A stretch of DNA of 64,000 nucleotides from Synergistes jonesii (GTDB lineage: Bacteria > Synergistota > Synergistia > Synergistales > Synergistaceae), in contig NZ_JMKI01000016.1 of assembly GCF_000712295.1 (NCBI RefSeq), positions 1-64,000 on the forward strand, in the 5' to 3' direction. Within the stretch, counting starts at the first letter, position 1; each line of letters opens with the position of its first letter. The position numbers were made by a program, and so were the translations under genes. Below the pieces are notes generated by a model. That model made no database searches. It saw nothing but the letters and a program-made list of their open reading frames with translations, and was not told the origin of the DNA. This document shows positions 1-64,000 of this stretch, one piece after another.

Positions 1-782
1 GGTTTTCGCCTATCTCGATTATCTCCGCTTTAAGCACGAGCCTCTGTTGAAAGGCGTTCTATCGGACACTGCCCGCGTTCGATGAAGTCGCAGGGGACGA
101 CGTTGGCCTCGCCTATGCGAAGGTTGTTTATCTTTTTAGGCATTCCGCCGCTCATCATGAGCGGTATGGAGGTGGTGCCGCCGCCCGATACAACTTCAAG
201 CTCCCTGCCGATGACTTCTTCTATTTTCATTGCATCGGCGGAAAGCAGGGAGAGGTTTTCTGCCGTCGGAATGACGGAGCCGTAGCAGGTGAGGTTTGTA
301 CCCGCGCCGTAAAGGCGCAGGTTTTTGAGTTCCCGCTCAATGTAGACCGCCGTCTCGATAAATTCACGGCTGTCAAAAATCCCTTCCCGCAAGTCGCCGA
401 GATCCCTCATCAGGATCACATTGTGGACGACGTCGGCAGTCTCCGCCGCGCGGTCGAGCGCGCGCATGGTTTCAATTTCGGAGTTGAGGCTGATATCGCA
501 GAGCTTTACGACGTCGGCCGCTTCGGAGAGCATCGGGATGCGCAGCCCAAGCGTCTTTACCGGAAGTCCCGCTTCTTTCACGGCGGCCAGATGCGGCAGC
601 CTTGAGCTCGCGAGGGTCTTATACCCCGCTTCAAGCAGCGCGTCCCTTATCTCGGGGATAGCGTTGAAACCTTTCAGCACGGCGAAGGGCTCGACGCCTC
701 TCTTTCTGCATTCACGAAGAAGTATGCCTGCGTTGCGTCTGATAACGTTCCTGTCTATCTCAAGCAGCGGATATCTATTCAT
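1..782 (-). pseudogene. orr: Ornithine/alanine racemase family PLP enzyme, frameshifted and cut by the window edge
   Basis: Fold-III PLP racemase resembling clostridial ornithine racemase (L-ornithine to D-ornithine in amino acid fermentation). The likely PLP lysine is K37 in AVLKGFN, and the glycine-rich GGGTTS and LRIGEANV segments follow in family order. I start it at the ATG at 782 (AGGTG six bases upstream) rather than the GTG at 791. The frame stops at 30 after IERLSTEARA, but the next frame at once reads FQQRLVLKAEIIEIGEN, the family's expected continuation. One base therefore seems lost near 50-56: a real frameshift or a sequencing error. The 3' end lies outside the window. The neighbouring NhaC antiporter suggests an amino acid fermentation unit. 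Confidence 0.75.
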
Positions 783-888
783 GGGCTTCACCTTTCTAAA
801 AATGGCCGAAGGCCGCGTCGACGCCCTTCGACCGACTTCTCTTCTATCCTCTCGCTTCCCTTATCGACGCCGAACTCGGGCGAAACAA

Positions 889-2310
889 TTATGCGGACTC
901 CGGCTCCGGCTTTTTGGTCTGATAACGCAGCGTTATCCCCATCAGCGCCATTACAAAAACGACCAGCGGCATCAGCCAGTTGAAAATCGCATATGGGAAA
1001 TAGTCGGCAACGCCGACGCCGAGGACGCCAAGGATGTAGACCCCGCAGGTATTCCACGGGATCAGGGCCGAAGACACTGTTCCAGCCCCCTCTAAGGCGT
1101 TTGAGAGCGTCTCCGGCGCTATGCCGCGCTCTTCATAGGCCTTAGCGTACATACGGCCGGGAAGAATTATCGAAATGTACTGCTCTGGCATAGTAGCGTT
1201 AGAGGCAACACAGGTAAGTTCGGTGACGCCAATCAAGATCTTGTCGTTGTGGATGTACTTGAGCAGCCGCTCTATTATAACGTCAAGCTGCTTCGTCGAT
1301 TCCATTATCCCTCCGAACATCATCGCAAGTATCGTCATTGAAATCGAGAACATCATGGACATGAGCCCACCGGAAGAGAGCAGCGAATCAAGGTCCTCCA
1401 TGCCGGTCTTCGCTTCAAAGCCGCTCATACCGCATGAAAGCATATCGCCGAACGTGCAGTCAGCGCCTTGGAATATCGGGCCGAGCACGCCGGCGGCAAG
1501 TATACCTAAGACGATTCCTGGAATCGCGGGAATCTTAAACGCTATAGCCACTATTACAATCAGCGGCGGTATCAGCAGCAGCGGATTGATGTGGAAGAGA
1601 GATATCAACCCGTCTTGTATGGCATTTATCTTGCTAAGATCCGCTTCGCCGCCGTGCCCGACTCCCCAAAATGCGAAAAATACGATGCATATTATGTATG
1701 TGACCGCGGTCGAAGGAGCCATGAACTTAACATGCGTAAAGACATCCGTGCCAGCCATCGCCGGGGCCAGGTTAGTAGTATCTGAGAGCGGCGACATCTT
1801 ATCACCGAAGTACGCGCCGGAGATTATCGCGCCCGCCGTCATTCCAGGCGTGAAGCCGAGCCCTAAGGCGACTCCCATTAGCGCTATGCCCATAGTCCCC
1901 ATGGTCCCCCACGAAGTACCTGTCGCAAGTGAGGTGATAGAGCAAATCAGAAGCGTCGCCACAAGGAAAATAGATGGATTCAAAATTTGTAGGCCGTAGT
2001 AAATCATTGTGGGAACGACGCCTGAAACTAACCAGACGCCCACAAGTATCCCCACTATCGCAAGTATTATTATCGCTTGAAGTACGCGGTAGATACCGTC
2101 AAACATGCTCTTTTCTATCTCGTTCCATTTAAACCCGAGATGAAGCGCCATTACAGCGGCAAAGAGCGTACCCAGAAACATGGGCATATGCGGGTCAGCG
2201 TGAAAAACAATAATTCCAACCGCCATAACGGAAATCATTACGGCAAATGTGAGCAGCGCTTCCCAAAGCTCAGGAAGCCTCGCTTCTTTATGTTGCTTTT
2301 CTTTGGACAT
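889..2310 (-). CDS. nhaC: NhaC family Na+/H+ antiporter
   Basis: A 473-residue inner-membrane antiporter exchanging Na+ (or an amino acid partner) for H+. It has about eleven hydrophobic segments and the NhaC-family signature around SLATGTSWGTMGTMGIALMG, followed by GAYFGDKMSPLSDTTNLAPA. I place the start at ATG 2310, seven bases after GGGGGAGG; a TTG two codons upstream is less likely. It lies upstream of the racemase with about 100 bases between, so the two are probably cotranscribed. Such antiporters often sit beside amino acid catabolic genes, where some members move the amino acid itself; the substrate here is inferred, not shown. Confidence 0.9.
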   Translation of the reverse strand: MSKEKQHKEARLPELWEALLTFAVMISVMAVGIIVFHADPHMPMFLGTLFAAVMALHLGFKWNEIEKSMFDGIYRVLQAIIILAIVGILVGVWLVSGVVPTMIYYGLQILNPSIFLVATLLICSITSLATGTSWGTMGTMGIALMGVALGLGFTPGMTAGAIISGAYFGDKMSPLSDTTNLAPAMAGTDVFTHVKFMAPSTAVTYIICIVFFAFWGVGHGGEADLSKINAIQDGLISLFHINPLLLIPPLIVIVAIAFKIPAIPGIVLGILAAGVLGPIFQGADCTFGDMLSCGMSGFEAKTGMEDLDSLLSSGGLMSMMFSISMTILAMMFGGIMESTKQLDVIIERLLKYIHNDKILIGVTELTCVASNATMPEQYISIILPGRMYAKAYEERGIAPETLSNALEGAGTVSSALIPWNTCGVYILGVLGVGVADYFPYAIFNWLMPLVVFVMALMGITLRYQTKKPEPESA

Positions 2311-2568
2311 AATCAAACCTCCCCCCTATAATCACAAATCAATTGTCAAAACCAAATGGACGCAAGACGGCTTTTTTCGTATGACACCACAACAACAGGG
2401 ATAGGCATCCCCCCTCGTTATTCAATGGAAATATATAAAACATCTATTATCTGTATTATATATCAAGTCGATAATATTTAATAGCGTCGCCAATTTTATG
2501 TCGTTGTGGCTTCTTCAAATTCTGTTTTTTCAGGTCTTCAGGCCCTTCACACCTTCCAAACAAAAAAT

Positions 2569-2597
2569 TTGACAAAAACGCGCGCGGCGGATATTAT
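2569..2597 (+). promoter_or_regulatory. Sigma-70 promoter of tRNA-Tyr
   Basis: TTGACA at 2569-2574, a 17-base spacer and TATTAT at 2592-2597. Initiation is expected near 2604, about 29 bases before the tRNA. The GC-rich spacer just after the -10 box (GCTTCGTGAG) could act as a stringent-type discriminator. The rest of the AT-rich stretch 2311-2568 must hold the nhaC promoter, but I see no clear boxes there. Confidence 0.85.
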
Positions 2598-2632
2598 ATT
2601 GCTTCGTGAGACAAAACTCCGTCTCATCTTTT

Positions 2633-2718
2633 GGTAGGGTGGCCGAGCGGTCAAAGGCAACAGACTGTAAATCTGTCGGCGGAAGTCTACGTTGGTTCGA
2701 ACCCAACTCCTACCACCA
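2633..2718 (+). tRNA. tRNA-Tyr (GTA)
   Basis: A class II tRNA with a long variable arm. The acceptor stem GGTAGGG (2633-2639) pairs with TCCTACC (2708-2714), discriminator A2715, and CCA is encoded at 2716-2718. The anticodon stem ACAGA/TCTGT closes the loop CTGTAAA, giving anticodon GTA. The T arm is GTTGG-TTCGAAC-CCAAC (2691-2707). The encoded CCA and clean stems indicate a functional gene. Confidence 0.97.
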
Positions 2719-2742
2719 TTCCTACTTTCTTTTCTCAAATCA

Positions 2743-2766
2743 AAATCCCGCCTCGCGGCGGGATTT
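2743..2766 (+). terminator. Terminator hairpin after tRNA-Tyr
   Basis: The stem AAATCCCGCC (2743-2752) pairs perfectly with GGCGGGATTT (2757-2766) around the tetraloop TCGC. It is 24 bases downstream of the tRNA CCA end. The flanking A and T runs make it a plausible intrinsic terminator in both directions, also serving the convergent cstA gene. Confidence 0.75.
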
Positions 2767-2837
2767 CTCGCACTTAAACGCTTCGAGCGGGTAAGCTGCA
2801 ACCCGGAAGGACTGGGGAATGAATAAATACTAAAGGA

Positions 2838-4328
2838 TTACTCTACCCCTTCCCCATCATCCGATACGTTTGGGCGGACACATTTCAGCCAAAACAGCAC
2901 AAAGCAGAAGAGGGCGAAGATTATTCCCGCCGGGTATCCGACCTTCGCGGCGGCTTCGATCGCCGCTGCGCCGCTCAAGGCTTCGCCAGACACCATTTTT
3001 GAGATCGCAGGACCGAAGCCTTCGGGCGCGACGAGTATGTACGTGCTCGAGACGGCCGACATGAACGTCGCTGGTATCGCCGCCGGCCAGAAGTTGCGGC
3101 GAGTCTTGCGGAGGAACACCGCGGCGGCCCAGAGCGCAATCATCGCGAGCGTCTGATTAGACCACGAAAAATAGCGCCAGATAATCTGAAAGTTTACGTT
3201 CGAGAGCAGGGCCCCGCAGAGGAGCAGCGGCAGCGTGAGCGTAAGCCGTTTCGCGCGCGGTTTCTGGTCTATGCCGAACCAGTCCGCGAGCGTCAGGCGC
3301 GCCGAGCGGAAGGCCGTATCGCCGGAGGTGATCGGACAGACTATAACGCCGACCATCGCGAGCACCCCGCCCATGGAGCCGAGCACCTTTATGCAGATGT
3401 CGTATACGAGCGCGGACTGCCCGGCAAGCTTCGTCGTGGCCTCCCACAGCCCCTGCGTGCCGTTATAGACGCTGACCCCGGCCGCCGCCCATATCAGCGC
3501 TATGACGCCCTCCGCCACCATCGCGCCGTAGAAGACCTTGCGCCCCTGATATTCGCTCGTTATACAGCGCGCCATCATCGGCGACTGCGTCGCGTGGAAG
3601 CCGGAGATGGCGCCGCACGCTACCGTGATAAACATCAGCGGCCATATGGGAAGCGCGCGCGGATGAAGATTGGCGAAGTTGTCCCATATTTCAGGCAGCG
3701 CATAGTCGCCCGCGACGATACCGCCGCCGACCCCGACGCACATGAAGATGAGCGCCGCGCCGAAGAGCGGATAGAAGCGTCCGATTATCTTGTCTATAGG
3801 CAGAAGCGTAGCAAGGAAATAATAGATAAGGATAATCGTCAGCCAAAAGCGAAGATTGAGCTTTTCCGGCGTAAGCAGGGCAAGCAGCCCCGCCGGCCCC
3901 GTAGAGAAGGTGGTGCCGATCAGCACCAGCAGGACGACTGCAAAGACGCGCATGACCATCTTCATCTTCGGACCGAGGTAGATACCGACGATCTCAGAAA
4001 TGCTCGCGCCGTTGTGGCGCTCGGAGAGCATCCCGGAAAAATAATCGTGCACCCCGCCCGCGAAAATCGTTCCCAAGACGATCCAGAAATAGACGACGGG
4101 CCCCCAAAGCGCGCCGGAAAGGGCGCCGAAGATAGGCCCCAGCCCCGCGATGTTCAGGAGCTGAATCAGAAAAGCTTTCCACAGCGGCAGCGGTATGTAG
4201 TCCACTCCATCCGGGTGCGCGACGGCCGGAGTATCTCTGCCGTCGGGAGGCAGAAGCCTTTCCACGAAAAAGGAATAGGTCATGAACCCCGCGCCCAGCG
4301 CCAACAAAGCGATAAAGAACGTCAACAT
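2838..4328 (-). CDS. cstA: CstA family peptide/pyruvate carbon-starvation transporter
   Basis: A 496-residue polytopic membrane protein of the CstA family, which imports peptides or pyruvate during carbon limitation. Family landmarks are visible: LLNIAGLGPIFGALSGALWG near the N-terminus, GTIFAGGVHDYFSGMLSERH, and GFHATQSPMMARCI in the middle. At about 500 residues it is the short form (E. coli CstA is about 700). I use ATG 4328, six bases after GAGGTG; an in-frame GTG three codons earlier overlaps that ribosome site. It has its own promoter with an overlapping palindrome, so it is probably regulated as a single gene. Confidence 0.93.
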   Translation of the reverse strand: MLTFFIALLALGAGFMTYSFFVERLLPPDGRDTPAVAHPDGVDYIPLPLWKAFLIQLLNIAGLGPIFGALSGALWGPVVYFWIVLGTIFAGGVHDYFSGMLSERHNGASISEIVGIYLGPKMKMVMRVFAVVLLVLIGTTFSTGPAGLLALLTPEKLNLRFWLTIILIYYFLATLLPIDKIIGRFYPLFGAALIFMCVGVGGGIVAGDYALPEIWDNFANLHPRALPIWPLMFITVACGAISGFHATQSPMMARCITSEYQGRKVFYGAMVAEGVIALIWAAAGVSVYNGTQGLWEATTKLAGQSALVYDICIKVLGSMGGVLAMVGVIVCPITSGDTAFRSARLTLADWFGIDQKPRAKRLTLTLPLLLCGALLSNVNFQIIWRYFSWSNQTLAMIALWAAAVFLRKTRRNFWPAAIPATFMSAVSSTYILVAPEGFGPAISKMVSGEALSGAAAIEAAAKVGYPAGIIFALFCFVLFWLKCVRPNVSDDGEGVE

Positions 4329-4386
4329 GAAAATCACCTCGCTGAATTGAATTAACTAATAGACACAGGCCAACGCTTTTGTAAAT

Positions 4387-4415
4387 AATGTAGTACAATT
4401 ACATTGTAAAGTCAA
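4387..4415 (-). promoter_or_regulatory. cstA promoter with palindromic operator between the boxes
   Basis: Reading leftward, TTGACT (4415-4410), a 17-base spacer and TACATT (4392-4387). The spacer contains TACAAT-n3-ATTGTA (4394-4408), a perfect 6-bp inverted repeat exactly where a repressor would block RNA polymerase. A second overlapping repeat, AATGTA with TACATT, includes the -10 box. The binding protein is unknown. The rest of 4416-4585 shows no feature I can support. Confidence 0.65.
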
Positions 4416-4585
4416 GAGAAAATAGCGTGAAATTTAATTAAACTCAAATATTTCACGGATGATTATTGCATGTCGTTTCAAAGATTAGTATTTTCTGTTC
4501 AGAAAGCTGATTTTATTAAGTGTCAGAAATATCAAAAAATGCAATCGAAGAACGAGCGGCTTCAGCGCGGCTCTCCGCCGGGCGC

Positions 4586-5133
4586 TCATATACAGCCGAG
4601 CGGGATAGTCACGTCGCTTTCGCCAAGCGGCACGATCTTATCGTAAAGACAGACCACGCCGCCTGGGCCGCGTTTGACGCCCGGCATTCTGTCAATATAC
4701 GAGAATGAGGAAATATCTTTGCCCGAAGGGTCAGCGTGCTCTTTTATTTCTATTGGATACAGCGTTCCGGCATCACAGACGAGCAGGTCTATTTCGACGC
4801 CGTCATGGTCGCGCAGAAGTACAGCGGCGGATCGGCGATGCCGGTGTAAAGGCTGCGCACGTCCCTTTCCAAATATGCCCTGAGATAGGAGCTGTAATAC
4901 ACATCCCAGTCATACTCAGGATTTGCCGACATAGCCGGCATACTGCCGCGATGGATAGCCCTCCACACATCGCCGCGATCTACGCTCTCGGGATGCTTTC
5001 CGCGCTCAGAAAAATATTCTTTAGAAGGGATGAACGGCTTCTCAAATTCAACGCCGGAAATTTCGCGCATTGAAAGCCCGTACATCGTTCGGAAGAATGC
5101 CATATCGCCCACAGTTCGCCTAAACGCGCTAAA
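4586..5133 (-). pseudogene. AAA/DUF4143-type ATPase, internally deleted and truncated relic
   Basis: Leftward, 5133-4830 encodes a middle piece (VGDMAFFRTMYGLSMREISG, then PFIPSKEYF, VWRAIHRGSMP, YLRAYLERDVRSL) typical of the AAA_14/DUF4143 ATPases that resemble toxin/antitoxin-linked or orphan ATPases. It then shifts frame into the C-terminal piece (RDHDGVEIDLLVCD, YPIEIKEHADPSGKDISSF, MPGVKRGPGGVV) and stops at 4586. The N-terminal P-loop half is missing and roughly 150-200 residues between the two pieces are gone, so the gene is dead. Its 5' truncation coincides with the 72-bp repeat that begins at 5134. Confidence 0.75.
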
Positions 5134-5205
5134 AACGGCGGAGCGATGAAGCTGCTCTGCCGTTCAAACGGGATTTCACATGCCCTGCGCACGGCACAGA
5201 AGCAT
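5134..5205. repeat. 72-bp dispersed repeat, copy 1
   Basis: It matches 26208-26279 at about 60 of 72 positions with no gaps. The left third, AACGGC...GCCGTT (5134-5163), is a hairpin; read leftward it is followed by a T run, like a terminator. Both copies sit exactly at a gene truncation. The stretch from 5206 to 5391 shows no gene I recognise. Confidence 0.7.
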
Positions 5206-5391
5206 TGTACAGTCATCCCTTCGTGCGCGACGCCCCCGACCCCAAAAACTCATTACGAGCAAGGGATCACAGAAGGTGGCGCTGCAAGCCTTCATTCCGC
5301 TCAATGCAGCGGCCCGTTATATCAGAACGCCGTGAACTCTGAAGGCATATACTCGCCTGCAAGAGAGGGAAGCGCCCTTCGGCGTCCGCGT

Positions 5392-6837
5392 CTACCTCGT
5401 TTTGACGCCGGCGTACTCTTCGAGCTTGCCTGTGAGCTTCACGCAGTCGTTGATGAGCTGGCGCGGCGACGTGCCGCCGCGGAGCAGCTCAAGCCAGCCT
5501 TCGCCCTTCTCGCTGAGGATTGCAGGTTTGTCGGCCCCGAGCAGCTGCGTGCCGGCCTGCGGCCAGAAATACCCGCCGTTTTCCTGGCGGCCCTGGAGCA
5601 GGAAACGGATGTCCCCGCTTTCCATCGCCTTGTAGAGGTCGACGCCTTTCTCGTTCTGATAGACGGCGACCGCGGAACAGATGCCGGCGTCGTCCTTGCG
5701 CTGCCGGTTGATGATGAGGCCGCATACCGTGTCTTTGAATTCCGTCATGAAATTGAAATCTCCCTGGGAGTCGCCGGCTCCAAAGATCGGGCCGCGCCCG
5801 TTGTAGAGCGGAGCGATGATCTTGACCACGGTCTCCGACTTGCCGACGCCCTGCGTCTGCGCATGAAAATCATAATCATACTCCGGCAGGTAAACGCCGT
5901 CTTTGATTTTATAGGTCATAGCGACGACGTCGCGGACCCCCGCGAGCCCCCAGCAGCGCAGCAGCGCGCGGATGGTCTGAACGGGGGAGGCTGAATTGAT
6001 CCACACATCTATTCCATTCGCGTCCAGCTTCCTGATAAGCTCGCGCATCTCGTCGGAGACTCCGGTGGAGAGCCTGAAGCCCACGCTTACCGGACCGCAG
6101 ATGCTCCTATATCCCTTCGGGCTCTCCCATTTGCCCTTAGTCCAGTTTTCCGGGGCCTTCTTTCCGTACTCGGTGTAGAATTTGTGCGACTCGTATGCGA
6201 GCCGTTCCGCCTCCGCCGGCGTCATGCAGGCCATGTGATAGCCGACCCATGGGTATGAGACGGAGACGCTGTAGTTGTCCCCTATAGCGTCGTACATCAA
6301 ACGTATCTTCGCAGCGAATTCTTTCCAGTCGTCGCCTGAGATCCACTCTGATTTTTTAGCGGCTCTCGAGGAGTCGGGCGCGACGTAGCCCTTAGCGCAG
6401 AGCTTCCGGTACGCTGCGCTCACATCCTTGGCGAACTCGGCTATCGTATGACCTCCGTAGTCTTTGCCGAGATCTTTATTGACATCGGGGATGCCGGTAG
6501 TGAGGATATCGTACATGTCCTCCGGCCTGACGGCGTAGCGGAGGTTTTCCGCCTGGAAAATCAGCAGCTGTTCCTGAACGTCGGTCAGCGAGATGGTATT
6601 GTCGCAGTCGAAAACCGCGTACGGCCTTATCTCGGGATTGTAGCTTTTGCTGTTTCTTCCGTACGCGTCGAAAAGCTGATTGATGACGTATTTGACGTTA
6701 GGCTCCCAGCCTTCGCCCGTCAGGTACTGCGTAGCCCTGCTCGAGTATGGCTCCGGCGCCTCGGTGCCCGACGCCGGGGCAAAAGACAGTACGAGCGCTA
6801 ACAGCGCAAATAAGAAGATTTTGGAAATCCTTTTCAC
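5392..6837 (-). CDS. Exported HAD-superfamily phosphatase
   Basis: The product of 481 residues starts at GTG 6837, seven bases after GGAGG; the longer reading to 6894 would bury the signal peptide. Residues 1-25 (VKRISKIFLFALLALVLSF...) form a typical signal peptide, so the enzyme should be periplasmic. HAD motif I is FDCDNTISLTD, unusual in replacing the usual DxDxT with DCDNT; a late FGAGDSQGDFNFM fits motif IV. The large insertion between them suggests a phosphoserine-phosphatase-like cap. The substrate is unknown. It is separated from the Cof-type gene by 76 bases and both read left, so they may share a transcript. Confidence 0.85.
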   Translation of the reverse strand: MKRISKIFLFALLALVLSFAPASGTEAPEPYSSRATQYLTGEGWEPNVKYVINQLFDAYGRNSKSYNPEIRPYAVFDCDNTISLTDVQEQLLIFQAENLRYAVRPEDMYDILTTGIPDVNKDLGKDYGGHTIAEFAKDVSAAYRKLCAKGYVAPDSSRAAKKSEWISGDDWKEFAAKIRLMYDAIGDNYSVSVSYPWVGYHMACMTPAEAERLAYESHKFYTEYGKKAPENWTKGKWESPKGYRSICGPVSVGFRLSTGVSDEMRELIRKLDANGIDVWINSASPVQTIRALLRCWGLAGVRDVVAMTYKIKDGVYLPEYDYDFHAQTQGVGKSETVVKIIAPLYNGRGPIFGAGDSQGDFNFMTEFKDTVCGLIINRQRKDDAGICSAVAVYQNEKGVDLYKAMESGDIRFLLQGRQENGGYFWPQAGTQLLGADKPAILSEKGEGWLELLRGGTSPRQLINDCVKLTGKLEEYAGVKTR

Positions 6838-6913
6838 AAGTAATTCCTCCAATTGTTTTTTAATTAAGCCCGGAGGCTCTTTTATATCCGTCACCGACTG
6901 CGTCCATTTTCAT

Positions 6914-7729
6914 TTACCGCCGCTGTAGCAGGTACTTCTCCAGCGTTTTGGCGACCCCGTCTTCGTTATTCGAGGGGCATATTTCGTCGGCGGCGACTTT
7001 CGCCGCGGCGCAGGAATTGGATACCGCCACTCCGCGCCCCGCCCATCTAAGAAGCTGGCTATCGTTGGACGCATCTCCGAAGGCAAGGACGTCTTTGCCC
7101 TCTACGCCCAAAAATCTGGCGACGACGTCTGCTCCGTGAGCTTTGTTCACCATCGGGTGCGTGATCTCAATAAATTTTCCTCTGGATCGTCCCAGGCGCA
7201 GGCGGTCTCTAAACCGCTCCCGCGTCTTGAAGAACATGCTCCGATATCCGTCGGGCTCGGCGGAGTATCCCAGCAGCTTTACTGCCCTCATCTCCAGCGC
7301 GCTTATATCGTCTTCAAAGGAGAAGCGATTTATTCTTGCCGCACTATCGTAAACGGAATGTCCTGCATCGCCTTCAAAGGGAATCCAAAGAGCATCGGCT
7401 TCGCATATCTGCACACGCCAGCCGTTTTTATGATAGAAAGCGACGATCTCGGAAACCAGCTCCGCATCTATCTCCCGCAGGAAAAGCGTCTCCGCCGTCA
7501 GCGGGTCCACGACGGCGGCTCCGCCGCAAAAAACGCACGGAGAGGTCGTCCCTATTTCCGATATCACATGGCGCGCCGACGCGAACATCCTTCCCGTGGC
7601 GACAACGACCTTTACACCACGCTCTATAGTCAGCGCGAGCGCTCTTTTGGAGCGCGCGGATAACAGGCCACGATCGTCAAGCAGCGTCCCGTCTATATCG
7701 AGCGCTATCATTTTAGGGAAGAAGCCCAT
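6914..7729 (-). CDS. Cof-type HAD-IIB sugar-phosphate phosphatase
   Basis: A 271-residue cytoplasmic phosphatase of the Cof/YidA type. Motif I IALDIDGTLLDDRG is at the N-terminus, motif II VVATGR follows, and the C-terminal DVLAFGDASNDSQLL is the metal-binding motif. I choose ATG 7729, which follows GGTGAG at seven bases; a GTG at 7747 is possible. It lies 143 bases beyond eutQ on the same strand, so it may be read through from the eut operon, but its function does not require that. In the gap a CGGGCGG/CCGCCCG hairpin lacks a T tract. Confidence 0.88.
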   Translation of the reverse strand: MGFFPKMIALDIDGTLLDDRGLLSARSKRALALTIERGVKVVVATGRMFASARHVISEIGTTSPCVFCGGAAVVDPLTAETLFLREIDAELVSEIVAFYHKNGWRVQICEADALWIPFEGDAGHSVYDSAARINRFSFEDDISALEMRAVKLLGYSAEPDGYRSMFFKTRERFRDRLRLGRSRGKFIEITHPMVNKAHGADVVARFLGVEGKDVLAFGDASNDSQLLRWAGRGVAVSNSCAAAKVAADEICPSNNEDGVAKTLEKYLLQRR

Positions 7730-7872
7730 TTTGCATCTCACCGCCACATCGATATGTTCGGCCGCGTATCATATGCGGGGCGGCCAGGCCTTCCACGGAG
7801 AGAAGTTTGACCGCTTCGCCCATTCCGGCGGGCGGCCTGCTGGCTACCGCCCGCCTTGGCGTGACCGATCGC

Positions 7873-8319
7873 TTAAGCCAGCTCGGCCCAGTTAGCCGGA
7901 TAGACGAAGTATGCGTAGCGGGCCTTGTGCGGCGTCTGGAAGTGGATATGGCTGTTCTTCGGTATATAGATTATATCGCCCGGCCCCGCCGAGATGACGC
8001 GCCCCTCTATCTCTATTTCAAGGACGCCCTCAAGGACGAGGTCGTATTCGTCATACGTCAGCGTCCATTCAAGGCTCGAGTTGTCGAGCTCCATTATGCC
8101 TGCTCCCATCCGCGGCGCCTCTTCAAGCGTCAGTATGTCCTTTAAAGCGACGCCGTCCTTTTCAAAGCGCTCGCACTTTACGGTATCCGTTTTGACCATG
8201 ATTATCCCGCTCGGGTCGACCTTTTTAACGAAGTCTTCCCGCCCCGCCGCCATGGTTTGCTCTATTACTTTGGCAACTATCTGTCTTATAAGCTCTTCAC
8301 TTACGTTCACGTTATACAC
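7873..8319 (-). CDS. eutQ: EutQ-like cupin acetate kinase-family protein, short form
   Basis: The 148 residues correspond to the C-terminal cupin of EutQ, which in Salmonella is needed for anaerobic ethanolamine growth and has acetate kinase activity. The cupin core is visible as EWTLTYDEYDLVLEGVLEIEIEGRVISAGPGDIIYIP. The usual N-terminal domain of about 90 residues is absent; a matching domain is encoded separately at 11850-12143. The first 25 residues (SEELIRQIVAKVIEQTM) form an amphipathic helix like a microcompartment targeting peptide. The GTG start at 8319 is uncertain; a second GTG lies three codons downstream. It is the last gene of the eut operon. Confidence 0.92.
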   Translation of the reverse strand: MYNVNVSEELIRQIVAKVIEQTMAAGREDFVKKVDPSGIIMVKTDTVKCERFEKDGVALKDILTLEEAPRMGAGIMELDNSSLEWTLTYDEYDLVLEGVLEIEIEGRVISAGPGDIIYIPKNSHIHFQTPHKARYAYFVYPANWAELA

Positions 8320-8346
8320 GACCTTTCGGTAGGGCTGCGGCGCAGG

Positions 8347-9570
8347 CTATTTCTTGGCGCTCTCTATTTTCGAAAGGAGCTTCGGCGAGAGGAAAGAAGC
8401 GAGCACCACGGCCGTGATACCGGCAACCAGCTTGCCGACGACTACGGGGAATATCATATCCGGGTTGTTGCCCGCGGTGAAGCCGAGGTGGTCGCCGAAT
8501 ACGAAGGCCGCCGATACCGCGAAGGCCACGTTCAGCAGTTTGCCTTTAGGATTCATATCGCCGAGGATATTGAACATGGCGATGTTGTTCGCCAGGTTCG
8601 CGACCATGCCGGCGGAGCCGGTCTCGTTCATGCCGAGAGCGCCGCCCACCTTTTCCAGCGCTTTGCCGAAGGTCCTCGTTATCCACTTGACCATGGGGAA
8701 AGCGCCGATGAGGACGATGGCGATCTGACCGCAGACCAGAAGGCCGCTTTCAAGCGGCACTACTCCGTCATTCTTCTCTGGGTCGACCATGATGTCGAAC
8801 AGCGGGAAGCGGATGCCGGTGAGGTATTCAAATACGGCTATCGCCGTAAATATCGTGATGAGTATCGTGACGGCGGTCCCGAATTTGTTGAAGCCGCGAA
8901 TCATCGCGTCCGTGGCGAACCACAGGCCGATACAGATGAGGCCGGCGACGATGATGACGGGGATGAGGTTCACAAGTATGGTCCCCATGCTGATCTTATA
9001 CGGCGTCATATTCATTACGAGACCTCCGGCGATGCAGCCCAGCGGTATGGTAATCAGCCCGGCGAGCGTGCCGGCGCCGAGGTAAGGACGGTCCTCCGGC
9101 TTGATTATCGAAAGCGCGACGGGAATCGTAAAGACGATGGTCGGCCCCATCATCGTGCCGAGTATGAGCCCCGAGAAATTTCCTACCGCTTTGTCGGCCG
9201 CAAGCTGCATGGCGAGCGGATAGCCGCCCATGTCGCACGCCAGCAGCGTAGTGGCGAACATGGAGGCGTCAGCGCCGACAAGGCTGTACAGCGGGACTAT
9301 TATAGGCTTGAGCATTATAGCCAGCACCGGCGCGGCAGCGACGACGCCGGCCATCGCGATGGCCAGCGGCCCCATCGCGTTGAAGCCGTTGTCGAACTCT
9401 TCGCCGTAGCCGAGTTTGTTGCCGCGTATTTTATCTATCGCGCCCACTATCATGAATATCGTCATGATAAAAACGATGACCGAATTGATCGAAAGGTTTG
9501 ACACCCACGCGCCGAAGCTCTCGGTAAAAACCTTGGTGTTGCACAGGTTGTCAATTAATTCCTGAAACAT
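8347..9570 (-). CDS. eutH: Ethanolamine permease EutH
   Basis: A 407-residue inner-membrane protein, the usual EutH length, with about ten to eleven hydrophobic segments. EutH lets protonated or uncharged ethanolamine enter when external levels are low. Matching stretches include GGYPLAMQLA near residue 115, LGTMMGPTIVFTIP and NNIAMFNILGDMNPKGK. The start follows AGGAGGAG with seven bases. Its place near the end of the operon, between the PduT-like shell gene and eutQ, supports the call. Confidence 0.95.
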   Translation of the reverse strand: MFQELIDNLCNTKVFTESFGAWVSNLSINSVIVFIMTIFMIVGAIDKIRGNKLGYGEEFDNGFNAMGPLAIAMAGVVAAAPVLAIMLKPIIVPLYSLVGADASMFATTLLACDMGGYPLAMQLAADKAVGNFSGLILGTMMGPTIVFTIPVALSIIKPEDRPYLGAGTLAGLITIPLGCIAGGLVMNMTPYKISMGTILVNLIPVIIVAGLICIGLWFATDAMIRGFNKFGTAVTILITIFTAIAVFEYLTGIRFPLFDIMVDPEKNDGVVPLESGLLVCGQIAIVLIGAFPMVKWITRTFGKALEKVGGALGMNETGSAGMVANLANNIAMFNILGDMNPKGKLLNVAFAVSAAFVFGDHLGFTAGNNPDMIFPVVVGKLVAGITAVVLASFLSPKLLSKIESAKK

Positions 9571-9628
9571 TTACATACTCCTCCTTAAATATGCGTGCCT
9601 GATTTTGCCGAATTGGAAGCCTTTGTCT

Positions 9629-10168
9629 CTACAACAGCGACTGAATAAGCAGCGGCGACGGCTTGGGTATCACGGTCGTAGCGACGAGGAGCTCCGCGTT
9701 TTTCGCCGCGGCCTCCACCGCCGCGCGCACCGCTCCCACATCGCCCGTGAGCGTCACGAATCCCTTGCCTCCAACGGCATATCCCGTCCGTATCTCGATG
9801 AGAGTAATGTTCGCCGCTTTCGCGGCCACGTCGCCCGCCGTTATCGCCGACGCGACGGAGAAAAACTCGAGCGCCCCGATCGCGCCGAAGCGAGCCACCT
9901 GAGAGGTCATAGAGACGGCTGGGATAAGCTGCGGATGAATGTTGGGAATAAAGAGCGTATCCACGACATGTTCGCCCGCATTTTTGACGCCGGCGTCCAT
10001 GGAAGCCCTGACATCTCCGACGTCTCCCGCCACTATCACCATATATTTCCCCGGGCAGAGCGTGACCGCGCGCAGCAGGTCGACTCTGGCCGCCTTTACC
10101 ATAAAATCGCAGGCCTCTATTCCGGCCGCGATGCTGCCCAGCTCGAGCATCCCGAGTGCGTTGTTCAT
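9629..10168 (-). CDS. pduT: PduT-like trimeric BMC shell protein with Fe-S site
   Basis: The 179 residues are two tandem BMC domains (about 1-90 and 95-179), forming a pseudohexameric trimer in the shell. It matches PduT throughout, including the first domain's LCPGKYMVIVAGDVGDV with Cys38, the residue that in PduT coordinates a [4Fe-4S] cluster at the trimer's central pore. It overlaps the pduS stop by four bases, which agrees with the known PduS-PduT partnership in passing electrons across the shell. A pdu-type protein in an otherwise eut locus is notable but known in other phyla. Confidence 0.92.
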   Translation of the reverse strand: MNNALGMLELGSIAAGIEACDFMVKAARVDLLRAVTLCPGKYMVIVAGDVGDVRASMDAGVKNAGEHVVDTLFIPNIHPQLIPAVSMTSQVARFGAIGALEFFSVASAITAGDVAAKAANITLIEIRTGYAVGGKGFVTLTGDVGAVRAAVEAAAKNAELLVATTVIPKPSPLLIQSLL

Positions 10169-11535
10169 TCGCCATCACCCCCTCCGGCGACGCGAATAAG
10201 CGCTCCGCGCGCATCCGACTTTTCTACAGTGCCGCTGACGGAGGCGTGAACGTTAGCCGACACCGCGCCCTGCGCTTCGGCGATAAGGGACCCCCGCGTC
10301 ACGGCGTCGCCCTCCTTGACCTTGGACAGCGCAGGTCTGCCGATATGTTGGCTGAAGGGAATGTAAACCTTCGCCGGCACAAATTCGATATGCGCGCCGT
10401 GCACATGCGCGCCGTAATATTTAAGCATCCCCAGACGCGCTATGAGACGTTCGGTCGGCACTCTTCGGTATTTGAGGGACGGCCTTGCGCGCGGGGCCAT
10501 ATTGCGTTCCTTGTCGAGCCCCTTCTCGCGAAGCCTCTGTTTGAAATACACGTTCACCCTGCGCGGCGAAAGCCCCATCGGACAGGCAAACATTTCGCAC
10601 ACTCCGCAGTCGCAGCAGTTGAGCGCGTCTCCAAAGCAGCGGATATATTCCTCGTCGCTCGCTATGCTGTTTTCCCGCCATAAATTACGCATCACCAGAT
10701 GGGGGCGGATCTCATGCCCGATAAGGTAACGCGGACACATATCCGTACACATGCGGCACTGGATACAGGCGCTCCTGCTCTGATGTCTGATGCGCTCAAA
10801 CGGCACGGCCCCGCGCTTTACCAGGTAATGCTCTTTGCTGAGCACGAGGATATTGCCCGTAGTTTTGCCGACGACCGCCGCCTCTATCTCCCCGTCGTCG
10901 GCAAGGAGCTTCCCCATCATCGGACCTCCCACGACTACCGCGTAGCCGTCCGTAGTAAGCTCCGCATTAGCGATGCAGTCGACGACGCTCGTACCGATAG
11001 GGACCCTCAGCATGACCGGCGCCTTTACTTCGCCCGTCACGGAAAGAAATTTGTCGGTGACGGGAAGGTCTTCGAGCGCATCCGCTATGCCGAGCATCGT
11101 GCCGACATTGTCGACCACCGCGCCGACGTTGAGCGGCAGGCCGCGCTCGGGCACGGAACGGCCGGTGACGAACTGTACCATCGTCTGCTCGTCCCCGGCG
11201 GGATAGAAAGAGGGCATCGCGCATATCTCTATCGCCTCTCCGGCCTTGGCGGCGGCCGCCTTCAGCGCACCGATCTCATCCTCGTACTTCGCCTTGAGCG
11301 CGATGACGGCGCGGCTCGCCCCAAGATGGAGCGCGACCGCCTCGGTCGCGGATACTATCCGCTCCGCATACGCTCGGCAGAGATATTTATCCGTCTCGAT
11401 CAGCGGCTCGCACTCGGCGGCGTTGACGATGAAATATTCCGCCTGCGCCGCGAGCTTGACGTGCGTCGGGAAGCCGGCGCCTCCCGCTCCCACCACTCCT
11501 GCGGATTTGACTTTCTCAACTAAATCCAGCGCCAT
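10165..11535 (-). CDS. pduS: PduS-like cobalamin reductase, RnfC-related iron-sulfur flavoprotein
   Basis: A 456-residue protein of the PduS/RnfC family that reduces cob(III)alamin to cob(II)alamin using NADH, FMN and Fe-S clusters. Visible features: the N-terminal GVVGAGGAGFPTHVKL with NAAECEPL (FMN/NADH region), then two ferredoxin motifs CIQCRMCTDMCP and CCDCGVCEMFACP in the middle, and a C-terminal biotinyl/barrel-sandwich-like segment (VKEGDAVTRGSLIAEAQGAVSANVHASVSG). It overlaps pduT and is followed upstream by eutN. It would supply reduced corrinoid to the EutT adenosyltransferase. Confidence 0.93.
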   Translation of the reverse strand: MALDLVEKVKSAGVVGAGGAGFPTHVKLAAQAEYFIVNAAECEPLIETDKYLCRAYAERIVSATEAVALHLGASRAVIALKAKYEDEIGALKAAAAKAGEAIEICAMPSFYPAGDEQTMVQFVTGRSVPERGLPLNVGAVVDNVGTMLGIADALEDLPVTDKFLSVTGEVKAPVMLRVPIGTSVVDCIANAELTTDGYAVVVGGPMMGKLLADDGEIEAAVVGKTTGNILVLSKEHYLVKRGAVPFERIRHQSRSACIQCRMCTDMCPRYLIGHEIRPHLVMRNLWRENSIASDEEYIRCFGDALNCCDCGVCEMFACPMGLSPRRVNVYFKQRLREKGLDKERNMAPRARPSLKYRRVPTERLIARLGMLKYYGAHVHGAHIEFVPAKVYIPFSQHIGRPALSKVKEGDAVTRGSLIAEAQGAVSANVHASVSGTVEKSDARGALIRVAGGGDGE

Positions 11536-11547
11536 CCTTACACCTTC

Positions 11548-11829
11548 TTACAGAGAGGCCGCGTTCACGTCGTGGTTGTCTATGATGGCTATCACCGTCG
11601 CGTCCACCGGCAGCGACATATCGCCGCTGGCGCTTCGGGCGGAGCTTCCGCCGACATAGATGACCGCTTCGCCGACGCCGGCTCCGATCAGATCTGTCGC
11701 GACGATAGGGGGACCGTCAGGAGAAGCGTCGATTATGTTCTCCGGCTGGAGCAGCAGCAGTTTATAACCGGACAGCCTTGGCTCTTTTCTTGTTGCCCAT
11801 ATATTACCGATCACTTTCGCTATCTTCAT
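11548..11829 (-). CDS. eutN: EutN/CcmL family pentameric vertex protein
   Basis: The 93 residues are one EutN_CcmL domain, which forms pentamers that close the vertices of the microcompartment. The start MKIAKVIGNIWATRK and the core VATDLIGAGVGEAVIYVGGSSAR match the family closely. The gene lies 12 bases after the pduS start side and 20 bases from the next gene, so translation is tightly coupled in the operon. I see only one vertex gene in the window, which suffices for closure. Confidence 0.95.
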   Translation of the reverse strand: MKIAKVIGNIWATRKEPRLSGYKLLLLQPENIIDASPDGPPIVATDLIGAGVGEAVIYVGGSSARSASGDMSLPVDATVIAIIDNHDVNAASL

Positions 11830-11849
11830 CTGTAATCCCCCTGCCCGAG

Positions 11850-12143
11850 TTATTTCCTGACCATCTCCACACGATGGGCCGCGGCGTAATCCTTAGCAAG
11901 ATCCGTGATTATCGTGTTTTCCCCCGCGACGATGCGCGTTGCTCCCTCGTTGCGGGCGGCGATGACATCCTTCTCCGTCAGCACCCTTTTCGTAATCTTT
12001 TTCTCTTTTACCGCGGCAGGCGCTTCGCAGCACGTACAGCATTGGTCGGCCTCGGCCCCGCAGCCTTGACTGTCTTTTCCCAGTTCGGCCAGTTTGGACA
12101 TCACGCGGGAGACAACTTCCTGTATCAAAGATTCGTAGTCCAT
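11850..12143 (-). CDS. Small microcompartment-associated protein: targeting helix plus EutQ N-terminal-type domain
   Basis: The 97 residues fall into three parts: an amphipathic helix at 1-21 (MDYESLIQEVVSRVMSKLAEL), a cysteine-rich link with C-x(6)-CCTCC at about 28-39, and a C-terminal domain (LTEKDVIAARNEGATRIVAG, then IITDLAKDYAAAHRVEM). The last part matches, by eye, the first 45 residues of enterobacterial EutQ (ITANDIREA..., IITPEAREVA...). The gene sits between eutN and eutJ. Because the eutQ here lacks that N-domain, I infer a split. The cysteine cluster could bind a metal. Function unknown. Confidence 0.7.
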   Translation of the reverse strand: MDYESLIQEVVSRVMSKLAELGKDSQGCGAEADQCCTCCEAPAAVKEKKITKRVLTEKDVIAARNEGATRIVAGENTIITDLAKDYAAAHRVEMVRK

Positions 12144-12161
12144 TTTTCCTCCTCCATGCGT

Positions 12162-12980
12162 TCAGATTTTGCAGTTTACCGCAATTCCTGCGGGAGTCAC
12201 CAGAAAGGGGTCGCGCGGCCTTACGACGGGAATCCGGGCAACCTTTTCAAATATATCCTCTATGCCCGAGAGGCAGCATGTCCCGCCGCAAAGGTATATC
12301 GTCTCCGTCTCCTCCCTGTCGATATGACGCGTCACGATCGTCGCCATCTTCTCGATCACGGGGCTGATCACGGGCAGTATCTCCCTATGCCTGGAATAAT
12401 CCATTTTTATCGCTTCAGCCTCCGCTACGGAAATGTGATAATTTCCCGCGAGCACCAGCGTGAGATGTATGCCACCGGTGGGTTCGTCGTAAATGTCGAC
12501 CACCGCACCTTCCTTTATCACGGCCAACCCCGTAGTGCCTCCGCCGATATCAACCACGACGCCGTTGTCGATTCGGTATATGGAGTTTGCCGCCGAAGGC
12601 TCGTCGAGGATGTTGGTCACTTCGAACCCGGCGCCCTCCGCCACATACTGATGCGTACGGGCGCTGCTCTCCGTACCTGCCGGCATGGCTATCGCGCAGT
12701 TGGCAAGTTCGGTTCCCAGCCTCTCTTCAAGCCGCTTTTTAAGATCGCGGACGATCCTCTGCGCGCCGGCGTAGTCCACGACCACTCCGTCGCGGAGCAC
12801 GTCGGCCGCCTGCTTTTCGCACGCGACGGGGTTGTTTTCCTCGTCGACGACGACGAGAACGATATAGGCCGTTCCCAAGTCGACTCCCGTCTTAAGCCTT
12901 GAACCGGCCGGCCTGAAGGTGGTCCTCTCGGACATCGACACGCGGCTCATATAAGATTCGATGCGTTCCAGATCAAGCAT
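12162..12980 (-). CDS. eutJ: EutJ, Hsp70/actin-fold chaperone-like protein
   Basis: A 272-residue protein of the EutJ family, an actin/Hsp70-fold ATPase suspected to act as a chaperone for shell or enzyme assembly. The phosphate-1 motif is TGVDLGTAYIVLVVVDE, the connect/phosphate-2 region is VVDIGGGTTGLAVIKEG and the adenosine-type motif is IYLCGGTCCLSGIEDIF. The length is normal. It lies between pduL and the small EutQ-domain protein, and its exact role is still inferred even in model organisms. Confidence 0.93.
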   Translation of the reverse strand: MLDLERIESYMSRVSMSERTTFRPAGSRLKTGVDLGTAYIVLVVVDEENNPVACEKQAADVLRDGVVVDYAGAQRIVRDLKKRLEERLGTELANCAIAMPAGTESSARTHQYVAEGAGFEVTNILDEPSAANSIYRIDNGVVVDIGGGTTGLAVIKEGAVVDIYDEPTGGIHLTLVLAGNYHISVAEAEAIKMDYSRHREILPVISPVIEKMATIVTRHIDREETETIYLCGGTCCLSGIEDIFEKVARIPVVRPRDPFLVTPAGIAVNCKI

Positions 12981-12995
12981 GACAATTTTCTCCGT

Positions 12996-13616
12996 CTATC
13001 TCTGCCTTATTATCCTTCCCAGCGTAAAGCCTTTGACATCGGCGGCGTTAGCCTCGTCAAAATCGATGTGCATCCTGTAGCTGAACTTCGAGCTGACCCG
13101 CAGCAGGACGTCCTTGAAAACTACCGGACGGTCAGTGAAGAGCTCAACGCTGACGCGCTCTTTGTCGTAGAATCCATGAAGCGCGGCTATGTACGGCGGT
13201 ACGTGGATATGGCGCTTGGCTATGATCACCCCCGACGCTATGCTGAGCGTTCCTTTCGGCCCTTCAAGCGTTATCCCCCCCGAGCCTTCCAGGTCGCCGG
13301 ATTCGCGAAGCGGGGCCTCTATACCCAGAGCCACGCAGTCGCTCTTAGAGAGCTCTATCTGCGTCTTGCCGCGCAGCGGTCCGAGCACGGCGACATTCTC
13401 CATGCTGCCCCTGGGGCCGACGAGCGAGACCCTCTCTTCGGAGAGGAACTGACCGGGCTGTGAGAGCGGCCTTTTCGGCGTAAGCTCCGCTGAGGTTCCG
13501 AAAAGTCTTTTCGCGTCCTCTTCCGAGAGGTGCACGTGGCGGGCGGAGACCTCCACCAGCACCAACGCGGCCCTTTCCATCGCCTGTATGACCTTTTTGA
13601 CTATCGTCTCATGCAT
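12996..13616 (-). CDS. pduL: PduL-type phosphate propanoyl/acetyltransferase
   Basis: A 206-residue phosphotransacylase converting acetyl-CoA to acetyl phosphate, recycling CoA inside the compartment. The two PduL domains show the zinc-binding histidines in VSARHVHLSEED (near 25-31) and AKRHIHVPP (about residue 134). The first 16 residues (MHETIVKKVIQAMERA) look like the encapsulation helix typical of microcompartment PduL. It takes the place of EutD, which I do not find in this locus. The gene is 15 bases from both neighbours, so firmly inside the operon. Confidence 0.94.
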   Translation of the reverse strand: MHETIVKKVIQAMERAALVLVEVSARHVHLSEEDAKRLFGTSAELTPKRPLSQPGQFLSEERVSLVGPRGSMENVAVLGPLRGKTQIELSKSDCVALGIEAPLRESGDLEGSGGITLEGPKGTLSIASGVIIAKRHIHVPPYIAALHGFYDKERVSVELFTDRPVVFKDVLLRVSSKFSYRMHIDFDEANAADVKGFTLGRIIRQR

Positions 13617-13631
13617 CGTCTCGCGCCGCCG

Positions 13632-14462
13632 TCACTTCTTATATTCGTCCGCCAGATACATGCACATCATAATATGTAGGGCGCTCGAAAGCCTGTTGAG
13701 CCCCTCCACGATGTCCGAGCGCTCGCAGCCGCTCCTTACCCTGAACGCCTGGACCGCGGCCACCTCCGCCTCGCGCACGGTCGTGCGCAGCTGGTTCAGC
13801 AGAGCGTAGCTCTTCCCCATGGAATAGTCCGGCAGCGTCATCTGTTTGACGGCGAAATATTTCATCGGATTGTGAGAGCGTTCGCGCAGCTCGGCATGCG
13901 TGAGCCCGATTATCCGCTCGTTTTCGAACGGGACGTCGAGCACGTCGCAGCGCATCATTTCGCGCATGACGGACAAGATGTCGCCGAGGTCGTCCACAAG
14001 CCTCCGGCTGGCGCTGCTCTCCGATATTATCGCTTGATTCAGGACGACGAGGGCCTGCAGGCTGTCAAGCTTGCCGCGGAACAGAATACGAGGGTGATCT
14101 TTGGTGACAAGCTTGTTGCCGAACAGCTGCGTCATATGTTCCGGCTTCTCGCTGTAAAAGGCCCCGCTATCGTAATCGATATACTTCGCGGCGCCCTGCG
14201 CGGCGGCCGCAGCGCTCTCGGCCTGCCGCGCACAAGTGGGCGCCTCGTCCTTTTGGGGCGCGGCATTCTGTTCAGGGGCGGACTTTTCAGCCTTCGGCGG
14301 ATTGTATTTGAACTTCGCGCCGCCCATATCTATTCTGATCTTGCGCTGCTGAAGGTATTCGCGCGCGGCGGGGGAAAGGATTTTCCCCTCCGGGACCCTG
14401 TAAGAATCCGGCTGTGACGCGCGCAGCTCGTCACGCAGTATCGCCTCTGTGATAACCTTCAA
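13632..14462 (-). CDS. eutT: EutT corrinoid adenosyltransferase
   Basis: The 276 residues are an ATP:cob(I)alamin adenosyltransferase that makes the adenosylcobalamin used by EutBC. The C-terminal PduO/EutT-type helical domain (about 150-276) includes LFRGKLDSLQALVVLNQAI, EMMRCDVLD and a final AVQAFRVRSG. The N-terminal segment (ITEAILRDELRA..., GKILSPAAREYLQQRKIRI) is the small domain also seen in EutQ. A low-complexity Ala/Pro/Glu link joins them. I do not see the HxxxxCxxC metal motif known from Salmonella EutT, so it may use a different metal or none. Confidence 0.9.
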   Translation of the reverse strand: MKVITEAILRDELRASQPDSYRVPEGKILSPAAREYLQQRKIRIDMGGAKFKYNPPKAEKSAPEQNAAPQKDEAPTCARQAESAAAAAQGAAKYIDYDSGAFYSEKPEHMTQLFGNKLVTKDHPRILFRGKLDSLQALVVLNQAIISESSASRRLVDDLGDILSVMREMMRCDVLDVPFENERIIGLTHAELRERSHNPMKYFAVKQMTLPDYSMGKSYALLNQLRTTVREAEVAAVQAFRVRSGCERSDIVEGLNRLSSALHIMMCMYLADEYKK

Positions 14463-14497
14463 AGAGCTTTCCCCCCTTTCGGGTAAAACGGATACCG

Positions 14498-14785
14498 TTA
14501 TTTTTCAAGCTTCGGCAGGATGAACTCGACTTCCTCGTGCGGACGCGGAATGACGTGCACGGAGATCAGCTCCCCTACGCGCTCCGCCGCGGCCGCACCG
14601 GCGTCCGTCGCAGCCTTCACCGCACCGACGTCGCCTCTGACCATCGTCGTAACGAGCCCCCCGCCTACGTGAACCTTGCCTATAAGCGTGACGTTGGCAG
14701 CCTTCACCATCGCGTCCGACGCTTCTATCGACGCCACGAGTCCCTTTGTCTCTATCATTCCCAATGCCTGATAATTCGATGCCAT
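14498..14785 (-). CDS. eutM: BMC-H major shell protein EutM, copy A
   Basis: The 95 residues are one BMC domain, the hexameric tile of the shell facet (EutM/PduA type). The start [20 protein letters not shown] and the pore-facing [20 protein letters not shown] loop match the family. It is the downstream member of a tandem pair; the other copy at 14810-15097 differs at only about six bases over some 260, all silent in the shared region, plus both tails. Start preceded by a good AAGGAGG-type site. Confidence 0.96.
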
Positions 14786-14809
14786 GTTTTACGGCCTCCT
14801 TCTTGCTTA

Positions 14810-15097
14810 TTAATCTTTGCTGAGAGTCGGCAGGATGAACTCGACTTCCTCGTGCGGACGCGGAATGACGTGCACGGAGATCAGCTCCCCTACGCGCTCC
14901 GCCGCGGCCGCGCCGGCGTCCGTCGCAGCCTTCACCGCGCCGACGTCGCCTCTGACCATCGTCGTGACGAGCCCCCCGCCTACGTGAACCTTGCCTATAA
15001 GCGTGACGTTGGCGGCCTTCACCATCGCGTCCGACGCCTCTATCGACGCCACGAGCCCCTTTGTCTCTATCATTCCCAATGCCTGCTGGTTCGCCAT
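14810..15097 (-). CDS. eutM: BMC-H major shell protein EutM, copy B
   Basis: A single-BMC-domain hexameric shell protein of 95 residues, identical to copy A from ALGMIETKG through the FILP near the C-terminus, and differing only in the first few residues (MANQQ versus MASNYQ) and the last four or five (TLSKD versus KLEK). The silent changes in this copy mostly give G or C at third positions. It directly follows eutE (21 bases). The near-identity points to a recent duplication or gene conversion that raises the dosage of the main facet protein. Confidence 0.96.
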
Positions 15098-15118
15098 AAA
15101 GAACCCTCCTTTTGATGT

Positions 15119-16606
15119 TTAAGCTTCGTTAAGCTTTTTGATTATCATTCTGACGATCTCTTCGACGTCTACCTTGCTCATATCGGCGTTTTCCGCGTAT
15201 GAACAGATACCGTGTTCGCACTGCGGCGCCGCGTCGCGTATGGCTTCGATCTCGAGATTCCCCTTGGCGATATAGCGCTTGTTGATGAGATTCATCGGCC
15301 CGACGTTGTCGGACGTAGCGCTGCCTCCCGCGGCGCCGCAGCCAAGGGTAAGAGACGGCATGAGCCCGGTGGAAGCCCCTATGCCGCCGAGCGAGCTCGG
15401 CGTGTTGATCACTATCCTCGACGCTGGGACCCTGGCGGCAAAATATTCCACCATTTTGGGGTCCTTCGTGTGTATCGAGAAGGTATGTCCCGTCCCCTCA
15501 TAACGGAGGATTTCGCACGAACGCTCGCAGACCTTGACATAGTCCTCCGCCGTGAAAAAGGCGAGGATGGGCGCCAGTTTCTCGTTCGAGTAGGGATGTC
15601 CGCGTCCGATGCCCGTCTCTTTCGCTACAAGTACCCTTGTTTCCGCCGGCACGTTTTTCAAGCCGGCCAGCTCGGCTATGACCTTTACGCTCTTGCCGAC
15701 TATCTGCGGGTTCATGGTGCCGTCGCCGCGCAGGATGAAGCGGCCAAGCTGTTCGCGCTCCTCGTCGTTCAGGAAGTACGCGCCCTGCCTTTTCATCTCC
15801 GCCTCGACGGCGGGAGCCATATCGTCGTCACAGATGACGGACTGTTCCGACGCGCATATGGTGCCGTTGTCGAAGGTCTTCGAATCCATGATGCGCTTGA
15901 CGGCGAGCGCTATATCGGCCGTCTTTTCGATGTACGCCGGCCCGTTCCCCGGCCCCACGCCTATAGCGGGAGTCCCCGAGGAATAGGCGGCGCGCACCAT
16001 TGCAGAACCGCCCGTCGCCAAGATCATCGCCGTGTCGGGATGATGCATCAGGACGTCGGTCGCCTGAAGCGTCGGTATGGAGATGCAGCTCACGAGGTCC
16101 TCATTGCCGCCGGCCTCCGCTATAGCCTGACGAATCACCTTGACGCTCTCCTGGATGCAGCGCTTGGCCTGAGGATGCGGCGAAAAGACTATCGCGTTAC
16201 CGGCCTTGACGGCTATCTCCGCTTTGTAAAACGCCGTGGAAGTCGGGTTTGTCGACGGCACGAGCCCCGCCACCACTCCCATGGGAACGGCTATGACCGT
16301 CACGCCGAGCCCCTCGTCCTCCTCAAGCACGCCGACGGTCTTCATATCCTTGATATACTCATAGACGCCGCGGCTGGCAAAGACATTCTTTATCGTCTTG
16401 TCGGCCGGGACGCCGAAGCCGGTATCTTCCCACGCCATCCTGCCCAGGCGTTCCGCGTTGCGGACGCCGGCGTCGGCGATCGATTTGACGATTCTGTCTA
16501 CATAGGCCTGATCATGGCCTGAAAGTTCCGTCTGTGCGACCTTGGCCGCGCTCACAAGCTCACGAACTTCCTGAACCGACAGAAGATCCTTATCGTACAG
16601 CTGCAT
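15119..16606 (-). CDS. eutE: CoA-acylating acetaldehyde dehydrogenase EutE
   Basis: The 495-residue enzyme oxidises acetaldehyde and CoA to acetyl-CoA with NAD+ inside the compartment. The nucleotide-binding and active-site parts are clear: VVAGLVPSTNPTSTAFYKAE near 120, and DNGTICASEQSVI with the catalytic Cys near residue 250. The enzyme lacks the usual N-terminal targeting extension. Instead its C-terminus (VDVEEIVRMIIKKLNEA) is an amphipathic helix after a Cys-containing link, so targeting may be C-terminal. It lies between the eutM pair and the EutK-like gene, which ends three bases upstream. Confidence 0.95.
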   Translation of the reverse strand: MQLYDKDLLSVQEVRELVSAAKVAQTELSGHDQAYVDRIVKSIADAGVRNAERLGRMAWEDTGFGVPADKTIKNVFASRGVYEYIKDMKTVGVLEEDEGLGVTVIAVPMGVVAGLVPSTNPTSTAFYKAEIAVKAGNAIVFSPHPQAKRCIQESVKVIRQAIAEAGGNEDLVSCISIPTLQATDVLMHHPDTAMILATGGSAMVRAAYSSGTPAIGVGPGNGPAYIEKTADIALAVKRIMDSKTFDNGTICASEQSVICDDDMAPAVEAEMKRQGAYFLNDEEREQLGRFILRGDGTMNPQIVGKSVKVIAELAGLKNVPAETRVLVAKETGIGRGHPYSNEKLAPILAFFTAEDYVKVCERSCEILRYEGTGHTFSIHTKDPKMVEYFAARVPASRIVINTPSSLGGIGASTGLMPSLTLGCGAAGGSATSDNVGPMNLINKRYIAKGNLEIEAIRDAAPQCEHGICSYAENADMSKVDVEEIVRMIIKKLNEA

Positions 16607-16609
16607 GGA

Positions 16610-17317
16610 TTATTCCTCCTGTCTTCTTTGTTCCATTATGGCTTTAACCAGCTCGTCCCTGCCGGCTTTACGTATCTCCCTGGACGTCATGCCCTTCACT
16701 CCGATGGACGAAGCCAGCTTTCTGAGCCCGGTCAAGGACATATTATTCAATTCTGCGGCAGCGGCCTTTTCCTCCTCCGCCCGCCAGCCGTCAGATTCCT
16801 CCGTGGCCGGTATTTCGCCTTCCGCACCTTTTTGCCCTTCGACGTCTTCAACTTTCGCAGCGCCGACATCGGCCGCCTCTGGCGCTTCCGTATCCTCCGC
16901 CTCGCGCGTCTCCGCGACGGGACGGCCTTTCGGGAGCTCTTTATCCGCCTTGGCGTCGGCAGGGGGGGCGTCCTCTTCCGCGCACGGCCCGGCCTTCTGG
17001 GTCTGGTCGCGCACGGCCGCGCATATCCCGCTTCCTGAGCCGGCGCCCTCTCCCGCCGCAAGCAGCGAATAGACCGACTCATCGGGACGCGGGATGACGT
17101 GCACGGATACGATCTTGCCGACACGCTCCGCCGCAGCGGCCGCCGAATCTATTGCCGCCTTGACGGCGCCGACGTCGCCAGAAACAAACACGGAAACGAG
17201 CCCGCCGGTAACGAGAGAAACCTTGCAGGTATGAACATTGGCGGCTTTGAGCGCCGTATCGAGCACCTCAACTGCCGCAAGATATCCCTCTACCTCGATC
17301 ATACCCAACGCTTTCAT
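16610..17317 (-). CDS. EutK-like shell protein: BMC domain, acidic linker and Rho-N/SAP-like domain
   Basis: The 235 residues show three parts. Residues 1-88 are a canonical BMC domain (MKALGMIEVEGYLAAVEVLD, then [19 protein letters not shown]). Residues about 90-190 are a low-complexity Ala/Glu/Pro linker rich in acidic residues. Residues about 193-232 (MSLTGLRKLASSIGVKG..., RDELVKAIMEQ) match the helix-extended-loop-helix of Rho-N/SAP domains, which bind RNA or DNA. E. coli EutK also joins a BMC domain to a nucleic-acid-binding domain (a winged helix), so this looks like the same design with a different reader. Position between eutE and eutL agrees. Its ligand is inferred. Confidence 0.82.
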   Translation of the reverse strand: MKALGMIEVEGYLAAVEVLDTALKAANVHTCKVSLVTGGLVSVFVSGDVGAVKAAIDSAAAAAERVGKIVSVHVIPRPDESVYSLLAAGEGAGSGSGICAAVRDQTQKAGPCAEEDAPPADAKADKELPKGRPVAETREAEDTEAPEAADVGAAKVEDVEGQKGAEGEIPATEESDGWRAEEEKAAAAELNNMSLTGLRKLASSIGVKGMTSREIRKAGRDELVKAIMEQRRQEE

Positions 17318-17363
17318 CTGGTTCCTCCTTTCAGGTCAGAGCTGTTCAACGGACGTATCGCCT

Positions 17364-18014
17364 TTAATATTTGGGGTTGTCCGCTACTGACTCGACCGCC
17401 GCGGCAAAGGCCTCGCAGGCGGACTTGCAGGCCGACTGCGTGCCGGTGAGCAGGGCTCCGCCGAAGTTCGTCTCCGACGGCGGCGCGTAAAGGACCGCGC
17501 AGGTGACGTCGGCCGCTTTCAGGGCGGCGTCCACACCGTAGATCGCTTCGAGCGGCGGGGCTATGAGATAAGCGAGTGCGTCGCCTTCGGGTATCCCTGC
17601 GCCGGCCGAAAGGTATGAGCCTGTGCGCGAAATGCAGTGCGCGTAATAGACTATGCTGTCATCTTCGTTGGCTGATACGAAATGCGCCACATTCTCGATC
17701 ATGTCAACGGCCGCGGCCAGCCCGCTCTTGACCTCCGCCGGGTTGGGGCCGGCCAGTATCCCGATTATCTCGCCGGCCAGCTTCGTGTTCGCGTTGGCGG
17801 CGCCGCCGTAGAAACTCTTTGCGTATACGACCTTTACGTCCGCCGCTTTCGTCGCTTCGTCGAGCGCCGTGTAGGTCACGTCGTCGCAGTCCGCGGTGAT
17901 CAGCGCCAACGACTTCTGGTCGGGCGTAAGTTCAAGCTGCTTCGCAAGATCAGGGTCTACGCTCGGAATGATCCTCGTGGCGAGGACCGTCGCTTTTACT
18001 GGATCTCTCTTCAT
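17364..18014 (-). CDS. eutL: EutL trimeric shell protein
   Basis: A 216-residue shell protein with two permuted BMC domains that forms pseudohexameric trimers with a gated pore. Recognisable stretches are ATVLATRIIPSVD at the start, YAKSFYGGAANANTKLAGEIIGIL, and ETNFGGALLTGTQSACKSAC near the end. Length matches E. coli EutL (219). It directly follows eutC (20 bases) and reads with it. The pore is thought to admit larger cofactors such as cobalamin. Confidence 0.96.
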   Translation of the reverse strand: MKRDPVKATVLATRIIPSVDPDLAKQLELTPDQKSLALITADCDDVTYTALDEATKAADVKVVYAKSFYGGAANANTKLAGEIIGILAGPNPAEVKSGLAAAVDMIENVAHFVSANEDDSIVYYAHCISRTGSYLSAGAGIPEGDALAYLIAPPLEAIYGVDAALKAADVTCAVLYAPPSETNFGGALLTGTQSACKSACEAFAAAVESVADNPKY

Positions 18015-18034
18015 AAAACTTCCTCCTGTCCTGA

Positions 18035-18928
18035 TTACAGTTTAAGGTCTGTTCCGCTGGCCTTCTTTTCCAGCATGATCTTTATTATGTCCGCTATATG
18101 GGCGCCCGCTTCGACAGGACCGGTGCCGGCCTTGTGGATGTTTGAAAAAACGGTGCGGCGGGCCTCCGGCATCCCAACCGTGCCTTTGTACGTTATATAT
18201 GCCGACATCGACTCCGCCGTGATAAGCCCGGGGCGTTCGCCTATAAGTACGCAGGTTACAGTGGCCCCTAATATCTCCGTGACCTCGTCCATGGCGCCGA
18301 CGCGTCCGTACTCCATGAAGAAGGGCGTCCCCACCTCTATGTTCTGGTTCTGAAGCCCCTGCGTGATCGCCGGCAGCACGTCCGCCACATTCGCCGCCAC
18401 CGCCGCCGAACTTAGGCCGTCGGCAACATATATCTGGACGGCCGGGTTCTTTTTGCATTTTTCCTTTATCGTCTTGACCGCTTCGTCGTTGAGTTTTTTG
18501 CCGAGATCCGGACGCGTGAGAAATTCATCTTTGCTCGAGCACTGCGTTTGGACCGTGAAAAACCCCATCTTTTCAATAAACGCGCGATCCACGTCTGAGA
18601 AGACCGCGTCCTGCGCGGCGGAATGGGCGGCGCGGAATTCGAGCACCGGCAGCGTTTTGTATCTGGCCCCGGCCTTGCCGATACCCAGACGGCACGGCGC
18701 GTTATACTTGAGTTCGGCGTACTCTTCCTTGTGCTGCGGGTTTTCCACAAGATACTGCGTCCTTATATCGATCGCAGTCACGTCGGGCAGATAACCTTCG
18801 TCGGCAGCGCAGCATTCCGTCATCTCCGGTACGTTTTTTTTGGGCATGTCCTCTGCCGTCATGCCGGAGATGTTCATCTCTTTGAAGACTTGTTCTATTA
18901 TCGATCTCAATTCTTTTTCTTCGATCAT
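18035..18928 (-). CDS. eutC: Ethanolamine ammonia-lyase small subunit EutC
   Basis: The 297-residue subunit forms the adenosylcobalamin-dependent ammonia-lyase with EutB, splitting ethanolamine into acetaldehyde and ammonia. Family stretches include VDRAFIEKMGFFTVQTQCSS, YVADGLSSAAVAANV and GRVGAMDEVTEILGATV. The first 20 residues (EEKELRSIIEQVFKEMNISG) are an amphipathic helix like the known EutC compartment-targeting peptide. It starts after GAGGAGGG and lies 24 bases from eutB. Confidence 0.97.
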   Translation of the reverse strand: MIEEKELRSIIEQVFKEMNISGMTAEDMPKKNVPEMTECCAADEGYLPDVTAIDIRTQYLVENPQHKEEYAELKYNAPCRLGIGKAGARYKTLPVLEFRAAHSAAQDAVFSDVDRAFIEKMGFFTVQTQCSSKDEFLTRPDLGKKLNDEAVKTIKEKCKKNPAVQIYVADGLSSAAVAANVADVLPAITQGLQNQNIEVGTPFFMEYGRVGAMDEVTEILGATVTCVLIGERPGLITAESMSAYITYKGTVGMPEARRTVFSNIHKAGTGPVEAGAHIADIIKIMLEKKASGTDLKL

Positions 18929-18952
18929 CGCCTGGTCCCTCCTCTGCTATCG

Positions 18953-20323
18953 CTATCTGCTCAGGAATACGGAAGCGTCTCCGGCCAGCGGAGTCAGCTT
19001 TCCATTCTCGGAGAAGCCCATCTTTTCGAGCCACTCGTCAAATTCTTTTATCGGGCGCAGACCAAAGACCTCGCGCAGCGAAGCGGCCTCGTGGAAGCCC
19101 GTGCACTGGTACATGAGCATGCAGTCGTCTCCCTGGGGGACGCCCATGACATAGTTGCAGCCGGCCGCGACAAGAAGCGTGGCCAGATTTTCAATGTCGT
19201 TCTGGTCGGCCTTCATATGGTTCGTGTAGCAAGCATCGCAGCCCATTGGGATTCCCGTCAGTTTACCCATAAAATGGTCTTCAAGTCCGGCTCGGATAAC
19301 CTGCTTTGAGTCGTACAGATATTCCGGGCCGATGAATCCGACTACCGTGTTGACCAAATAGGGTTGGTAACGCTTCGCAAATCCATAGCAGCGCGCCTCC
19401 ATCGTAAGCTGGTCCCATCCGTTATGCGCGTCCGACGAAAGCTCTGAGCCCTGCCCCGTCTCGAAGTACATGACATTGGGGCCGGTACTGCTGCTGCGGT
19501 GCAGCATCATATCCCTGCCCTCGTCGAGCATCTGGGAGGTAAGCCCGAAGGCTTCGTTTCCCTTTTGGGAGCCGGCTACGGACTGGAACATGAGCCCTAT
19601 CGGAGCGTTGAATTTCTTAATCGCCTCCGTCTGAGTGGTAACGTGCGCCAAAACGCAGACCTGCGTCGGCACCTCCCATTTGTTTCTGAAATCTTCCAGC
19701 ATATGCAGGATGCGCGCCACGCTCTCGACCGAATCGTCGACCGGGTTGACGCCGATGACCGCGTCCCCGCAACCGAGGCTCAGCCCTTCCATCGTCGAGG
19801 CGATGATCCCCTTGGGGTCGTCGGTCGTGTGATTCGGCTGCAGACGCGAGGAGAATGTGCCTGGCAGCCCTATCGTGGTGTTGCAGTGAGCCGAGACCCT
19901 GATCTTCTTCGCAGCGTAGACAAGGTCAAGATTGCTCATCAGCTTGCAGACGGCCGCCACCATTTCGCTCGTGATCCCTCTCGAAGCGTGTCTGATCATC
20001 CGCGGCGTCGTCGTCTCGCTCAGTATCCATTCTCTGAACTCGGAGACCGTCATGTTCTTGATGCCGTCATAAATCGTCTCGTTGACGGCGTCCTGAATGA
20101 TTCTGGTCACTTCGTCTTCTTCGTACGGTACGGCCGGCGTGTTGCGTAGTTCTTCCAGAGTAACCTCCGACAGAACGACCTTGGCGGCGACTCTTTCTTC
20201 CGCCGATTCCGCGGCGATGCCGGCAAGCCTGTCGCCGGACTTCTCTTCATTCGCCTTGGCCATTACCTCGCGGAGAGATTTGAATTCGTAGTCATGGCCA
20301 AAAAGCCTGGTTTTTAATTTCAT
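18953..20323 (-). CDS. eutB: Ethanolamine ammonia-lyase large subunit EutB
   Basis: The catalytic (alpha) subunit of the B12-dependent ammonia-lyase, 456 residues, close to the usual 453. The substrate and cofactor regions are visible in RVSAHCNTTIGLPGTFSSRLQPNHTTDD, LSLGCGDAVIGVNPVDDS and MYFETGQGSELSSDAHNGWDQLTMEARCYGF. The start ATG 20323 follows GAGAGGTGAGAG. It lies 41 bases downstream of eutA, the reactivase. A 33-codon stub of another eutB is found upstream of the operon promoter at 26279-26380. Confidence 0.98.
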   Translation of the reverse strand: MKLKTRLFGHDYEFKSLREVMAKANEEKSGDRLAGIAAESAEERVAAKVVLSEVTLEELRNTPAVPYEEDEVTRIIQDAVNETIYDGIKNMTVSEFREWILSETTTPRMIRHASRGITSEMVAAVCKLMSNLDLVYAAKKIRVSAHCNTTIGLPGTFSSRLQPNHTTDDPKGIIASTMEGLSLGCGDAVIGVNPVDDSVESVARILHMLEDFRNKWEVPTQVCVLAHVTTQTEAIKKFNAPIGLMFQSVAGSQKGNEAFGLTSQMLDEGRDMMLHRSSSTGPNVMYFETGQGSELSSDAHNGWDQLTMEARCYGFAKRYQPYLVNTVVGFIGPEYLYDSKQVIRAGLEDHFMGKLTGIPMGCDACYTNHMKADQNDIENLATLLVAAGCNYVMGVPQGDDCMLMYQCTGFHEAASLREVFGLRPIKEFDEWLEKMGFSENGKLTPLAGDASVFLSR

Positions 20324-20364
20324 ATCGATCTCTCACCTCTCTGATTGATCATCATCCTTCACGG

Positions 20365-21819
20365 CTAAGAGTTGAATATCAACGTCTTGACCACTACCGG
20401 CAGCACGTGCCCGTTACATACCGGCTCTCCAATGTCGATATAGTCTCCGTTCAGCGTCTTGATACCGTCGATGCATATCACCGGCTTGGCGTTGCGCAGC
20501 TTAAAATTCAGCGCATGTCCCAAGGCCTTGCCGATGTCCTTTTCAATCACGATTATCAAAGGCAGCCGACTCTTTATCACCTCCTCCGCTCCGCGGATCA
20601 CGGCGTCCGCCAGGCTCTGTACCTCTTCAAACGAACTGTAGTCGCGTCCCGCGAACGATATGGCTATTTGTTCCAATTTGCCGTCGGACATATGAAAAGG
20701 TATTTGAGAGCGAATAGAAGAGACTATGCCCTCCACGTTCTTTTCATCCTCTTTGGCAACGTTAAGTATGGGGATGTTTTTGATAGGGAGATACCCCTCG
20801 GCAAAGGAGATCGTGCTCCCGCTTATCTCCGTGGTGTGTATCCCAGCTCCGACTACGGTGGCCCTTATCGTCTCTTCCGGCGTCACGAACGCCACCGCTT
20901 TGAAGCTCGCGCTGTTTGATATCGCCCTGCCCAGCAGCACGCCGATATCGCCGTACATAAATATCTCTTCATCCGCAACGGCGTTGTATATACAGTCGGC
21001 CACGCCGCCGGAAAATGTAACGGCCGCCGGTTTCGGTACAGAAGCGAGACCCTTCCCGTCATTGGTATATATTTTCCTCAACGACGGCCCTTTGGGAGCG
21101 AGCCCTATCGACTGCGCCACGATTTCAGCCATGAGCTCCGCCACGCGCTGCAAAAGGGAAAGCTCCGCCGGCATCCCCACCTCGAGGGCGATGCCGTTTT
21201 CGGCCGCAAGGTCCTTTATCTTGTAAAAAACGTAGCTGATTCTGCCCTCGTCGACCTTTATCAAACGCCCGCCGATATCGAGGCAGGTGACGCCAAGCAG
21301 CCTCCCCTTTTCATAAACCGCTATATTGGTGGTCCCTCCGCCTACATCCAGGTTCGCTATCACACAGCGCCTTTCCTCCGACAGCTTGTCTGTTCCCGCG
21401 CCGCGCGCGGAGAGGACGGATTCCAGGTCCGGGCCGGCCGTCGCCACGACAAAATCTCCGGCGCTGTCCGAGAGGGCTTGGAGCACCGTGTTCGCATTTT
21501 GTTTACGTGCCGTTTCTCCCGTGATTATTACGGCGCCGCTGTCTACGTCCGCCGGGGTCATACCCGCCTTTCTATATTCTCCTTCAACGATGTCTTTTAT
21601 GGCGTCGGCGTCTATCTCGGTCGGAGACAGAAGCGGCGTGCAGTATATATCGCTGCGGTACACGACCTGCTTGTCCACGATATCCACCCTGGGGGCCATA
21701 TAGCTCCCCGCCCTGTTCTCAACCGTGATACGGCTGAAAATCAGCTGCGTGGTGGATGTCCCGATATCGATCCCCACGCTGTTGATGATTTCGCCGCGCT
21801 CTCCCGCCCTGTCGCTCAT
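20365..21819 (-). CDS. eutA: Ethanolamine ammonia-lyase reactivating factor EutA
   Basis: The 484-residue ATP-driven chaperone exchanges inactivated cobalamin on EutBC. Actin/Hsp70-type motifs are seen: INSVGIDIGTSTTQLIFSRI near the N-terminus, IANLDVGGGTTNIAVYEKG and VTFSGGVADCIYN. Its start follows AGGAGGAG and lies directly after a terminator-like leader (21833-21924), which makes it the first gene of the second regulated segment. Low entry of transcripts past that leader would hold down eutA-B-C and all shell genes unless EutV is active. Confidence 0.96.
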   Translation of the reverse strand: MSDRAGERGEIINSVGIDIGTSTTQLIFSRITVENRAGSYMAPRVDIVDKQVVYRSDIYCTPLLSPTEIDADAIKDIVEGEYRKAGMTPADVDSGAVIITGETARKQNANTVLQALSDSAGDFVVATAGPDLESVLSARGAGTDKLSEERRCVIANLDVGGGTTNIAVYEKGRLLGVTCLDIGGRLIKVDEGRISYVFYKIKDLAAENGIALEVGMPAELSLLQRVAELMAEIVAQSIGLAPKGPSLRKIYTNDGKGLASVPKPAAVTFSGGVADCIYNAVADEEIFMYGDIGVLLGRAISNSASFKAVAFVTPEETIRATVVGAGIHTTEISGSTISFAEGYLPIKNIPILNVAKEDEKNVEGIVSSIRSQIPFHMSDGKLEQIAISFAGRDYSSFEEVQSLADAVIRGAEEVIKSRLPLIIVIEKDIGKALGHALNFKLRNAKPVICIDGIKTLNGDYIDIGEPVCNGHVLPVVVKTLIFNS

Positions 21820-21832
21820 TTACGCTCCTCCT

Positions 21833-21924
21833 AAAAAAGGCAGCTCCGCCGAAGAGATGGGTAACCCCATCCCTCGGCGAAGCTGCCTCGCTTCGCTCTT
21901 CCGCAGCCACACTGCCCCGTGCGG
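21833..21924 (-). promoter_or_regulatory. Dual-hairpin/terminator leader before eutA (EutV antitermination site)
   Basis: Leftward RNA order: P1 at 21924-21907, stem CCGCAC/GTGTGG with hexaloop GGGGCA; ten bases; P2 at 21896-21877, stem GCGAAGC/GCTTCGC with hexaloop GAGGCA; then a long intrinsic terminator (21887-21839) GGCAGCTTCGCCGA... paired with ...TCGGCGGAGCTGCC and a T6 run. The right arm of P2 is the left arm of the terminator, so P2 and the terminator exclude each other. This is the layout known for ANTAR-protein RNA targets. Confidence 0.85.
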
Positions 21925-21934
21925 TTACGATATG

Positions 21935-23374
21935 TTATGAATTGCCTTCGATGCTGAAGTTTTTAAATTCAAACGTCGCGCATGTACCCCGAGACGTGGA
22001 CACTATGGAAAAGCTGCCGTCCAGCTTATCCTTCACCAACGCGTTGACTATGCTCAACCCCAGCGTATTTCCGGGGGCCTTCTTCATGTTGAAGCCTCTG
22101 CCGTTGTCCTCCACCGTTATCGAAGAATAAAGCGAGCCGTGGGTTATCGAAATACGCACTATGCCCTTTTGCCTTTTCCCCAGAAACGCGTGCTCCAAAG
22201 AGTTCTGCAGCAGTTCGTTCACTACGAGGGCTATCGATGTCGAGGTATCCGCGTCCACCTGAAAATCATCGCCCTCCACCTGTACTTCCACGACGTTATC
22301 GGTATAGATATTTGAAAAATAACGCAGCGTGTTGTTCTTTATATTCAGTATGACCTCTCGGATATTCACGCTGTCTATGCCTACCTGAGACAAAAGCTCG
22401 TGCGTGACGGCGATCGACAGTATCCTGCTCATACTCTCCTGCAGCACCTTCTGCGTCTCCATATCACGCGCCCTCCGACATTGGAGGCGCAGCAGGCTGG
22501 CTATAGTCTGAAGGTTGTTTTTGACCCTGTGGTGCATTTCCTGTATGGCCACAGACTTGAGTATCAACTCCTTCTCGCGTTCCTTTTTGTCAGTTATGTC
22601 CCTGATTATAAGAGCAAAGCCCATTCCTTTTGAATCGAGGTCTATACGTCTGATCGCGAGGAAACTATGCGCCAGCTCAACTTCGACCTCGGAGAAGCCC
22701 GCGACGTCGTCCACCCCCCGCGGTTCGGGAAAATATATCTGTAAAATATTCTGATAGGACTGTCCCAGAATATCGTAAACATATCCCAGCCTTTTATAAA
22801 GTTCTCTGGCGAGCGAATTGCAATAAGAAACATAGCCGTCCCTGTCAACTATGATAAGGGCCTCGTCGATGCACTCCGCCAGCCAGCTGCTGTCATCGGC
22901 CGTCATATGCGCTATCGCTTTGGCTATGCGCTTATAACTCTGCTGCGAGAAATGTATCCTCTCGCTCTGCACGCGCTCCTCGTCCGCTCGCTTCTCACGA
23001 ATCAAGACCCCTATGACGCGGCCGGCGCCGTTGCGTATGGGTTCCACGGTCTGGATGACGTGCGTGTTCTCCTGAGTAATGGCCTTCATCTGCTTCGTGG
23101 CTACGCCGAGCCTGAAAGTACGCGCCACAGCCGGTTCGTTATGCTTTTTGGCGAGCAGCCCGACGACCGACTTCTTGTAGGACGAGGGCACATAATCTGG
23201 CTTTGCCTCTGCGACGACGATGGCATCCTCGCTCCACAGCGGGCAATCGATAAAAATATCCGCGTCCTCAAGGTTCGCCAGCGGCTTCAGGATGGCCGAC
23301 ATACCCTCTATCGTAGCTATATCCTCGTCGGTCAGGTCGGTATACTGCTGGCACAGATCTTTTACCACGCTCAT
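21935..23374 (-). CDS. eutW: EutW-like sensor histidine kinase
   Basis: A soluble sensor kinase of 479 residues and the partner of EutV. Order of domains: N-terminal sensory (about 1-150, H_kinase_N type, with FRLGVATKQMKAITQENTHV), PAS at about 160-260, HisKA_2 with IQEMHHRVKNNLQT (His281), and HATPase_c with N-box Asn391 in VVNELLQNSLEHAF and EDNGRGF at about 422. No membrane segment is seen, so it should sense ethanolamine in the cytoplasm. It starts five bases after eutV. Known EutW kinases respond to ethanolamine; here that is by family. Confidence 0.93.
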   Translation of the reverse strand: MSVVKDLCQQYTDLTDEDIATIEGMSAILKPLANLEDADIFIDCPLWSEDAIVVAEAKPDYVPSSYKKSVVGLLAKKHNEPAVARTFRLGVATKQMKAITQENTHVIQTVEPIRNGAGRVIGVLIREKRADEERVQSERIHFSQQSYKRIAKAIAHMTADDSSWLAECIDEALIIVDRDGYVSYCNSLARELYKRLGYVYDILGQSYQNILQIYFPEPRGVDDVAGFSEVEVELAHSFLAIRRIDLDSKGMGFALIIRDITDKKEREKELILKSVAIQEMHHRVKNNLQTIASLLRLQCRRARDMETQKVLQESMSRILSIAVTHELLSQVGIDSVNIREVILNIKNNTLRYFSNIYTDNVVEVQVEGDDFQVDADTSTSIALVVNELLQNSLEHAFLGKRQKGIVRISITHGSLYSSITVEDNGRGFNMKKAPGNTLGLSIVNALVKDKLDGSFSIVSTSRGTCATFEFKNFSIEGNS

Positions 23375-23378
23375 GCCG

Positions 23379-23969
23379 TTATCGCGCCATTGCCTTCGAT
23401 TGGAGGATTATATCCGCTATCTGCCTCATAGAGACGCCCTTTTGCAGGCTTAAATTTCTGATATAAATATACGCCTCCTCTTCCGTCATACCTTTTTCCC
23501 TCATCACGCGCCCCTTGGCGCGCTCGATGACGCCGCGGTTCTCCAGCCTGCTTGAGACCCTCTGGATATCTTTACGCAGCCGTTTTATCTCACGTCCTTT
23601 GGAGAGCATGACCTCCATACTCGGTATCAGCGACTTTTCGTCAATAGGCTTCACGAGATAGCCGTTCACGCCTATTTTTTTAGCTTCGTCGATAAACTCC
23701 ATCTCCCTATAGGCCGTGAGAAGGATTATCGCATCGGTCAAGTCTTCCTGAACTATCATCTTTGCGGCGGACAATCCATCCAGCAGCGGCATCTTTATGT
23801 CCATCAAAACAATGTCCGGCTGATACTTTCTGCAGGCCTCCAGCGCGTCGAAGCCGTCCCCCGCCTCGGCTACTACTTCGTACCCGGAGTCGAGCAGGAG
23901 TTCTCTCAAATCCATCCGCGTTATCGGTTCATCGTCAGCAATAACAACTGTTAGTTTTTCTGTCTTCAT
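23379..23969 (-). CDS. eutV: EutV-like ANTAR response regulator, RNA-binding antiterminator
   Basis: The 196 residues begin at ATG 23969, eight bases after GAGGG; a reading to 24044 would overlap eutP further and add 25 unlikely residues. Residues 1-125 are a receiver with DD12-13 and phospho-acceptor Asp57 in DIVLMDIKMP. A coiled coil (about 125-140) leads into the ANTAR domain (RGVIERAKGRVMREKGMTEEEAY... VSMRQIADIIL). ANTAR dimers bind paired stem-loops in nascent RNA and prevent terminator folding. The two leaders at 21833-21924 and 25974-26053 are its likely targets. Confidence 0.95.
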   Translation of the reverse strand: MKTEKLTVVIADDEPITRMDLRELLLDSGYEVVAEAGDGFDALEACRKYQPDIVLMDIKMPLLDGLSAAKMIVQEDLTDAIILLTAYREMEFIDEAKKIGVNGYLVKPIDEKSLIPSMEVMLSKGREIKRLRKDIQRVSSRLENRGVIERAKGRVMREKGMTEEEAYIYIRNLSLQKGVSMRQIADIILQSKAMAR

Positions 23970-24453
23970 CGACATCACCCTCTTTGGGACATACAGCTTG
24001 TATGAAATCATCCAAACCCTCGCCGCTGACTGCGCTAACGGCAAAGATTTCCTCAGCGCCGGCCAGACTCAAATATCTTTTCGCCCTCTCGACCGCCTTC
24101 GCGTCCGCCAGATCGATCTTCGTCACGATCCCCACCACCGGCTTGCCGGCGAAAAGCGAGGAATACAGAGGCGGGAAATCGCTCCCATCGATCATGGGGT
24201 CCTGCACGAGTACGATGACATCCACATCGGCAGAAGCTACGGCCAGCGCGCCGCGGTACGACATCCTCTCAAGGTATTCTCCCGGAGTATCCACTATAAA
24301 ATCATCTACTATGTTCAGCGTCTGCGTTTTACAATACGCAATCGCCCGTTCCGTTATGCGCTGACATAGCGTCGTCTTGCCGCACATGGTACGTCCTATT
24401 AAAATTATACGCCTCCTACGCCTCGAATTCTCCCCGCTCCTCTGTCGACCCAC
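23935..24453 (-). CDS. eutP: EutP small GTPase-like protein
   Basis: The 172-residue protein of the EutP family shows G1 IILIGRTMCGKTTLCQRI, G3 VDTPGEYLER and G4 GIVTKIDLADAKAV. EutP is present in most eut loci and has been reported to have acetate kinase activity. The GTG start at 24453 follows AGGTG; a run of Arg residues (RRRRR) before G1 is odd and the true start could be further in. Its end overlaps the eutV start by 35 bases, indicating coupled translation. Confidence 0.92.
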   Translation of the reverse strand: MGRQRSGENSRRRRRIILIGRTMCGKTTLCQRITERAIAYCKTQTLNIVDDFIVDTPGEYLERMSYRGALAVASADVDVIVLVQDPMIDGSDFPPLYSSLFAGKPVVGIVTKIDLADAKAVERAKRYLSLAGAEEIFAVSAVSGEGLDDFIQAVCPKEGDVDEDRKTNSCYC

Positions 24454-24463
24454 GATATTTCAC

Positions 24464-24814
24464 CTATGTTTTTGTCATAGCGGTAGAAGAGAAGCCCATA
24501 TTCGTACACAGTACATTCATGACGTCATGCATCGCGGCCTCCACAGCAGCTACATCGCCGGTTATAAGTAGGGAGCCGTTAAATCTGTCTATAAAACCGA
24601 TGCTGACGTCCGCCGCTTTCGATGCCACATCCGCCGCTATCATTGCCGCTTCGCTCGGCGTTATGGTGAAAATCCCGATAGCGCCCTCGCTCTCGAAGAG
24701 CCCCAGTTTTGCATAAAGGGACTGACAGGGGTTCGCTATAACATGTGCAAGAGTTACCTGCTTGCCAGGAACGAATTCCTGAATGATCCTTGTTTTTGCA
24801 GAAATCTCATCCAT
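24464..24814 (-). CDS. eutS: EutS BMC-H shell protein
   Basis: The 116-residue circularly permuted BMC-H shell protein forms bent hexamers. Recognisable parts: [22 protein letters not shown] at the start and [28 protein letters not shown], with [10 protein letters not shown] after it. It overlaps nothing but is three bases from eutG, the first gene of the operon. EutS alone can direct small shell assembly in E. coli, so early expression fits. Confidence 0.96.
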
Positions 24815-24817
24815 ATT

Positions 24818-25951
24818 TTACACCAGATACCTTCCGCAGAAAGCGCCGCGATAGATATGGAGTATATCTTCCCTTTTGCTGTCGGTCGGGTTGGACGCGC
24901 GGCAGGCATCCTCCATCGCGGCATCCGCCAGCCTGCCCAGCTTCGCTTCGAATTCATCTCTGCCAATGCCAGCCGCTCCGATGGAGGTCGGTATATTTAT
25001 CTTGCCTATAAGGCTGCGTATGCTTCTGATAACGCTGAGCGCCGCCGGGCGCAGCGCCGACGTATCCAAGTCAAGGAAGGAGGCTATTTGCGCATAACGC
25101 TCGGCGGCCGGCGTCAACTTCGTGGTGCAGCCGGCATTGAACATCATAACATAAGGAAGGAGGATGCCGTTGGCGCGTCCGTGGGGGATGTGAAAGACCG
25201 CGCCCAACGCATGGGCCATAGCGTGATTCAGCCCCAATCCGGCGTTGCTGAACGCAACTCCGGCCATACAGGAGGCGTTATGCATAGCCTGACGCGCGTC
25301 GTAATCGTCAGGCTTTAAATAAACGGTATGAAGGTTGCCGCAGACAAGTTTTATCGCCTTCTCCGCCATCGCGTCGGAGAAATCTGTGTGTCCCTTGGAA
25401 ACAAAAGCTTCTACGGCGTGAGTGAGCACGTCGATTCCGGTATCTGCGGTAACTGAAGGAGGAACCGACATCACCAGCGACGCGTCGAGTATCGCGGCGT
25501 CGGGGAGAAGAAGATCGCTCGTGAGAGGATATTTAACCATTTTCTCAGCGTCGGTGATGACGGAATAGTTGCTCACCTCGGAGCCGGTGCCGCTTGTGGT
25601 GGGTATTATCGCCAAAAAGCAGTCGCCGATGCGTTCTTTCCCAAAGAAGCGTATAGCCTTTGCGACATCTATCACAGAGCCTCCGCCGAACGCCACTATA
25701 CAGTCTGGGCGGAACGACGCCGCCTCTTTCACTCCGGCGGCGATGATATGAGTGTCGGGATCCGGCTTCACCCCGGAGAAGATCAGGGAGTCTCCGCCGA
25801 CTTCGTCGACGGCCTCGGTAATATAACGCACTTTTTTACTTGCGCGCATAAACTCGTCCGTTACGATAAAGAACCTCTTTAGGCCGTTAAGCACAGCCAC
25901 AAGGGTACCCGGCCCCATATAAATCTTCGGTCCAAGATTAAAAACGCCCAT
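24818..25951 (-). CDS. eutG: EutG iron-containing alcohol dehydrogenase
   Basis: A 377-residue group III (Fe-dependent) alcohol dehydrogenase that reduces acetaldehyde to ethanol and recycles NAD+ in the compartment. The NAD-binding GGGSVIDVAKAI is near residue 95, the family signature TTSGTGSEVSNYSVIT near 140 and metal-ligand region ALDLNHAMAHALGAVFHIPHGRAN near 255-275 (the text reads GLGLNHAMAHALG). It is the first gene of the operon, 111 bases from the predicted transcription start, with a terminator in its leader. No targeting helix is obvious at either end. Confidence 0.95.
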   Translation of the reverse strand: MGVFNLGPKIYMGPGTLVAVLNGLKRFFIVTDEFMRASKKVRYITEAVDEVGGDSLIFSGVKPDPDTHIIAAGVKEAASFRPDCIVAFGGGSVIDVAKAIRFFGKERIGDCFLAIIPTTSGTGSEVSNYSVITDAEKMVKYPLTSDLLLPDAAILDASLVMSVPPSVTADTGIDVLTHAVEAFVSKGHTDFSDAMAEKAIKLVCGNLHTVYLKPDDYDARQAMHNASCMAGVAFSNAGLGLNHAMAHALGAVFHIPHGRANGILLPYVMMFNAGCTTKLTPAAERYAQIASFLDLDTSALRPAALSVIRSIRSLIGKINIPTSIGAAGIGRDEFEAKLGRLADAAMEDACRASNPTDSKREDILHIYRGAFCGRYLV

Positions 25952-25973
25952 CTTTACTCCTCATAAAGGCAAA

Positions 25974-26053
25974 AAAACAAAAAAGCGCCCTTGCCTAAAA
26001 GCAAGAACGCTACATCACATCCGCACAAATGTCTCTGCTACGTCACAGAAACA
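25974..26053 (-). promoter_or_regulatory. Dual-hairpin/terminator leader before eutG (EutV antitermination site)
   Basis: In leftward RNA order: P1 at 26053-26030, stem TGTTTCTGT/GCAGAGACA with hexaloop GACGTA; seven bases; P2 at 26022-26005, stem GGATGT/GCGTTC with hexaloop GATGTA, a weaker stem with three wobble pairs; then a terminator at 26011-25984, AGCGTTCTTGC/GCAAGGGCGCT around TTTTAG, ending in T6 and further T runs. Again the P2 right arm (26010-26005) is part of the terminator's left arm. Loop pair and geometry match the eutA leader. Confidence 0.82.
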
Positions 26054-26068
26054 CCACTACACGGAATG

Positions 26069-26096
26069 ATTATACTTGGTCGGTGCTTTTTGTCAA
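26069..26096 (-). promoter_or_regulatory. Promoter of the eut operon
   Basis: Leftward TTGACA (26096-26091), a 16-base spacer and TATAAT (26074-26069): both boxes are full consensus. Initiation is expected near 26062, giving a leader of about 111 bases. Such a strong promoter makes sense if control is by antitermination rather than by initiation. The stretch 26097-26207 shows no gene. Confidence 0.88.
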
Positions 26097-26207
26097 GATT
26101 TTTCTGTCGCGTGTCGTTGCGCCTGTGTCGCTGCTTCCAATTGTCGCCGTCGAGCGATGACGTCAGCGCATAAATGTTATGAGAAATATCGCGCGCGCAA
26201 AAAAGAT

Positions 26208-26279
26208 AACGGCGGAGCGATGAAGCGGCTATGCCGTTCAAACGGTATTTTATATGCCTTACGCAAACTATAGAAGCAT
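26208..26279. repeat. 72-bp dispersed repeat, copy 2
   Basis: It pairs with 5134-5205, with about 60 of 72 bases identical and no gaps. The conserved AACGGC...GCCGTT hairpin (26208-26237) reads leftward into a T-rich run. Its right edge is the exact point where the eutB stub ends, and its left edge is about 110 bases before the eut promoter. Confidence 0.7.
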
Positions 26280-26380
26280 CATGCGGTTACCACAGAGCGT
26301 TCTTCGTTAGCCTTGCCAAGAACATCCTTCGCGTCGTAAAAACTATAGGTACGACCGTAGAGTTTTGTTTTTAGAATCAT
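26279..26380 (-). pseudogene. eutB: 5' stub of a second eutB
   Basis: Leftward from ATG 26380 the frame reads MILKTKLYGRTYSFYDAKD, VLGKANEERS, then four unrelated residues and a stop at 26279. The first 30 residues align with the intact EutB start (MKLKTRLFGHDYEFKSLRE, VMAKANEEKS). It is the N-terminus of a different, more A/T-rich eutB allele, cut where the 72-bp repeat begins. It shares no long DNA identity with the intact gene, so it is not a recent partial duplication. Confidence 0.8.
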
Positions 26381-26384
26381 ATGC

Positions 26385-26495
26385 TTACATTCCAAAGATT
26401 TTTGGCAATATAAGTTTCGGCAGTGTTAGAGAGAGTGCAGGCCAGTATGTAGTGACTACCAACGTCGGTACTTAAGCAAAAATAATAAGTATCAT
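26385..26495 (-). pseudogene. C-terminal relic of a TRAP large permease (DctM)
   Basis: Leftward, 26495-26385 reads MILIIFA-stop-VPTLVVTTYWPAL, then SLTLPKLILPKIFGM and a stop. It aligns with the end of the DctM at 38603-39943 (FGWIPVLIVTTYVPAL, SLFLPRLILG); the internal stop replaces the conserved Trp. The stop lies four bases before the eutB stub, so the two were once neighbours in an operon. Confidence 0.72.
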
Positions 26496-26508
26496 GATAG
26501 GGAGTTTT

Positions 26509-26872
26509 CTATTTCACTGAATTAACGAGCTGCGGCATGGTATCTTTGCCAATATTCTTTGTAAATTTAGACCATGTTTTAGCTTTTACCTGGCTTACGT
26601 ATACAGTAAGTTGTTTGTCATTCAGCTTAATTATCTCTACAATTTTTGAAGAAATACGACTGTGGACCGAAAACCTTTGGAAGATCTTTATAATCCTTTG
26701 CTAAGGTACGGTATGCTAAAAACCAGAATTTTTTGCAAAATGGCGGCACATCAAGCGTGATATTCGCATAAATATCTTCTTTCGACGGGTTACAGGAGAA
26801 CAGGCAATTTCTTAATACTATTATACAAAAAAGTCCGCGACAAAACAGCGCTTGAGCCCGTTTGGATGACAA
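26509..26872 (-). pseudogene. Frameshifted small gene of unknown function
   Basis: The leftward frame from 26872 runs through ITLDVPPFCKKFWFLAYRTL and KDLPKVFGPQSYFF, and stops at 26627. A second frame continues from the A-run near 26637 as SSKIVEIIKLNDKQLTVYVS, WSKFTKNIGKDTMPQLVN and stops at 26509. Joined, they give about 120 residues, possibly with an N-terminal membrane or lipoprotein-like segment (FCIIVLRNCLFSC). I do not recognise the family. The low GC sets it apart from the eut genes. Confidence 0.5.
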
Positions 26873-27194
26873 TACTCCGGCATGCCTCCGCCTTTCTTTC
26901 GGAGGAAGACTATTTTACTGTATGGCACTTTTTAAAATACCATTTTGAAGCTTGACAATCCACACCATATTAATTAAGGTATACTTATTAAGATTAATAA
27001 ATATTTTATACAAGAAAGTGTGCGTTAAGTATATTGGGAATTATTAAATGAGCCACAGTATGGTTTGAAAAATCGGCAAAGTGCGTTGGGCAGGCGGGTA
27101 TAAAGCCGATGGATATCTAAATCATAGCAAAAAGGTCTAAAAATAACCTTAGCGAATCAGAGACAGTAAATCCACAAGAAAGAAGTGATCAACG
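26873..27194. other. Gene-free AT-rich stretch
   Basis: No coding signal in any frame. A TTGACA near 26955 and TATACT near 26983 are too far apart (22 bases) for a standard promoter. The AT-rich ATTAATTAAGGTATACTTATT region resembles part of the site upstream of the GntR gene (ATATTAAGGTAT near 36752). The stretch probably marks the left edge of the low-GC island. Confidence 0.4.
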
Positions 27195-27407
27195 ATGTTC
27201 AATCCGACCGTCAACACAAAATTTATCGGGCTTTTCGGCAATCCGCTGGGGCAAAGCGCGGCGGCTTATCTGCACAACAGCGTCTATCAGGCGCTGGACA
27301 TGGACTGCTTTTACGCGCCGTACGAAATCGAAATAGAGGACATCGAGCATGTCGTAAAGAATCTCAAGAGATTCCATTTCGGCGGCGCCTCTGTGACGAG
27401 TGCTTAG
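27195..27407 (+). pseudogene. N-terminal stub of a shikimate dehydrogenase-like gene
   Basis: The first 70 residues (NTKFIGLFGNPLGQSAAAYL, HNSVYQALDMDCFYAPYEIE) are the substrate-binding domain start of AroE/YdiB enzymes, with the GNPLGQS motif. After FHFGGASVT, where the family has the conserved N-V-T-x-P-x-K, it reaches S-A-stop. The NADP domain and most of the rest are gone. Within the low-GC island, it may have been the first gene of the quinate/shikimate-type cluster that follows. Confidence 0.78.
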
Positions 27408-27501
27408 CCGCTCCAGGAAATACTTCGCGGAGCACGGCATCGTATAGTGGTTTTGGACGGAGCCATATGGATTAAAAACTTATAAATTTGAGGTGAATTT
27501 C

Positions 27502-27969
27502 ATGAAGATAGCAGCAAAAAGATTGAAGCAGATTGGTATGGTGGTGACGGATATCGACAGGGCAATTGAGCATTGGGGCTGCCTTGGTGCTGGGGGGTTC
27601 CGAAAATTTTTCCTGAGTTCCTCACGAGGTACATGCGGACCGGTATTTAAGAACGGTCAGCCGCATCAGATCGAATCATCAATGGCGGTTGCAGATTTTA
27701 ACGGCGTGCAGATTGAGCTGATGCAGCCGCTCGACGACCAAAGCATCTATTATGATTTCCTTCAGGAATGCGGAGCCGGGCTTCATCATCTTTGCTTTGA
27801 TACCGATGACATTCCGTTCGATGAACTGAATGCCTATATGAAAGAAAGATACGGAGATCCGATATTCAACGGAATAGGCGCACTTATGAAGTTCGCATAT
27901 TATGATTGCCGCAAAGATATGGGAGCTTTCATAGAAGTAGTAACCCAAAAGCCGGAAACAATTTGTTAA
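27502..27969 (+). CDS. VOC-superfamily (glyoxalase-like) protein
   Basis: A 155-residue protein with two beta-alpha-beta-beta-beta modules of the vicinal-oxygen-chelate fold. It begins RLKQIGMVVTDIDRAIEHWG, and later has GLHHLCFDTDDI and GAFIEVVTQ, where His and Glu metal ligands fit. The usual first metal-ligand His (as in HIGIVV) is Gln here, so metal use may differ. ATG 27502 follows GAGGTG at six bases; a GTG three codons earlier is inside that site. The nearest functional types are methylmalonyl-CoA epimerase and lactoylglutathione lyase, but the reaction is not assignable. Confidence 0.82.
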   Translation: MKIAAKRLKQIGMVVTDIDRAIEHWGCLGAGGFRKFFLSSSRGTCGPVFKNGQPHQIESSMAVADFNGVQIELMQPLDDQSIYYDFLQECGAGLHHLCFDTDDIPFDELNAYMKERYGDPIFNGIGALMKFAYYDCRKDMGAFIEVVTQKPETIC

Positions 27970-28075
27970 CCAACCAACAGAAACGGAAATTCGGTTATCG
28001 ACGATATTTTTGCAAGAATTATATGATACACAACAATGCTGTCATGTATTGACATAAATAAAGGCGGTGGTTTTT

Positions 28076-29026
28076 TTGAAGTATATTAATGTTATGGGGT
28101 TGCCAAAACCCGTGAGTGAATTGGTTATGGGAACATTGTTCGGAGATACCAAGCAACAGGAACTGTTCAACGATGTTATGAATGCCTATGTCGAAGCCGG
28201 CGGAAACATATTGGACACAGGTCGTTTTTACGGCGCTCGTACCGAATCGGAAGTGTGCATTCGTGAATGGCTTCATGCATATCCGGAGATGCGTTCTAAA
28301 ATTATGATTATGGATAAGTGCTGTCATCCGTTTATCAACAGAAAAGGCTACTACGGACCGGACAGCCGTTGGCGTTTTTCGGGTGAGTTCGTAACGGAAG
28401 ACTTGGAATACAGCTTGGATCGCATGGACGTTGAATATATGGACATCTACATGCCGCACAGAGATAAAGAAGACGTCCCTGTCGGAGAAATTATGGATCG
28501 TCTTGAAAGACATCGTAAAGAAGGTAAAATTATCGCCTATGGTGTCAGCAACTGGAGAATTCCAAGAGTTGAAGAAGCCGTGAAATATTGCAAAGAACAC
28601 AATTATCAGGGCTTGTCCATGAGCAGTCCGTCTTACAGTCTGGCTACTATGCCCGAAACTTGCTGGAAAAGCACCATCTACATCAACGATGAGCAGGCAA
28701 GATACTACACAGATCAACTTGATATGCCGATCTTCTCATGGAGTTCACAGGGAAGCGGATTCTTTGCCGAAGCGGCAGACACAAATCAGATATATACCTC
28801 CGACGCGAATGCAGAAAAGATGAAACGTGCAAAAGAACTTGCAACGGAACATGGTGTCAGTGCCTTAAACATCGCTTTGGCGTATATTCTCAATCAGGGC
28901 TTGAAAATTGCGGCAATCATCGGTCCGCGCCAAAAGAGCGAAGTCCTCAACAGTGTCGCCGCAACAGATATTAAGCTCACGTCTGCGGACATCGAGTATT
29001 TGAGCTTGCGTTCGAATCATCGCTAA
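28076..29026 (+). CDS. Aldo/keto reductase
   Basis: The 316-residue TIM-barrel oxidoreductase is of the broader Tas/YdhF-like group. The catalytic tetrad can be seen: Asp and Tyr in NILDTGRFYGARTE, Lys in IMIMDKCCH and His in YMDIYMPHRD. C-terminal NADPH-binding is in AAIIGPRQKSEVLNSVAA. I choose TTG 28076, five bases after a GGCGGTGG ribosome site, rather than GTG 28067. It belongs to a low-GC run of rightward genes with the isomerase at 29603 and the TRAP transporter, and probably reduces a keto intermediate. Confidence 0.87.
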   Translation: MKYINVMGLPKPVSELVMGTLFGDTKQQELFNDVMNAYVEAGGNILDTGRFYGARTESEVCIREWLHAYPEMRSKIMIMDKCCHPFINRKGYYGPDSRWRFSGEFVTEDLEYSLDRMDVEYMDIYMPHRDKEDVPVGEIMDRLERHRKEGKIIAYGVSNWRIPRVEEAVKYCKEHNYQGLSMSSPSYSLATMPETCWKSTIYINDEQARYYTDQLDMPIFSWSSQGSGFFAEAADTNQIYTSDANAEKMKRAKELATEHGVSALNIALAYILNQGLKIAAIIGPRQKSEVLNSVAATDIKLTSADIEYLSLRSNHR

Positions 29027-29061
29027 ATTCAGGCATATATTACGTTTGAAGTGTAATCGGC

Positions 29062-29568
29062 ATGAGTAGCCTCGACTTTTCCGCTTCCGAACAAAAGATA
29101 AAACGCCTTCGGAACATAAATTATTTTATTCTTTCGGCATTTGTCTTTTTGTTCTACTTCATATACGAACGGACTTTGGCTGCTGCGTGGCCGGGGCTGT
29201 CGGGATACCCGCTTGTTTCTCTCTGTATTTTCTTTGAAGTTGCATTTGTGGCGGTAGTTCGTAAAATATATATGAACTATGCGAAAACCTTGCGTTATGT
29301 TGTTGCAGACGAAGGACTCTGTCACCATATCTGGAATAGCGAAGTGTTTTATCCTTGGAAAGATTTTTGCAGAGCAAGAACAGATACATCGGTCTCGATG
29401 GCATTCTGCTCTGTTAGATTTCAGATGAAAAACGGACAGAATATTCTTCTTGATCAAAAAATTGACGGTATTGGTCGGCTCACGCATGAAGTGCTGTTAC
29501 ACATCAAAGATCATGCCGAATTGGAGAATGGTTTGTTGGAAAGAATAAATCTTATGCGGAATTTGTAG
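29062..29568 (+). CDS. Two-helix membrane protein with a PH-like cytoplasmic domain
   Basis: Unrecognised protein of 168 residues. Two hydrophobic helices at about 20-38 (INYFILSAFVFLFYFIY) and 47-65 (GYPLVSLCIFFEVAFVAVV) are followed by about 100 soluble residues whose strand pattern (LRYVVADEGLCHHIWNSEVF, YPWKDFC, VSMAFCSVRF) resembles bacterial PH (bPH/YcxB-like) domains. It sits between the aldo/keto reductase and the isomerase, with only 35 bases on either side, so it is in the same transcript. Function unknown. Confidence 0.65.
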   Translation: MSSLDFSASEQKIKRLRNINYFILSAFVFLFYFIYERTLAAAWPGLSGYPLVSLCIFFEVAFVAVVRKIYMNYAKTLRYVVADEGLCHHIWNSEVFYPWKDFCRARTDTSVSMAFCSVRFQMKNGQNILLDQKIDGIGRLTHEVLLHIKDHAELENGLLERINLMRNL

Positions 29569-29602
29569 TCTGCGTGATGCGAATAAAGAAAGGAGTGAGA
29601 AT

Positions 29603-30445
29603 ATGGCTAAATATTCACTGGTTCATTTGACAAATGCAGTGTGTAATCCAGTAGATATGCTCTATGTTGCCGCAGAAGCAGGCTTTGATTGTGTAAGCTA
29701 TCGAGTGATCCCTACACGTACAGGCGAAACCGCACCGGAAGCCGTAAGTGTATCGAAAGTCGGACAAACCGTCTTTGATTTGGTAAAAGATCGGGAGATG
29801 GTTGCCAAGATCAAACATGCCGCTCAGGAAACCGGGGTTATGCTCAACGACACGGAAAACGCCCGTATTTTCGACGGCGGAGATGTGAAAAACTATGAGG
29901 CCGATTTGGAAGTAGTTGCGGAGCTTGGCATCAAGCATATCTTGACGAACATCTGGTCACACCACAGAAGTTTCTACACCGACCAATACGGGTGTCTATG
30001 TGATTTGGCAAAGCAATTTGACATATCCGTAAATTTGGAATTCGTAACATGGGCCGGCGTTCGGGACTTGAAAGATGCCGCTGATTTGTTAAGAGCGGTG
30101 AACTGCGACAATATGGGCATTGTGGTGGATACATTGCACTTTTATCGCTCACGCGTGGATTTTTCTGAATTGGACAAACTCCCGCAACAGTGGTTTCGTT
30201 ACACACATCTGTGTGATTGTCCTGCGGAAATTCCGTCAAATACAGATGAACTTATTCGCACCGGGTTGGAAGAAAGACTCTTCCCCGGCGAGGGATGCTT
30301 TGATTTCAAGCTTTTGATGTCGAAGATTCCGAATGCCGTTCGCGGCATAGAAGTTCCGAATAAGCTTCGTCTTGCCGATATGGGATATGCAAAATATGCA
30401 ACAGCCGCTTTGCGGGCAACAAAGAATTATTTCGGTGAATTTTAG
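29603..30445 (+). CDS. Sugar phosphate isomerase/epimerase-type TIM-barrel enzyme
   Basis: The 280-residue AP-endonuclease-2/xylose-isomerase-like barrel has metal-ligand candidates in NLEFVTWAGVRDL (Glu), GIVVDTLHFYRSR (Asp, His) and THLCDCP (His, Asp), with Glu near the end in GIEVP. The fold includes sugar epimerases, inosose dehydratase and 3-dehydroshikimate dehydratase. Next to an AroE-like stub, a VOC protein and an organic-acid TRAP transporter, a 3-dehydroshikimate-dehydratase or related role is an inference. The ribosome site AAAGGAGTG gives a firm start. Confidence 0.85.
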   Translation: MAKYSLVHLTNAVCNPVDMLYVAAEAGFDCVSYRVIPTRTGETAPEAVSVSKVGQTVFDLVKDREMVAKIKHAAQETGVMLNDTENARIFDGGDVKNYEADLEVVAELGIKHILTNIWSHHRSFYTDQYGCLCDLAKQFDISVNLEFVTWAGVRDLKDAADLLRAVNCDNMGIVVDTLHFYRSRVDFSELDKLPQQWFRYTHLCDCPAEIPSNTDELIRTGLEERLFPGEGCFDFKLLMSKIPNAVRGIEVPNKLRLADMGYAKYATAALRATKNYFGEF

Positions 30446-30558
30446 TCGTCAAAAAGACGAATATTGTGTTTCACAACCTACTTGTTGGTTTCGATTTTCG
30501 GTCATTGCCGGGAATCTGCCAAATAGAAAAAATATCTTAAAAAAGTGAGGATGTAATA

Positions 30559-31632
30559 ATGAAATCAAGTTTGCGTTTTGGTCTGAAAGTAGCTTTGTGT
30601 GTGGTAATGGTACTCTCGTTGGGGTTTGCAACTTCTGCGAAAATTGCGAGCGCAGCAGAATTGGAGTCTCGTACTTTTGTCTTTGCTCATACCGGGGCAC
30701 CGGGTTCGACCAATGAATTCTGGGCAGAAACATTTAAAGCTCTCCTTGATAAGTACAGCGGTGGAAAACTGAAAGTCGATATATTTGGTTCAAGCCAGTT
30801 GGGCGATGATATTTCCATTTGCTCAGATGTCCAAGCAGGTGCCGTGGACTTTCAGGTTTGTTCGCCTGCGGCTCTCACGAACATCGTCCCCGCAGGTTAT
30901 GTCTTCGATATGCCGTTCCTTTTCTCCGATGTAAAAACAGCGCGTGCAGCACTTGCCGATAAGGCGTTCTTCAAAGAAGTCGGTGCAGGTTTCGAAAAAG
31001 CAGGAATGAAGCTCTTCCCGCTCTTTGACACATGGTTCAGAGAACTCACCAGCAACAAGAATATTACCTCATTTGAAAGCTTAAAGGGTGTTTCGTTGCG
31101 TACAATGAACAATGCAGTTCACCTTAATTTCTGGCGTGCATTGGGTTGCGCTCCCACACCGATGGCAACTTCCGAAATCTATATGGCTCTTGAACAGGGC
31201 ATGATTGACGGTCAGGAAAACCCCTACGGACAGCTTGTCGACAAGAAGCTCTTCGATGTTCAGAAATATGTTACAAACAGCAACCATATCTTCTATGTCG
31301 GAAATTCATGCATTAGCTTGAAAACATGGAACAGCCTATCGCCGGAAGCACAGAAAATCATGTGGCGTGCAGCTGAAGAAACAACAAAGAGAACATACGA
31401 ATTTGTCGACAAGAACGAGAAAACCGCATTTAATAAGCTTATCAACGAAAAGGGTATGAAATTCATCGATTTTGATAAGATCCCCGGTCTTCGTGAAGCT
31501 TGCCGCAAAGCAACATTCGATGTCGCATACAAAGATATATCCGAAAAAATCGGTAACGCTCTGTTGGATAAGTGGATTGCCGCGGCAGGAAGAAAAGTCC
31601 CTATTGTGAAAGGTAAATTAAAGAATGAGTAA
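30559..31632 (+). CDS. TRAP transporter substrate-binding protein DctP
   Basis: Periplasmic solute-binding protein of 357 residues with an N-terminal signal (FGLKVALCVVMVLSLGFATS..., cleavage near SAKIASAAE). The DctP fold is recognised by GTNEFWAETFKALLDKYSGGKLKVDIFGSSQLGDD (split here), SLRTMNN with the carboxylate-binding Arg near 175, and QGMIDGQENPYGQL. It is followed by DctQ (8-base overlap) and DctM. Ligands are usually C4-dicarboxylates, sialic acid or sugar acids. The ligand here is unknown. Confidence 0.93.
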   Translation: MKSSLRFGLKVALCVVMVLSLGFATSAKIASAAELESRTFVFAHTGAPGSTNEFWAETFKALLDKYSGGKLKVDIFGSSQLGDDISICSDVQAGAVDFQVCSPAALTNIVPAGYVFDMPFLFSDVKTARAALADKAFFKEVGAGFEKAGMKLFPLFDTWFRELTSNKNITSFESLKGVSLRTMNNAVHLNFWRALGCAPTPMATSEIYMALEQGMIDGQENPYGQLVDKKLFDVQKYVTNSNHIFYVGNSCISLKTWNSLSPEAQKIMWRAAEETTKRTYEFVDKNEKTAFNKLINEKGMKFIDFDKIPGLREACRKATFDVAYKDISEKIGNALLDKWIAAAGRKVPIVKGKLKNE

Positions 31633-32149
31633 CGAATCAAATGTAGTGATCAGGTTTCTCAAATGGCTTGACACCTATTTTGAAATTGTTTATATCGCCG
31701 GAGCGATTCTGTCGATAACGGCTGTCCTGACCGCCCAAATCATAGCTCGCAGTATCTTCGGATATTCGATACTCTGGTCTGAAGAACTCTGCCGCCACAT
31801 GTTTATCATCATGGGTATTTGGGCGTTTCCTCTCTCGATTCGTGAAAATACGGCTATCAAGTTTGACATAATCATGCTCAAGATGAGCGAAAAGATGAAA
31901 CTTATCTTGAGTTGTTTCTCAAACTTTCTCATTGCCGTTTATTTTTCAATACTGTTGCCCTACGGTTTTAAGGTAACTGCAAGTCAGGCAACAACGACAT
32001 CAACGGCGTTGCCCTACGCCATGAGCTTCATTTATATGTGGCTCATGGTTGGGACAGCACTGATACTCATAAGATCAGTTGAAGTCATAGTCCTCAACTG
32101 CATTAAGCTCAAACGTATGTCCGGAAAAGAGGGAAAATCACCATGTTAG
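31625..32149 (+). CDS. TRAP transporter small permease DctQ
   Basis: A 174-residue small membrane subunit with four hydrophobic helices. It contains AQIIARSIFGYSILWSEELCRHMFIIMGIWAF, where WSEEL and the following acidic residue are typical of DctQ. It overlaps dctP by eight bases and dctM by seven. It bridges the binding protein and the large permease in the Na+-driven symporter. Confidence 0.92.
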   Translation: MSNESNVVIRFLKWLDTYFEIVYIAGAILSITAVLTAQIIARSIFGYSILWSEELCRHMFIIMGIWAFPLSIRENTAIKFDIIMLKMSEKMKLILSCFSNFLIAVYFSILLPYGFKVTASQATTTSTALPYAMSFIYMWLMVGTALILIRSVEVIVLNCIKLKRMSGKEGKSPC

Positions 32150-33435
32150 CAACGATGATTGTCGCGTTTTTCGCGCTGATAATATTGACTGTTCCTGTCG
32201 GTATCTGTTTGCTGATGGCGTCCTATGTTCCACATTTGGTAAACCCGTCTTTTGCCATGAGCGAGATGTATATCTTTCGCAATTTGGTTACGGCTTTCAA
32301 CAGCTTCACTATTATCGCCATTCCTCTCTTCATATTTTCCGGCGTTTTGATGTGCAGAGGACAAATTGCAAAGAAACTCTATGACGTTTTTGGTTTCTTT
32401 GTCGGAAAAATGCCGGGTGGTATGGTCAACGCAGTTGTTCTTACGTGTTTGTTCTACGGGGCAATTTCCGGTTCCGGACCGGCGACTACCGCTGCTGTCG
32501 GAACGATGACATTGCCAATGCTAATTTCAATGGGATACGATCCAATGTTTGTGGCTGCAGTTGTAGCGGTTGCAGGTGGTCTAGGTGTAATCATTCCACC
32601 GTCTATACCGTTTATTCTCTATGCGGATGCGGCTGGTGGAATTTCGGTAGGTGATATGTTTATGGCAGGTATTCTCCCCGGAATGCTCGTCGGGTTCATG
32701 TTGATCGCATACGTTACTTTCTATTACATCAGCCATAAAGCCGACAACAGAGAAAAAATAGATGCCGTCATAACACCGCTTCACGAACGTGGTTTCTTCC
32801 ACGTATTCAAAGATGGTTTCTGGGCACTCATGTGTCCGGTGATTATATTGGGCGGTATCTACGGTGGAATTTTCACTCCTACGGAGGCTGCGTGCGTTTC
32901 GGTTGTCTATGCTTTCATCGTCAGCAAGTTTATCTATAAGACTATGACGTGGAAAGATCTGATTTCAACAGCGGTTGAAGCCGCACGCACAACGGCACCT
33001 TGCGTGGTAATTTGCGGAGCTGCTGCAATTTTCGGCAAAGCAGTAACCTTGCTGAAAGTTCCCATGTTGGTGAATCAGGCAATGGGTGGAATTGCGGACA
33101 ACTATATTCTGATTATGGTCATCATCAACGTAATTCTGTTAATCTTGGGTTGCTTGATGGATTCCTCCGCTGCTATCCTGATTATGACGCCGATTTTTTT
33201 GCCGCTTGTAAAGGCTGTCGGTATCAGTCCGGTTCATTTCGGTATCATTATGGTAGTCAACTTGTCAATCGGTTTCGTAACACCACCTGTGGGCATGAAC
33301 TTGTACGTTGCCGCATCTCTGACAAATTCGCCTCCGATGCCGATAGTAAAAAAAGCAGTACCTTTGTTGGTAGTATTCTTTATTGCTTTGGTGCTTATCA
33401 CCTATGTGCCGCAAATCAGTTTAATGCTTATCTAA
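32143..33435 (+). CDS. TRAP transporter large permease DctM
   Basis: The 430-residue permease has about twelve membrane segments, with landmarks GAISGSGPATTAAVGTMTLP, GGLGVIIPPSIPFILYADAA, GGIYGGIFTPTEAACVSVVYA and a C-terminal ILYASVTPPVGMNL-type motif (reads GFVTPPVGMNLYVAASLT). It forms the Na+-coupled translocation pathway with DctQ. It ends the low-GC run. The other dctM in the window (38603-39943) is a separate system, as the two proteins are only moderately similar. Confidence 0.94.
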   Translation: MLATMIVAFFALIILTVPVGICLLMASYVPHLVNPSFAMSEMYIFRNLVTAFNSFTIIAIPLFIFSGVLMCRGQIAKKLYDVFGFFVGKMPGGMVNAVVLTCLFYGAISGSGPATTAAVGTMTLPMLISMGYDPMFVAAVVAVAGGLGVIIPPSIPFILYADAAGGISVGDMFMAGILPGMLVGFMLIAYVTFYYISHKADNREKIDAVITPLHERGFFHVFKDGFWALMCPVIILGGIYGGIFTPTEAACVSVVYAFIVSKFIYKTMTWKDLISTAVEAARTTAPCVVICGAAAIFGKAVTLLKVPMLVNQAMGGIADNYILIMVIINVILLILGCLMDSSAAILIMTPIFLPLVKAVGISPVHFGIIMVVNLSIGFVTPPVGMNLYVAASLTNSPPMPIVKKAVPLLVVFFIALVLITYVPQISLMLI

Positions 33436-33518
33436 GTCGAAATACAGCATTATATTGCGTTATGTAAATTCAAAGCATCATACTACCGAGAAAAACAATC
33501 TCGAATAAAACATTGTCG

Positions 33519-33558
33519 CTCCACCTGTGGACTTTCAACATAATGTCCATGTGTGGAG
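33519..33558. repeat. Imperfect inverted repeat between dctM and the next gene
   Basis: CTCCACCTGTGGAC (33519-33532) pairs with GTCCATGTGTGGAG (33545-33558), 13 of 14 positions including two wobbles, around a 12-base loop. There is no T tract, so it is not a plain terminator. It lies at the right edge of the low-GC island and may be an attenuator or a scar of an insertion. Confidence 0.55.
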
Positions 33559-33603
33559 ACACGGAAAAAATAACAATAATTAATATTAAAAAAGGAGATT
33601 ATT

Positions 33604-34233
33604 ATGAGCATTCAAGCATTAAGTTTTGCAGAACCGTTCTTTGATGTAGAGTATGTTGAAAACGAAACGGAATATTTTATAAATGAAAAGAGCCTCGTCT
33701 TTAACCTCTCGGTGAACGAGGGAGAGAATATCTTTGTAAAGACGATCCCGCTTCTTCCGCTGAAGGGCACGATCGTGTGGAACGTTGCCGTCACACGGAT
33801 AAAGCAGGCGCTCGTCGTCAGGGATTACGACAAGGACGCAAAAAAGCCGGAGTTCTGGGCATCTATGAAGAGAACGTGGCCGTCGCTCTTCGACGTCTCC
33901 GGCTTCGAGCGCCACCGCGGCATTCCTTATTATAAATCGCCGCAGATAACGGTCGGCGGCAGGAGGATAAATTTCTGTTACGCTGCGCCGATGTCGCCGT
34001 CGGGGAAGCACCAGACCCATACGCCCGATTTCGACGAGGTGCACGCGCAGATACTCGGCTTCGGCAAAATGCAGAAGTTCACCGAAAACAGCGACGAGAC
34101 CTTCTATCAGGAGGTAATCATGGCCCCAGGCATAGTACACGACAAATTTTACGACGAGACCGGCTATTATCCATGGCACCAATATCACAGCATCACCGAC
34201 TGCGTGTATATGCCGATTGAGATCGACCGCTGA
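33604..34233 (+). CDS. Conserved hypothetical protein, cupin-like beta-rich
   Basis: I do not recognise this 209-residue soluble protein. It has alternating short strands and a histidine-rich stretch GKHQTHTPDFDEVHAQILGFGKMQKF, with a later ETFYQEVIMAPGIVHDKF and PWHQYHSITDCVYMPIE; this pattern fits a metal-binding cupin or a sugar-acid isomerase relative. The start has AAAAAAGGAG nine bases upstream. Base composition changes sharply within the gene: the first 30 codons are A/T-rich like the island upstream, and the rest is GC-rich. It is followed by a sugar isomerase-type gene and an MFS carrier. Confidence 0.72.
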   Translation: MSIQALSFAEPFFDVEYVENETEYFINEKSLVFNLSVNEGENIFVKTIPLLPLKGTIVWNVAVTRIKQALVVRDYDKDAKKPEFWASMKRTWPSLFDVSGFERHRGIPYYKSPQITVGGRRINFCYAAPMSPSGKHQTHTPDFDEVHAQILGFGKMQKFTENSDETFYQEVIMAPGIVHDKFYDETGYYPWHQYHSITDCVYMPIEIDR

Positions 34234-34272
34234 CAATTTTTAAGTAAACTTTGATAAAAAGAGTTGAGAGTA

Positions 34273-35106
34273 ATGAAATTCAGCATAATAGCAGTGGATA
34301 TTACGCTGCCTGCGGACTTCCCGTTCCCTTTGCGCGGCAGCTATGAGGAGTGCGCGCGGCGCGCCGCCTCGTTCGGATATGAGGCTATAGAACTGCAGAT
34401 ACAAAACCCGCTGGACTACGACTACGCGGCGGTGCGCAGGAGCCTGGAACGTTACGGAATGCGCGCCTCCGCCGTGACTACCGGCCTCAGCTATCTCTTC
34501 GAGGGGCACAACATGAGCGCGAAGGATGCCTCGGTGCGCGCGAAGACAGTAGAACGGCTCAAACGCCAGCTGGACTTCGCGCGAGAGTTGGACAGCCAGA
34601 TATTGATAGGTTTTCTGCGCGGGCGTATGGAGAAGGACGACACCGCCGAAGAATACGAGGCGCGCCTAACCGAGAGCATGTATAAAACGATAGAATATGC
34701 CGACGAGATCGACGGACGCATCTGCTTCGAACAGATCAACAGGCGCGACGGCGACCTCTATAATTCGACGGCCGAGACGCTGCGCTTCATCGAAAAGTTC
34801 CGTTCAAAGCGTCTATTCTACAACGCCGACACCTATCATATGATCAGCGAGGAGGGGGATGTTGCGGCGGCGCTGCGGCTGGCAAAGGATCGGATGACCC
34901 TTTTCCATGTCTCGGACTGCGGGCGGCTGCTGCCCGACGACCGGCATTTCAACTTCCGCGCCGCGGCGGAGGTGCTGCGCTCGATCGACTATGACGGCTG
35001 GGTGACGATAGAATGCCGTCCCGTTCCCGACGGGGACAGCGTGGCGCGTGAGGGGATGGCGTATTTGAAGGATGTCTTTTACCCGGCGCAGTGCGCGGTG
35101 AGATGA
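34273..35106 (+). CDS. Sugar phosphate isomerase/epimerase-type TIM-barrel enzyme
   Basis: A 277-residue xylose-isomerase-like barrel, a second one in the window but only distantly similar to the first. Likely metal ligands: Glu in GRICFEQINRRDG, Asp-His near FYNADTYHM, His in TLFHVSDCGR and Glu in DGWVTIECRPVP. I start it at ATG 34273; a TTG three codons earlier would be too close to the ribosome site. It overlaps the MFS gene by four bases (ATGA), so the two are coupled, suggesting uptake and conversion of the same sugar or cyclitol. Confidence 0.87.
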   Translation: MKFSIIAVDITLPADFPFPLRGSYEECARRAASFGYEAIELQIQNPLDYDYAAVRRSLERYGMRASAVTTGLSYLFEGHNMSAKDASVRAKTVERLKRQLDFARELDSQILIGFLRGRMEKDDTAEEYEARLTESMYKTIEYADEIDGRICFEQINRRDGDLYNSTAETLRFIEKFRSKRLFYNADTYHMISEEGDVAAALRLAKDRMTLFHVSDCGRLLPDDRHFNFRAAAEVLRSIDYDGWVTIECRPVPDGDSVAREGMAYLKDVFYPAQCAVR

Positions 35107-36335
35107 AATATTTCTTTCTCGCCGCGCTGCTGGCGGCCTATTTCATGAGCAACCTGATGCGCGTATCTGGCGTGGTCGTCCTGCCGCCGCTCGCCAGGTC
35201 GATGGGGCTCTCCGCGGCCACCGTCGCCTTTCTTTCGAGCCTCTTTTTTTACACTTACGGAGCAAGCTATGGAGTTTGGGGGGTGCTGGTGGACGACAGA
35301 GGGCCTTTCGTTTGCTGCGGGGCGTCGCTACTGCTGGCCGCCGCCGGCTGCTTTACGATGGGGGTCTCCTCTTCGGTCCTCGCCATCGGCGCGGGGCGCG
35401 CCCTCTGCGGCTTGGGGATGGCGAGCACCTTCACGGCGCTTCTGATGTACTGCGCCTACGCCTTTTCCCGGGAAAATTATCCGGCGCTGGTAGGGATGTG
35501 CCTCGTGATCGGACATTCTGGGACAGTGGCGGCGATCGCCCCGCTGGGCTGGTGTCTCGACATTATCGGGCCGCGCGGCGTCTTTTTCTCCCTTGCCCTC
35601 GCAGCGCTTCTGCTGGGCGTCTTCCTACTGCTCTCCAAAGGTCGCGACCCGCGCCTGGCCTTCTCCACAAGGCGGCTTGCCGTCAAAGGGGTGATATCAG
35701 AGCTTGCGGCGACGGCCTTAGCGTCATGGCGCCTCTTTCCACTGCGCGTCGTCATGCTAACCTGGGCCTCGACCGCCGCGGGCATCGCTGCGCTGCAGGG
35801 GCTGTGGGCGGTCAGCTGGATACAGAGCGCGGCCGGCGCGGAGCTTTCCGCGGCGCGTCTCTGCGCCACGCTGATAAGCGTCGGGCTCGTCGTTGGCCCG
35901 GCTGTAGGCGGGGTTTTCTTCAAACGCTGTCCGCCCCGCTATGAAAAGAGGGCTTTTCTCTACTGCTGTGTGCTGAATCAGCTGAGTTGGTTTTTGTGGA
36001 TGGCCGCGCCGCACTTAGGAGACGCAACTGCCATCTTCGGCACGGCGGGCTTCGCGATAGGTTTTTTCAACGGCGCCGGCTATGTTTTTACGGGAAATGC
36101 TGTGCGAGCTCTTGCGCCGCTCGATAAAAACGCGGGGATTATCGGCGTGATAAACATGCTCATCTACCTCGGTGTTATAGTTTTCCAGTGGGGCACGGGC
36201 GCGGTACTCGACCTCTTTCCCGCCGGGACGCCCGGATATTATAAAGAAGAAGGCTTTCTTCTCGGCTTTGGCATTATTCTGCTAATACAGTGCTGGAGTT
36301 TTTACCAAATAATGAAGGTCCGGGCCTTTTATTAA
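35103..36335 (+). CDS. MFS transporter
   Basis: The 410-residue carrier has twelve hydrophobic segments and the weak MFS motif YGVWGVLVDDRGP after helix 2, in place of the usual GxLaDrxGrr. The GRALCGLGMASTFTALL stretch corresponds to helix 4. Start at ATG 35103, overlapping the isomerase stop by four bases. It resembles the nitrate/oxalate-formate and sugar-phosphate groups only loosely; substrate unknown. Confidence 0.88.
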   Translation: MKYFFLAALLAAYFMSNLMRVSGVVVLPPLARSMGLSAATVAFLSSLFFYTYGASYGVWGVLVDDRGPFVCCGASLLLAAAGCFTMGVSSSVLAIGAGRALCGLGMASTFTALLMYCAYAFSRENYPALVGMCLVIGHSGTVAAIAPLGWCLDIIGPRGVFFSLALAALLLGVFLLLSKGRDPRLAFSTRRLAVKGVISELAATALASWRLFPLRVVMLTWASTAAGIAALQGLWAVSWIQSAAGAELSAARLCATLISVGLVVGPAVGGVFFKRCPPRYEKRAFLYCCVLNQLSWFLWMAAPHLGDATAIFGTAGFAIGFFNGAGYVFTGNAVRALAPLDKNAGIIGVINMLIYLGVIVFQWGTGAVLDLFPAGTPGYYKEEGFLLGFGIILLIQCWSFYQIMKVRAFY

Positions 36336-36390
36336 AATGGAATGCAAAAAGAACCCCGACGTTTTTGTCTATGTTCCTTTTATCGGTAAG

Positions 36391-36687
36391 TTATCGCAGG
36401 TCTTTTGCGTTTTCCGCAATCACGTGCATGACGGCCTCAGCGTCGAAAGGCTCTTCGCCGCCGTCGAATGTGTGGCCATTTTCGCAGACGATGCCCGGGA
36501 TGCCGAGCCTTTTGCTCTTTTTCGTTTTGTCGAAGTTTGAGTTTTCATCGCGCATGACTACGAACTCCCAGATGCTTTTCAGTTCTTTATCAAAATTTCT
36601 GTAGTTCGCCTCGATCCCGCGCTCTTTGCAGAGCTTGAGGATTTTTACCGTCTTAGGACACTGGTCGCTGCCGTAAATCGTAATCAT
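36391..36687 (-). CDS. Glutaredoxin-like single-cysteine protein
   Basis: A 98-residue thioredoxin-fold protein beginning ITIYGSDQCPKTVKILKLC. The active site is CPKT in place of CPYC, so the usual second Cys is missing, but a Cys lies eleven residues further on. The cis-Pro is in LGIPGIVCENGH. It is the only leftward gene between 33.6 and 38.5 kb, divergent from the GntR gene with about 150 bases between. Likely a disulfide or mixed-thiol reductase; partner unknown. Confidence 0.83.
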   Translation of the reverse strand: MITIYGSDQCPKTVKILKLCKERGIEANYRNFDKELKSIWEFVVMRDENSNFDKTKKSKRLGIPGIVCENGHTFDGGEEPFDAEAVMHVIAENAKDLR

Positions 36688-36706
36688 TTTTTCTAACCTC
36701 CAAAAT

Positions 36707-36756
36707 TTGACAGATGAAAGTATAATATGTAGAATATAGGTATATTATACATATTA
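36707..36756 (+). promoter_or_regulatory. Promoter and inverted-repeat operator upstream of the GntR gene
   Basis: TTGACA (36707-36712), 17-base spacer and TAGAAT (36730-36735). TAATATGTA (36723-36731) is repeated in reverse as TACATATTA (36748-36756), a perfect 9-bp pair overlapping the -10 box and start site. This is a good candidate for autoregulation by the FCD-type regulator. Confidence 0.62.
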
Positions 36757-36835
36757 AGGTATTTTTTATCTATCTGAAAAATGCTTAATTATGATATGGA
36801 ATGTCAAAAATATTCAAGAATGGGAGCCGCCGATC

Positions 36836-37516
36836 ATGGACGCCGCAAAGCATCAGGATGAACATAAAAAAAACCAGAGCCTTTCCTCAATGGTTTATGA
36901 AACGCTCAAGCAGAGGATAATCAATGGCGAACTGCTTCCAGGAAGCGTTATGATGGAGAGGACGCTTGCCGAGGATTTTAAGATCAGCCGCACGCCGGTG
37001 CGCGAAGCGCTGAAACTCCTGCTGCAGGAGGGATGGATCATCTGGGAGGAGCGCCGCAAGGCGGTAGTCTCCGAGATAAAGGAGTCAGACGTCATCGAGC
37101 TCTTTAAATTGAGGGACATGATAGAGCATTTCGCAATCAAGAGCATAATTGAATCAGGCGAGCCGCAGGTGCTCGCCGGTTCACTCGTCCCGATAACGAA
37201 CGAGATGGAAAAGCTTAAGGGCTCGCCCACCGAGTTTATGAAGAAAGATATGGAATTTCACAGCGCGATCGTGGACAAACTCGGGATAACGAAGCTGGCG
37301 CCGCTCTGGTCCAAGATTTATGACGACATGAGGCGCCTCGACGTCCAGTCGATCTACCCGAAAAGGGACGCCGACCTGATCATCGCCGAGCACCGCCGCC
37401 TCATAAACGCCTTCTGGAACGGCGACGTCAACGAGGCGCTCGAATGCATCAGCGAACACTGCGCACAGATACTGAAGGTTTATCAGTTAAAGCACACAGC
37501 AAAAAAAGAAGACTGA
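36836..37516 (+). CDS. GntR family transcriptional regulator, FadR/FCD subfamily
   Basis: A 226-residue regulator. The N-terminal winged helix (about 15-75) has YETLKQRIINGELLPGSVMMERTLAEDFKISRTPVREALKLL; the C-terminal FCD domain follows, with metal-binding His/Asp candidates in DMEFHSAIVDKLG and AEHRRLINAFW and the SEHCAQI end. I take ATG 36836 after GGGAG; a longer reading to 36791 has no ribosome site. Probably controls the adjacent AEC carrier or the isomerase/MFS genes in response to an organic acid. Confidence 0.9.
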   Translation: MDAAKHQDEHKKNQSLSSMVYETLKQRIINGELLPGSVMMERTLAEDFKISRTPVREALKLLLQEGWIIWEERRKAVVSEIKESDVIELFKLRDMIEHFAIKSIIESGEPQVLAGSLVPITNEMEKLKGSPTEFMKKDMEFHSAIVDKLGITKLAPLWSKIYDDMRRLDVQSIYPKRDADLIIAEHRRLINAFWNGDVNEALECISEHCAQILKVYQLKHTAKKED

Positions 37517-37564
37517 CGCGAATGGCAAAAAACGAAACCATGCAGAAACTGTCCGCAACGATCT

Positions 37565-38518
37565 ATGCCCTTTAGCCAACTGCTGAGAGGCTTCATCCTC
37601 ATATCGCCGCTGGCAATATTGCTGACTGTCGGAAATATCCTCTCCGTAAAGGGATTCATAACAAAATCCGACATCGCAGCTGTATCCAAGTTCCTCTTCT
37701 GGATAATTTCCCCCGCGCTGCTCTTCCGCAATGCCTTCCATATAAAGGGCGGCCTCGCGGGGCATCTTCCATTTGTAGGGGCTATTGTAGCCGCCGCGCT
37801 CGCCACCGTGCTCCTCGCCTATATTACTGAACGCTTTATATTTAAAGAACGCGACGCGCGTAAGATGGCTCTGACGGCGGCGGCCTCTGTGAGACCCAAT
37901 ACCATCTACGTGGGGCTTCCTATTGTGGAGTCAGTGTTCGGCTCGTCCTTCGTAGTGCTGCTCTCCCTCTATGCCGCGGTCGCGATACCGCTTTACAATC
38001 TGCTGTCGCCGCTTGCCAGCGAAATCATTCTCGCGAGCAGGGACAGCCTGAAAGCCTTTCTGAAAAACACATGTCTGAGGATCATAAAAAACCCAATGGT
38101 AGCCGCGCCGCTATGCGGGATGCTGCTGGTATTCGCGGGGTTGAAGAGCCTCCCAGACAGCCTTGACAAAGCGCTTCACATGCTGAGCAACGCCGCCACC
38201 GGTATGTCGCTTCTCGCCCTCGGCGCTTCAATCGATGTGAAAAACGCGCGCAACGCGCTCCTCTCCTGCTGGCGTGAGATCGCCGCGCGTCTTTTCGTTC
38301 ATCCCGCGATACTCTATCTCTGCCTCACCGCAGCGGGAGTCGAGCTGTCGCTGAAAAACGTCTCCGTGCTTGTGACGGCTACGCCAACAGCGGCGACCCT
38401 CTTCGTACTGGCGCGCGGTATTGGTCTCGACGGCGATCACGCCGCCGAGCTGACGGTGATAACGATGCTCCTATCCGCGCTCACCATCCCGTTGTGGATT
38501 GTCTTCCTCGGCGTATAA
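37565..38518 (+). CDS. AEC family (auxin efflux carrier-like) transporter
   Basis: The 317-residue protein has ten predicted membrane segments with the central amphipathic link of the AEC/bile-acid-fold group. Typical stretches are PALLFRNAFHIKGG near 60, ASVRPNTIYVGLPIVESVFG near 115 and the C-terminal VTATPTAATLFVLARGIGLDGDHAAELT. Bacterial relatives export or exchange malate or malonate. It follows the GntR gene by 48 bases. No strong ribosome site is seen before the ATG. Confidence 0.88.
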   Translation: MPFSQLLRGFILISPLAILLTVGNILSVKGFITKSDIAAVSKFLFWIISPALLFRNAFHIKGGLAGHLPFVGAIVAAALATVLLAYITERFIFKERDARKMALTAAASVRPNTIYVGLPIVESVFGSSFVVLLSLYAAVAIPLYNLLSPLASEIILASRDSLKAFLKNTCLRIIKNPMVAAPLCGMLLVFAGLKSLPDSLDKALHMLSNAATGMSLLALGASIDVKNARNALLSCWREIAARLFVHPAILYLCLTAAGVELSLKNVSVLVTATPTAATLFVLARGIGLDGDHAAELTVITMLLSALTIPLWIVFLGV

Positions 38519-38602
38519 TTTCTTGCCGCATAACGAAAAGAAGAATATGATTTCTTTATTCTCTAAAAACTGGCCTCTGATAACGTTAATCGGCCGTGTT
38601 TC

Positions 38603-39943
38603 TTAATTGACACCCAATATGAGCCGCGGTAGGAACAACGACAACGCAGGGACATATGTCGTAACGATCAATACAGGAATCCAGCCGAAAACAATGAAGC
38701 ACAGCGTAGGCCTTAGCATTTCATTTATCGGCGCCTTTGATATACTGCTTGAAAGGTAGAGAAGCGGCGCGCATGGAGGCGTTATATTGCCGAGCCCAAG
38801 GTTCACAGCGACGATTGCAGCGAAATGCACCGGATTCACCCCTATCTCCTGTATAATCGGGATAAGTATCGGTGTTGCAAGCACACAGGCGCTGCAGTCA
38901 TCCATCAGCATCCCCAGTACTATCATAAATATGTTCAGCATAAACAAAATCACATACTTATTTGTTGATATCGAATACAGGATTTTCAAAAGAAGCTGGG
39001 GGACGTCTTCCATGATATATATTCTGCTCAGGACGCTGCACGCAAAGAGCATAATCATAATGGCTCCGGTAGCCGTCACAGCTTCGATCATCGTATTGTA
39101 AAGACCTCTCACTGTGAGCCCCTTATAAATATACATGCCGACCGGCAGAGCATAAATTACTGATACGCCGGCTGCCTCAGTAGGCGTCATTATGCCGCTA
39201 TAAATACCTCCAAGGACAATTACAGGCATAAAGAGCGCCGGTACCGCCTCGCCAAATTTAGTGTGGAAAAAGGAGAATTTTTTTCTCTGCTTCGGAACAA
39301 CCCTATAAAAGTCTTTTTCTTTATCTTCAATATCTTTATCTGATACTACAATTATGTTTTTATTGTTGCGGAGCATGTAGCAGTTTAGAACCGCAAGCAG
39401 CGTCGTAAGGATGATCCCAGGAATGATTGTCGCAAGAAAGCTCGCAAGGACCGACTGCCCTCCCGTCCATGAGTAAAGGATCATTATCGAGCTCGGCGGA
39501 ATAAGCATTCCCAATACAGCGGTCGAAGCAAGCAAAGCGGCGCAGTGGCCTTTAGGATAGTTGGCGCGTTCAAACCTTGGGAACATAATGGAGCCAATAC
39601 ATGTCAGCGTCGCACAAGCGCTTCCCGTAACGGAACCGAATATGGCGCACGAAACAGTGGTTATGATTCCCAGCCCCCCCCTTATGCGACCAACAAAGTT
39701 TTCTACGAGCCCAATCATCTTATCCGCTATATTCCCCTTTTCCATTAGGCCTCCAGCTATTACGAACAGAGGAATGGCAAAGAGGACTGTCGTACTTATC
39801 TTATCTATGCCGTACGGGATCATAAAGCTGGGATTGACATCGCCCATAATTACAAAAAACATAGCAGAGGCGAGGAATGCATAACATACAGGGATACCAA
39901 GTATCAATGCAGCAAATAAAATCACTATTCCAATAAAAATCAT
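38603..39943 (-). CDS. TRAP transporter large permease DctM, second system
   Basis: The 446-residue permease starts at ATG 39943, preceded by GGGGG; a reading to 39982 would cross the dctQ stop. Features: TGSACATLTCIGSIMFPRF, AVLGMLIPPSSIMILYSW, GGIYSGIMTPTEAAGVSVIYALPVG and the NITPPCAPLLYL motif. The C-terminus ends FLPRLILGVN. It and the two upstream genes form a leftward TRAP operon in low-GC DNA. A relic of a related gene lies at 26385-26495. Confidence 0.94.
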   Translation of the reverse strand: MIFIGIVILFAALILGIPVCYAFLASAMFFVIMGDVNPSFMIPYGIDKISTTVLFAIPLFVIAGGLMEKGNIADKMIGLVENFVGRIRGGLGIITTVSCAIFGSVTGSACATLTCIGSIMFPRFERANYPKGHCAALLASTAVLGMLIPPSSIMILYSWTGGQSVLASFLATIIPGIILTTLLAVLNCYMLRNNKNIIVVSDKDIEDKEKDFYRVVPKQRKKFSFFHTKFGEAVPALFMPVIVLGGIYSGIMTPTEAAGVSVIYALPVGMYIYKGLTVRGLYNTMIEAVTATGAIMIMLFACSVLSRIYIMEDVPQLLLKILYSISTNKYVILFMLNIFMIVLGMLMDDCSACVLATPILIPIIQEIGVNPVHFAAIVAVNLGLGNITPPCAPLLYLSSSISKAPINEMLRPTLCFIVFGWIPVLIVTTYVPALSLFLPRLILGVN

Positions 39944-39959
39944 TTCAACATACCCCCGC

Positions 39960-40466
39960 TTATTTGCCAACTGCGTCAGCATCAGGAGAACGCCGACATG
40001 CTTCTACAAAATCACGCAAAGCATACAGCAGCATAAGAAAAAGGCCGACGCCGACAGCTGCGTACTCTCCTATTAAAGGCAGCTTCCAGACAGCCGTCAT
40101 CGGCTTGTTTTTCCACGCGTACGCGAGCATGTCTACGCTCCAGTAACAGAACGCAAACCCTATGGCAACGGTAAGTCCAGCAGCAACTACGGCAAGAAAT
40201 TTTCTGATTTTAAAGTTTTTTACCATAGTCTGCAAAATATTAGCCGTTATCTGGTCATGTTTATAACTTGCGTACGCTGCCCCCATAAAGTAAAACCATA
40301 TCGCCATAAAGACTTCGATTTCTTCAATAGCGTAAAGATCCGTCTTAAGGACATAGCGGAATATGACTCCTAAGGTAATCAACGCAGGGAGCAGAAGTCC
40401 GACAAACAGCATTACCGCTCTCTTAAATTTTAAAAGCATAGACTGTAACTTAAGAAGAATCTCCAA
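39960..40466 (-). CDS. TRAP transporter small permease DctQ, second system
   Basis: A 168-residue small permease with four hydrophobic segments, including RYVLKTDLYAIEEIEVFMAIWFYFMGAAYA with the conserved acidic pair before helix 2. It is 16 bases upstream of the dctM start (leftward) and about 115 bases from the DctP gene. The start follows GGAAGATG. Confidence 0.92.
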   Translation of the reverse strand: MEILLKLQSMLLKFKRAVMLFVGLLLPALITLGVIFRYVLKTDLYAIEEIEVFMAIWFYFMGAAYASYKHDQITANILQTMVKNFKIRKFLAVVAAGLTVAIGFAFCYWSVDMLAYAWKNKPMTAVWKLPLIGEYAAVGVGLFLMLLYALRDFVEACRRSPDADAVGK

Positions 40467-40582
40467 AGAAACATCTTCCTTTCTAAAGCGTTACTTAGCC
40501 GAACATAAGAGATTAAAACCCGGGAAAAGAATGGGGTTAGGTTCTTTTCCCGGTACGGTGATTGGAAGAAAGCCCCTAAGTA

Positions 40583-41578
40583 TTACTTTTTTGCATATTC
40601 CCCGATCAATTCCTGTGTGAGCTCTTTTCCAAGCACCTTGTCGAGTTTAGGCCACACCATCTTACGGACGTAGTCAACAGTCGGCTTCAGCTGTTCTGGC
40701 GTGATTTTGACCACTTTTATACCAGCTTCTGCAAGTTTTTTCTGATACATAATTTCTTCTTGTTCGGCAATCTTGACAGCGTTCTTGTTAATTTCGGCTA
40801 CAGTTGATTCGATGAGTTTCTGATCCGACGGGCTCAGACCATCCCACGTTTTTTTGTTAATAAGCCACTGTTCAAGCTCCGTGTAAATATTCATCGGATA
40901 ATAATATTTCACAACATCACGGAACCCGAGATAACTGTGAACCGCCGCCCCACCGTACCAACCTTCAGCAACCCCGGTCTGAAGCGCCGTGTAGAGATCT
41001 GCGTAAGGGACAGAAACGGTGCGGTAGCCCATGCTGGTCATAGTCAGCTTCGCTACGTCGTTATTCGGAATACGGCACAGCACATTTTTAGGAACTTTTG
41101 GATCAAGCGGCTTGCTGGCCTCCTTAGTCAGACCAAGGCCACCGAAGCCATCCATAAAAAACCCAAGGAACTTAATATCCATCTTGTCGTGAAAACCGCT
41201 AACCTTTTTATACATCCAGCCGTTTGGATCAAAGAGTTTATAAAGTTCATGCCAGGAAGAAACAAGATAAGGAGTAAAATATATCTGCTGTTTCTGGTCA
41301 AACTTTGGTGGAATCGTTATTAGCGCCATATCAATGGTGCCTTTGCTGACTTCTTCGTAAATAAGTGCGTAATCGCCAAGTTGACCTGCGGGATATGTTT
41401 TTACTTTGATTTTACCGCCGGTTTTCTCCTCAATGATTTTCTTAAAATTCTCCATCTGTACAGAATTCTGGTGCGCTACCGGGTTTTGTCCGGCAAGCCT
41501 AAGCGTAAGGGCTTCGGCGAATCCTACGAACGAAAGAACGTAAACCATTACCAATAATGCACAAAATTTGTTTCTCAT
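40583..41578 (-). CDS. TRAP transporter substrate-binding protein DctP, second system
   Basis: The 331-residue binding protein has a signal peptide (FCALLVMVYVLSFVGFAEA). DctP markers: GQNPVAHQNSVQMENFKKII, GKIKVKTYPAGQLGD, and QTGVAEGWYGGAAVH. The position of the usual conserved Arg of the carboxylate site is near NVLCRIPNNDVAK. With the following DctQM and the ornithine-cyclodeaminase family gene it probably handles an amino or keto acid. The substrate is not known. Confidence 0.92.
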   Translation of the reverse strand: MRNKFCALLVMVYVLSFVGFAEALTLRLAGQNPVAHQNSVQMENFKKIIEEKTGGKIKVKTYPAGQLGDYALIYEEVSKGTIDMALITIPPKFDQKQQIYFTPYLVSSWHELYKLFDPNGWMYKKVSGFHDKMDIKFLGFFMDGFGGLGLTKEASKPLDPKVPKNVLCRIPNNDVAKLTMTSMGYRTVSVPYADLYTALQTGVAEGWYGGAAVHSYLGFRDVVKYYYPMNIYTELEQWLINKKTWDGLSPSDQKLIESTVAEINKNAVKIAEQEEIMYQKKLAEAGIKVVKITPEQLKPTVDYVRKMVWPKLDKVLGKELTQELIGEYAKK

Positions 41579-41681
41579 CAGATAATCCTCCCTCTTAATA
41601 TTTTTTTACATTAAAGTGATCCAAAGCTCACACAATAGGATTGAAGAGATTGCCCCCGTCCTTTCCAGTCATTAGTTTATT

Positions 41682-42668
41682 TTAATGTTTGACCCAAGTC
41701 CCTACTTTCTTTTCGACGGCCTTAGTATAAATGAGCCTTGCCGTCATAACGTCGTTGCAGGCTATGCCCATTGGGGCTGCCGTTCTGCGTCCCTTGAGCA
41801 CCACAGGCTTTTTGCCAACGATTACTTCGCTCATCTCTGCGTATATTTCTTGCTCAGTAGGATACCCCTGGAAGTATACCCCGCCACCTTGCATATATTC
41901 ATATTGACCACGGTCGTCTATTACATAGACCGGCGCTTCTGTCATAACGTCCGCACAGAACGCAGAATCATGATCCACAGCTATGCAGAGGACATCGTTC
42001 TTGAGATATGATTTTTTAACGAAACGCTGTGGATTTGCAAGCACTGGGCAACATGTAATCACGATGTCCGCGTCCTTGCAGGCCTCTTCAATCGACTTAG
42101 CCTTAACTACTTCAAGATCGTTAAACGCCGCTCTTGCGTCAGCCTCAAGCTTGTCCAGCTGTACAGCAAGCGGATCGTACGCAGCTACGGTTCTGAGAGC
42201 TGGGAACTGCGTCTTTATAGCATGCACGCTGATGCGCCCCTGGGTGCCGGCACCTATTACCGCTAGTTTAGAGCTCTTGGGGTCAGCGAAATATTTCGCA
42301 ATGACGGCACTTGCAGCACCGGTGCGCATCGTTGTCAGATATGTGGCGTCCATTACGGAAATCATGTGTCCATCGTTTGAATCGGTAATTATAAACAGAC
42401 CGATGTTATAAGGCATATTTTTCTGCAAGTTTTCAGGGAATCCAGATATCCATTTCTCTCCACATGTATCCACGCCTCCACCTATCCAGCATGGCATAGC
42501 ATGGATGTAGCAATTTTCTCTTGGGTGGATACCTATCTTAGCCGGCATTTCTACCTTGCCCTCACCCTTAAGACGCCAACCTTCTTCAACGGCCGATATG
42601 ACATCAGCCATGGAGATATTGAGCGATATAACATCGTCCTCCGAAAGCCATAAAACTTCATTCAACAT
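41682..42668 (-). CDS. Ornithine cyclodeaminase/mu-crystallin family dehydrogenase
   Basis: A 328-residue NAD(P)-dependent enzyme. The Rossmann motif is SSKLAVIGAGTQGRISVHAI near 130; the family substrate-binding stretch is near TTMRTGAASAVIAKYFADP, with Arg and Asp candidates and a late AVDHDSAFCADVMTEAPVYVIDD. Members include ornithine cyclodeaminase, ketimine reductase and alanine dehydrogenase. First gene of the leftward TRAP operon and divergent from the CdaR-type regulator, which likely controls it. Substrate inferred to be an amino acid or imine. Confidence 0.9.
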   Translation of the reverse strand: MLNEVLWLSEDDVISLNISMADVISAVEEGWRLKGEGKVEMPAKIGIHPRENCYIHAMPCWIGGGVDTCGEKWISGFPENLQKNMPYNIGLFIITDSNDGHMISVMDATYLTTMRTGAASAVIAKYFADPKSSKLAVIGAGTQGRISVHAIKTQFPALRTVAAYDPLAVQLDKLEADARAAFNDLEVVKAKSIEEACKDADIVITCCPVLANPQRFVKKSYLKNDVLCIAVDHDSAFCADVMTEAPVYVIDDRGQYEYMQGGGVYFQGYPTEQEIYAEMSEVIVGKKPVVLKGRRTAAPMGIACNDVMTARLIYTKAVEKKVGTWVKH

Positions 42669-42891
42669 AATATAGCCCCTCCTGTTAACATATTTCAGCT
42701 ACTAATTAATATTTTTGGGAAAACAGTTTCCAACTTAGAACTTTCCTCTACATCTTTAGTATAAATTTAAGATTAATAAAGTTCCCACCTTTCATCAAGC
42801 GATGTTTATATAAAAATATTTCAATTAGCCTTTATAAATATTATATGGTTTGCTATTATTAAAATCATTGGAATAATGTTAAAAGATTTTT

Positions 42892-42946
42892 CCTAAAAAT
42901 CACCTTTTTTAGGATAAATGCCTAACATATATTGCCTAAAAATCAC
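42892..42946. promoter_or_regulatory. Repeated operator-like motif in the divergent region
   Basis: CCTAAAAATCAC occurs at 42892-42903 and again at 42935-42946, 43 bases apart (about four helical turns). The first is also half of an inverted repeat with TTTTTTAGG (42905-42913). The gap between the divergent genes (42669-43069) is about 400 bases and AT-rich. The CdaR-type regulator is the likely binder; that is inference. Confidence 0.55.
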
Positions 42947-43069
42947 TAAGAGAAAAACCTATTTTTATATATTCTTTATGGCACTTGCATAATAACATTA
43001 AGTACATTATACTTTTTCTAAATATTTTCGCCTCGAAACCACAAATAATAATGAAGGGGAGCACGTAGT

Positions 43070-44293
43070 TTGTTCACAGATGTCCTGACTCAGTTCGCCC
43101 AAGAAATAGTTGAGAATACAGAGGCCATTATCGGGCACAATGTCACTATTACAGATAAAAACGGAATTATTATAGGGGTAACAAATAAGAAGCGCATAGG
43201 CACCCTTCATGCTTCTTCTTTTTCTGTAATTCAGAATGATACAGCTGAAGGGCTTTATGAAGAAGAAGCAAAAGCTATCGGTGTCCTAGAAGGAGTATGC
43301 CTTCCCATACATCTTGGGAAAGAAACAATCGGTACCGTATCAGTTGCAGGACGACCGGACGAAGTCGACAAATATGGACATCTTGTACAAAAAGAGGTCG
43401 AGCTGTTCTTACGAGAAAAATCGTTGACAGAGATATCAAAACTTAAAGAAAATGCACTCTGTAATTTAGTAAACCAAATACTTACGTTTAAACCCGACGA
43501 CGTAAACACGGATATAATAGTCTCATATGCAAAAAGCTTGGGATATAATTTTGAAAATGCAAAAATAATCATTTTAATCGACATCAACCACTTTTCAGAC
43601 ATTGTCAACAATATTCACAGATCGGAACGATATTCACATGAAGCAGAACTGCGCGTGCAAACAATCAAGCTTACTATTCTAAGCGTTCTACGAGGCATCT
43701 TCATCAACCCCCAGGATATTGTGATAAATATAGCTTCTGACAAATATGTAGCCTTGCTTGACCTATCCGGACGGCTGAACAAAGATATAAAGGCATACGT
43801 CGAAGAAAGGACTGAAACAGTTTTCAACGAGATGAGCCGACTCGGGTATTCCGCCATCGTCGGAATTGGATCCGTTTCCCCAAATATTGCAGGGCTTGCA
43901 GATTCATACCGTAGCGCATGCAAAGCCATTTCTATTGGAAATAAGGTAAAACGCAAATCGGGTATATACAACATTGAAAATTATGAGATTGAAGACTTGT
44001 TCCTATCACTGAACCGAGACACCGTAAAAAAATATATTAACCATGTGCTTGGCAGCCTCATTAATTCACCAATCTGGGACAAAGAGACAGAAAAAACTCT
44101 GCGAGAAGTCCTCAAAAATCCGTGCAGGCCTGGCTATATTTCCAAAAATCTCGGTATCCACAGGAATTCGTTGTATTATCGTATCGAAAAAATAGAAGAA
44201 TTTTCCGGAATCAATCTCAAAGACCAGAATGACTTCACGAAAATAAAAATCGCATTAATATTATATGATTTATTTTCCGCAATGAAAGATTAA
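43070..44293 (+). CDS. CdaR family (sugar diacid/PucR-like) transcriptional regulator
   Basis: The 407-residue regulator begins at TTG 43070, eight bases after GGGGAG. N-terminal diacid-recognition domain at about 1-135 (VENTEAIIGHNVTITDKNGIIIGVTNKKRIG..., LPIHLGKETIGTVSVAG), a middle GGDEF-like domain, and C-terminal PucR HTH (SKNLGIHRNSLYYRIEKIEEFSGINL) at about 355-395. It would sense a carboxylic acid. It faces the ornithine cyclodeaminase-TRAP operon across a 400-base gap that holds paired CCTAAAAATCAC motifs. Confidence 0.92.
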   Translation: MFTDVLTQFAQEIVENTEAIIGHNVTITDKNGIIIGVTNKKRIGTLHASSFSVIQNDTAEGLYEEEAKAIGVLEGVCLPIHLGKETIGTVSVAGRPDEVDKYGHLVQKEVELFLREKSLTEISKLKENALCNLVNQILTFKPDDVNTDIIVSYAKSLGYNFENAKIIILIDINHFSDIVNNIHRSERYSHEAELRVQTIKLTILSVLRGIFINPQDIVINIASDKYVALLDLSGRLNKDIKAYVEERTETVFNEMSRLGYSAIVGIGSVSPNIAGLADSYRSACKAISIGNKVKRKSGIYNIENYEIEDLFLSLNRDTVKKYINHVLGSLINSPIWDKETEKTLREVLKNPCRPGYISKNLGIHRNSLYYRIEKIEEFSGINLKDQNDFTKIKIALILYDLFSAMKD

Positions 44294-44477
44294 TAATATA
44301 AACTATTAAGCTGCTATCTGTTAAGCAATTGGGAAATAGTAAAACCCATATAAAAGTTTTCTAAATAATATAAAAAGCCTTCGCGTCGGGCGTATATGAT
44401 GCACGAAGCACCGCGCCGGCGTTAAACGCGAGCTGCGGTTATATAATAATGGTGAAAGCGCAAGAAGGGGGAAGGCG

Positions 44478-45326
44478 ATGAAGAGAAGAAGGATATTCGC
44501 GTTCACGATCTGCGCGGCGCTTTTGGCGCTCTCAGCGGCTATCGCCACGTCCGCCGGCGCCCCGCTCATGCGCTATTACGGCGTGGACGTCGGCCAGGGC
44601 GACTGTTCTCTTTTCATACTGCCCGGAGGCGAAACGATGGTGATAGACGCGGGACCGGAGAAGAACGCGCGGCGGACCGCGCGCTACCTCAAGTCGTGCG
44701 GCGTGAGGAAAATAGACCTGCTCGTAGCGACGCATCCCCACGAGGATCATATCGGCGGCATGAGGGCGCTGCTTTCGGCGTTCCCAGTCGGCATGATCTG
44801 GGACAGCGGCTTCAGCTGGGGCTCGCATATACAGGAAAAGTTTTACCGCGAGATAAAAAAGAGAAACATCCCGTTTAAAACGGTGGGGCGCGGATACGCG
44901 GCGAAGTTGGGCGGCGCGGAGCTCAGGGTGCTCGCGCCGGCGCGCCGCCTCAAGAACACGAGGAGCGACCCGAACAACAATTGCGTCGTTATGCTCGTGA
45001 CGTACGGAAAAATTTCATTCCTTATGACGGGGGACATGGAGCGCGAGGAGTACGCGTCGATAAGGCCGCTCCCGCGCGCGACGGTGCTGAAGGCCGCTCA
45101 TCACGGAAGCAGCAACGGCACCAGCGCGCGGCTGCTGCGCGAGGTGTCGCCCGAGATCATAGTCATCAGCTATGCGAAGGAGAACGACTACGGTTACCCG
45201 CACAGGGAGACCGTCGCAGCGATAAGGCAGGCCGGCGTAAGGCGCTTCGACACGGCGGACGGCGCCGTCAAGCTGCGCACCGACGGTACGTCGGTGATTT
45301 TCGACGGAAAGAGGGAGGTCAAATGA
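44478..45326 (+). CDS. ComEC/Rec2-like metallo-beta-lactamase-fold hydrolase, exported
   Basis: The 282-residue protein has an N-terminal hydrophobic segment (FAFTICAALLALSAAIATSAGA) that fits a signal peptide or anchor, then the C-terminal domain of ComEC as a free protein: metal motif ATHPHEDHIGGM, FLMTGDMEREE and LKAAHHGSSNGTS. Such free-standing enzymes may hydrolyse nucleic acid or phosphodiesters at the surface. It overlaps the DUF3006 gene by four bases, a common pair in Gram-positives and some other phyla. Confidence 0.9.
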   Translation: MKRRRIFAFTICAALLALSAAIATSAGAPLMRYYGVDVGQGDCSLFILPGGETMVIDAGPEKNARRTARYLKSCGVRKIDLLVATHPHEDHIGGMRALLSAFPVGMIWDSGFSWGSHIQEKFYREIKKRNIPFKTVGRGYAAKLGGAELRVLAPARRLKNTRSDPNNNCVVMLVTYGKISFLMTGDMEREEYASIRPLPRATVLKAAHHGSSNGTSARLLREVSPEIIVISYAKENDYGYPHRETVAAIRQAGVRRFDTADGAVKLRTDGTSVIFDGKREVK

Positions 45327-45553
45327 AGGAGAGGCAGAAAACAAAATCGTCAATTCTTTTTATCGACGCGGTCAGCGGCGGAATAGCGCGGCTTTTGCCC
45401 GAGGAGGGCGCGGCGTTCGTCTTTCCGCTGAGGCTTCTGCCCGCCGGCGTGCGCGGCGGCGAGTCGATAAGGCTGACCGCCTCGCTGTACGAGGAGAAGG
45501 GGCGCCGCGAAAAGACGGATGCCCTGCTGCGCGAAATGAAAGAGAGAAAATAA
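45323..45553 (+). CDS. DUF3006 family protein
   Basis: A 76-residue protein, starting at ATG 45323 inside the ATGA overlap. The core ILFIDAVSGGIARLLPEEGAAFVFPLRLLPAGVRGGESIRL is a small beta-barrel typical of DUF3006, often found just after the ComEC-like hydrolase gene. It is probably a companion of the hydrolase; the biochemical role is unknown. Confidence 0.82.
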   Translation: MKERQKTKSSILFIDAVSGGIARLLPEEGAAFVFPLRLLPAGVRGGESIRLTASLYEEKGRREKTDALLREMKERK

Positions 45554-45595
45554 CTCCGCGCGGCGCTCGGCGGCGAAGTCTTCATCTACTAAGGC

Positions 45596-45623
45596 GCGCG
45601 TCCCGCCGATCGGCGGGACGCGC
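45596..45623. terminator. 28-bp perfect palindrome between convergent genes
   Basis: The arms 45596-45609 and 45610-45623 are exact reverse complements (GCGCGTCCCGCCGA and TCGGCGGGACGCGC). It lies between the ends of the rightward DUF3006 gene and the leftward liv operon. There is no T run, so it may be a bidirectional terminator-like or 3'-end-stabilising hairpin. Confidence 0.55.
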
Positions 45624-45664
45624 ATATGGATGTTCTGCCCCTGCCGTTTTTGCAGCGGCGCGCC

Positions 45665-46387
45665 TCAGCCTCCTAGATAGGCTTTTTTTATCGCTGGCGA
45701 GGCCAGCAGTTCTTCGCCTGTGCCCGTAGTGACGACCTTGCCGGTCTCCAGCACGTAGCCGCGGCTCGCGACCGAGAGCGCCATGCGCGCGTTCTGCTCG
45801 ACGAGCAGAATAGTCGCGCCGCCGCGGTGCAGGTCGCCTATGATGTCGAATATCTGTTCCACGAGTATCGGAGCTAAGCCCATCGACGGTTCGTCGAGCA
45901 TCAGCAGCTTCGGACGGCTCATCAGCGCGCGCCCCATCGCGAGCATCTGCTGTTCGCCGCCCGAGAGCGTGCCCGCCTGCTGGCGTTTGCGCTCTTTGAG
46001 GCGGGGGAATAAGCCGTAGACTTTCTCAATGTCTTCGCCGACGCCGGAGGCGCCGCGCGCTTCGCGCGTGTAGGCCCCCATCTCAAGGTTTTCCTTGACC
46101 GTCATGTGCAGGAAGATGCGCCGTCCCTCCGGCACCTGCGCGAGGCCGCGTTCGACTATCTTGTGCGGCGGTACGCGCAGCAGGTCCTCCCCGAAGAAGG
46201 AGATGCCGCCGCTGCTCGGGTGCAGCAGCCCCGATATCGTGTTCAGCGTGGTGGATTTGCCGGCGCCGTTAGCGCCGATCAGCGTGACGACTTCTCCTTC
46301 GTACACCTCGAAGGAGACCCCCTTGATGGCGTGTATGCTGCCGTAATAGACGTTGATATCGCTGACTTTCAGAATCGGTTCCGCCAT
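45665..46387 (-). CDS. livF: Branched-chain amino acid ABC transporter ATPase LivF
   Basis: A 240-residue ATPase starting at ATG 46387. Walker A is GANGAGKSTTLN, the signature is LSGGEQQMLAMGRALMSRPKLLMLDEPSMGL with Walker B inside it, and the switch His is in the VEQNARMALSVA region. The frame remains open far upstream through livG in another frame; that extension is a shadow. Its ATG shares one base with the livG stop. It powers uptake of Leu, Ile, Val or similar. Confidence 0.95.
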   Translation of the reverse strand: MAEPILKVSDINVYYGSIHAIKGVSFEVYEGEVVTLIGANGAGKSTTLNTISGLLHPSSGGISFFGEDLLRVPPHKIVERGLAQVPEGRRIFLHMTVKENLEMGAYTREARGASGVGEDIEKVYGLFPRLKERKRQQAGTLSGGEQQMLAMGRALMSRPKLLMLDEPSMGLAPILVEQIFDIIGDLHRGGATILLVEQNARMALSVASRGYVLETGKVVTTGTGEELLASPAIKKAYLGG

Positions 46388-47238
46388 CAGCGCGCCTCCC
46401 TCTGCTTGCCGAGGTACGCCTCGATGACGGCAGGGTCCGACTGTATGTCCTCGGGCGTGCCCTTGGCTATGATGTGTCCGAAGTTGAGGACGCATATGCC
46501 CTCGCAGATGTTCATCACTAGGTTCATGTCGTGTTCTATAAGTACGATGGCTATCTGGAACATGTCGTGTATCTTGCGGATGTTCTCCATGAGCTCTACG
46601 GTCTCCGACGGGTTCATGCCGGCGGCCGGCTCGTCCAGCAGCAGCAGCGACGGATTCGTCGCGAGCGCGCGCACTATTTCGAGCCGCCTCTGCGCCCCGT
46701 AAGGCAGCGAGCCGGCCTTGACGTCGGCCATGCCCTGCATGTCGAATATCGAAAGCAGCCTGAGCGCACGGCGGTGCGCAGCACGCTCCTCGCGCCGGAA
46801 GCCGGGCAGACGGAGGATCGAGCTCAACATGCCGTAGTGCATCGAGTTGTTCATAGCGACCTTGACGTTGTCCGCCACGCTGAGGTTGCCGAAGAGGCGG
46901 ATGTTCTGGAAGGTGCGCGCGATGCCGGCGCGGTTGACCTGCATCGTCGTCATGCTGTGAGTGTCCTGCCCGTCGAGCAGTATCGTGCCGCTCGTCGGCT
47001 GATAGACCTTTGTCAGCAGGTTGAAGACGGTGGTCTTCCCCGCGCCGTTGGGGCCGATGAGGCCGGCTATTTCGGTGCGCCCTATCGTGAGGTTGAAGTT
47101 CTCGACCGCCTTGAGTCCACCGACGGTGACGCCGAGATTGATGCACTCCAGTATCGGCGATCTGTTGACATCCCGCTCGGGGACCAGCGCCCGCGAAGGG
47201 ACCGGAACGAGCTTCGTCGGCCTGCGCTTAAATGTCAT
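46387..47238 (-). CDS. livG: Branched-chain amino acid ABC transporter ATPase LivG
   Basis: The 283-residue ATPase starts at ATG 47238, after GAGGGAAG; the frame upstream of that is the livM overlap. Walker A GPNGAGKTTVFNLLTK, then signature LPYGAQRRLEIVRALATNPSLLLLDEPAAGMNPSE, an LPYGxQR variant typical of LivG, and IVLIEHDMNLVMN. It pairs with LivF on the LivHM permease. The first 30 residues carry a short basic extension (FKRRPTKLVPVPSR). Confidence 0.95.
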   Translation of the reverse strand: MTFKRRPTKLVPVPSRALVPERDVNRSPILECINLGVTVGGLKAVENFNLTIGRTEIAGLIGPNGAGKTTVFNLLTKVYQPTSGTILLDGQDTHSMTTMQVNRAGIARTFQNIRLFGNLSVADNVKVAMNNSMHYGMLSSILRLPGFRREERAAHRRALRLLSIFDMQGMADVKAGSLPYGAQRRLEIVRALATNPSLLLLDEPAAGMNPSETVELMENIRKIHDMFQIAIVLIEHDMNLVMNICEGICVLNFGHIIAKGTPEDIQSDPAVIEAYLGKQREAR

Positions 47239-48304
47239 CGCCGCTTCCCTCCTCTTTCGCCCTTCTCTTAAAGGGGTTGAAGCGCCGCAGGAATTCCCTG
47301 ACCGCATCATTGTTGGTACCGAGCATGACGGCTATCAGCACCACTGCGTAGAGAAGCATACGGTAGTCGGCGAACTGACGCAGCTTTTCCGGCAGGATGG
47401 TCAGGGCCGCGGCCGCGACGATCGAGCCTAGCATGTTGCCCTGTCCGCCGAGCACTACGAAGACGAGCACGAGTATCGACGTGTTGAAGTCGAATTTATT
47501 TGCGACGATCGTCGAATAGTTCATAGCGAAGAGGCAGCCCGCCGCGCCGGCGAGCGCCGCGGAGGTCACGAAGGCCATCATCTTGTAGCGCGTGATGTTG
47601 ACGCCGACGCTCTCTGCCGCGATGCGGTCGTCGCGGATGGCCATGAAGGCGCGTCCGGAGCGGCTGTTGACAAGATTGAAGACGACTATCAGAGCGATCA
47701 TCGTCAGCAGGAAGCCGGCGGTGAAGGTCGATATTTTCTGAATGCCTCCAATGCCCATAGGGCCACCGATTATCAGCCGTCCGTCCTCGAGCAGGCGCGT
47801 CGAGTCGGTGAGCATGCTCATGCTGACGCCCTCCTTGTCGATGCCGAGGTAGAAGTTATTGAATATGTTCTTTATTATCTCGCCGAAAGCGAGCGTGACT
47901 ATGGCCAGATAGTCGCCCTTGAGGCGCAGAACCGGAATGCCGATAAGGAAGCCGGCGACCGCGGCGAAGGCGGCCCCCGTGAGCATCGCGGCGGCGAGGC
48001 GCAGCGGCGCAAAGGTCACGGCGTCCTGCATCATTATCGCGGCTGTGACTCCGGAGAAGGCTCCCACCGACATGAAGCCGGCGTGTCCGAGCGAAAGCTC
48101 TCCGAGGATACCGACGACGAGGTTCAACGATATCGCCATCACCATGTAGGCGCATATCGGAACAAGCATACCGCGCATTGAGGAGCTGATCGCGCCGGCG
48201 GCGCTCATGAACTGCAGAATCAAGAATGCGGCGGTCACGACGGCGTAAGTGCCGAATACGCGGCGCGCGTTCCCCCGCTTGAGGTTGAAGTATCTTTTCA
48301 GCAT
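47228..48304 (-). CDS. livM: Branched-chain amino acid ABC transporter permease LivM
   Basis: A 358-residue permease with about nine membrane segments, starting at ATG 48304 after AAGGTG. Features: NLVVGILGELSLGHAGFMSVGAFSG, LRLKGDYLAIVTLAFGEIIKNI and the EAA-like RSGRAFMAIRDDRIAAESVGVN loop that meets the ATPases. It overlaps livG by 11 bases and follows livH by four. Order and spacing are those of a normal liv operon. Confidence 0.95.
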   Translation of the reverse strand: MLKRYFNLKRGNARRVFGTYAVVTAAFLILQFMSAAGAISSSMRGMLVPICAYMVMAISLNLVVGILGELSLGHAGFMSVGAFSGVTAAIMMQDAVTFAPLRLAAAMLTGAAFAAVAGFLIGIPVLRLKGDYLAIVTLAFGEIIKNIFNNFYLGIDKEGVSMSMLTDSTRLLEDGRLIIGGPMGIGGIQKISTFTAGFLLTMIALIVVFNLVNSRSGRAFMAIRDDRIAAESVGVNITRYKMMAFVTSAALAGAAGCLFAMNYSTIVANKFDFNTSILVLVFVVLGGQGNMLGSIVAAAALTILPEKLRQFADYRMLLYAVVLIAVMLGTNNDAVREFLRRFNPFKRRAKEEGSGDDI

Positions 48305-48308
48305 CGCG

Positions 48309-49190
48309 CTACACCTTTTCCTGCATTTCAACGCCGAGCAGCCCAGCCGGCTTCACGAGCAGCACGATTATCAGCACTGCGAAGACTATCGCGTCCGAGA
48401 GCTGCGTAGAGATATAGGCCTTGGCGAAAATTTCGATGACCCCGAGCAGCAGACCGCCGAACAGCGCGCCTGGGATGGAGCCTATGCCGCCGAAGACCGC
48501 GGCCGTGAAGGCCTTGATGCCAGGCATCGAGCCGGTGGTCGGCATCAGAGTCGGGTAGGAGGAGCAGAGCAGCACGCCGGCGACCGCGGCGAGGCCGGAG
48601 CCGATCGCGAAGGTCATGGATATCGTAGCGTTGACGTTGATGCCCATCAGCTGCGCCGCACCTTTGTCCTCGGAGCAGGCGCGCATCGCCTTGCCCATGC
48701 GCGTGCGCCCTGTGAACCACATAAGGCAGAGCATGATGATCACGCAGGTCACGATGGTTATCATCGTGACGTACGAAACGGAAAGCTGGCCGTCAAAGAG
48801 TTTGAGCGAGCCCTTCGCGACGACCGGGGGGAACATTTTCGGATTGGAAGTCCAGAGCAGCAGCGCCGCGTTTTGCAGGAAGTAGCTGACGCCGATTGCG
48901 GTGATGAGCACCGCGAGCGACGGCGCCTGGCGCAGAGGCTTGTAGGCAAGCCTCTCGACGATGATGCCGAGCACGGTGCAGACAGCCATCGCCAGCGCCA
49001 CGCCGACTACCGCCGGCAGCTTGAAGCGCGACACCGCGTAGAAGCACACGTAGGCCCCCACCATGATGACGTCGCCGTGCGCGAAGTTGAGCATCTTCGC
49101 GATGCCGTACACCATGGTATAGCCAAGGGCGATGATCGCGTATACGCTGCCCAGGCTGAGCCCGCTGATGACAAAGTTTAAAAAAGTCAT
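48309..49190 (-). CDS. livH: Branched-chain amino acid ABC transporter permease LivH
   Basis: The 293-residue permease starts at ATG 49190, after GAGGGG. It begins FLNFVISGLSLGSVYAIIALGYTMVYGIAKMLNFAHGDVIMVGAYV, the LivH family N-terminus, and has the EAA loop at GRTRMGKAMRACSEDKGAAQLMGI. About eight to nine membrane helices. It lies 180 bases downstream of the substrate-binding gene; a GC-rich inverted region in that gap could partly terminate, as is usual between livJ and livH. Confidence 0.95.
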   Translation of the reverse strand: MTFLNFVISGLSLGSVYAIIALGYTMVYGIAKMLNFAHGDVIMVGAYVCFYAVSRFKLPAVVGVALAMAVCTVLGIIVERLAYKPLRQAPSLAVLITAIGVSYFLQNAALLLWTSNPKMFPPVVAKGSLKLFDGQLSVSYVTMITIVTCVIIMLCLMWFTGRTRMGKAMRACSEDKGAAQLMGINVNATISMTFAIGSGLAAVAGVLLCSSYPTLMPTTGSMPGIKAFTAAVFGGIGSIPGALFGGLLLGVIEIFAKAYISTQLSDAIVFAVLIIVLLVKPAGLLGVEMQEKV

Positions 49191-49370
49191 AAAGACACCC
49201 CTCGGATATGATAAGTATCCCGCCCCCGGCGGGAGCTTCGGCACGCCGGACTCCGGACACGCCAAAGGGCGTCTGAAAAGCCTGAGCAAAAAACTTTCAG
49301 ACGCGCCGCAAAAAGCGGCGGGGTCAGATGGCCGTTCTTTCCCCCGCCGCGGTCAAAAGCTAAAAAACGC

Positions 49371-50513
49371 TTAGTCGAGACCGACGTAAGCCCCGTTCTT
49401 GATCACCATGCCCTTCGGCGTCTTCGTGACCGCACCGTCCTTGCCCCACGTCATACTATTGCCGGTGAGGCCGCTGAATTTCATGGAGGTGAACTGCTTG
49501 ATCATGATGTCGCAAAGGGCCTTCGCGCTCATCTCCGGCTTCGCCTTGCCGAGCTCGATAGCCTGCTTGTAGGCGTAAATGCAGTCGTAGCCGTCGGCCG
49601 CGAATTGATTCGGCACGTCGCCGTATTTCTTCTTATATTTTGCGACGAAAGCGGCCGTGCGCTTATCCTTCGAGTCCGCGTTGAAGGGCGTCAGCAGCAT
49701 GACGCCCTCCGCGAGCGAGGTATTGAAGCCCTCCATCGTGAGGATGCCGTCCATACCGTCGACGCCGAACCACTTCGGCGCGAAGCCCATGCCGGCGGCT
49801 TGGGCGAGGATGAGCGAAGCGTGCTGATAGTACATCGGCAGGAATACGAGCTGAGCGCCCTTCTTCTGCGAGTTCGTCAGCTGCACCGAGAAGTCGGTGT
49901 CCTGGCCGTCCATGAAGGTCGTATCGCTGACGACCGCGAGACCGAGCTGCTTCGCTTTGGCTACAAACGTATCGTGGATGCCCTTTGAATAGACGTCGTC
50001 GTTCTTCCAGATGACGGCTACCTTATTGGCGAGCTTCTTGTTGACCATGTACTGCGCGGAGGCTGCGCCCTGGTTGGGGTCGACGAAGCACATCTGGAAC
50101 ACGTTGTCCTTGCCCTTCGTCACCGCTACGGCCGAAGCGGAGGGAGTCAGCGCGAATATACGGTCGGAGAAGTTCTCGGCGGCCGTGGCTTCACAGGGCT
50201 TTGAAGTGACGGAGCCGAGCGACAGCTGCATGCCCCAGTCTTTGAGCGCGTTGTAGGCGTTGACGGCTTTCTCCGCGTCGTGCGTGTCGTCCTCGTAGCG
50301 CAGCTCCAATTTGACGCCTTCAACGCCTCCCGCGGCGTTGATTTCGTCTACCGCGATCTGGGCGCCGTTTTTGGCCGAGTTGCCGTAAATAGCCGCCCCG
50401 CCGGTAAGCGGCCCCGTGCCGCCGATCTTGAATGCCGCGTTCGCGGCGAATGAGCAGCTTGCCGCCGCCGAGACCGTGAGAGCTGCTATTGCAAGCGTAA
50501 GAAACTTTTTCAT
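49371..50513 (-). CDS. livJ: Branched-chain amino acid ABC transporter substrate-binding protein
   Basis: A 380-residue periplasmic binding protein starting at ATG 50513, after AAAGGGAG. Signal peptide FLTLAIAALTVSAAASCSFAANA; a Cys near 20 might allow lipidation but the context is not a strict lipobox. Mature features: FKIGGTGPLTGGAAIYGNSAKNGAQIAVDEINAAGGV (split), and VAVIWKNDDVYSKGIHDTF. The following permease and ATPase genes complete the importer. Ligand type by family only. Confidence 0.94.
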   Translation of the reverse strand: MKKFLTLAIAALTVSAAASCSFAANAAFKIGGTGPLTGGAAIYGNSAKNGAQIAVDEINAAGGVEGVKLELRYEDDTHDAEKAVNAYNALKDWGMQLSLGSVTSKPCEATAAENFSDRIFALTPSASAVAVTKGKDNVFQMCFVDPNQGAASAQYMVNKKLANKVAVIWKNDDVYSKGIHDTFVAKAKQLGLAVVSDTTFMDGQDTDFSVQLTNSQKKGAQLVFLPMYYQHASLILAQAAGMGFAPKWFGVDGMDGILTMEGFNTSLAEGVMLLTPFNADSKDKRTAAFVAKYKKKYGDVPNQFAADGYDCIYAYKQAIELGKAKPEMSAKALCDIMIKQFTSMKFSGLTGNSMTWGKDGAVTKTPKGMVIKNGAYVGLD

Positions 50514-50688
50514 CTGGACGTACTCCCTTTCAGCAAAATTTGCTTTATTAAATATGTCGGCCAGCCTTTGGAGCGCTTCCCTACGGCCGTGCGGGAAGAG
50601 GCTTCGCGGCGGACGTCTCATAGGCGCGGAAAAAGAGCGGCGGGGCGAAAAACGCCCTGCGAATGCTTCTTGCCCAGCGCATTTTGGA

Positions 50689-50717
50689 ATTATAGATTAC
50701 AGATGGGTGAAAGTCAA
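50689..50717 (-). promoter_or_regulatory. Promoter of the liv operon
   Basis: Leftward TTGACT (50717-50712), 17-base spacer and TATAAT (50694-50689). The start near 50682 gives a leader of about 170 bases before livJ. In the gap 50514-51023, TCGTCGCGACGA (50764-50775) is a perfect palindrome of unknown role; I see nothing else there that I can support. Confidence 0.78.
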
Positions 50718-51023
50718 TAATATTTTATTTACCGCCGCTATATTGTGTTAAGATTTATTTTTATCGTCGCGACGACAAAGCCTATGACAAACGAAACGAA
50801 AAAGAAAGGTCGACGTAAGAAACGCACGTGAAATCGCCTAAATTATTAAAATTTGCATAATTTCCGAAAAACCTCTAAAGGCGGAAGGATGTCATGTGTG
50901 GCGGGGAGCGCGGGGCTCCAAGGCCGCCCGCGCCCTGCGCGATGACAAACCGCCCCTCCGGCTGGCTGCTTGCCGTTTTTTCTCCGCCTTCGCAGGCGTG
51001 CGCAGCCGCCCTTTTATTCCGTT

Positions 51024-51464
51024 TTACTTCACTGCGGCTTTTTCCTCTTCCCTGCGCTTGGCGCGCTCTTCGCGCATCGCGTATTTCTTCGCGTGCGGGT
51101 CGCCGCAGGTAGGCACTATGCAGAAGAATTCAAGAGGTGTCTCGGCGTCGTTTTTATATTCGTGGACGAGCCCGCCCGGCACCCTCGTCCAGTAGCCGGT
51201 CTTCATCTGATAGGAGACTCTCCTGCCCTTTTCCTCCTCCACTTCGACGACTCCGTCGCCGGAAAGTGTGAACATCAGATGGTCCCAGTCGTGTACGTGC
51301 GCGGGGATGGTTTTGTGCGGCGGGAGTATGAAGTGGCGCATCACGTAATCCTTCCAGAAGCGTTCCGGACCGTAAATCGTCCTCTTCTGAATGTCCGGTG
51401 CGAGAGCCGACGCGTTCTGCAGCGGCAGGTCGTATATCGAACCGTAGTTTTTCTCTTCGCTCAT
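51024..51464 (-). CDS. Cupin-domain protein
   Basis: A 146-residue single-cupin protein starting at ATG 51464 after GGAGGGG. The metal-binding His residues can be seen in PAHVHDWDHLMFTLSGDGVVEVEEE and PGGLVHEYKND, with HFILPPHKT before them. It ends with a charged helix (REERAKRREEEKAA). Downstream of the aldehyde oxidoreductase gene on the same strand, possibly cotranscribed despite a strong hairpin in between. Substrate or effector unknown. Confidence 0.83.
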   Translation of the reverse strand: MSEEKNYGSIYDLPLQNASALAPDIQKRTIYGPERFWKDYVMRHFILPPHKTIPAHVHDWDHLMFTLSGDGVVEVEEEKGRRVSYQMKTGYWTRVPGGLVHEYKNDAETPLEFFCIVPTCGDPHAKKYAMREERAKRREEEKAAVK

Positions 51465-51523
51465 TGCGTACCCCTCCAAATCATAAGTCCTCTTAAATAT
51501 AACAGTCTACCATAAACCGGCAA

Positions 51524-51553
51524 GGGCCGGCATGAAAATTTCCATGCCGGCCC
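51524..51553. terminator. Perfect hairpin after the aldehyde oxidoreductase gene
   Basis: GGGCCGGCATG (51524-51534) pairs exactly with CATGCCGGCCC (51543-51553), with an 8-base loop AAAATTTC. It lies 28 bases after the oxidoreductase stop when read leftward. There is no long T run, so termination efficiency is uncertain. Confidence 0.6.
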
Positions 51554-51581
51554 CTCAGGCTTTATCGCGCTTGCGCGCCTA

Positions 51582-54437
51582 TTACTTCTTTATCTCGTCG
51601 AGAGCGGCCTTGATCCTTGCCGGGATGGCCGGGATCGTCTTTACTCGCGCTCCGCAGGCCGCGTAGATGGCGTTGCATATTGCGACGTGCGGGCCGGAAA
51701 GCGGCATCTCGCCGGTCCCCGATGCTCCGAACGGCCCGAGCGGACGAGGCGTCTCCACGTGCACCAGCGTGAGATCGTCAGGAATGTCCTTAATGTATGG
51801 GAAGCCCATCGTCACGAAGTTGTTGTACTTCGACTCGTCAAGGAAGTCCTCCGTAAGCGCGAGGCCGATGCCCTGCGCTATACCGCCGTACTGCTGGCCG
51901 TCGACTATCAAGTAGTTGTTGATTTTGCCAACGTCTCCTACGAGGACGAACTTCTCGCAGTGTGCCTTGAAGGTCTTCATATCGACGGAGACCATCGCGA
52001 GGTTGACGGCGAACATATGGAAGCCGAAAGGCTTGCCGATGCCGGTGTCCTTGTCGTTGCCCGAGCAGACTTCCGTCGTGCCGTCCTTGTGAAGTACTTT
52101 GGCCTGTGTATAACCTTCATAGAAGGTAGGAATTCCTTCCGCGACCATTTCGTCGTAGGTCCGGTATGTGCCGTCCGCTTTGCGCATCGCGTCGAGCAGT
52201 TTATTGCAGCTGTCTACGATCGCGTTGCCGACCATGACCTGCGAACGGCTGGCCGCCGCGGCGCCGCTGTTAGGCGCCTTCGACGTATCGGAGAGTAGCA
52301 GGTGTATCTGGTCTGGACGCAAGTGCAGCGGCTTAAGCGCCTCATGCGCGGTGCCTATGCAGCCCATGTCGGCGCCCTGGCCGTGGTCTTCCCAGGTGTT
52401 CATGACGCGCACGCTGCCATCCGGCAGGAGCTCGATGTTGCTCGCCGCTTCGTCGGCGCCGTCGTCGTTCGAGTTGTAAATACTGCACGAAACGCCTACG
52501 CCATATTTCTTTTCCGGCGTTGAAAGCTCTTTGGCTTTCTTTTTCATTTCCTCGTAGTATGGACGCGCTTTTTTCATCATTTCCGGCAGCGGGAAGACTT
52601 CCGGCGCGTAGCCCGACGGGAATTGCCCGCGTGGATTCTCCGTGAAGGGCTCCCATTCGAGGAGGTTTTGCTCTCTAAAGTCGAAGGGGTCTATGCCGCA
52701 TTCGTAGGCCAGCATGTCCATAGCCGTCTCGCAGCCCCAGTAGGCCTGCGGCGAGCCGTAAGCGCGGAAGGCCGCGCTCCAACGGTGGTTGGTCCAGACA
52801 GTATAGCCGACCGCCTTCATGTTGTCGTAGGCATAGGGAGCAAAGAAGAACTGCCCCGATTTGTTCGTGAGGTCGTTCGCAGACTCGCTGTAGGGGCCGT
52901 GATCGATCCACCAAGTCTGCTCCACTCCAAGAAGCTTGCCGTTCTTGTCCGCACCGGCACGAATGTGCATAAGGGAGGGCGAGCGCTTCGGCGTGCGCTG
53001 GTTGTGCTCCTTCATGTTGACACGCATGTAGACAGGGCGCCCGGATTTGATCAGGGCAAGGGCGAGAAACGGCTCATTCGTCGGGGCGGTCTTGTAGCCG
53101 AAAGAGGCGCCGAGGTTGTTCTGGATGACGCGGATGCGCGAGGGCGCGACGCCTATGCCGCGCGCGATTTGGAACTGGTGGCGGTAGACCGCTATGGACT
53201 TAGTCGCCAAAGTCAGTTTGCCATCTTCGTCGTAATAGGCATAGCCGCAGTCGGCTTCGAGGACCATGTGAGGCTGACGCGAGCTGTAGAATTCGTCGTC
53301 GATGTGATACGGCGCGTTCGTAATGATGTCGTGCGGATCTTCGCCCTTCTTGAACACGCGCTTGTTCCACGCATTGGGCATTCCGTCATAGCCGTCGATC
53401 TCGTCATATACCTTGACGGCGTCCGGCTTCTTGGCCATGTAGACGTCGATCAGCTCGGACAGCTGTTCGTAGTCGACCTTGATCTTCGCAGCCGCTTCGC
53501 GCGCGTGCGTTTCGGTGTCGGCGACGACTACCGCGCAGACCTCGCCCCACTGGCGGATCTTGTCGCCCTCTTCGACCATGATGCGGTGCTCCCATCCGTC
53601 CGTGAGGGCGGAGGCGCAGTTGACCTGACCGTATATGCGGTTTGTGCCTCTGTTGGCAAAGACGTCTTTGTAAGTTACTACGCAGTTCACTCCTTCGCTC
53701 TTTTCCGCTTCGCTGACGTCTATCTTGTTGACCTTCGCGTGACGGACTCCTTCAAGCGCGTAGGGATAGGCGAAGAGGAATTCTTCCGGCAGTTTGAGCC
53801 GGTCGTCGTCGCCGAAGTCCCAAAGGCCCGTCGCCTTGTATACCGCGTTTGGACGCGGGAGACTCGAACCCCAAACGGAATCGCCCGGCTTGTACATCTT
53901 GGCGAGGTCTTCTATCTTCTCTTCGCCGCGCAGGATCGCCGCGGCTTTCATCACCGCGTCTACTATCTGTTTGTAGCCGGTGCAGCGGCAGGCCATCCAG
54001 TTCTTGCCGAACCAGTCGCGGACTTCTTCGCGCGTCGGGTTTTTGTTCTCGTCGAGGAGCGCTTTGCCGCACATGATGAAGCCCGGCGTGCAGAAACCGC
54101 ACTGGATCGCTCCGCATACTATCATCGCCCACTGCAGCGCGTGCAAATTCTCCGGCGTGCCTACGCCCTCGATAGTCGTGATCTGCGAGAACTCGGGAAC
54201 GCTCTTCCAGCGCGTGATGCACGCGCGGACGACCTTGCCGTTTAAGATGACGTTGCAGACGCCGCACTGACCGCAGTTGCAGCCGCGCTTCGTACCCGTC
54301 ATCTTGAGCTGTTCGCGGAGGACTGTAAGCAGCGTTACGTCCGGCTTGCCTATCACACGGCGCGGAACCCCGTTGATGGTAAGATTCTTGACTACATAGC
54401 TTGCTGATAGCTGAGCCGCTGACATTTCCTTTGCCAT
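51582..54437 (-). CDS. Molybdenum aldehyde oxidoreductase (Mop type), single chain
   Basis: The 951 residues match Desulfovibrio gigas aldehyde oxidoreductase (907) along their whole length. Residues 15-90 are a plant-type [2Fe-2S] domain (C53, C58, C61, C73), 90-165 the second [2Fe-2S] domain (C113, C116, C150, C152) and about 200-951 the molybdopterin domains, with the catalytic Glu near 910 in GASGTGEMPLSGPH. There is no FAD domain, so electrons must leave through another carrier. It oxidises aldehydes to acids. The N-terminus is about 13 residues longer than Mop. Divergent AT-rich DNA with a palindrome precedes it. Confidence 0.93.
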   Translation of the reverse strand: MAKEMSAAQLSASYVVKNLTINGVPRRVIGKPDVTLLTVLREQLKMTGTKRGCNCGQCGVCNVILNGKVVRACITRWKSVPEFSQITTIEGVGTPENLHALQWAMIVCGAIQCGFCTPGFIMCGKALLDENKNPTREEVRDWFGKNWMACRCTGYKQIVDAVMKAAAILRGEEKIEDLAKMYKPGDSVWGSSLPRPNAVYKATGLWDFGDDDRLKLPEEFLFAYPYALEGVRHAKVNKIDVSEAEKSEGVNCVVTYKDVFANRGTNRIYGQVNCASALTDGWEHRIMVEEGDKIRQWGEVCAVVVADTETHAREAAAKIKVDYEQLSELIDVYMAKKPDAVKVYDEIDGYDGMPNAWNKRVFKKGEDPHDIITNAPYHIDDEFYSSRQPHMVLEADCGYAYYDEDGKLTLATKSIAVYRHQFQIARGIGVAPSRIRVIQNNLGASFGYKTAPTNEPFLALALIKSGRPVYMRVNMKEHNQRTPKRSPSLMHIRAGADKNGKLLGVEQTWWIDHGPYSESANDLTNKSGQFFFAPYAYDNMKAVGYTVWTNHRWSAAFRAYGSPQAYWGCETAMDMLAYECGIDPFDFREQNLLEWEPFTENPRGQFPSGYAPEVFPLPEMMKKARPYYEEMKKKAKELSTPEKKYGVGVSCSIYNSNDDGADEAASNIELLPDGSVRVMNTWEDHGQGADMGCIGTAHEALKPLHLRPDQIHLLLSDTSKAPNSGAAAASRSQVMVGNAIVDSCNKLLDAMRKADGTYRTYDEMVAEGIPTFYEGYTQAKVLHKDGTTEVCSGNDKDTGIGKPFGFHMFAVNLAMVSVDMKTFKAHCEKFVLVGDVGKINNYLIVDGQQYGGIAQGIGLALTEDFLDESKYNNFVTMGFPYIKDIPDDLTLVHVETPRPLGPFGASGTGEMPLSGPHVAICNAIYAACGARVKTIPAIPARIKAALDEIKK

Positions 54438-54501
54438 TTGAAAACTCCTCTCACATTTTAATTTTTTTCAAACGATGGACGCTTAATGCCATTAAACTTC
54501 A

Positions 54502-54518
54502 TTGCAACATTGTTGCAA
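54502..54518. promoter_or_regulatory. Palindromic operator upstream of the aldehyde oxidoreductase gene
   Basis: TTGCAACATTGTTGCAA is a perfect 7-bp inverted repeat around ATT, 64 bases before the start codon read leftward. A half-site GCAACATT recurs near 54570. The adjacent CitB-type regulator is the obvious candidate binder. The AT-rich gap 54438-54641 has no gene. Confidence 0.6.
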
Positions 54519-54641
54519 CAAAAGTCTAAATTCTCTATACAAAGCATACATAAGTTCAGAAAATGGCGCAACATTTAGGCTAAAAAAGAAACATTATGTG
54601 CCTTTTTGATACAGTTGTGCTCAATTAAATTCACGGAAAAT

Positions 54642-54674
54642 AAAAAAGGAAGCCTTTGGCTTCGCCGGGCTTCC
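54642..54674 (-). terminator. Intrinsic terminator after the CitB-type regulator
   Basis: Leftward GGAAGCC (54674-54668) pairs with GGCTTCC (54654-54648), followed by a run of six T. It lies about 57 bases after the regulator stop and separates it from the oxidoreductase gene. Confidence 0.8.
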
Positions 54675-54731
54675 CGTTTTTGTCCATTTTTTTGTTTTTA
54701 ATAACGCCGTTGAGTTCCATCTGTATTGTAA

Positions 54732-55427
54732 TTATAAGAGCGCCATCCGATAGCGCTTCTCGGGCCTTCCCACCCTGCGGTAGGCGTATTCCACGACGAC
54801 TCGTTCGCTCATCGTAAGGAATTCGAGATAGCGGCGCGCCGTCGAGCGCGAGAGGCCGAGGCTTTCGCCGACCTCCTGTGCGGAAAACGTCGCGTCGTGC
54901 TCCTTGAGGAAGGTTTCGACGTCGTTGAGGCACTTCAGCTGCAACCCCTTCGGTATCGAGCGGTTGGCGCTCCACGACGGATCGTGGCTCTTCATCGCAA
55001 GCAGCGCGTCAAGGTCCTCCTGCTGCCACGGGCGCGTCCTGCCGGTCAGCGAATGATGGTATATCTGATAATTTTTCAGCGCGGCGCGCAACCTGTCGAA
55101 GGAGAAGGGCTTCACGAGGAATTCGAAGACGCCTATGCAGAGGGCCTTGCGCACAAGCTCCGGATTCTCTCCGGAGGAGACGACTATGTAATCGGTGCGC
55201 GAGTAGGATTTGCGCAGCTCGTCCAAGTCGGCCATGGCGTCGAAGTCTTTAAGGAAGAGGTCGAGCAGCACGAGATCGACGTCGACGCACTTCATCGCGT
55301 CGAAAAGCTCCCCGCCGTTCGAGACGCACTTAAGAAGCGTGAATGAGCTGTCGTTTATGATCACGTCGGAATACAATTTTTGGAGCAGCGGGTCGGACTC
55401 GGCTATAAGAACTTTCAAACTCTGCAT
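54732..55427 (-). CDS. Orphan CitB/DcuR-type response regulator
   Basis: A 231-residue regulator. Residues 1-120 are a receiver (VLIAESDPLL..., phospho-acceptor Asp in VDLVLLDLFLKD, Lys in FLVKPFSFDRL). The C-terminal part (about 165-231) has a helix-turn-helix SAQEVGESLGLSRSTARRYLEFL, as in CitB/DcuR/DpiA regulators. Those normally work with a membrane CitA-type kinase, but none is encoded in this window. The neighbouring aldehyde oxidoreductase with its own palindrome is a likely target. Confidence 0.9.
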   Translation of the reverse strand: MQSLKVLIAESDPLLQKLYSDVIINDSSFTLLKCVSNGGELFDAMKCVDVDLVLLDLFLKDFDAMADLDELRKSYSRTDYIVVSSGENPELVRKALCIGVFEFLVKPFSFDRLRAALKNYQIYHHSLTGRTRPWQQEDLDALLAMKSHDPSWSANRSIPKGLQLKCLNDVETFLKEHDATFSAQEVGESLGLSRSTARRYLEFLTMSERVVVEYAYRRVGRPEKRYRMALL

Positions 55428-55831
55428 TTTCGCTCATCCTCTCTTCATCGGTATGTCCGGCGCGCGGAAGAATCGGCGAAAATACATAGAGGCGTAACAA
55501 ATACGGCCTGCCAACCCTTCCCCTTTCCAAAACGGGAGGCGCCTCCGTTTCCAAAGACACCCATTGGTCTTGTCCCATGAATAAAATTCGCAGGGGCTTT
55601 GACTCGGGGATTTAATCTTTTAATTTCAATTAAAATTATAGCAAAATAAATGTTTACGTCAAGAAAAATTTGCGATTCGGCGCTCTCTTTTTAGATAATA
55701 CAGTTCGACGATTCACACCCGGCGCAGGGCCGGCGCAAGTCGGTTATAATAGTGGCGGAGCAAAATCCAACGGCGCGGCGTCAAACGTATTGCCGGCCGG
55801 CCGCAGCGCTTTATGAAAGAGGTGCCTGTCA

Positions 55832-56602
55832 ATGGCAAATCAAATATGGGATCCGGGAGAATACAAAAGGAACGCGGAGTTCGTGCCGAATTTCGGAGCG
55901 GCCGTTATCAAGCTCCTTGAGCCGAAGAGGGGCGAAAGAGTACTCGACCTCGGCTGCGGCACGGGGATTTTGACAAAGAAGCTCGCAGAGGCGGGCTGCT
56001 CGGCGGTAGGTGTCGATTCAAGCGCCGAAATGGTCGCGGCCGCGAAGGCGGAGGGCGTCGACGCGTTCGTCGCCGACGCGCAGACCCTTAAGACGAATGA
56101 AAAATTCGACGCGGTGATGAGCAACGCCGCGATTCACTGGATGCCGGACCATTACGCGCTTTCGCGTCGCGTCTGGAATCTTCTCAAGCCCGGCGGACGC
56201 TTCGCGGCGGAGTGCGGCGGCGAGGGATGTGTGCGCATAATCCGCGAAGGTATGAAGATCGCGCTGATAAAGCGCGGCATAGACTACAAGGCGCGCAACC
56301 CCTGGAAGTTCCCCGCGCTCGGGGCCTTCTCGCAGATTCTCGAAAGCCAGGGCTTCAAAATAAAATATATCGCGCGCTTCGACTGCCCGACACAGCTGCC
56401 GGCGGGGCTGCGCGGCTGGCTCGAAGTTTTTTCCCACAGCCATACGGCCGGCTTCACAGCTGACGAACGCGAAAGCTTCTACAAGGAGGTCGAGGGTTAC
56501 TGCCGTCCGGCCCTCTACAGCGAAAAGAACGGTTGGACGGCCGACTACGTGCGTCTGCGCTTCCTCGCGCTTAAGCCCGAGGAACAGCCGTACTCCGCTT
56601 AA
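55832..56602 (+). CDS. SAM-dependent methyltransferase, trans-aconitate methyltransferase-like
   Basis: A 256-residue class I methyltransferase. Motif I is VLDLGCGTGILTKKLAEAGC with the acidic VGVDSSAEM after it; ADAQTL and AVMSNAAIHWM fit motifs II-III. The WMPD region is typical of Tam-like enzymes. The start follows GAGGTG. In the gap upstream (55428-55831) a TTATAAT near 55743 and a TTGCGA-n18-GATAAT pair near 55671-55700 are possible promoters; nothing else is seen. Substrate unknown. Confidence 0.88.
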   Translation: MANQIWDPGEYKRNAEFVPNFGAAVIKLLEPKRGERVLDLGCGTGILTKKLAEAGCSAVGVDSSAEMVAAAKAEGVDAFVADAQTLKTNEKFDAVMSNAAIHWMPDHYALSRRVWNLLKPGGRFAAECGGEGCVRIIREGMKIALIKRGIDYKARNPWKFPALGAFSQILESQGFKIKYIARFDCPTQLPAGLRGWLEVFSHSHTAGFTADERESFYKEVEGYCRPALYSEKNGWTADYVRLRFLALKPEEQPYSA

Positions 56603-56609
56603 AAATTTA

Positions 56610-56654
56610 GAGCGGCCCTTCGCCTATCGACGATACGAAGGGCGCGCTCTTTTA
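56610..56654. terminator. Terminator between convergent genes
   Basis: GAGCGGCCCTTCG (56610-56622) pairs with CGAAGGGCGCGCTC (56636-56649) with one bulged base, followed by TTTT. It follows the methyltransferase stop by eight bases. Confidence 0.78.
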
Positions 56655-56672
56655 TCGCGCCGGCAGGCGCGC

Positions 56673-57749
56673 TCAGAGCGGGAGCCCCGAGCTCTTCAGC
56701 GCCGTGAACCAGTGATTCTCTTCGTCCTGCCCAGAAAAGTAAAGCCTGAACGCCCCTCTTTCGTCCTTCAGCAGCGAGCCCTTGTAAAGGCTCTTTTTAC
56801 AGAAATTATATTTTCCCGGCTCGATCGCGTCGCCGAAGACGCGCCAGCTCACGCCGCCGTCCCTGCTCGACGCGAACGCTATGCCCCTGTCCGATTTATA
56901 ATTTCCGGCGCGCTGATAGCAGAGCGTCATCAGCAGCTCAGATTCGTCCTTCTCGATGACTTCCGCGTGCCACGGCTCGACCCCCTCCGGCAACCCGCTG
57001 ATTTCCGCGGCCGAAGCCTCGCGCCAGCCGAGCATATCGCCGCTTCGCGCGCGCATGATCGAAAAGACGCCGCCCGCGCCGTCAACGTACCAGAGGAAAT
57101 ATTCTCCGCCTCTCTTGACGACGGAGGGCGACATCAGGACGGCGAGCTCCCTTTCGCCGTGGAATTCCTCCATCATGACGGAAGGCGCGCTCCAGTTCAC
57201 GCAGTCCTCCGTCTCCGTGACGAGAAGCCGCACGGAAGCGCCGCTTCGCATATATTCGCTCCTGCGGTAGATAAGATATATTTTCCCGCCCTCGCAGTGC
57301 AGCGCCGGGTCCGAGTTGTAGCCGACCCAGTCGGAGGGCGCTGGAATCAGCGGGGACTTTCCCCCGCGCGGCAGACGCCACTCTTCGCCGTCGGCGCTTA
57401 CGAGGAATTCGGGATTCTCGAAATATTCTATGCCCTGCGGAAGCGGCGTGAGCGTCATTACGTATCTCCACCTTCCCTCGCCGATACCTTCTGGGATGTA
57501 TCTCGCGCAGGGGTGGACGCTTTCGCCGAAGCCGGAAGTGCAGGATAAGTCGAGTATGCGCATGCCATGCGGCAGCTCCTCTTTTCTCGGCGAAAAGTTT
57601 CCCGCAGCGTAAAGCACGCGCGCGTTTTCGAGCTGGTTTTTGTTCCAGAGCTTTTTAAAATATTTCGCGAGGGCGCGCGGCAGCAGCGCGGGGAACCTCA
57701 CCGCGGCCCGCATCCCTATTCTTATCGCCTCGCGCTTGAATTTGTTCAA
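56673..57749 (-). CDS. GH43/GH32-like beta-propeller protein of the surface-glycan cluster
   Basis: The 358-residue protein has repeated propeller-blade strands: YVMTLTPLPQGIEYFENPEFLVS, PAPSDWVGYNSDPALHCEGGKIYLIYRR, LAVLMSPSVVKRGGEYFLWYVDG and SDRGIAFASSRDGGVSWRVFGD. The pattern NSDPALH...GKIYLIYR is common to five-bladed GH43/GH32/GH117-like folds. There is no signal peptide (it starts NKFKREAIRIGMRAAVRF), so it is probably cytoplasmic or membrane-associated with a basic helix. Sits at the left end of the glycosyltransferase cluster. A relic of a close paralogue's C-terminus lies at 60995-61114. Whether it is catalytic is not clear. Confidence 0.75.
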   Translation of the reverse strand: MNKFKREAIRIGMRAAVRFPALLPRALAKYFKKLWNKNQLENARVLYAAGNFSPRKEELPHGMRILDLSCTSGFGESVHPCARYIPEGIGEGRWRYVMTLTPLPQGIEYFENPEFLVSADGEEWRLPRGGKSPLIPAPSDWVGYNSDPALHCEGGKIYLIYRRSEYMRSGASVRLLVTETEDCVNWSAPSVMMEEFHGERELAVLMSPSVVKRGGEYFLWYVDGAGGVFSIMRARSGDMLGWREASAAEISGLPEGVEPWHAEVIEKDESELLMTLCYQRAGNYKSDRGIAFASSRDGGVSWRVFGDAIEPGKYNFCKKSLYKGSLLKDERGAFRLYFSGQDEENHWFTALKSSGLPL

Positions 57750-57814
57750 CTACTTCTCCCTTTTTTCTTTCCCGTGAGCGGCGTCGGCCGCGAAAAAATC
57801 CGTGTGATACCCTT

Positions 57815-58900
57815 TTACCTTTTATTTTTTCGCGAAAGGAGGCGCTCGTAGATATCTATCGTCCTCTCCGCGACCGCGTCGAGGCCGAATTGTGCGGCGC
57901 TTCTCTCGGCTTCGGCTCTGAGTTGCGGCAGCTTTGCGCGGAGCGAAAAAATCCTCGCGAATCTTTCCGCAAGCGCAGACGCGTCTCCCGGCTCATAAAG
58001 CAAGCCGTTCACCCCCTCCGTTACGATCTCCGGAGAGCCGCCGATGTTCGTCGCGATCGCGGGGAGACCGCAGGCCATCGCCTCGAGCAGCATGACGCTG
58101 AAGCCCTCCGGCCGCTCGGAGGGTGATACGAAGACATCGGCGCCCCAGAGCCATTCTCTGACGTCGTCCACATATCCGCTGAAGAGCACGCTGCCGGCGG
58201 CGCCGAGGCGCGAGACGGCGCCTTCCATCTCCGCGCGCAAGGGGCCGTCGCCGATGAGCCAGAGTTTCGTTCCTGCACCCCTCCCAGTTCCCTTCAGAAA
58301 GAGCGCGTAGCCCTCGATGAGGGCGCCGAAGCCCTTGCCATCGTCGAAGCGCCCCCCCGCCGCTATCACGACGTCTCCCTCGCCGGTGGAGTTTTTCGCG
58401 CGCATTTCGCGGCGCGCCCGCTCGTCCCTTTTATAGAAGCGCGCATCTATCGGGTTGTAGACGACCCGCGACCTTTCCGGCGGGAAGCCCTGCGCCTCCA
58501 TATGGCGCGCCACGGCCTCCGAGCAGGGCAGTATCATATCGGCGTTCCTGTAATATTTTATCTTCGCGTGCTTGTCGACCGTCGAGACGACCGGGACGTT
58601 TCCGCGCCTTCCCCACAGCCCCCCTATCGCGGCCGCCGACGAGAGCCTCGTGTGTATTATGTCCGGCGCGGCTTCGTCAAAGCGCTTCGCGGCGCCGCGG
58701 CAGAGCGCCGGCGCGGAAGGAAACAGCGGCCTGTACTCGGCCGTTTCGATTCCGCCTTCGCGCAGCCGCGCGGCCAGCGTGCCGCCTCCACGGCAGAGCG
58801 CGCGGTTGTCGACGCCGAGCTCCGTCAGCTTTAAGAGTAGCGCGATCCACGACTCGCGCCACGTGAGGTTGTTTTCGTCTACATAATGCAGGACGCGCAC
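57815..58900 (-). CDS. GT4-family glycosyltransferase
   Basis: The 361-residue GT-B enzyme. The C-terminal nucleotide-sugar site is SPSERPEGFSVMLLEAMACGLPAIATNIGGSPEIV, with the EGF-E x7 E-like motif; the N-terminal part has NNLTWRESWIALLLKL. FSGYVDDVREWLWGADVFVSPSE is the typical link. It is one of five transferases reading left, and overlaps or nearly joins its neighbours. Probably adds a sugar to lipopolysaccharide or a capsule precursor at the inner membrane's cytoplasmic face. Confidence 0.9.
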   Translation of the reverse strand: MRVLHYVDENNLTWRESWIALLLKLTELGVDNRALCRGGGTLAARLREGGIETAEYRPLFPSAPALCRGAAKRFDEAAPDIIHTRLSSAAAIGGLWGRRGNVPVVSTVDKHAKIKYYRNADMILPCSEAVARHMEAQGFPPERSRVVYNPIDARFYKRDERARREMRAKNSTGEGDVVIAAGGRFDDGKGFGALIEGYALFLKGTGRGAGTKLWLIGDGPLRAEMEGAVSRLGAAGSVLFSGYVDDVREWLWGADVFVSPSERPEGFSVMLLEAMACGLPAIATNIGGSPEIVTEGVNGLLYEPGDASALAERFARIFSLRAKLPQLRAEAERSAAQFGLDAVAERTIDIYERLLSRKNKR

Positions 58901-58904
58901 GGCG

Positions 58905-59939
58905 CTATACCTTTTTCTTTCCGCCGGCCGCTATGACTTCGCGATAGATTTCTTCGTCCTCGTCCGCCATCTTCGCGAGGGTCGGCACGCTTGAGAGAGG
59001 AATCTTCAGCTTCGCCGACCTCGTCTTTATAAAATCCTTCAGCGCGGCGCGCCACGCTTCAACGTCGCCCGGCCGCAAAAGGTTTTCGCGCCCTTTCGCC
59101 ATCTCGACGACAGGGGCTATATCCGACGCTATGACCGGTATGCCTATCTGCACGGCGCGCGCGAGAGTCAGCGGCATCCCCTCGGCGTAAGAGGGGAAGA
59201 GCAGGCAGGAGGAATTCGCCATGAATTCGTCGGCCTTCTCGGAATAGCCGTGGAAGGCTACCTTATCGCCGAGCCCGCGCTCGGAGGCGATTTTTTCAAG
59301 CTCGGCGCGCAGCGGGCCGTCTCCTAAGACGTCGAGCGTCCACTCCCCTTCCCGCGGCAGGGCGGCCAAAGCGTCCTGCAGCCCCTTGACAGGAGAGAGG
59401 CGCCCTACGAATAAAAATTTCACCGGCCCGCGCAAATTTTCCGGCTTCCAGAAGACTTTCGGCTCGTCGAGCCCGTTCAGCACGACATGCGCGTTTTCGT
59501 AAAAGCAGCCCTTCATAGCCTCGCGCACGGCGGCGCTGACACATATCACACAGGCCGCGCCGCGGTAGGGCGCGTATATCCAGCGCGATTTGTTGCCGAA
59601 ATCGACGTGGGCCGTGACGATGTAGGGGATGCCGGCTTTTTTAGAGGCGATCTGGGCGATCCACGCCGGCACGCGCGAATGGGCGTGAAGCAGCTGGACG
59701 CCTTCGGCGCGCGCTCTGCGCGAAATTTTTTTCGCGCAGAGCGCGACGGTAAAAGGATTTTTTTTATGCACGGGCATTTCGATCTGCCGCACGCGCGCGG
59801 AAAGCTGGCGCGCCATTCTGCCGCCGGCCGATATGACGGTGACGTCGTGCCCGCGGCGCGAAAGCTCGTTGGAAAGGTCTATCACATGGCGCTCGACGCC
59901 GCCTATCTCAAGCTCCGGAAGAATTTCGACTACCTTCAT
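58905..59939 (-). CDS. GT4-family glycosyltransferase
   Basis: A 344-residue GT-B enzyme, starting at ATG 59939 in a four-base ATGA overlap with the GT8 gene. N-terminal ELEIGGVERHVIDLSNELSRRGHDVTVIS, and C-terminal FHGYSEKADEFMANSSCLLFPSYAEGMPLTLARAVQIGIPVIASDIAPV. It resembles lipopolysaccharide core GT4 enzymes in the GGVERH start. Four bases separate it from the next transferase. Donor and acceptor sugars cannot be told from sequence. Confidence 0.9.
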   Translation of the reverse strand: MKVVEILPELEIGGVERHVIDLSNELSRRGHDVTVISAGGRMARQLSARVRQIEMPVHKKNPFTVALCAKKISRRARAEGVQLLHAHSRVPAWIAQIASKKAGIPYIVTAHVDFGNKSRWIYAPYRGAACVICVSAAVREAMKGCFYENAHVVLNGLDEPKVFWKPENLRGPVKFLFVGRLSPVKGLQDALAALPREGEWTLDVLGDGPLRAELEKIASERGLGDKVAFHGYSEKADEFMANSSCLLFPSYAEGMPLTLARAVQIGIPVIASDIAPVVEMAKGRENLLRPGDVEAWRAALKDFIKTRSAKLKIPLSSVPTLAKMADEDEEIYREVIAAGGKKKV

Positions 59940-60967
59940 CTCCCGGGCTCTTTCAACTTCGCGGCGATTATATAAGGCAGCGTCCATATGTGGGCGCGGA
60001 AGAGGTTGTCCGCCAGCTGTTTTTTAAGGCGCTTTACGCAGTCCGCCGAATGTATGTGCGTGAAGGCCGGAGAGGAGAGCCCCGAGAGCATCAGCCTTAT
60101 CAGTTCGTCTTCGCTGCGGCAGTACGGCGTGAGTCTCAGGTAGCGCCAGTAAAGGTCGTCGACGTACGGGCGCGTGCAGGCGACCCACGGCTTCGCCGCG
60201 CCGCCCGCCATGTGCCATATCGAGCCGCGCAGATCCTCTTCGCCCACGCCGCCTGCGTCGATGCGGTTGAATTTTTCATCTATCAGCAGCTTGTCCTTCG
60301 CGAAAATATAATTTAGGCAGTCCTGGTCGGCGAGGGTTATGCATTTTTTATATTTAGCGTAGAAATCTTCGACGGCTTTCAAAAAGTCGTACTCTTCGCG
60401 CAGCTTTTTTAGATTCATCAGCAGCACCCCGGCGTTGAAGTAGCCGTCGCGCGATACGCCCAAGACATCCCACACCAGGCCGAGGCGCCACGGAACGGGC
60501 GCGCCTTTGATATAATCGAGCGACCAGACGTCGCGCGCCGCGGCGACAGCGAAATTTTCCAGCGGGACGTCCCACAGCTCCGCGATGTCCATGTTGACCG
60601 CGATGTCGCAGTCGAGATAGATTATCTTATCGGCGCCTACTATCTCCGGCAGCAGCAGCCTGTAGAGCGTGCCGCGCGCGCCGTCCGCCGTCAGACGGCT
60701 TACGTCGATATTTTTTCCCTCTATCATGCTGCCGGCGTTGATAAAGTCCGCGCTCTGCCCGAAGTCCCCCGCGGTCGTTGCGAGCTTGTTTCTGTTCTCC
60801 TCCGTCAGCGTCTCGTCGTGTATTATATGAACGCATACGCTCTCCTTTGTGTTGGCGAAGATCGACGCCATCGTGACGGCGGCGTGGCGCGAATAGCCTC
60901 CCTTCGGGTCGCAGAACGCAAGCGCGATATGGATGGTCTCTTTCTGCAAATCTTTCACAGCCTTCAT
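59936..60967 (-). CDS. GT8-family glycosyltransferase
   Basis: The 343-residue GT-A enzyme has the retaining GT8 pattern: HIALAFCDPKGGYSRHAAVTMASIFAN at the start and the metal-binding DxD in DKIIYLDCDIAVNMD near 120, then FNAGVLLMNLKKLRE and LADQDCLNYIFAKDKL. Similar to WaaJ/WaaO-type glucosyl- or galactosyltransferases of lipopolysaccharide core. It overlaps the GT4 gene by four bases. The C-terminal basic helix (KRLKKQLADNLF) could anchor to the membrane. Confidence 0.92.
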   Translation of the reverse strand: MKAVKDLQKETIHIALAFCDPKGGYSRHAAVTMASIFANTKESVCVHIIHDETLTEENRNKLATTAGDFGQSADFINAGSMIEGKNIDVSRLTADGARGTLYRLLLPEIVGADKIIYLDCDIAVNMDIAELWDVPLENFAVAAARDVWSLDYIKGAPVPWRLGLVWDVLGVSRDGYFNAGVLLMNLKKLREEYDFLKAVEDFYAKYKKCITLADQDCLNYIFAKDKLLIDEKFNRIDAGGVGEEDLRGSIWHMAGGAAKPWVACTRPYVDDLYWRYLRLTPYCRSEDELIRLMLSGLSSPAFTHIHSADCVKRLKKQLADNLFRAHIWTLPYIIAAKLKEPGR

Positions 60968-60994
60968 ACGCGCCCCAAGCGGCGCTCCGTCTCC

Positions 60995-61114
60995 TCACAG
61001 GCGGACGTTGCCGACCGCCGTGAACCAGTGCCCTTCGGCCTCACGGAGTGAATAATAAAGCCTCCAGCCGCTATTGTCTTTTATAAGCGAGGCTTTGTAA
61101 AGGCTTTTCTCTCC
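60995..61114 (-). pseudogene. C-terminal relic of a second GH43-like glycan-cluster gene
   Basis: Leftward, 61114-60995 reads GEKSLYKASLIKDNSGWRLY, YSLREAEGHWFTAVGNVRL and a stop. It aligns with the end of the protein at 56673-57749 (KKSLYKGSLLKDERGAFRLY, FSGQDEENHWFTALK). All the rest of the gene is missing. It begins about seven bases after the stop of the upstream glycosyltransferase, suggesting a deletion that joined the two. Confidence 0.82.
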
Positions 61115-61120
61115 GCGGCG

Positions 61121-62122
61121 TCAACGCCCCGCGTAGCCGCTGTATTTGCTATAATACAGCGACGGCAGCAGCAGAGCGGCGCAGCCGCGCAGGAAGACCT
61201 CCGGCTTGATGAAAAACGCGCCGCGGCTCTTAAGTATCGCGCGCCTTATGTCCTTAGACGAAAGCAGCGCGTCGAAGCGCTCCCTTTGGCCGCTCATCGC
61301 GAAATAGGAAAGCAGCCGGAGGTACGCCAGGGGCAGGAGCATATCCTCGGCCAAGAGGCGAGGCCTTTTCCCGCTCGCGTTCCTTCTTATATACTCGGCC
61401 TCGCGGAAGTGCGCCTCGGTGTGATGCAGATAGCGCTCGATTTTCTTTTTTCTATTTTTTATCTCGGCGCGCGACCCCATCGCCTCGTGCTGGACGTAGA
61501 TGTAAAGGCAGTCCGGCACGAAGGAGCACTTATTCGCGCGGCAGAGGACCTTTATCAGGAATTCTACGTCCTCGCCGGCGCTGCAGCCGTCCTTGTAGGC
61601 GATCGCACTGCCCGTCAGGAAATCTTTTCTGTAAAGGGTCGCGCAGTGCGGGATGTCGAGCTTGTTCAGTATGCGCAGCTCCAATACCTCTTCCATGCTC
61701 AGCCCCTCCGGCACGACAAGGGGAAAATCTTTCACCTCTCCGCTCAATGGGTCGTGCGTCTTATAGCCGCACGACGCGAAGTCGCCGCCGTTTTCCGTGA
61801 TTGAGGCGTGCAGCGCGGAGATAAAACCCGTCTCCGCCATGTCGTCGCCGTCGAAAAAGAGGACGTATCTGCCCGACGATTCGCGCAGCCCCCTGTTTCT
61901 CGCCGACGAGCAGCCGACGTTTTTTCCGAGGCGTATCAGCTTATAATTTCTTCCGCCGCGCGAAAGTATCTCACAGGCGCGCTGCGCGCCGCCGTCCGTC
62001 GAAGCGTCGTCGACCGCGACGATCTCCAAATCTGCGAAATCCTGCCGGATGAGGGAGCCGAGAGTCGCGGGCAGCATCTCCCTCTGATTATATATCGGGA
62101 CTATGACGCTGACTTCGCTCAA
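61121..62122 (-). CDS. GT2-family glycosyltransferase
   Basis: A 333-residue inverting GT-A enzyme. It begins VSVIVPIYNQREMLPATLGSLIRQDFADLEIVAVDDASTDGG, and the DxD-type metal site is in YVLFFDGDDMAETGFI. The C-terminal half holds basic helices that may touch the membrane. The gene is followed immediately by the GH43-like relic, so its end may have been set by that deletion; the last residues SKYSGYAGR are not obviously foreign. Confidence 0.92.
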   Translation of the reverse strand: MSEVSVIVPIYNQREMLPATLGSLIRQDFADLEIVAVDDASTDGGAQRACEILSRGGRNYKLIRLGKNVGCSSARNRGLRESSGRYVLFFDGDDMAETGFISALHASITENGGDFASCGYKTHDPLSGEVKDFPLVVPEGLSMEEVLELRILNKLDIPHCATLYRKDFLTGSAIAYKDGCSAGEDVEFLIKVLCRANKCSFVPDCLYIYVQHEAMGSRAEIKNRKKKIERYLHHTEAHFREAEYIRRNASGKRPRLLAEDMLLPLAYLRLLSYFAMSGQRERFDALLSSKDIRRAILKSRGAFFIKPEVFLRGCAALLLPSLYYSKYSGYAGR

Positions 62123-62215
62123 CGCACGCCCACCGCCTCTATCAGGAATCTCCCGCGGGCAGGCCTGCCCATATGAACGGTCGAACGAAGACGGCGCCGG
62201 CGCGATAAAACTCGG

Positions 62216-63913
62216 TTAAGCGCCGTCATTCGCCGCTCCATCTTCATCTTTCCACTCCACAAGACGAGGGACTTCGTCCAGAATAGATTTGTACTGCTCA
62301 AGGGAGCCGTCCTTTCCTTCCGGATCCAGCCGCATATATCTTTCATATTTTTCCCTTCTTTTATCCTCGTCTATCCATCCGTAGTGCTTCAGCCTCAGCG
62401 AAGAATTGCGGCTTTTAAGGTACTTTATGTTGTTAGGCATCCTACCGCAATGTTGGTTGGTGCGTTTCGTAAATAGATATTGAAAGTCTTCGTCGTAGCG
62501 CAGCATGAAGGCTTCGTAGCGCAGGTGGGCGTTCCATAAGGAATCTTCGCGATAGTGCTTTTCGTCCCATAAGTCATAGCGCCGAAAAGCATACACATAA
62601 ACGTAAGGGTCTTCGCTCAGGACTCTCCGTATGTCATTCTTGAAGCGAGCCTCGAAGATTTCGTCCGCATCCAGAAAGAGCACCCATTCTGGGCGCATTT
62701 TTACAGTCTCTTCCCACTGAAGCCGCCGCAAGCGCCATTCCGTGGAAAACATCGATACGCTGTTTCTGATGATTTTATGCGGTATATTTTTCAGAGCCTC
62801 TTCGCAGACTCGGACCGTATCGTCGGTGCTCGCGTCGTCTATAATGACGGCGTCGTCGATGTATTCCGCACAGCTTGCCAGCATCTTCGCCAGATATGCC
62901 GAAGCTTCGTTTCTCACAACCATCGAAAGCGTTATCTTAGGGACGTCCGATCCGACGTTTTTCTTAAAGCGCCGCAGCAAAGCGGTAAGTTTAGTGTTCC
63001 ATCTTATTTCTTCGTATATATGATACAGCCTATACCTTACGCCCGTTTTCATCACGCGCAGATACTTCCTCGCTTTATCGCTGAATGACAAATCATCCAT
63101 CTCGTCTGTAAATGAAAAGCCGCTTTTTTTATATTCAGCCACGCCCCGAAGGTAGCTCTCTCTGTATATATGATAAGCCGGATAAAACGTATCCACGAAC
63201 AGCTCAAAGCCGGCGGCGACGGCGCGAATGCAAAAAGCGCGGTCTTCCCCCCAGAATGAGATGTTATAGAGCTTGTCAAAGTTTACCCCCGCCGACAGCA
63301 CTTTTTGTGAAATGAGAGTACAGGCGCCCAAGCCGCCTACCCTGTAGGTCCCCTTTTCTTTCAGCGCAGAGATGAACTCCATCTTCTTCACGGTCCGGTA
63401 AAGGCGGTTTTTTGTTCTGGGATCGGCCGGGTCGTACAAGAAGCCTTGATCCATCAGCCATACCTGCGGCTCATAGTCGTCGCCCTTCGATACCTTTGTC
63501 CAAAAAATGTTCGACACTATCTCTCTGTCGACGGAAAGGAGCCGCCGCAGCGTTTCAGGATGCAATACCAAGTCTGAATCCACTAAAAATAGAAAGTCGC
63601 ACCCCATTTTCCGAGCATAGTCTATGATGGCATTTTTCAGCCCGGCGACTCTCTCTATCAGCTCGCCATCCCAATTATGTCCGTCGTATGACGTCCTGTT
63701 TAAAAAAATCATGCTGGAGTCCACAATATCCACTTCAGCGTTATCAGCCTTAAACGTACGCAACAAATCGGAGGATTCTGAAGCGTCACAATCGTCGACA
63801 AACAGGTATGCGACCTGTAGATCCTCTTTGTTCAGCTCGCTCAACGAGAGCAAAAATTCTCTTAATATATTTGCCTTTTGCCTAACCGGACTTCCGATTA
63901 AAATTTTCTTCAA
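62216..63913 (-). CDS. Two-domain glycosyltransferase (Anp1-like plus GT2)
   Basis: The 565 residues contain two separate GT-A modules. Residues 1-300 (ILIGSPVRQKANILREFLLSL, then DFLFLVDSDLVLHPETL and SFWGEDRAFCIRA) resemble GT62/Anp1-like or hypothetical GT2 domains. Residues about 325-545 are a second GT2-type domain (KITLSMVVRNEASAYLAKML, then IDDASTDDTV and WVLFLDADEIFEA). TTG 63913 follows GAGGTG at eight bases. A bifunctional polymer-making transferase is possible. The last 90 bases of the window hold only the end of an unidentified upstream frame. Confidence 0.85.
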   Translation of the reverse strand: MKKILIGSPVRQKANILREFLLSLSELNKEDLQVAYLFVDDCDASESSDLLRTFKADNAEVDIVDSSMIFLNRTSYDGHNWDGELIERVAGLKNAIIDYARKMGCDFLFLVDSDLVLHPETLRRLLSVDREIVSNIFWTKVSKGDDYEPQVWLMDQGFLYDPADPRTKNRLYRTVKKMEFISALKEKGTYRVGGLGACTLISQKVLSAGVNFDKLYNISFWGEDRAFCIRAVAAGFELFVDTFYPAYHIYRESYLRGVAEYKKSGFSFTDEMDDLSFSDKARKYLRVMKTGVRYRLYHIYEEIRWNTKLTALLRRFKKNVGSDVPKITLSMVVRNEASAYLAKMLASCAEYIDDAVIIDDASTDDTVRVCEEALKNIPHKIIRNSVSMFSTEWRLRRLQWEETVKMRPEWVLFLDADEIFEARFKNDIRRVLSEDPYVYVYAFRRYDLWDEKHYREDSLWNAHLRYEAFMLRYDEDFQYLFTKRTNQHCGRMPNNIKYLKSRNSSLRLKHYGWIDEDKRREKYERYMRLDPEGKDGSLEQYKSILDEVPRLVEWKDEDGAANDGA

Positions 63914-64000
63914 ACCGACTACACCTCATCAATATGACCTGCTTACAGCGGATTTGTCCTCTTTTCTTCGCACATGACCGGCGCAAACACAAGGCATGCG

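Follow-up and report, generated by a model that had tools for sequence, protein, structure and literature searches.

A truncated eutB gene (ethanolamine ammonia-lyase large subunit) lies immediately upstream of the present eut (ethanolamine-degradation) operon of Synergistes jonesii, in the same direction, and is read here as the surviving 5′ end of a decayed dctP-(dctQ)-dctM-eutB... operon (probability roughly 0.87). The DNA analysed (the window) comprised 64,000 nucleotides of contig NZ_JMKI01000016.1, positions 1 to 64,000. Comparison with related loci (genomes are given G numbers and loci L numbers) showed what the pieces are and how they are ordered, that they were once coding, and to which EutB clade the stub belonged. 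A second, non-orthologous eut locus once stood beside the present operon. The genes and gene pieces concerned were as follows.

26282..26380, minus strand: eutB stub; 29 codons (26380..26294) homologous to the type-2 EutB N-terminus, four non-homologous codons, TGA
26388..26501, minus strand: dctM 3′ end; last 38 codons with one in-frame TAA, 74% amino acid identity to G008 DctM (L084), 60 bits
26512..26640, minus strand: dctP 3′ end; last 43 codons, the identification resting on 44-49% amino acid identity to G008 and G026 DctP, 43-47 bits
26645..26722, minus strand: dctP internal piece, 65% amino acid identity to G008 DctP, 36 bits; in a different frame from the piece that follows
18953..20323, minus strand: resident intact eutB (type 1), Pfam PF06751, 728 bits
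5392..25951, minus strand: present eut microcompartment operon, from an iron-containing alcohol dehydrogenase to a HAD-type phosphatase (open reading frames and Pfam)

The minus-strand frame from 26380 to 26282 reads MILKTKLYGRTYSFYDAKDVLGKANEERS, then VVTA, then TGA (as one string, MILKTKLYGRTYSFYDAKDVLGKANEERSVVTA, with TGA after it). An open frame of 33 codons was thereby found where a preliminary description had placed a eutB start, but the EutB match, and with it the identity of the gene, rests on 29 residues and is absent in frame from the last four codons (VVTA). Past codon 29 a shifted frame reads GNRM against GD(R/K)L in relatives, approximately to the edge of the neighbouring repeat. 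Identity by tblastn was 52% to the resident EutB over 29 residues (E 1e-7, window) and 69-76% to type-2 EutBs (E ~1e-11). The genome-scale search was led by G013, G018, G032, G019 and G048 (69-76%, E 1e-9 to 7e-9 per genome), which excludes a chance match to EutB. Across 53 family genomes and 188 phylum genomes, the best matches were all EutB starts; a best match to another protein, which would have spoken against the preliminary identification, was thus not what was obtained. Pfam profile scanning of the 33-residue stub by itself gave no match, because the stub is too short. A scan of species genomes with a 48-residue query, based on exact eight-residue patterns that perhaps missed equal or closer relatives outside the phylum, returned three EutBs, none above 76%. 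At the DNA level the stub was 64-68% identical to the type-2 clade, with short stretches of 83-90% over 30-35 bp, and 52-53% identical to the resident eutB. Differences from relatives fell mostly at codon position 3 (for example 7/5/16 at positions 1/2/3 against G013). The genome holds only one complete eutB, and the stub is a gene remnant that lacks the catalytic part and cannot be functional. The preliminary description of a second, divergent eutB start just upstream of the eut operon, in the operon's orientation (both on the minus strand) and different in DNA from the intact gene, was borne out by these identities. It had also called the stub A/T-rich, which is mildly so (43% GC against 46.5% for the matching 99 nt of the intact eutB) and more evident for the whole remnant.

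An EutB maximum-likelihood tree of 37 sequences was used to attach the stub to each branch in turn. About 88% of the likelihood weight (0.88) fell in or directly at the clade formed by G013, G018, G019, G032 and G048; the placement rests on 29 sites, which leaves the exact branch within or near the type-2 clade uncertain. Small weights remained on distant EutB branches (Oscillospiraceae, Spirochaetaceae). Attachment as sister of the resident EutB was 14.8 log units worse (AU p ~0.001, approximate given few replicates), and the SH test against the same attachment was not significant (0.056). Judged by its sequence, the stub belonged to the type-2 Synergistaceae EutB clade (G013, G018, G019, G032, G048), distinct from the resident gene, which is 84-87% identical to EutB of eight other family members. 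The G013 eutB is on contig JAITOY010000016.1 of a Synergistaceae metagenome-assembled genome. Partial local duplication of the resident eutB, in an event that also made the 72-bp repeat, would account for the adjacency of the stub to the operon, the shared orientation and the flanking direct repeat. It is nevertheless extremely improbable: identity to the resident gene is 52-53% in protein and DNA against the higher values for the other clade, placement beside the resident EutB was rejected, and the stub is preceded by dctM, whereas the resident eutB is preceded by eutA. As a separate observation, G032, G019 and G120 (L079, L080 and L137) carry tandem pairs of different eutB genes, with the two clades side by side.

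The remnants 5′ of the stub were found when 25952-27500 was compared in all six frames with related loci. Their order on the minus strand is dctP piece, dctP end, dctM end and eutB start, with the eutB ATG following the dctM stop on the same strand after 4 nt. The three dct pieces scored 36, 43 and 60 bits, against a maximum of 25 bits for any query protein in 500 dinucleotide-preserving shuffles, and for all three the closest relatives were TRAP genes in G008 and G026. The internal dctP piece was 84% identical to G008 in DNA over 51 bp, and ~162 dctP codons are missing between it and the 3′ end piece. Differences between the dctM tail and its relatives were distributed 10/3/22 over codon positions 1/2/3; from the third-position excess in both the dctM tail and the eutB stub it follows that both spent most of their history as coding sequence. 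No dctQ sequence is left among the remnants, and the rest of dctM is also missing; dctQ was presumably once present, because relatives carry dctP-dctQ-dctM. As a counterpoint to the reading as a fossil operon, the closest relative of the fossil dctM, that of G008, has a phosphatase gene as neighbour and not eutB.

The stub abuts one copy of a 72-bp repeat, and the second copy lies beyond the far end of the operon.

26208..26279, minus strand: 72-bp repeat copy 2; abuts the eutB stub, 83% identical to copy 1
5134..5205, minus strand: 72-bp repeat copy 1; ~190 bp downstream of the stop codon of the final gene in the eut operon, with hairpin AACGGCAGAGC...GCTCCGCCGTTTTT

The preliminary observation that the stub is cut at the edge of a 72-bp repeat was correct, and the repeat is real. 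Two copies exist in the whole genome, in the same direction and at both ends of the present eut operon. No match was found in relatives, either in a 1.6-kb search or in the compared related loci, and a widespread element was rejected on these two grounds. Rfam search at the repeat gave no known RNA. On the minus strand, the direction of the operon, copy 1 forms a strong hairpin followed by TTTTT (folding z -2.3), and copy 2 folds no better than shuffles (z 0.4). Copy 1 was not flagged by a simple terminator pattern scan, probably because its loop exceeds the length allowed in the scan. Most likely this segment formed the old operon's 3′ end, as a putative terminator. In the simplest reading each copy once marked an operon's 3′ end, and the start of the old eutB was brought against the end of its own operon by a deletion; the present operon may also have been inserted beside a pre-existing copy. 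A chimeric assembly join at the repeat was considered, since the stub breaks off at the boundary of the repeat. Such an artefact is very unlikely, as the copies (83% identical) are too different to have been merged, and the several internal deletions, the stop and the frame change go beyond a single misjoin.

In the preferred reading, as the remains of a TRAP-eutB operon, the old operon presumably became redundant. Internal deletions would then have occurred within dctP, from the dctP end to the last 38 dctM codons, and between roughly eutB codon 29-33 and the 72-bp segment, with a nonsense codon and a frame change as further marks of decay. Former presence of dctQ is assumed in this scheme, as is the order of events, and the lost TRAP transporter would have served ethanolamine or a related amine.

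The surroundings of the remnant were compared between genomes, including the following neighbour.

27195..27404, plus strand: shikimate dehydrogenase stub, first 70 amino acids; 93% identical to its full-length counterpart in G030, ~1.47 kb missing

The right flank is a mosaic, and its first part is closely matched only by G030 among family members. The right neighbour of the fossil locus is itself decaying, since its shikimate dehydrogenase gene is cut after 70 residues; a few shared bases lie at the deletion junction (27395-27399). In the same-site comparison the left flank matched scattered contigs, so that no empty site was readable; the same-genus genomes G001 and G002 gave no eutB match and no right flank, and the whole fossil gene order at this site was preserved in no relative. 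Horizontal acquisition of a foreign eut fragment, perhaps already broken, together with the low-GC genes to its right would fit both the mosaic flank with its single close match in G030 and the composition of the remnant (38% GC over 26282-26800, against 54% for the window). This is improbable: the nearest EutB and DctM relatives were found within the same family, decayed DNA also drifts to low GC, and the compared intact TRAP genes are themselves just 43-47% GC. With the closest EutB and DctM in the same family, a foreign source is possible but unnecessary. The preliminary description had proposed that an older or foreign locus occupied the site before, or next to, the present operon; the stub is indeed what remains of a different eut locus next to it, one whose dctP and dctM remnants show another gene order, but earlier occupancy and foreign origin are unproven. 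Elsewhere in the window, a short open frame (4789-5112, minus strand) resembles a DUF4143-type ATPase fragment by eye and had no Pfam match, and a molybdenum cofactor riboswitch (Rfam RF01055, 60 bits) was found at 55504-55621 on the minus strand. Sequence from window positions 1-873 is repeated, 100% identical over 614-873 bp, in three further contigs of this genome (C47, C38 and C51), either as a multi-copy element or as an assembly effect.

The present eut operon is apparently intact, and its gene order is the same in relatives. By similarity, we take its genes to include EutV/W-like, PduL-like and RnfC/PduS-like members. Two predicted signals lie between repeat copy 2 and its first gene.

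26096..26069, minus strand: promoter-like TTGACA-16-TATAAT, 12/12 sigma-70-like
26011..25984, minus strand: terminator-like hairpin in the leader of the present operon

The predicted leader hairpin fits EutV-type antitermination. A HAD-type phosphatase gene (5392-6894, minus strand) is the last gene of the eut operon here as well as in G003 and G008, and such a gene also stands after the TRAP genes in G008 and G026; it is possibly an ethanolamine-releasing phosphatase. Capture of this gene from the old locus was considered and is disfavoured. It is more likely native, because a homologue ends the type-1 operon in G003 and G008.

TRAP-eut arrangements in relatives were compared with an intact TRAP system in the window.

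38603..41578, minus strand: intact TRAP transporter dctP (40583-41578), dctQ, dctM; DctM 76% identical to the eutB-linked G048 DctM

This system is accompanied by an ornithine-cyclodeaminase-like gene and a divergent PucR-like regulator (38603-44293). Directly 5′ of a type-2-clade eutB in G048, and ~60 nt away from it, is a complete dctM; after this eutB come eutC, eutL, shell proteins and eutE. An EutH-like permease was not found in this genome, which is 86% complete. G010 carries a TRAP system just 5′ of its eut operon. The recurrence of the TRAP-eut linkage (remnant, G048, G010) suggests that TRAP systems may feed substrate to ethanolamine ammonia-lyase. It speaks against this that most members of the type-2 EutB clade (G013, G019, G032) have EutH in the operon instead. 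A literature search for TRAP transporters with ethanolamine or eut found nothing relevant. It is conceivable, though somewhat doubtful, that Synergistaceae TRAP systems provide a non-canonical uptake of ethanolamine or a phospho-precursor, paired with a second EutB clade and replacing EutH, and that this genome swapped to an EutH-bearing microcompartment operon.

The remnant is an otherwise ordinary pseudogene, a known kind of thing that is made more informative by the TRAP pieces. With them, an oddity of 30 codons becomes a readable operon fossil, from which it is seen that a single lineage carried two non-orthologous eut systems next to each other and lost one of them. It also offers a concrete indication, open to testing, that ethanolamine ammonia-lyase can be supplied by TRAP transporters.

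Known systems were compared with the remnant and with the present operon. The present operon fits the EUT2 type of the microcompartment taxonomy (PMC4207490): its EutV/W-like two-component regulator pair, PduL-like phosphotransacylase and RnfC/PduS-like protein agree with what is described for EUT2 loci, whereas none of these genes is preserved in the remnant. With EutB (PF06751) the stub shares the N-terminal 29 residues, among them the motif KANEE(R/K)S, and the position of the start; EutB has ~455 residues with a catalytic barrel, of which the stub keeps 29. The TRAP operons dctP-dctQ-dctM (PF03480, PF04290, PF06808) of G008 and G026 have the same gene order and direction as the dctP and dctM pieces of the remnant, but a HAD phosphatase gene follows the TRAP genes there, whereas eutB follows dctM in the remnant. 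The DctM of G048 is of a different subtype from the fossil DctM (53% over the tail), but its gene stands directly before a eutB of the same clade, as in the remnant.

Follow-up and report, generated by a model that had tools for sequence, protein, structure and literature searches.

Remnants of a TRAP transporter operon adjoining a truncated eutB upstream of the eut operon of Synergistes jonesii

The relic and the genes around it

The window, that is the whole stretch of DNA analysed here, comprises 64,000 nucleotides of Synergistes jonesii (contig NZ_JMKI01000016.1, positions 1 to 64,000). On its minus strand, taken in descending coordinates, an internal piece of dctP is followed by the end of dctP, the tail of dctM, four bases, and the start of eutB (Table 1). 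The dctP pieces lie upstream of the dctM tail on the same strand, arranged as in an intact TRAP operon; only dctP and dctM pieces were present among the matches at the relic, with none from dctQ. A full-length DctM reading frame (PF06808 / TIGR00786) is lacking, and homology to this family extends over the surviving part, the C-terminal 38 codons with an in-frame stop. The natural end of dctM is kept, the DNA being alignable to the dctM of genome G058 through the stop codon, and the four bases separate this natural stop from the eutB start codon at 26380, which is also kept. Of the EutB large subunit (PF06751), 29 N-terminal codons are left. In the relic dctQ is absent altogether, and a portion of dctP and the bulk of dctM have been lost. 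The initial annotation had described a DctM-like gene end, interrupted by one stop, four bases from a eutB stub, and its frame and coordinates proved correct. The extent that it gave stands for these two pieces but falls short of what remains, given the dctP pieces directly upstream.

Two-base-block shuffles of positions 26000-27180, each represented by its best six-frame score, served as the null. The G139 DctM tail scored 82 (shuffle mean 28, sd 3.7, maximum 43 of 300), and the G139 EutB head scored 105 (mean 27, sd 3.7, maximum 44 of 300). The corresponding values were 145 for the whole G058 DctM (mean 36, sd 3.7, maximum 56 of 200) and 99 for G058 DctP (mean 34, maximum 50 of 200). In tblastn searches the dctM remnant was 73.7% identical to G058 DctM over 38 residues (E 1.5e-10), the eutB stub 75.9% identical to G125 EutB over 29 residues (E 2e-8), and the C-terminal dctP piece 44% identical to G058 DctP over 43 residues (E 6e-6). 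With both components well above the shuffles, the relic of a dctM tail and a eutB start was confirmed as real.

A working Eut microcompartment operon that includes eutH begins directly downstream of the relic. From 25951 down it encodes, on one strand, an alcohol dehydrogenase, a BMC shell protein, EutA, EutB, EutC, further shell proteins and EutH. When the ORFs of five loci were used as queries, the distal end of the working operon yielded no remains of the old one: below 8340, matches were limited to EutQ (7873-8319) and the HAD-type protein.

Table 1. Features of the relic and of related loci in the window
Feature	Position	Strand	Evidence or remark
dctP (solute-binding protein), middle piece, in another frame than the C-terminal piece	26642..26704	-	71% over 21 residues to G058 DctP, E 1.2e-4
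dctP C-terminal remnant including stop	26509..26640	-	tblastn against G058 DctP
dctM (TRAP large permease) C-terminal remnant, last 38 codons	26385..26501	-	natural stop 26387-26385
In-frame stop codon inside the dctM remnant	26472..26474	-	frame reading
eutB start stub	26279..26380	-	homology over 29 codons (26380-26294), followed by unrelated sequence up to the stop at 26279
Iron alcohol dehydrogenase gene heading the working eut operon, immediately downstream of the relic	24818..25951	-	PF00465, PF25137
Intact eutB of the working operon, of an EutB class other than that of the stub	18953..20323	-	PF06751, E 5e-219
eutH, ethanolamine transporter of the working operon	8347..9570	-	PF04346, E 9e-134
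HAD-type phosphatase-like protein, after eutH/eutQ	5392..6894	-	relatives follow relic-type dctM in G058 and G089
Intact dctM of the sister TRAP	38603..39982	-	77% identical to the eut-linked G139 DctM
Intact dctQ of the sister TRAP	39960..40466	-	PF04290
Intact dctP of the sister TRAP, Arg147 equivalent kept	40583..41578	-	PF03480
Ornithine cyclodeaminase/mu-crystallin family gene adjoining the sister TRAP	41682..42668	-	PF02423

Several other loci in the window deserve mention. Kin of the sister TRAP (38603-42668) in G008, G043 and G153 accompany AcnX genes, in some cases together with serine dehydratase-like and RidA genes; such neighbours would fit a hydroxyproline-like substrate. The HAD-type protein, present here in a single copy, is a relative of PDB 4gxt, and its kin are found after eutH in G004, G058 and G089 as well as after the relic-type dctM in G058 and G089. 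One of the G058 relatives lies near a gene that we take to resemble phnW. The HAD-type protein is a candidate phosphoethanolamine-type phosphatase. Finally, a fragment at 26920-27475 on the plus strand, in which Pfam gave no match, matches the beginning of a G111 ORF of 321 residues with 83% DNA identity across 281 bases; this ORF is presumably shikimate-dehydrogenase-like.

Closest relatives of the lost genes

A DNA search of 52 genomes of the family with positions 26270-27200 led to G058. The intact operon of this genome and of G089 consists of genes for a CdaR-like protein, an octopine-dehydrogenase-like protein, DctP, DctQ, DctM and a HAD protein; no eutB lies beside this relic-type TRAP in either of the two genomes in which it is intact. 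The dctM tail is identical to G058 DctM at 28 of 38 residues and shares a C-terminal extension with it. When the relic tail was aligned to 19 DctMs, the scores were 148 for G058 and 143 for G089, with the next at 105. At the DNA level, the remnant agrees with G058 dctM in 80 of 114 columns, as opposed to 51 of 85 with G139 and 50 of 85 with the intact dctM of the window. The G139 DctM belongs to another branch (17/32 residues identical to the relic). A tail copied from the intact dctM at 38603-39982 was rejected as the source of the remnant on the same grounds, only 19 of 32 residues agreeing.

The residue at the column of the in-frame stop is Trp in 16 of the 19 DctMs, Tyr in G058 and G089, and a gap in one. 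Because the two closest DctMs have Tyr, the ancestral residue was probably Tyr, and the proposal that the stop replaces a conserved Trp is not borne out, even though Trp prevails among the DctMs compared.

The eutB stub was most similar to G125 (22 of 29 residues identical), followed by G101, G097 and G139 (20/29 each); the intact EutB of the window agrees at 15/29. None of these four best matches has eutA directly before eutB: in G125, G101 and G097 eutB comes first in the eut operon, and in G139 it directly follows dctM. The intact eutB of the window was dismissed as the source from which the stub was copied, its product ranking 53rd of 123 EutB-matching ORFs against the stub. A tandem eutB pair heading one eut operon, with a more divergent second copy and a single eutC, was seen at four loci elsewhere (L042, L043, L044 and L187).

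TRAP genes near eutB in other genomes

Among 180 genomes of the order, 37 carry eutB. DctM was encoded within 10 kb of eutB in four of them (G139, G144, G153 and G143), a count that may miss TRAP neighbours since flanks at many eutB loci are shorter than 10 kb, often because of contig ends. The window's own genome of 2.74 Mb contains 22 DctM genes, which corresponds to about 0.16 expected per 20 kb. Given this expectation for any 20 kb, four of 37 is no enrichment over TRAP abundance, and among the TRAP-eutB neighbours only the adjacency in G139 is striking.

G139 (Synergistaceae MAG AS09scLD_30, JAAYHA010000189.1) encodes four DctM candidates. It has the order dctQ-dctM-eutB-eutC-eutL on one strand, its dctM and eutB frames lying 51 bases apart, and is the sole case of directly adjacent dctM and eutB in the survey. 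Intact dctM-eutB neighbours, on which the initial annotation had made its reading depend, thus exist. When the named loci closest to the G139 EutB were taken (the best 80 of 113), a TRAP gene was present in the flanks of one, G139 itself. The dctP belonging to the G139 pair lies off the contig. On contig 164 of this genome (locus L197), an orphan DctP gene follows that of a B12-binding-domain protein, with no dctQM in the 3.8 kb seen; its product is most like the G144 DctP.

In the other genomes the arrangement is looser. G144 has dctPQM followed by a pduL-like gene, eutA and eutB; its EutB match starts at 6327, 2.2 kb after dctM, and the gap of 416 bases applies to the stop-to-stop eutB frame (1026 residues). 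The order in G153 is two mu-crystallin-family genes, dctPQM, AcnX, a pduL-like gene, eutA and eutB. In G143 a TRAP of a different branch precedes an alcohol dehydrogenase gene, and in G034 dctM and eutB lie 10.1 kb apart on opposite strands. At a locus of G072 (L077, 122-7888), dctPQM of the sister-TRAP branch is directly preceded by a tandem array of three aromatic amino acid lyase-like genes, of which one was Pfam-tested.

EutH was present in 27 of the 37 eutB genomes and absent from ten, although incomplete assemblies may hide it (G139, 86%; G034, 85%). Where a TRAP lies no more than about 10.2 kb from eutB, EutH was absent from four of five genomes, versus six of the 32 others (hypergeometric P 0.014, the test and the distance limit having been chosen after the data and the genomes being related). 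At a strict limit of 10 kb it was absent from three of four (P 0.052). A trade of TRAP for EutH, to which an early count of four out of four without EutH had pointed (P 0.0032), was abandoned: fuller flanks added G143, where a TRAP precedes eut and EutH is nevertheless present, and placed the opposite-strand pair of G034 at 10.1 kb, which changed the values to 0.014 and 0.052.

Origin of the relic and substrate of the lost transporter

The reading that we favour, with a probability of roughly 0.55, is that a dctP-dctQ-dctM operon running into a second eutB has decayed here and that its transporter, while alive, took up a carboxylate-bearing substrate. The TRAP would have been of the G058/G089 branch, and the eutB most like the first-in-operon EutBs of G125, G101 and G097 or the post-dctM EutB of G139. 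The last TRAP gene would have run straight into the second eutB copy, presumably within one transcription unit. Internal deletions would then have taken out the whole of dctQ together with the bulk of dctM and some of dctP, eutB would have been truncated after codon 29, and a stop would have arisen in the residual dctM, an order of events that we infer. The different, EutH-bearing eut operon now lies immediately downstream.

Against such a history stands the possible, if rather doubtful, account that the two genes never formed a unit, a decaying TRAP operon and a decaying eutB having been joined by deletions among gene fragments. Its proponents could point to the same 1.2 kb, where the G111-like fragment shows that several remains have gathered, to the relic-type TRAPs of G058 and G089, which have no eutB neighbour, and to the near-expected frequency of TRAP genes within 10 kb of eutB. 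The G139 DctM, moreover, is of another branch, and the pieces of 38 and 29 residues are too short for trees. A random join is nonetheless unlikely because the natural dctM end, with its stop, and the exact eutB start codon are both preserved, four bases apart, and the same gene order is intact in G139. The conclusion of the initial annotation that the earlier unit was therefore transporter-dctM-eutB is in keeping with a TRAP gene and a second eutB side by side and with the G139 pair. Its "therefore" is too strong, since the closest relatives have no eutB beside them and TRAP genes are no commoner near eutB than their abundance predicts. Apart from the Trp, its reading of the relic is good, and a lost transporter-lyase unit is plausible.

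As to the substrate, Arg147 of SiaP is tied to carboxylate ligands, and the ethanolamine-binding Csal_0678 is without it according to PMC4646407. In an alignment of the DctPs of the surveyed genomes, this column was Arg in 19 of 19, including the window's two, the eut-near ones of G144, G153 and G034, and both relic-type ones. None shows the loss of the Arg147 equivalent that would mark an ethanolamine TRAP of the EtoX/Csal_0678 kind, a reading by proxy, since the relic no longer contains the DctP region in which the Arg would lie. Sister TRAPs occur in modules for other substrates, together with mu-crystallin/AcnX genes (G153, G008, G043) or aromatic amino acid lyase-like genes (G072). Because of the conserved Arg and the content of these modules, a carboxylate-bearing substrate is most probably the better guess for the lost transporter, judged from its relatives; the live system would have mediated ion-coupled, binding-protein-dependent uptake of a small compound of this kind.

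The initial annotation had regarded TRAP systems as no known route for ethanolamine and a TRAP-eutB pairing as suggestive of a new importer of ethanolamine or a related amino-alcohol. The former does not hold: EtoX of Phaeobacter binds ethanolamine with a Kd of 7.9 uM (PMC10132767), and Csal_0678 is reported with ethanolamine bound (cited in PMC4646407 and PMC5812351). An importer of this kind that once fed EutBC and was replaced by EutH would draw on these precedents, on the deficit of EutH in TRAP-linked genomes (subject to the post hoc choice of test) and on the HAD phosphatase family that follows both eutH and the relic-type dctM. We consider it improbable in view of the Arg147 equivalent retained in all 19 DctPs, the other-substrate modules of the sister TRAPs, the co-occurrence of TRAP and EutH in G143, and the weaker result at the strict limit. 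Most likely the relic is a discarded transporter-lyase unit and not evidence for a new ethanolamine importer.

The Arg would accord with a lost importer of a carboxylated, opine-like ethanolamine derivative from which an octopine-dehydrogenase-like enzyme frees ethanolamine inside the cell for EutBC. Octopine_DH-family genes occur beside the G144 TRAP, beside the relic-type TRAP of G058, ahead of pduL-eutA in G034, and in the vicinity of four related TRAPs. They also accompany TRAPs for which the stretch examined contains no eut gene, and both substrate and reaction are hypothetical, so that this account is very unlikely. Its extension, no less of a long shot, would be that eut loci of some Synergistaceae and relatives are or were fed in this manner by a TRAP in place of EutH, the relic being the copy dropped when an EutH-type operon took over the same place.

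If the decayed-unit reading is correct, at least one past occurrence of the TRAP-eutB gene order joins the lone intact case. G139, G144 and G058/G089 are intact genomes in which the transporter substrate could be tested directly; should one of these systems prove to transport an ethanolamine derivative, the pathway, usually served by EutH, would gain a further means of substrate entry.

In a search drawn largely from papers outside subscription journals, no published report of an operon combining a TRAP with ethanolamine ammonia-lyase was found. A paper that mentions both eutB and dctM appears from its title to deal with the use of ectoine, a pathway in which another protein bears the name EutB. 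Within the survey, G139 resembles the relic in having dctQ-dctM directly before eutB, here intact, but differs in the branch of its DctM, in the spacing (51 versus 4 bases) and in its dctP lying off the contig. The G058/G089 operon encodes the closest intact kin of the lost DctM and DctP, but adjoins no eutB.

Among known systems, EtoVWX of Phaeobacter sp. MED193 and Csal_0678 of Chromohalobacter salexigens are alike in linking a TRAP to ethanolamine catabolism. EtoVWX feeds the gamma-glutamyl ethanolamide route and not EutBC (PMC10132767), and Csal_0678 is reported to be without the Arg147 equivalent (PMC4646407), which is kept in all DctPs considered here. The isethionate TRAP with IseG, although it involves a glycyl radical lyase and a sulfonate substrate and no EutB, offers a parallel (PMC6453916): a TRAP operon beside lyase and microcompartment genes that convert a C2 compound to acetaldehyde.
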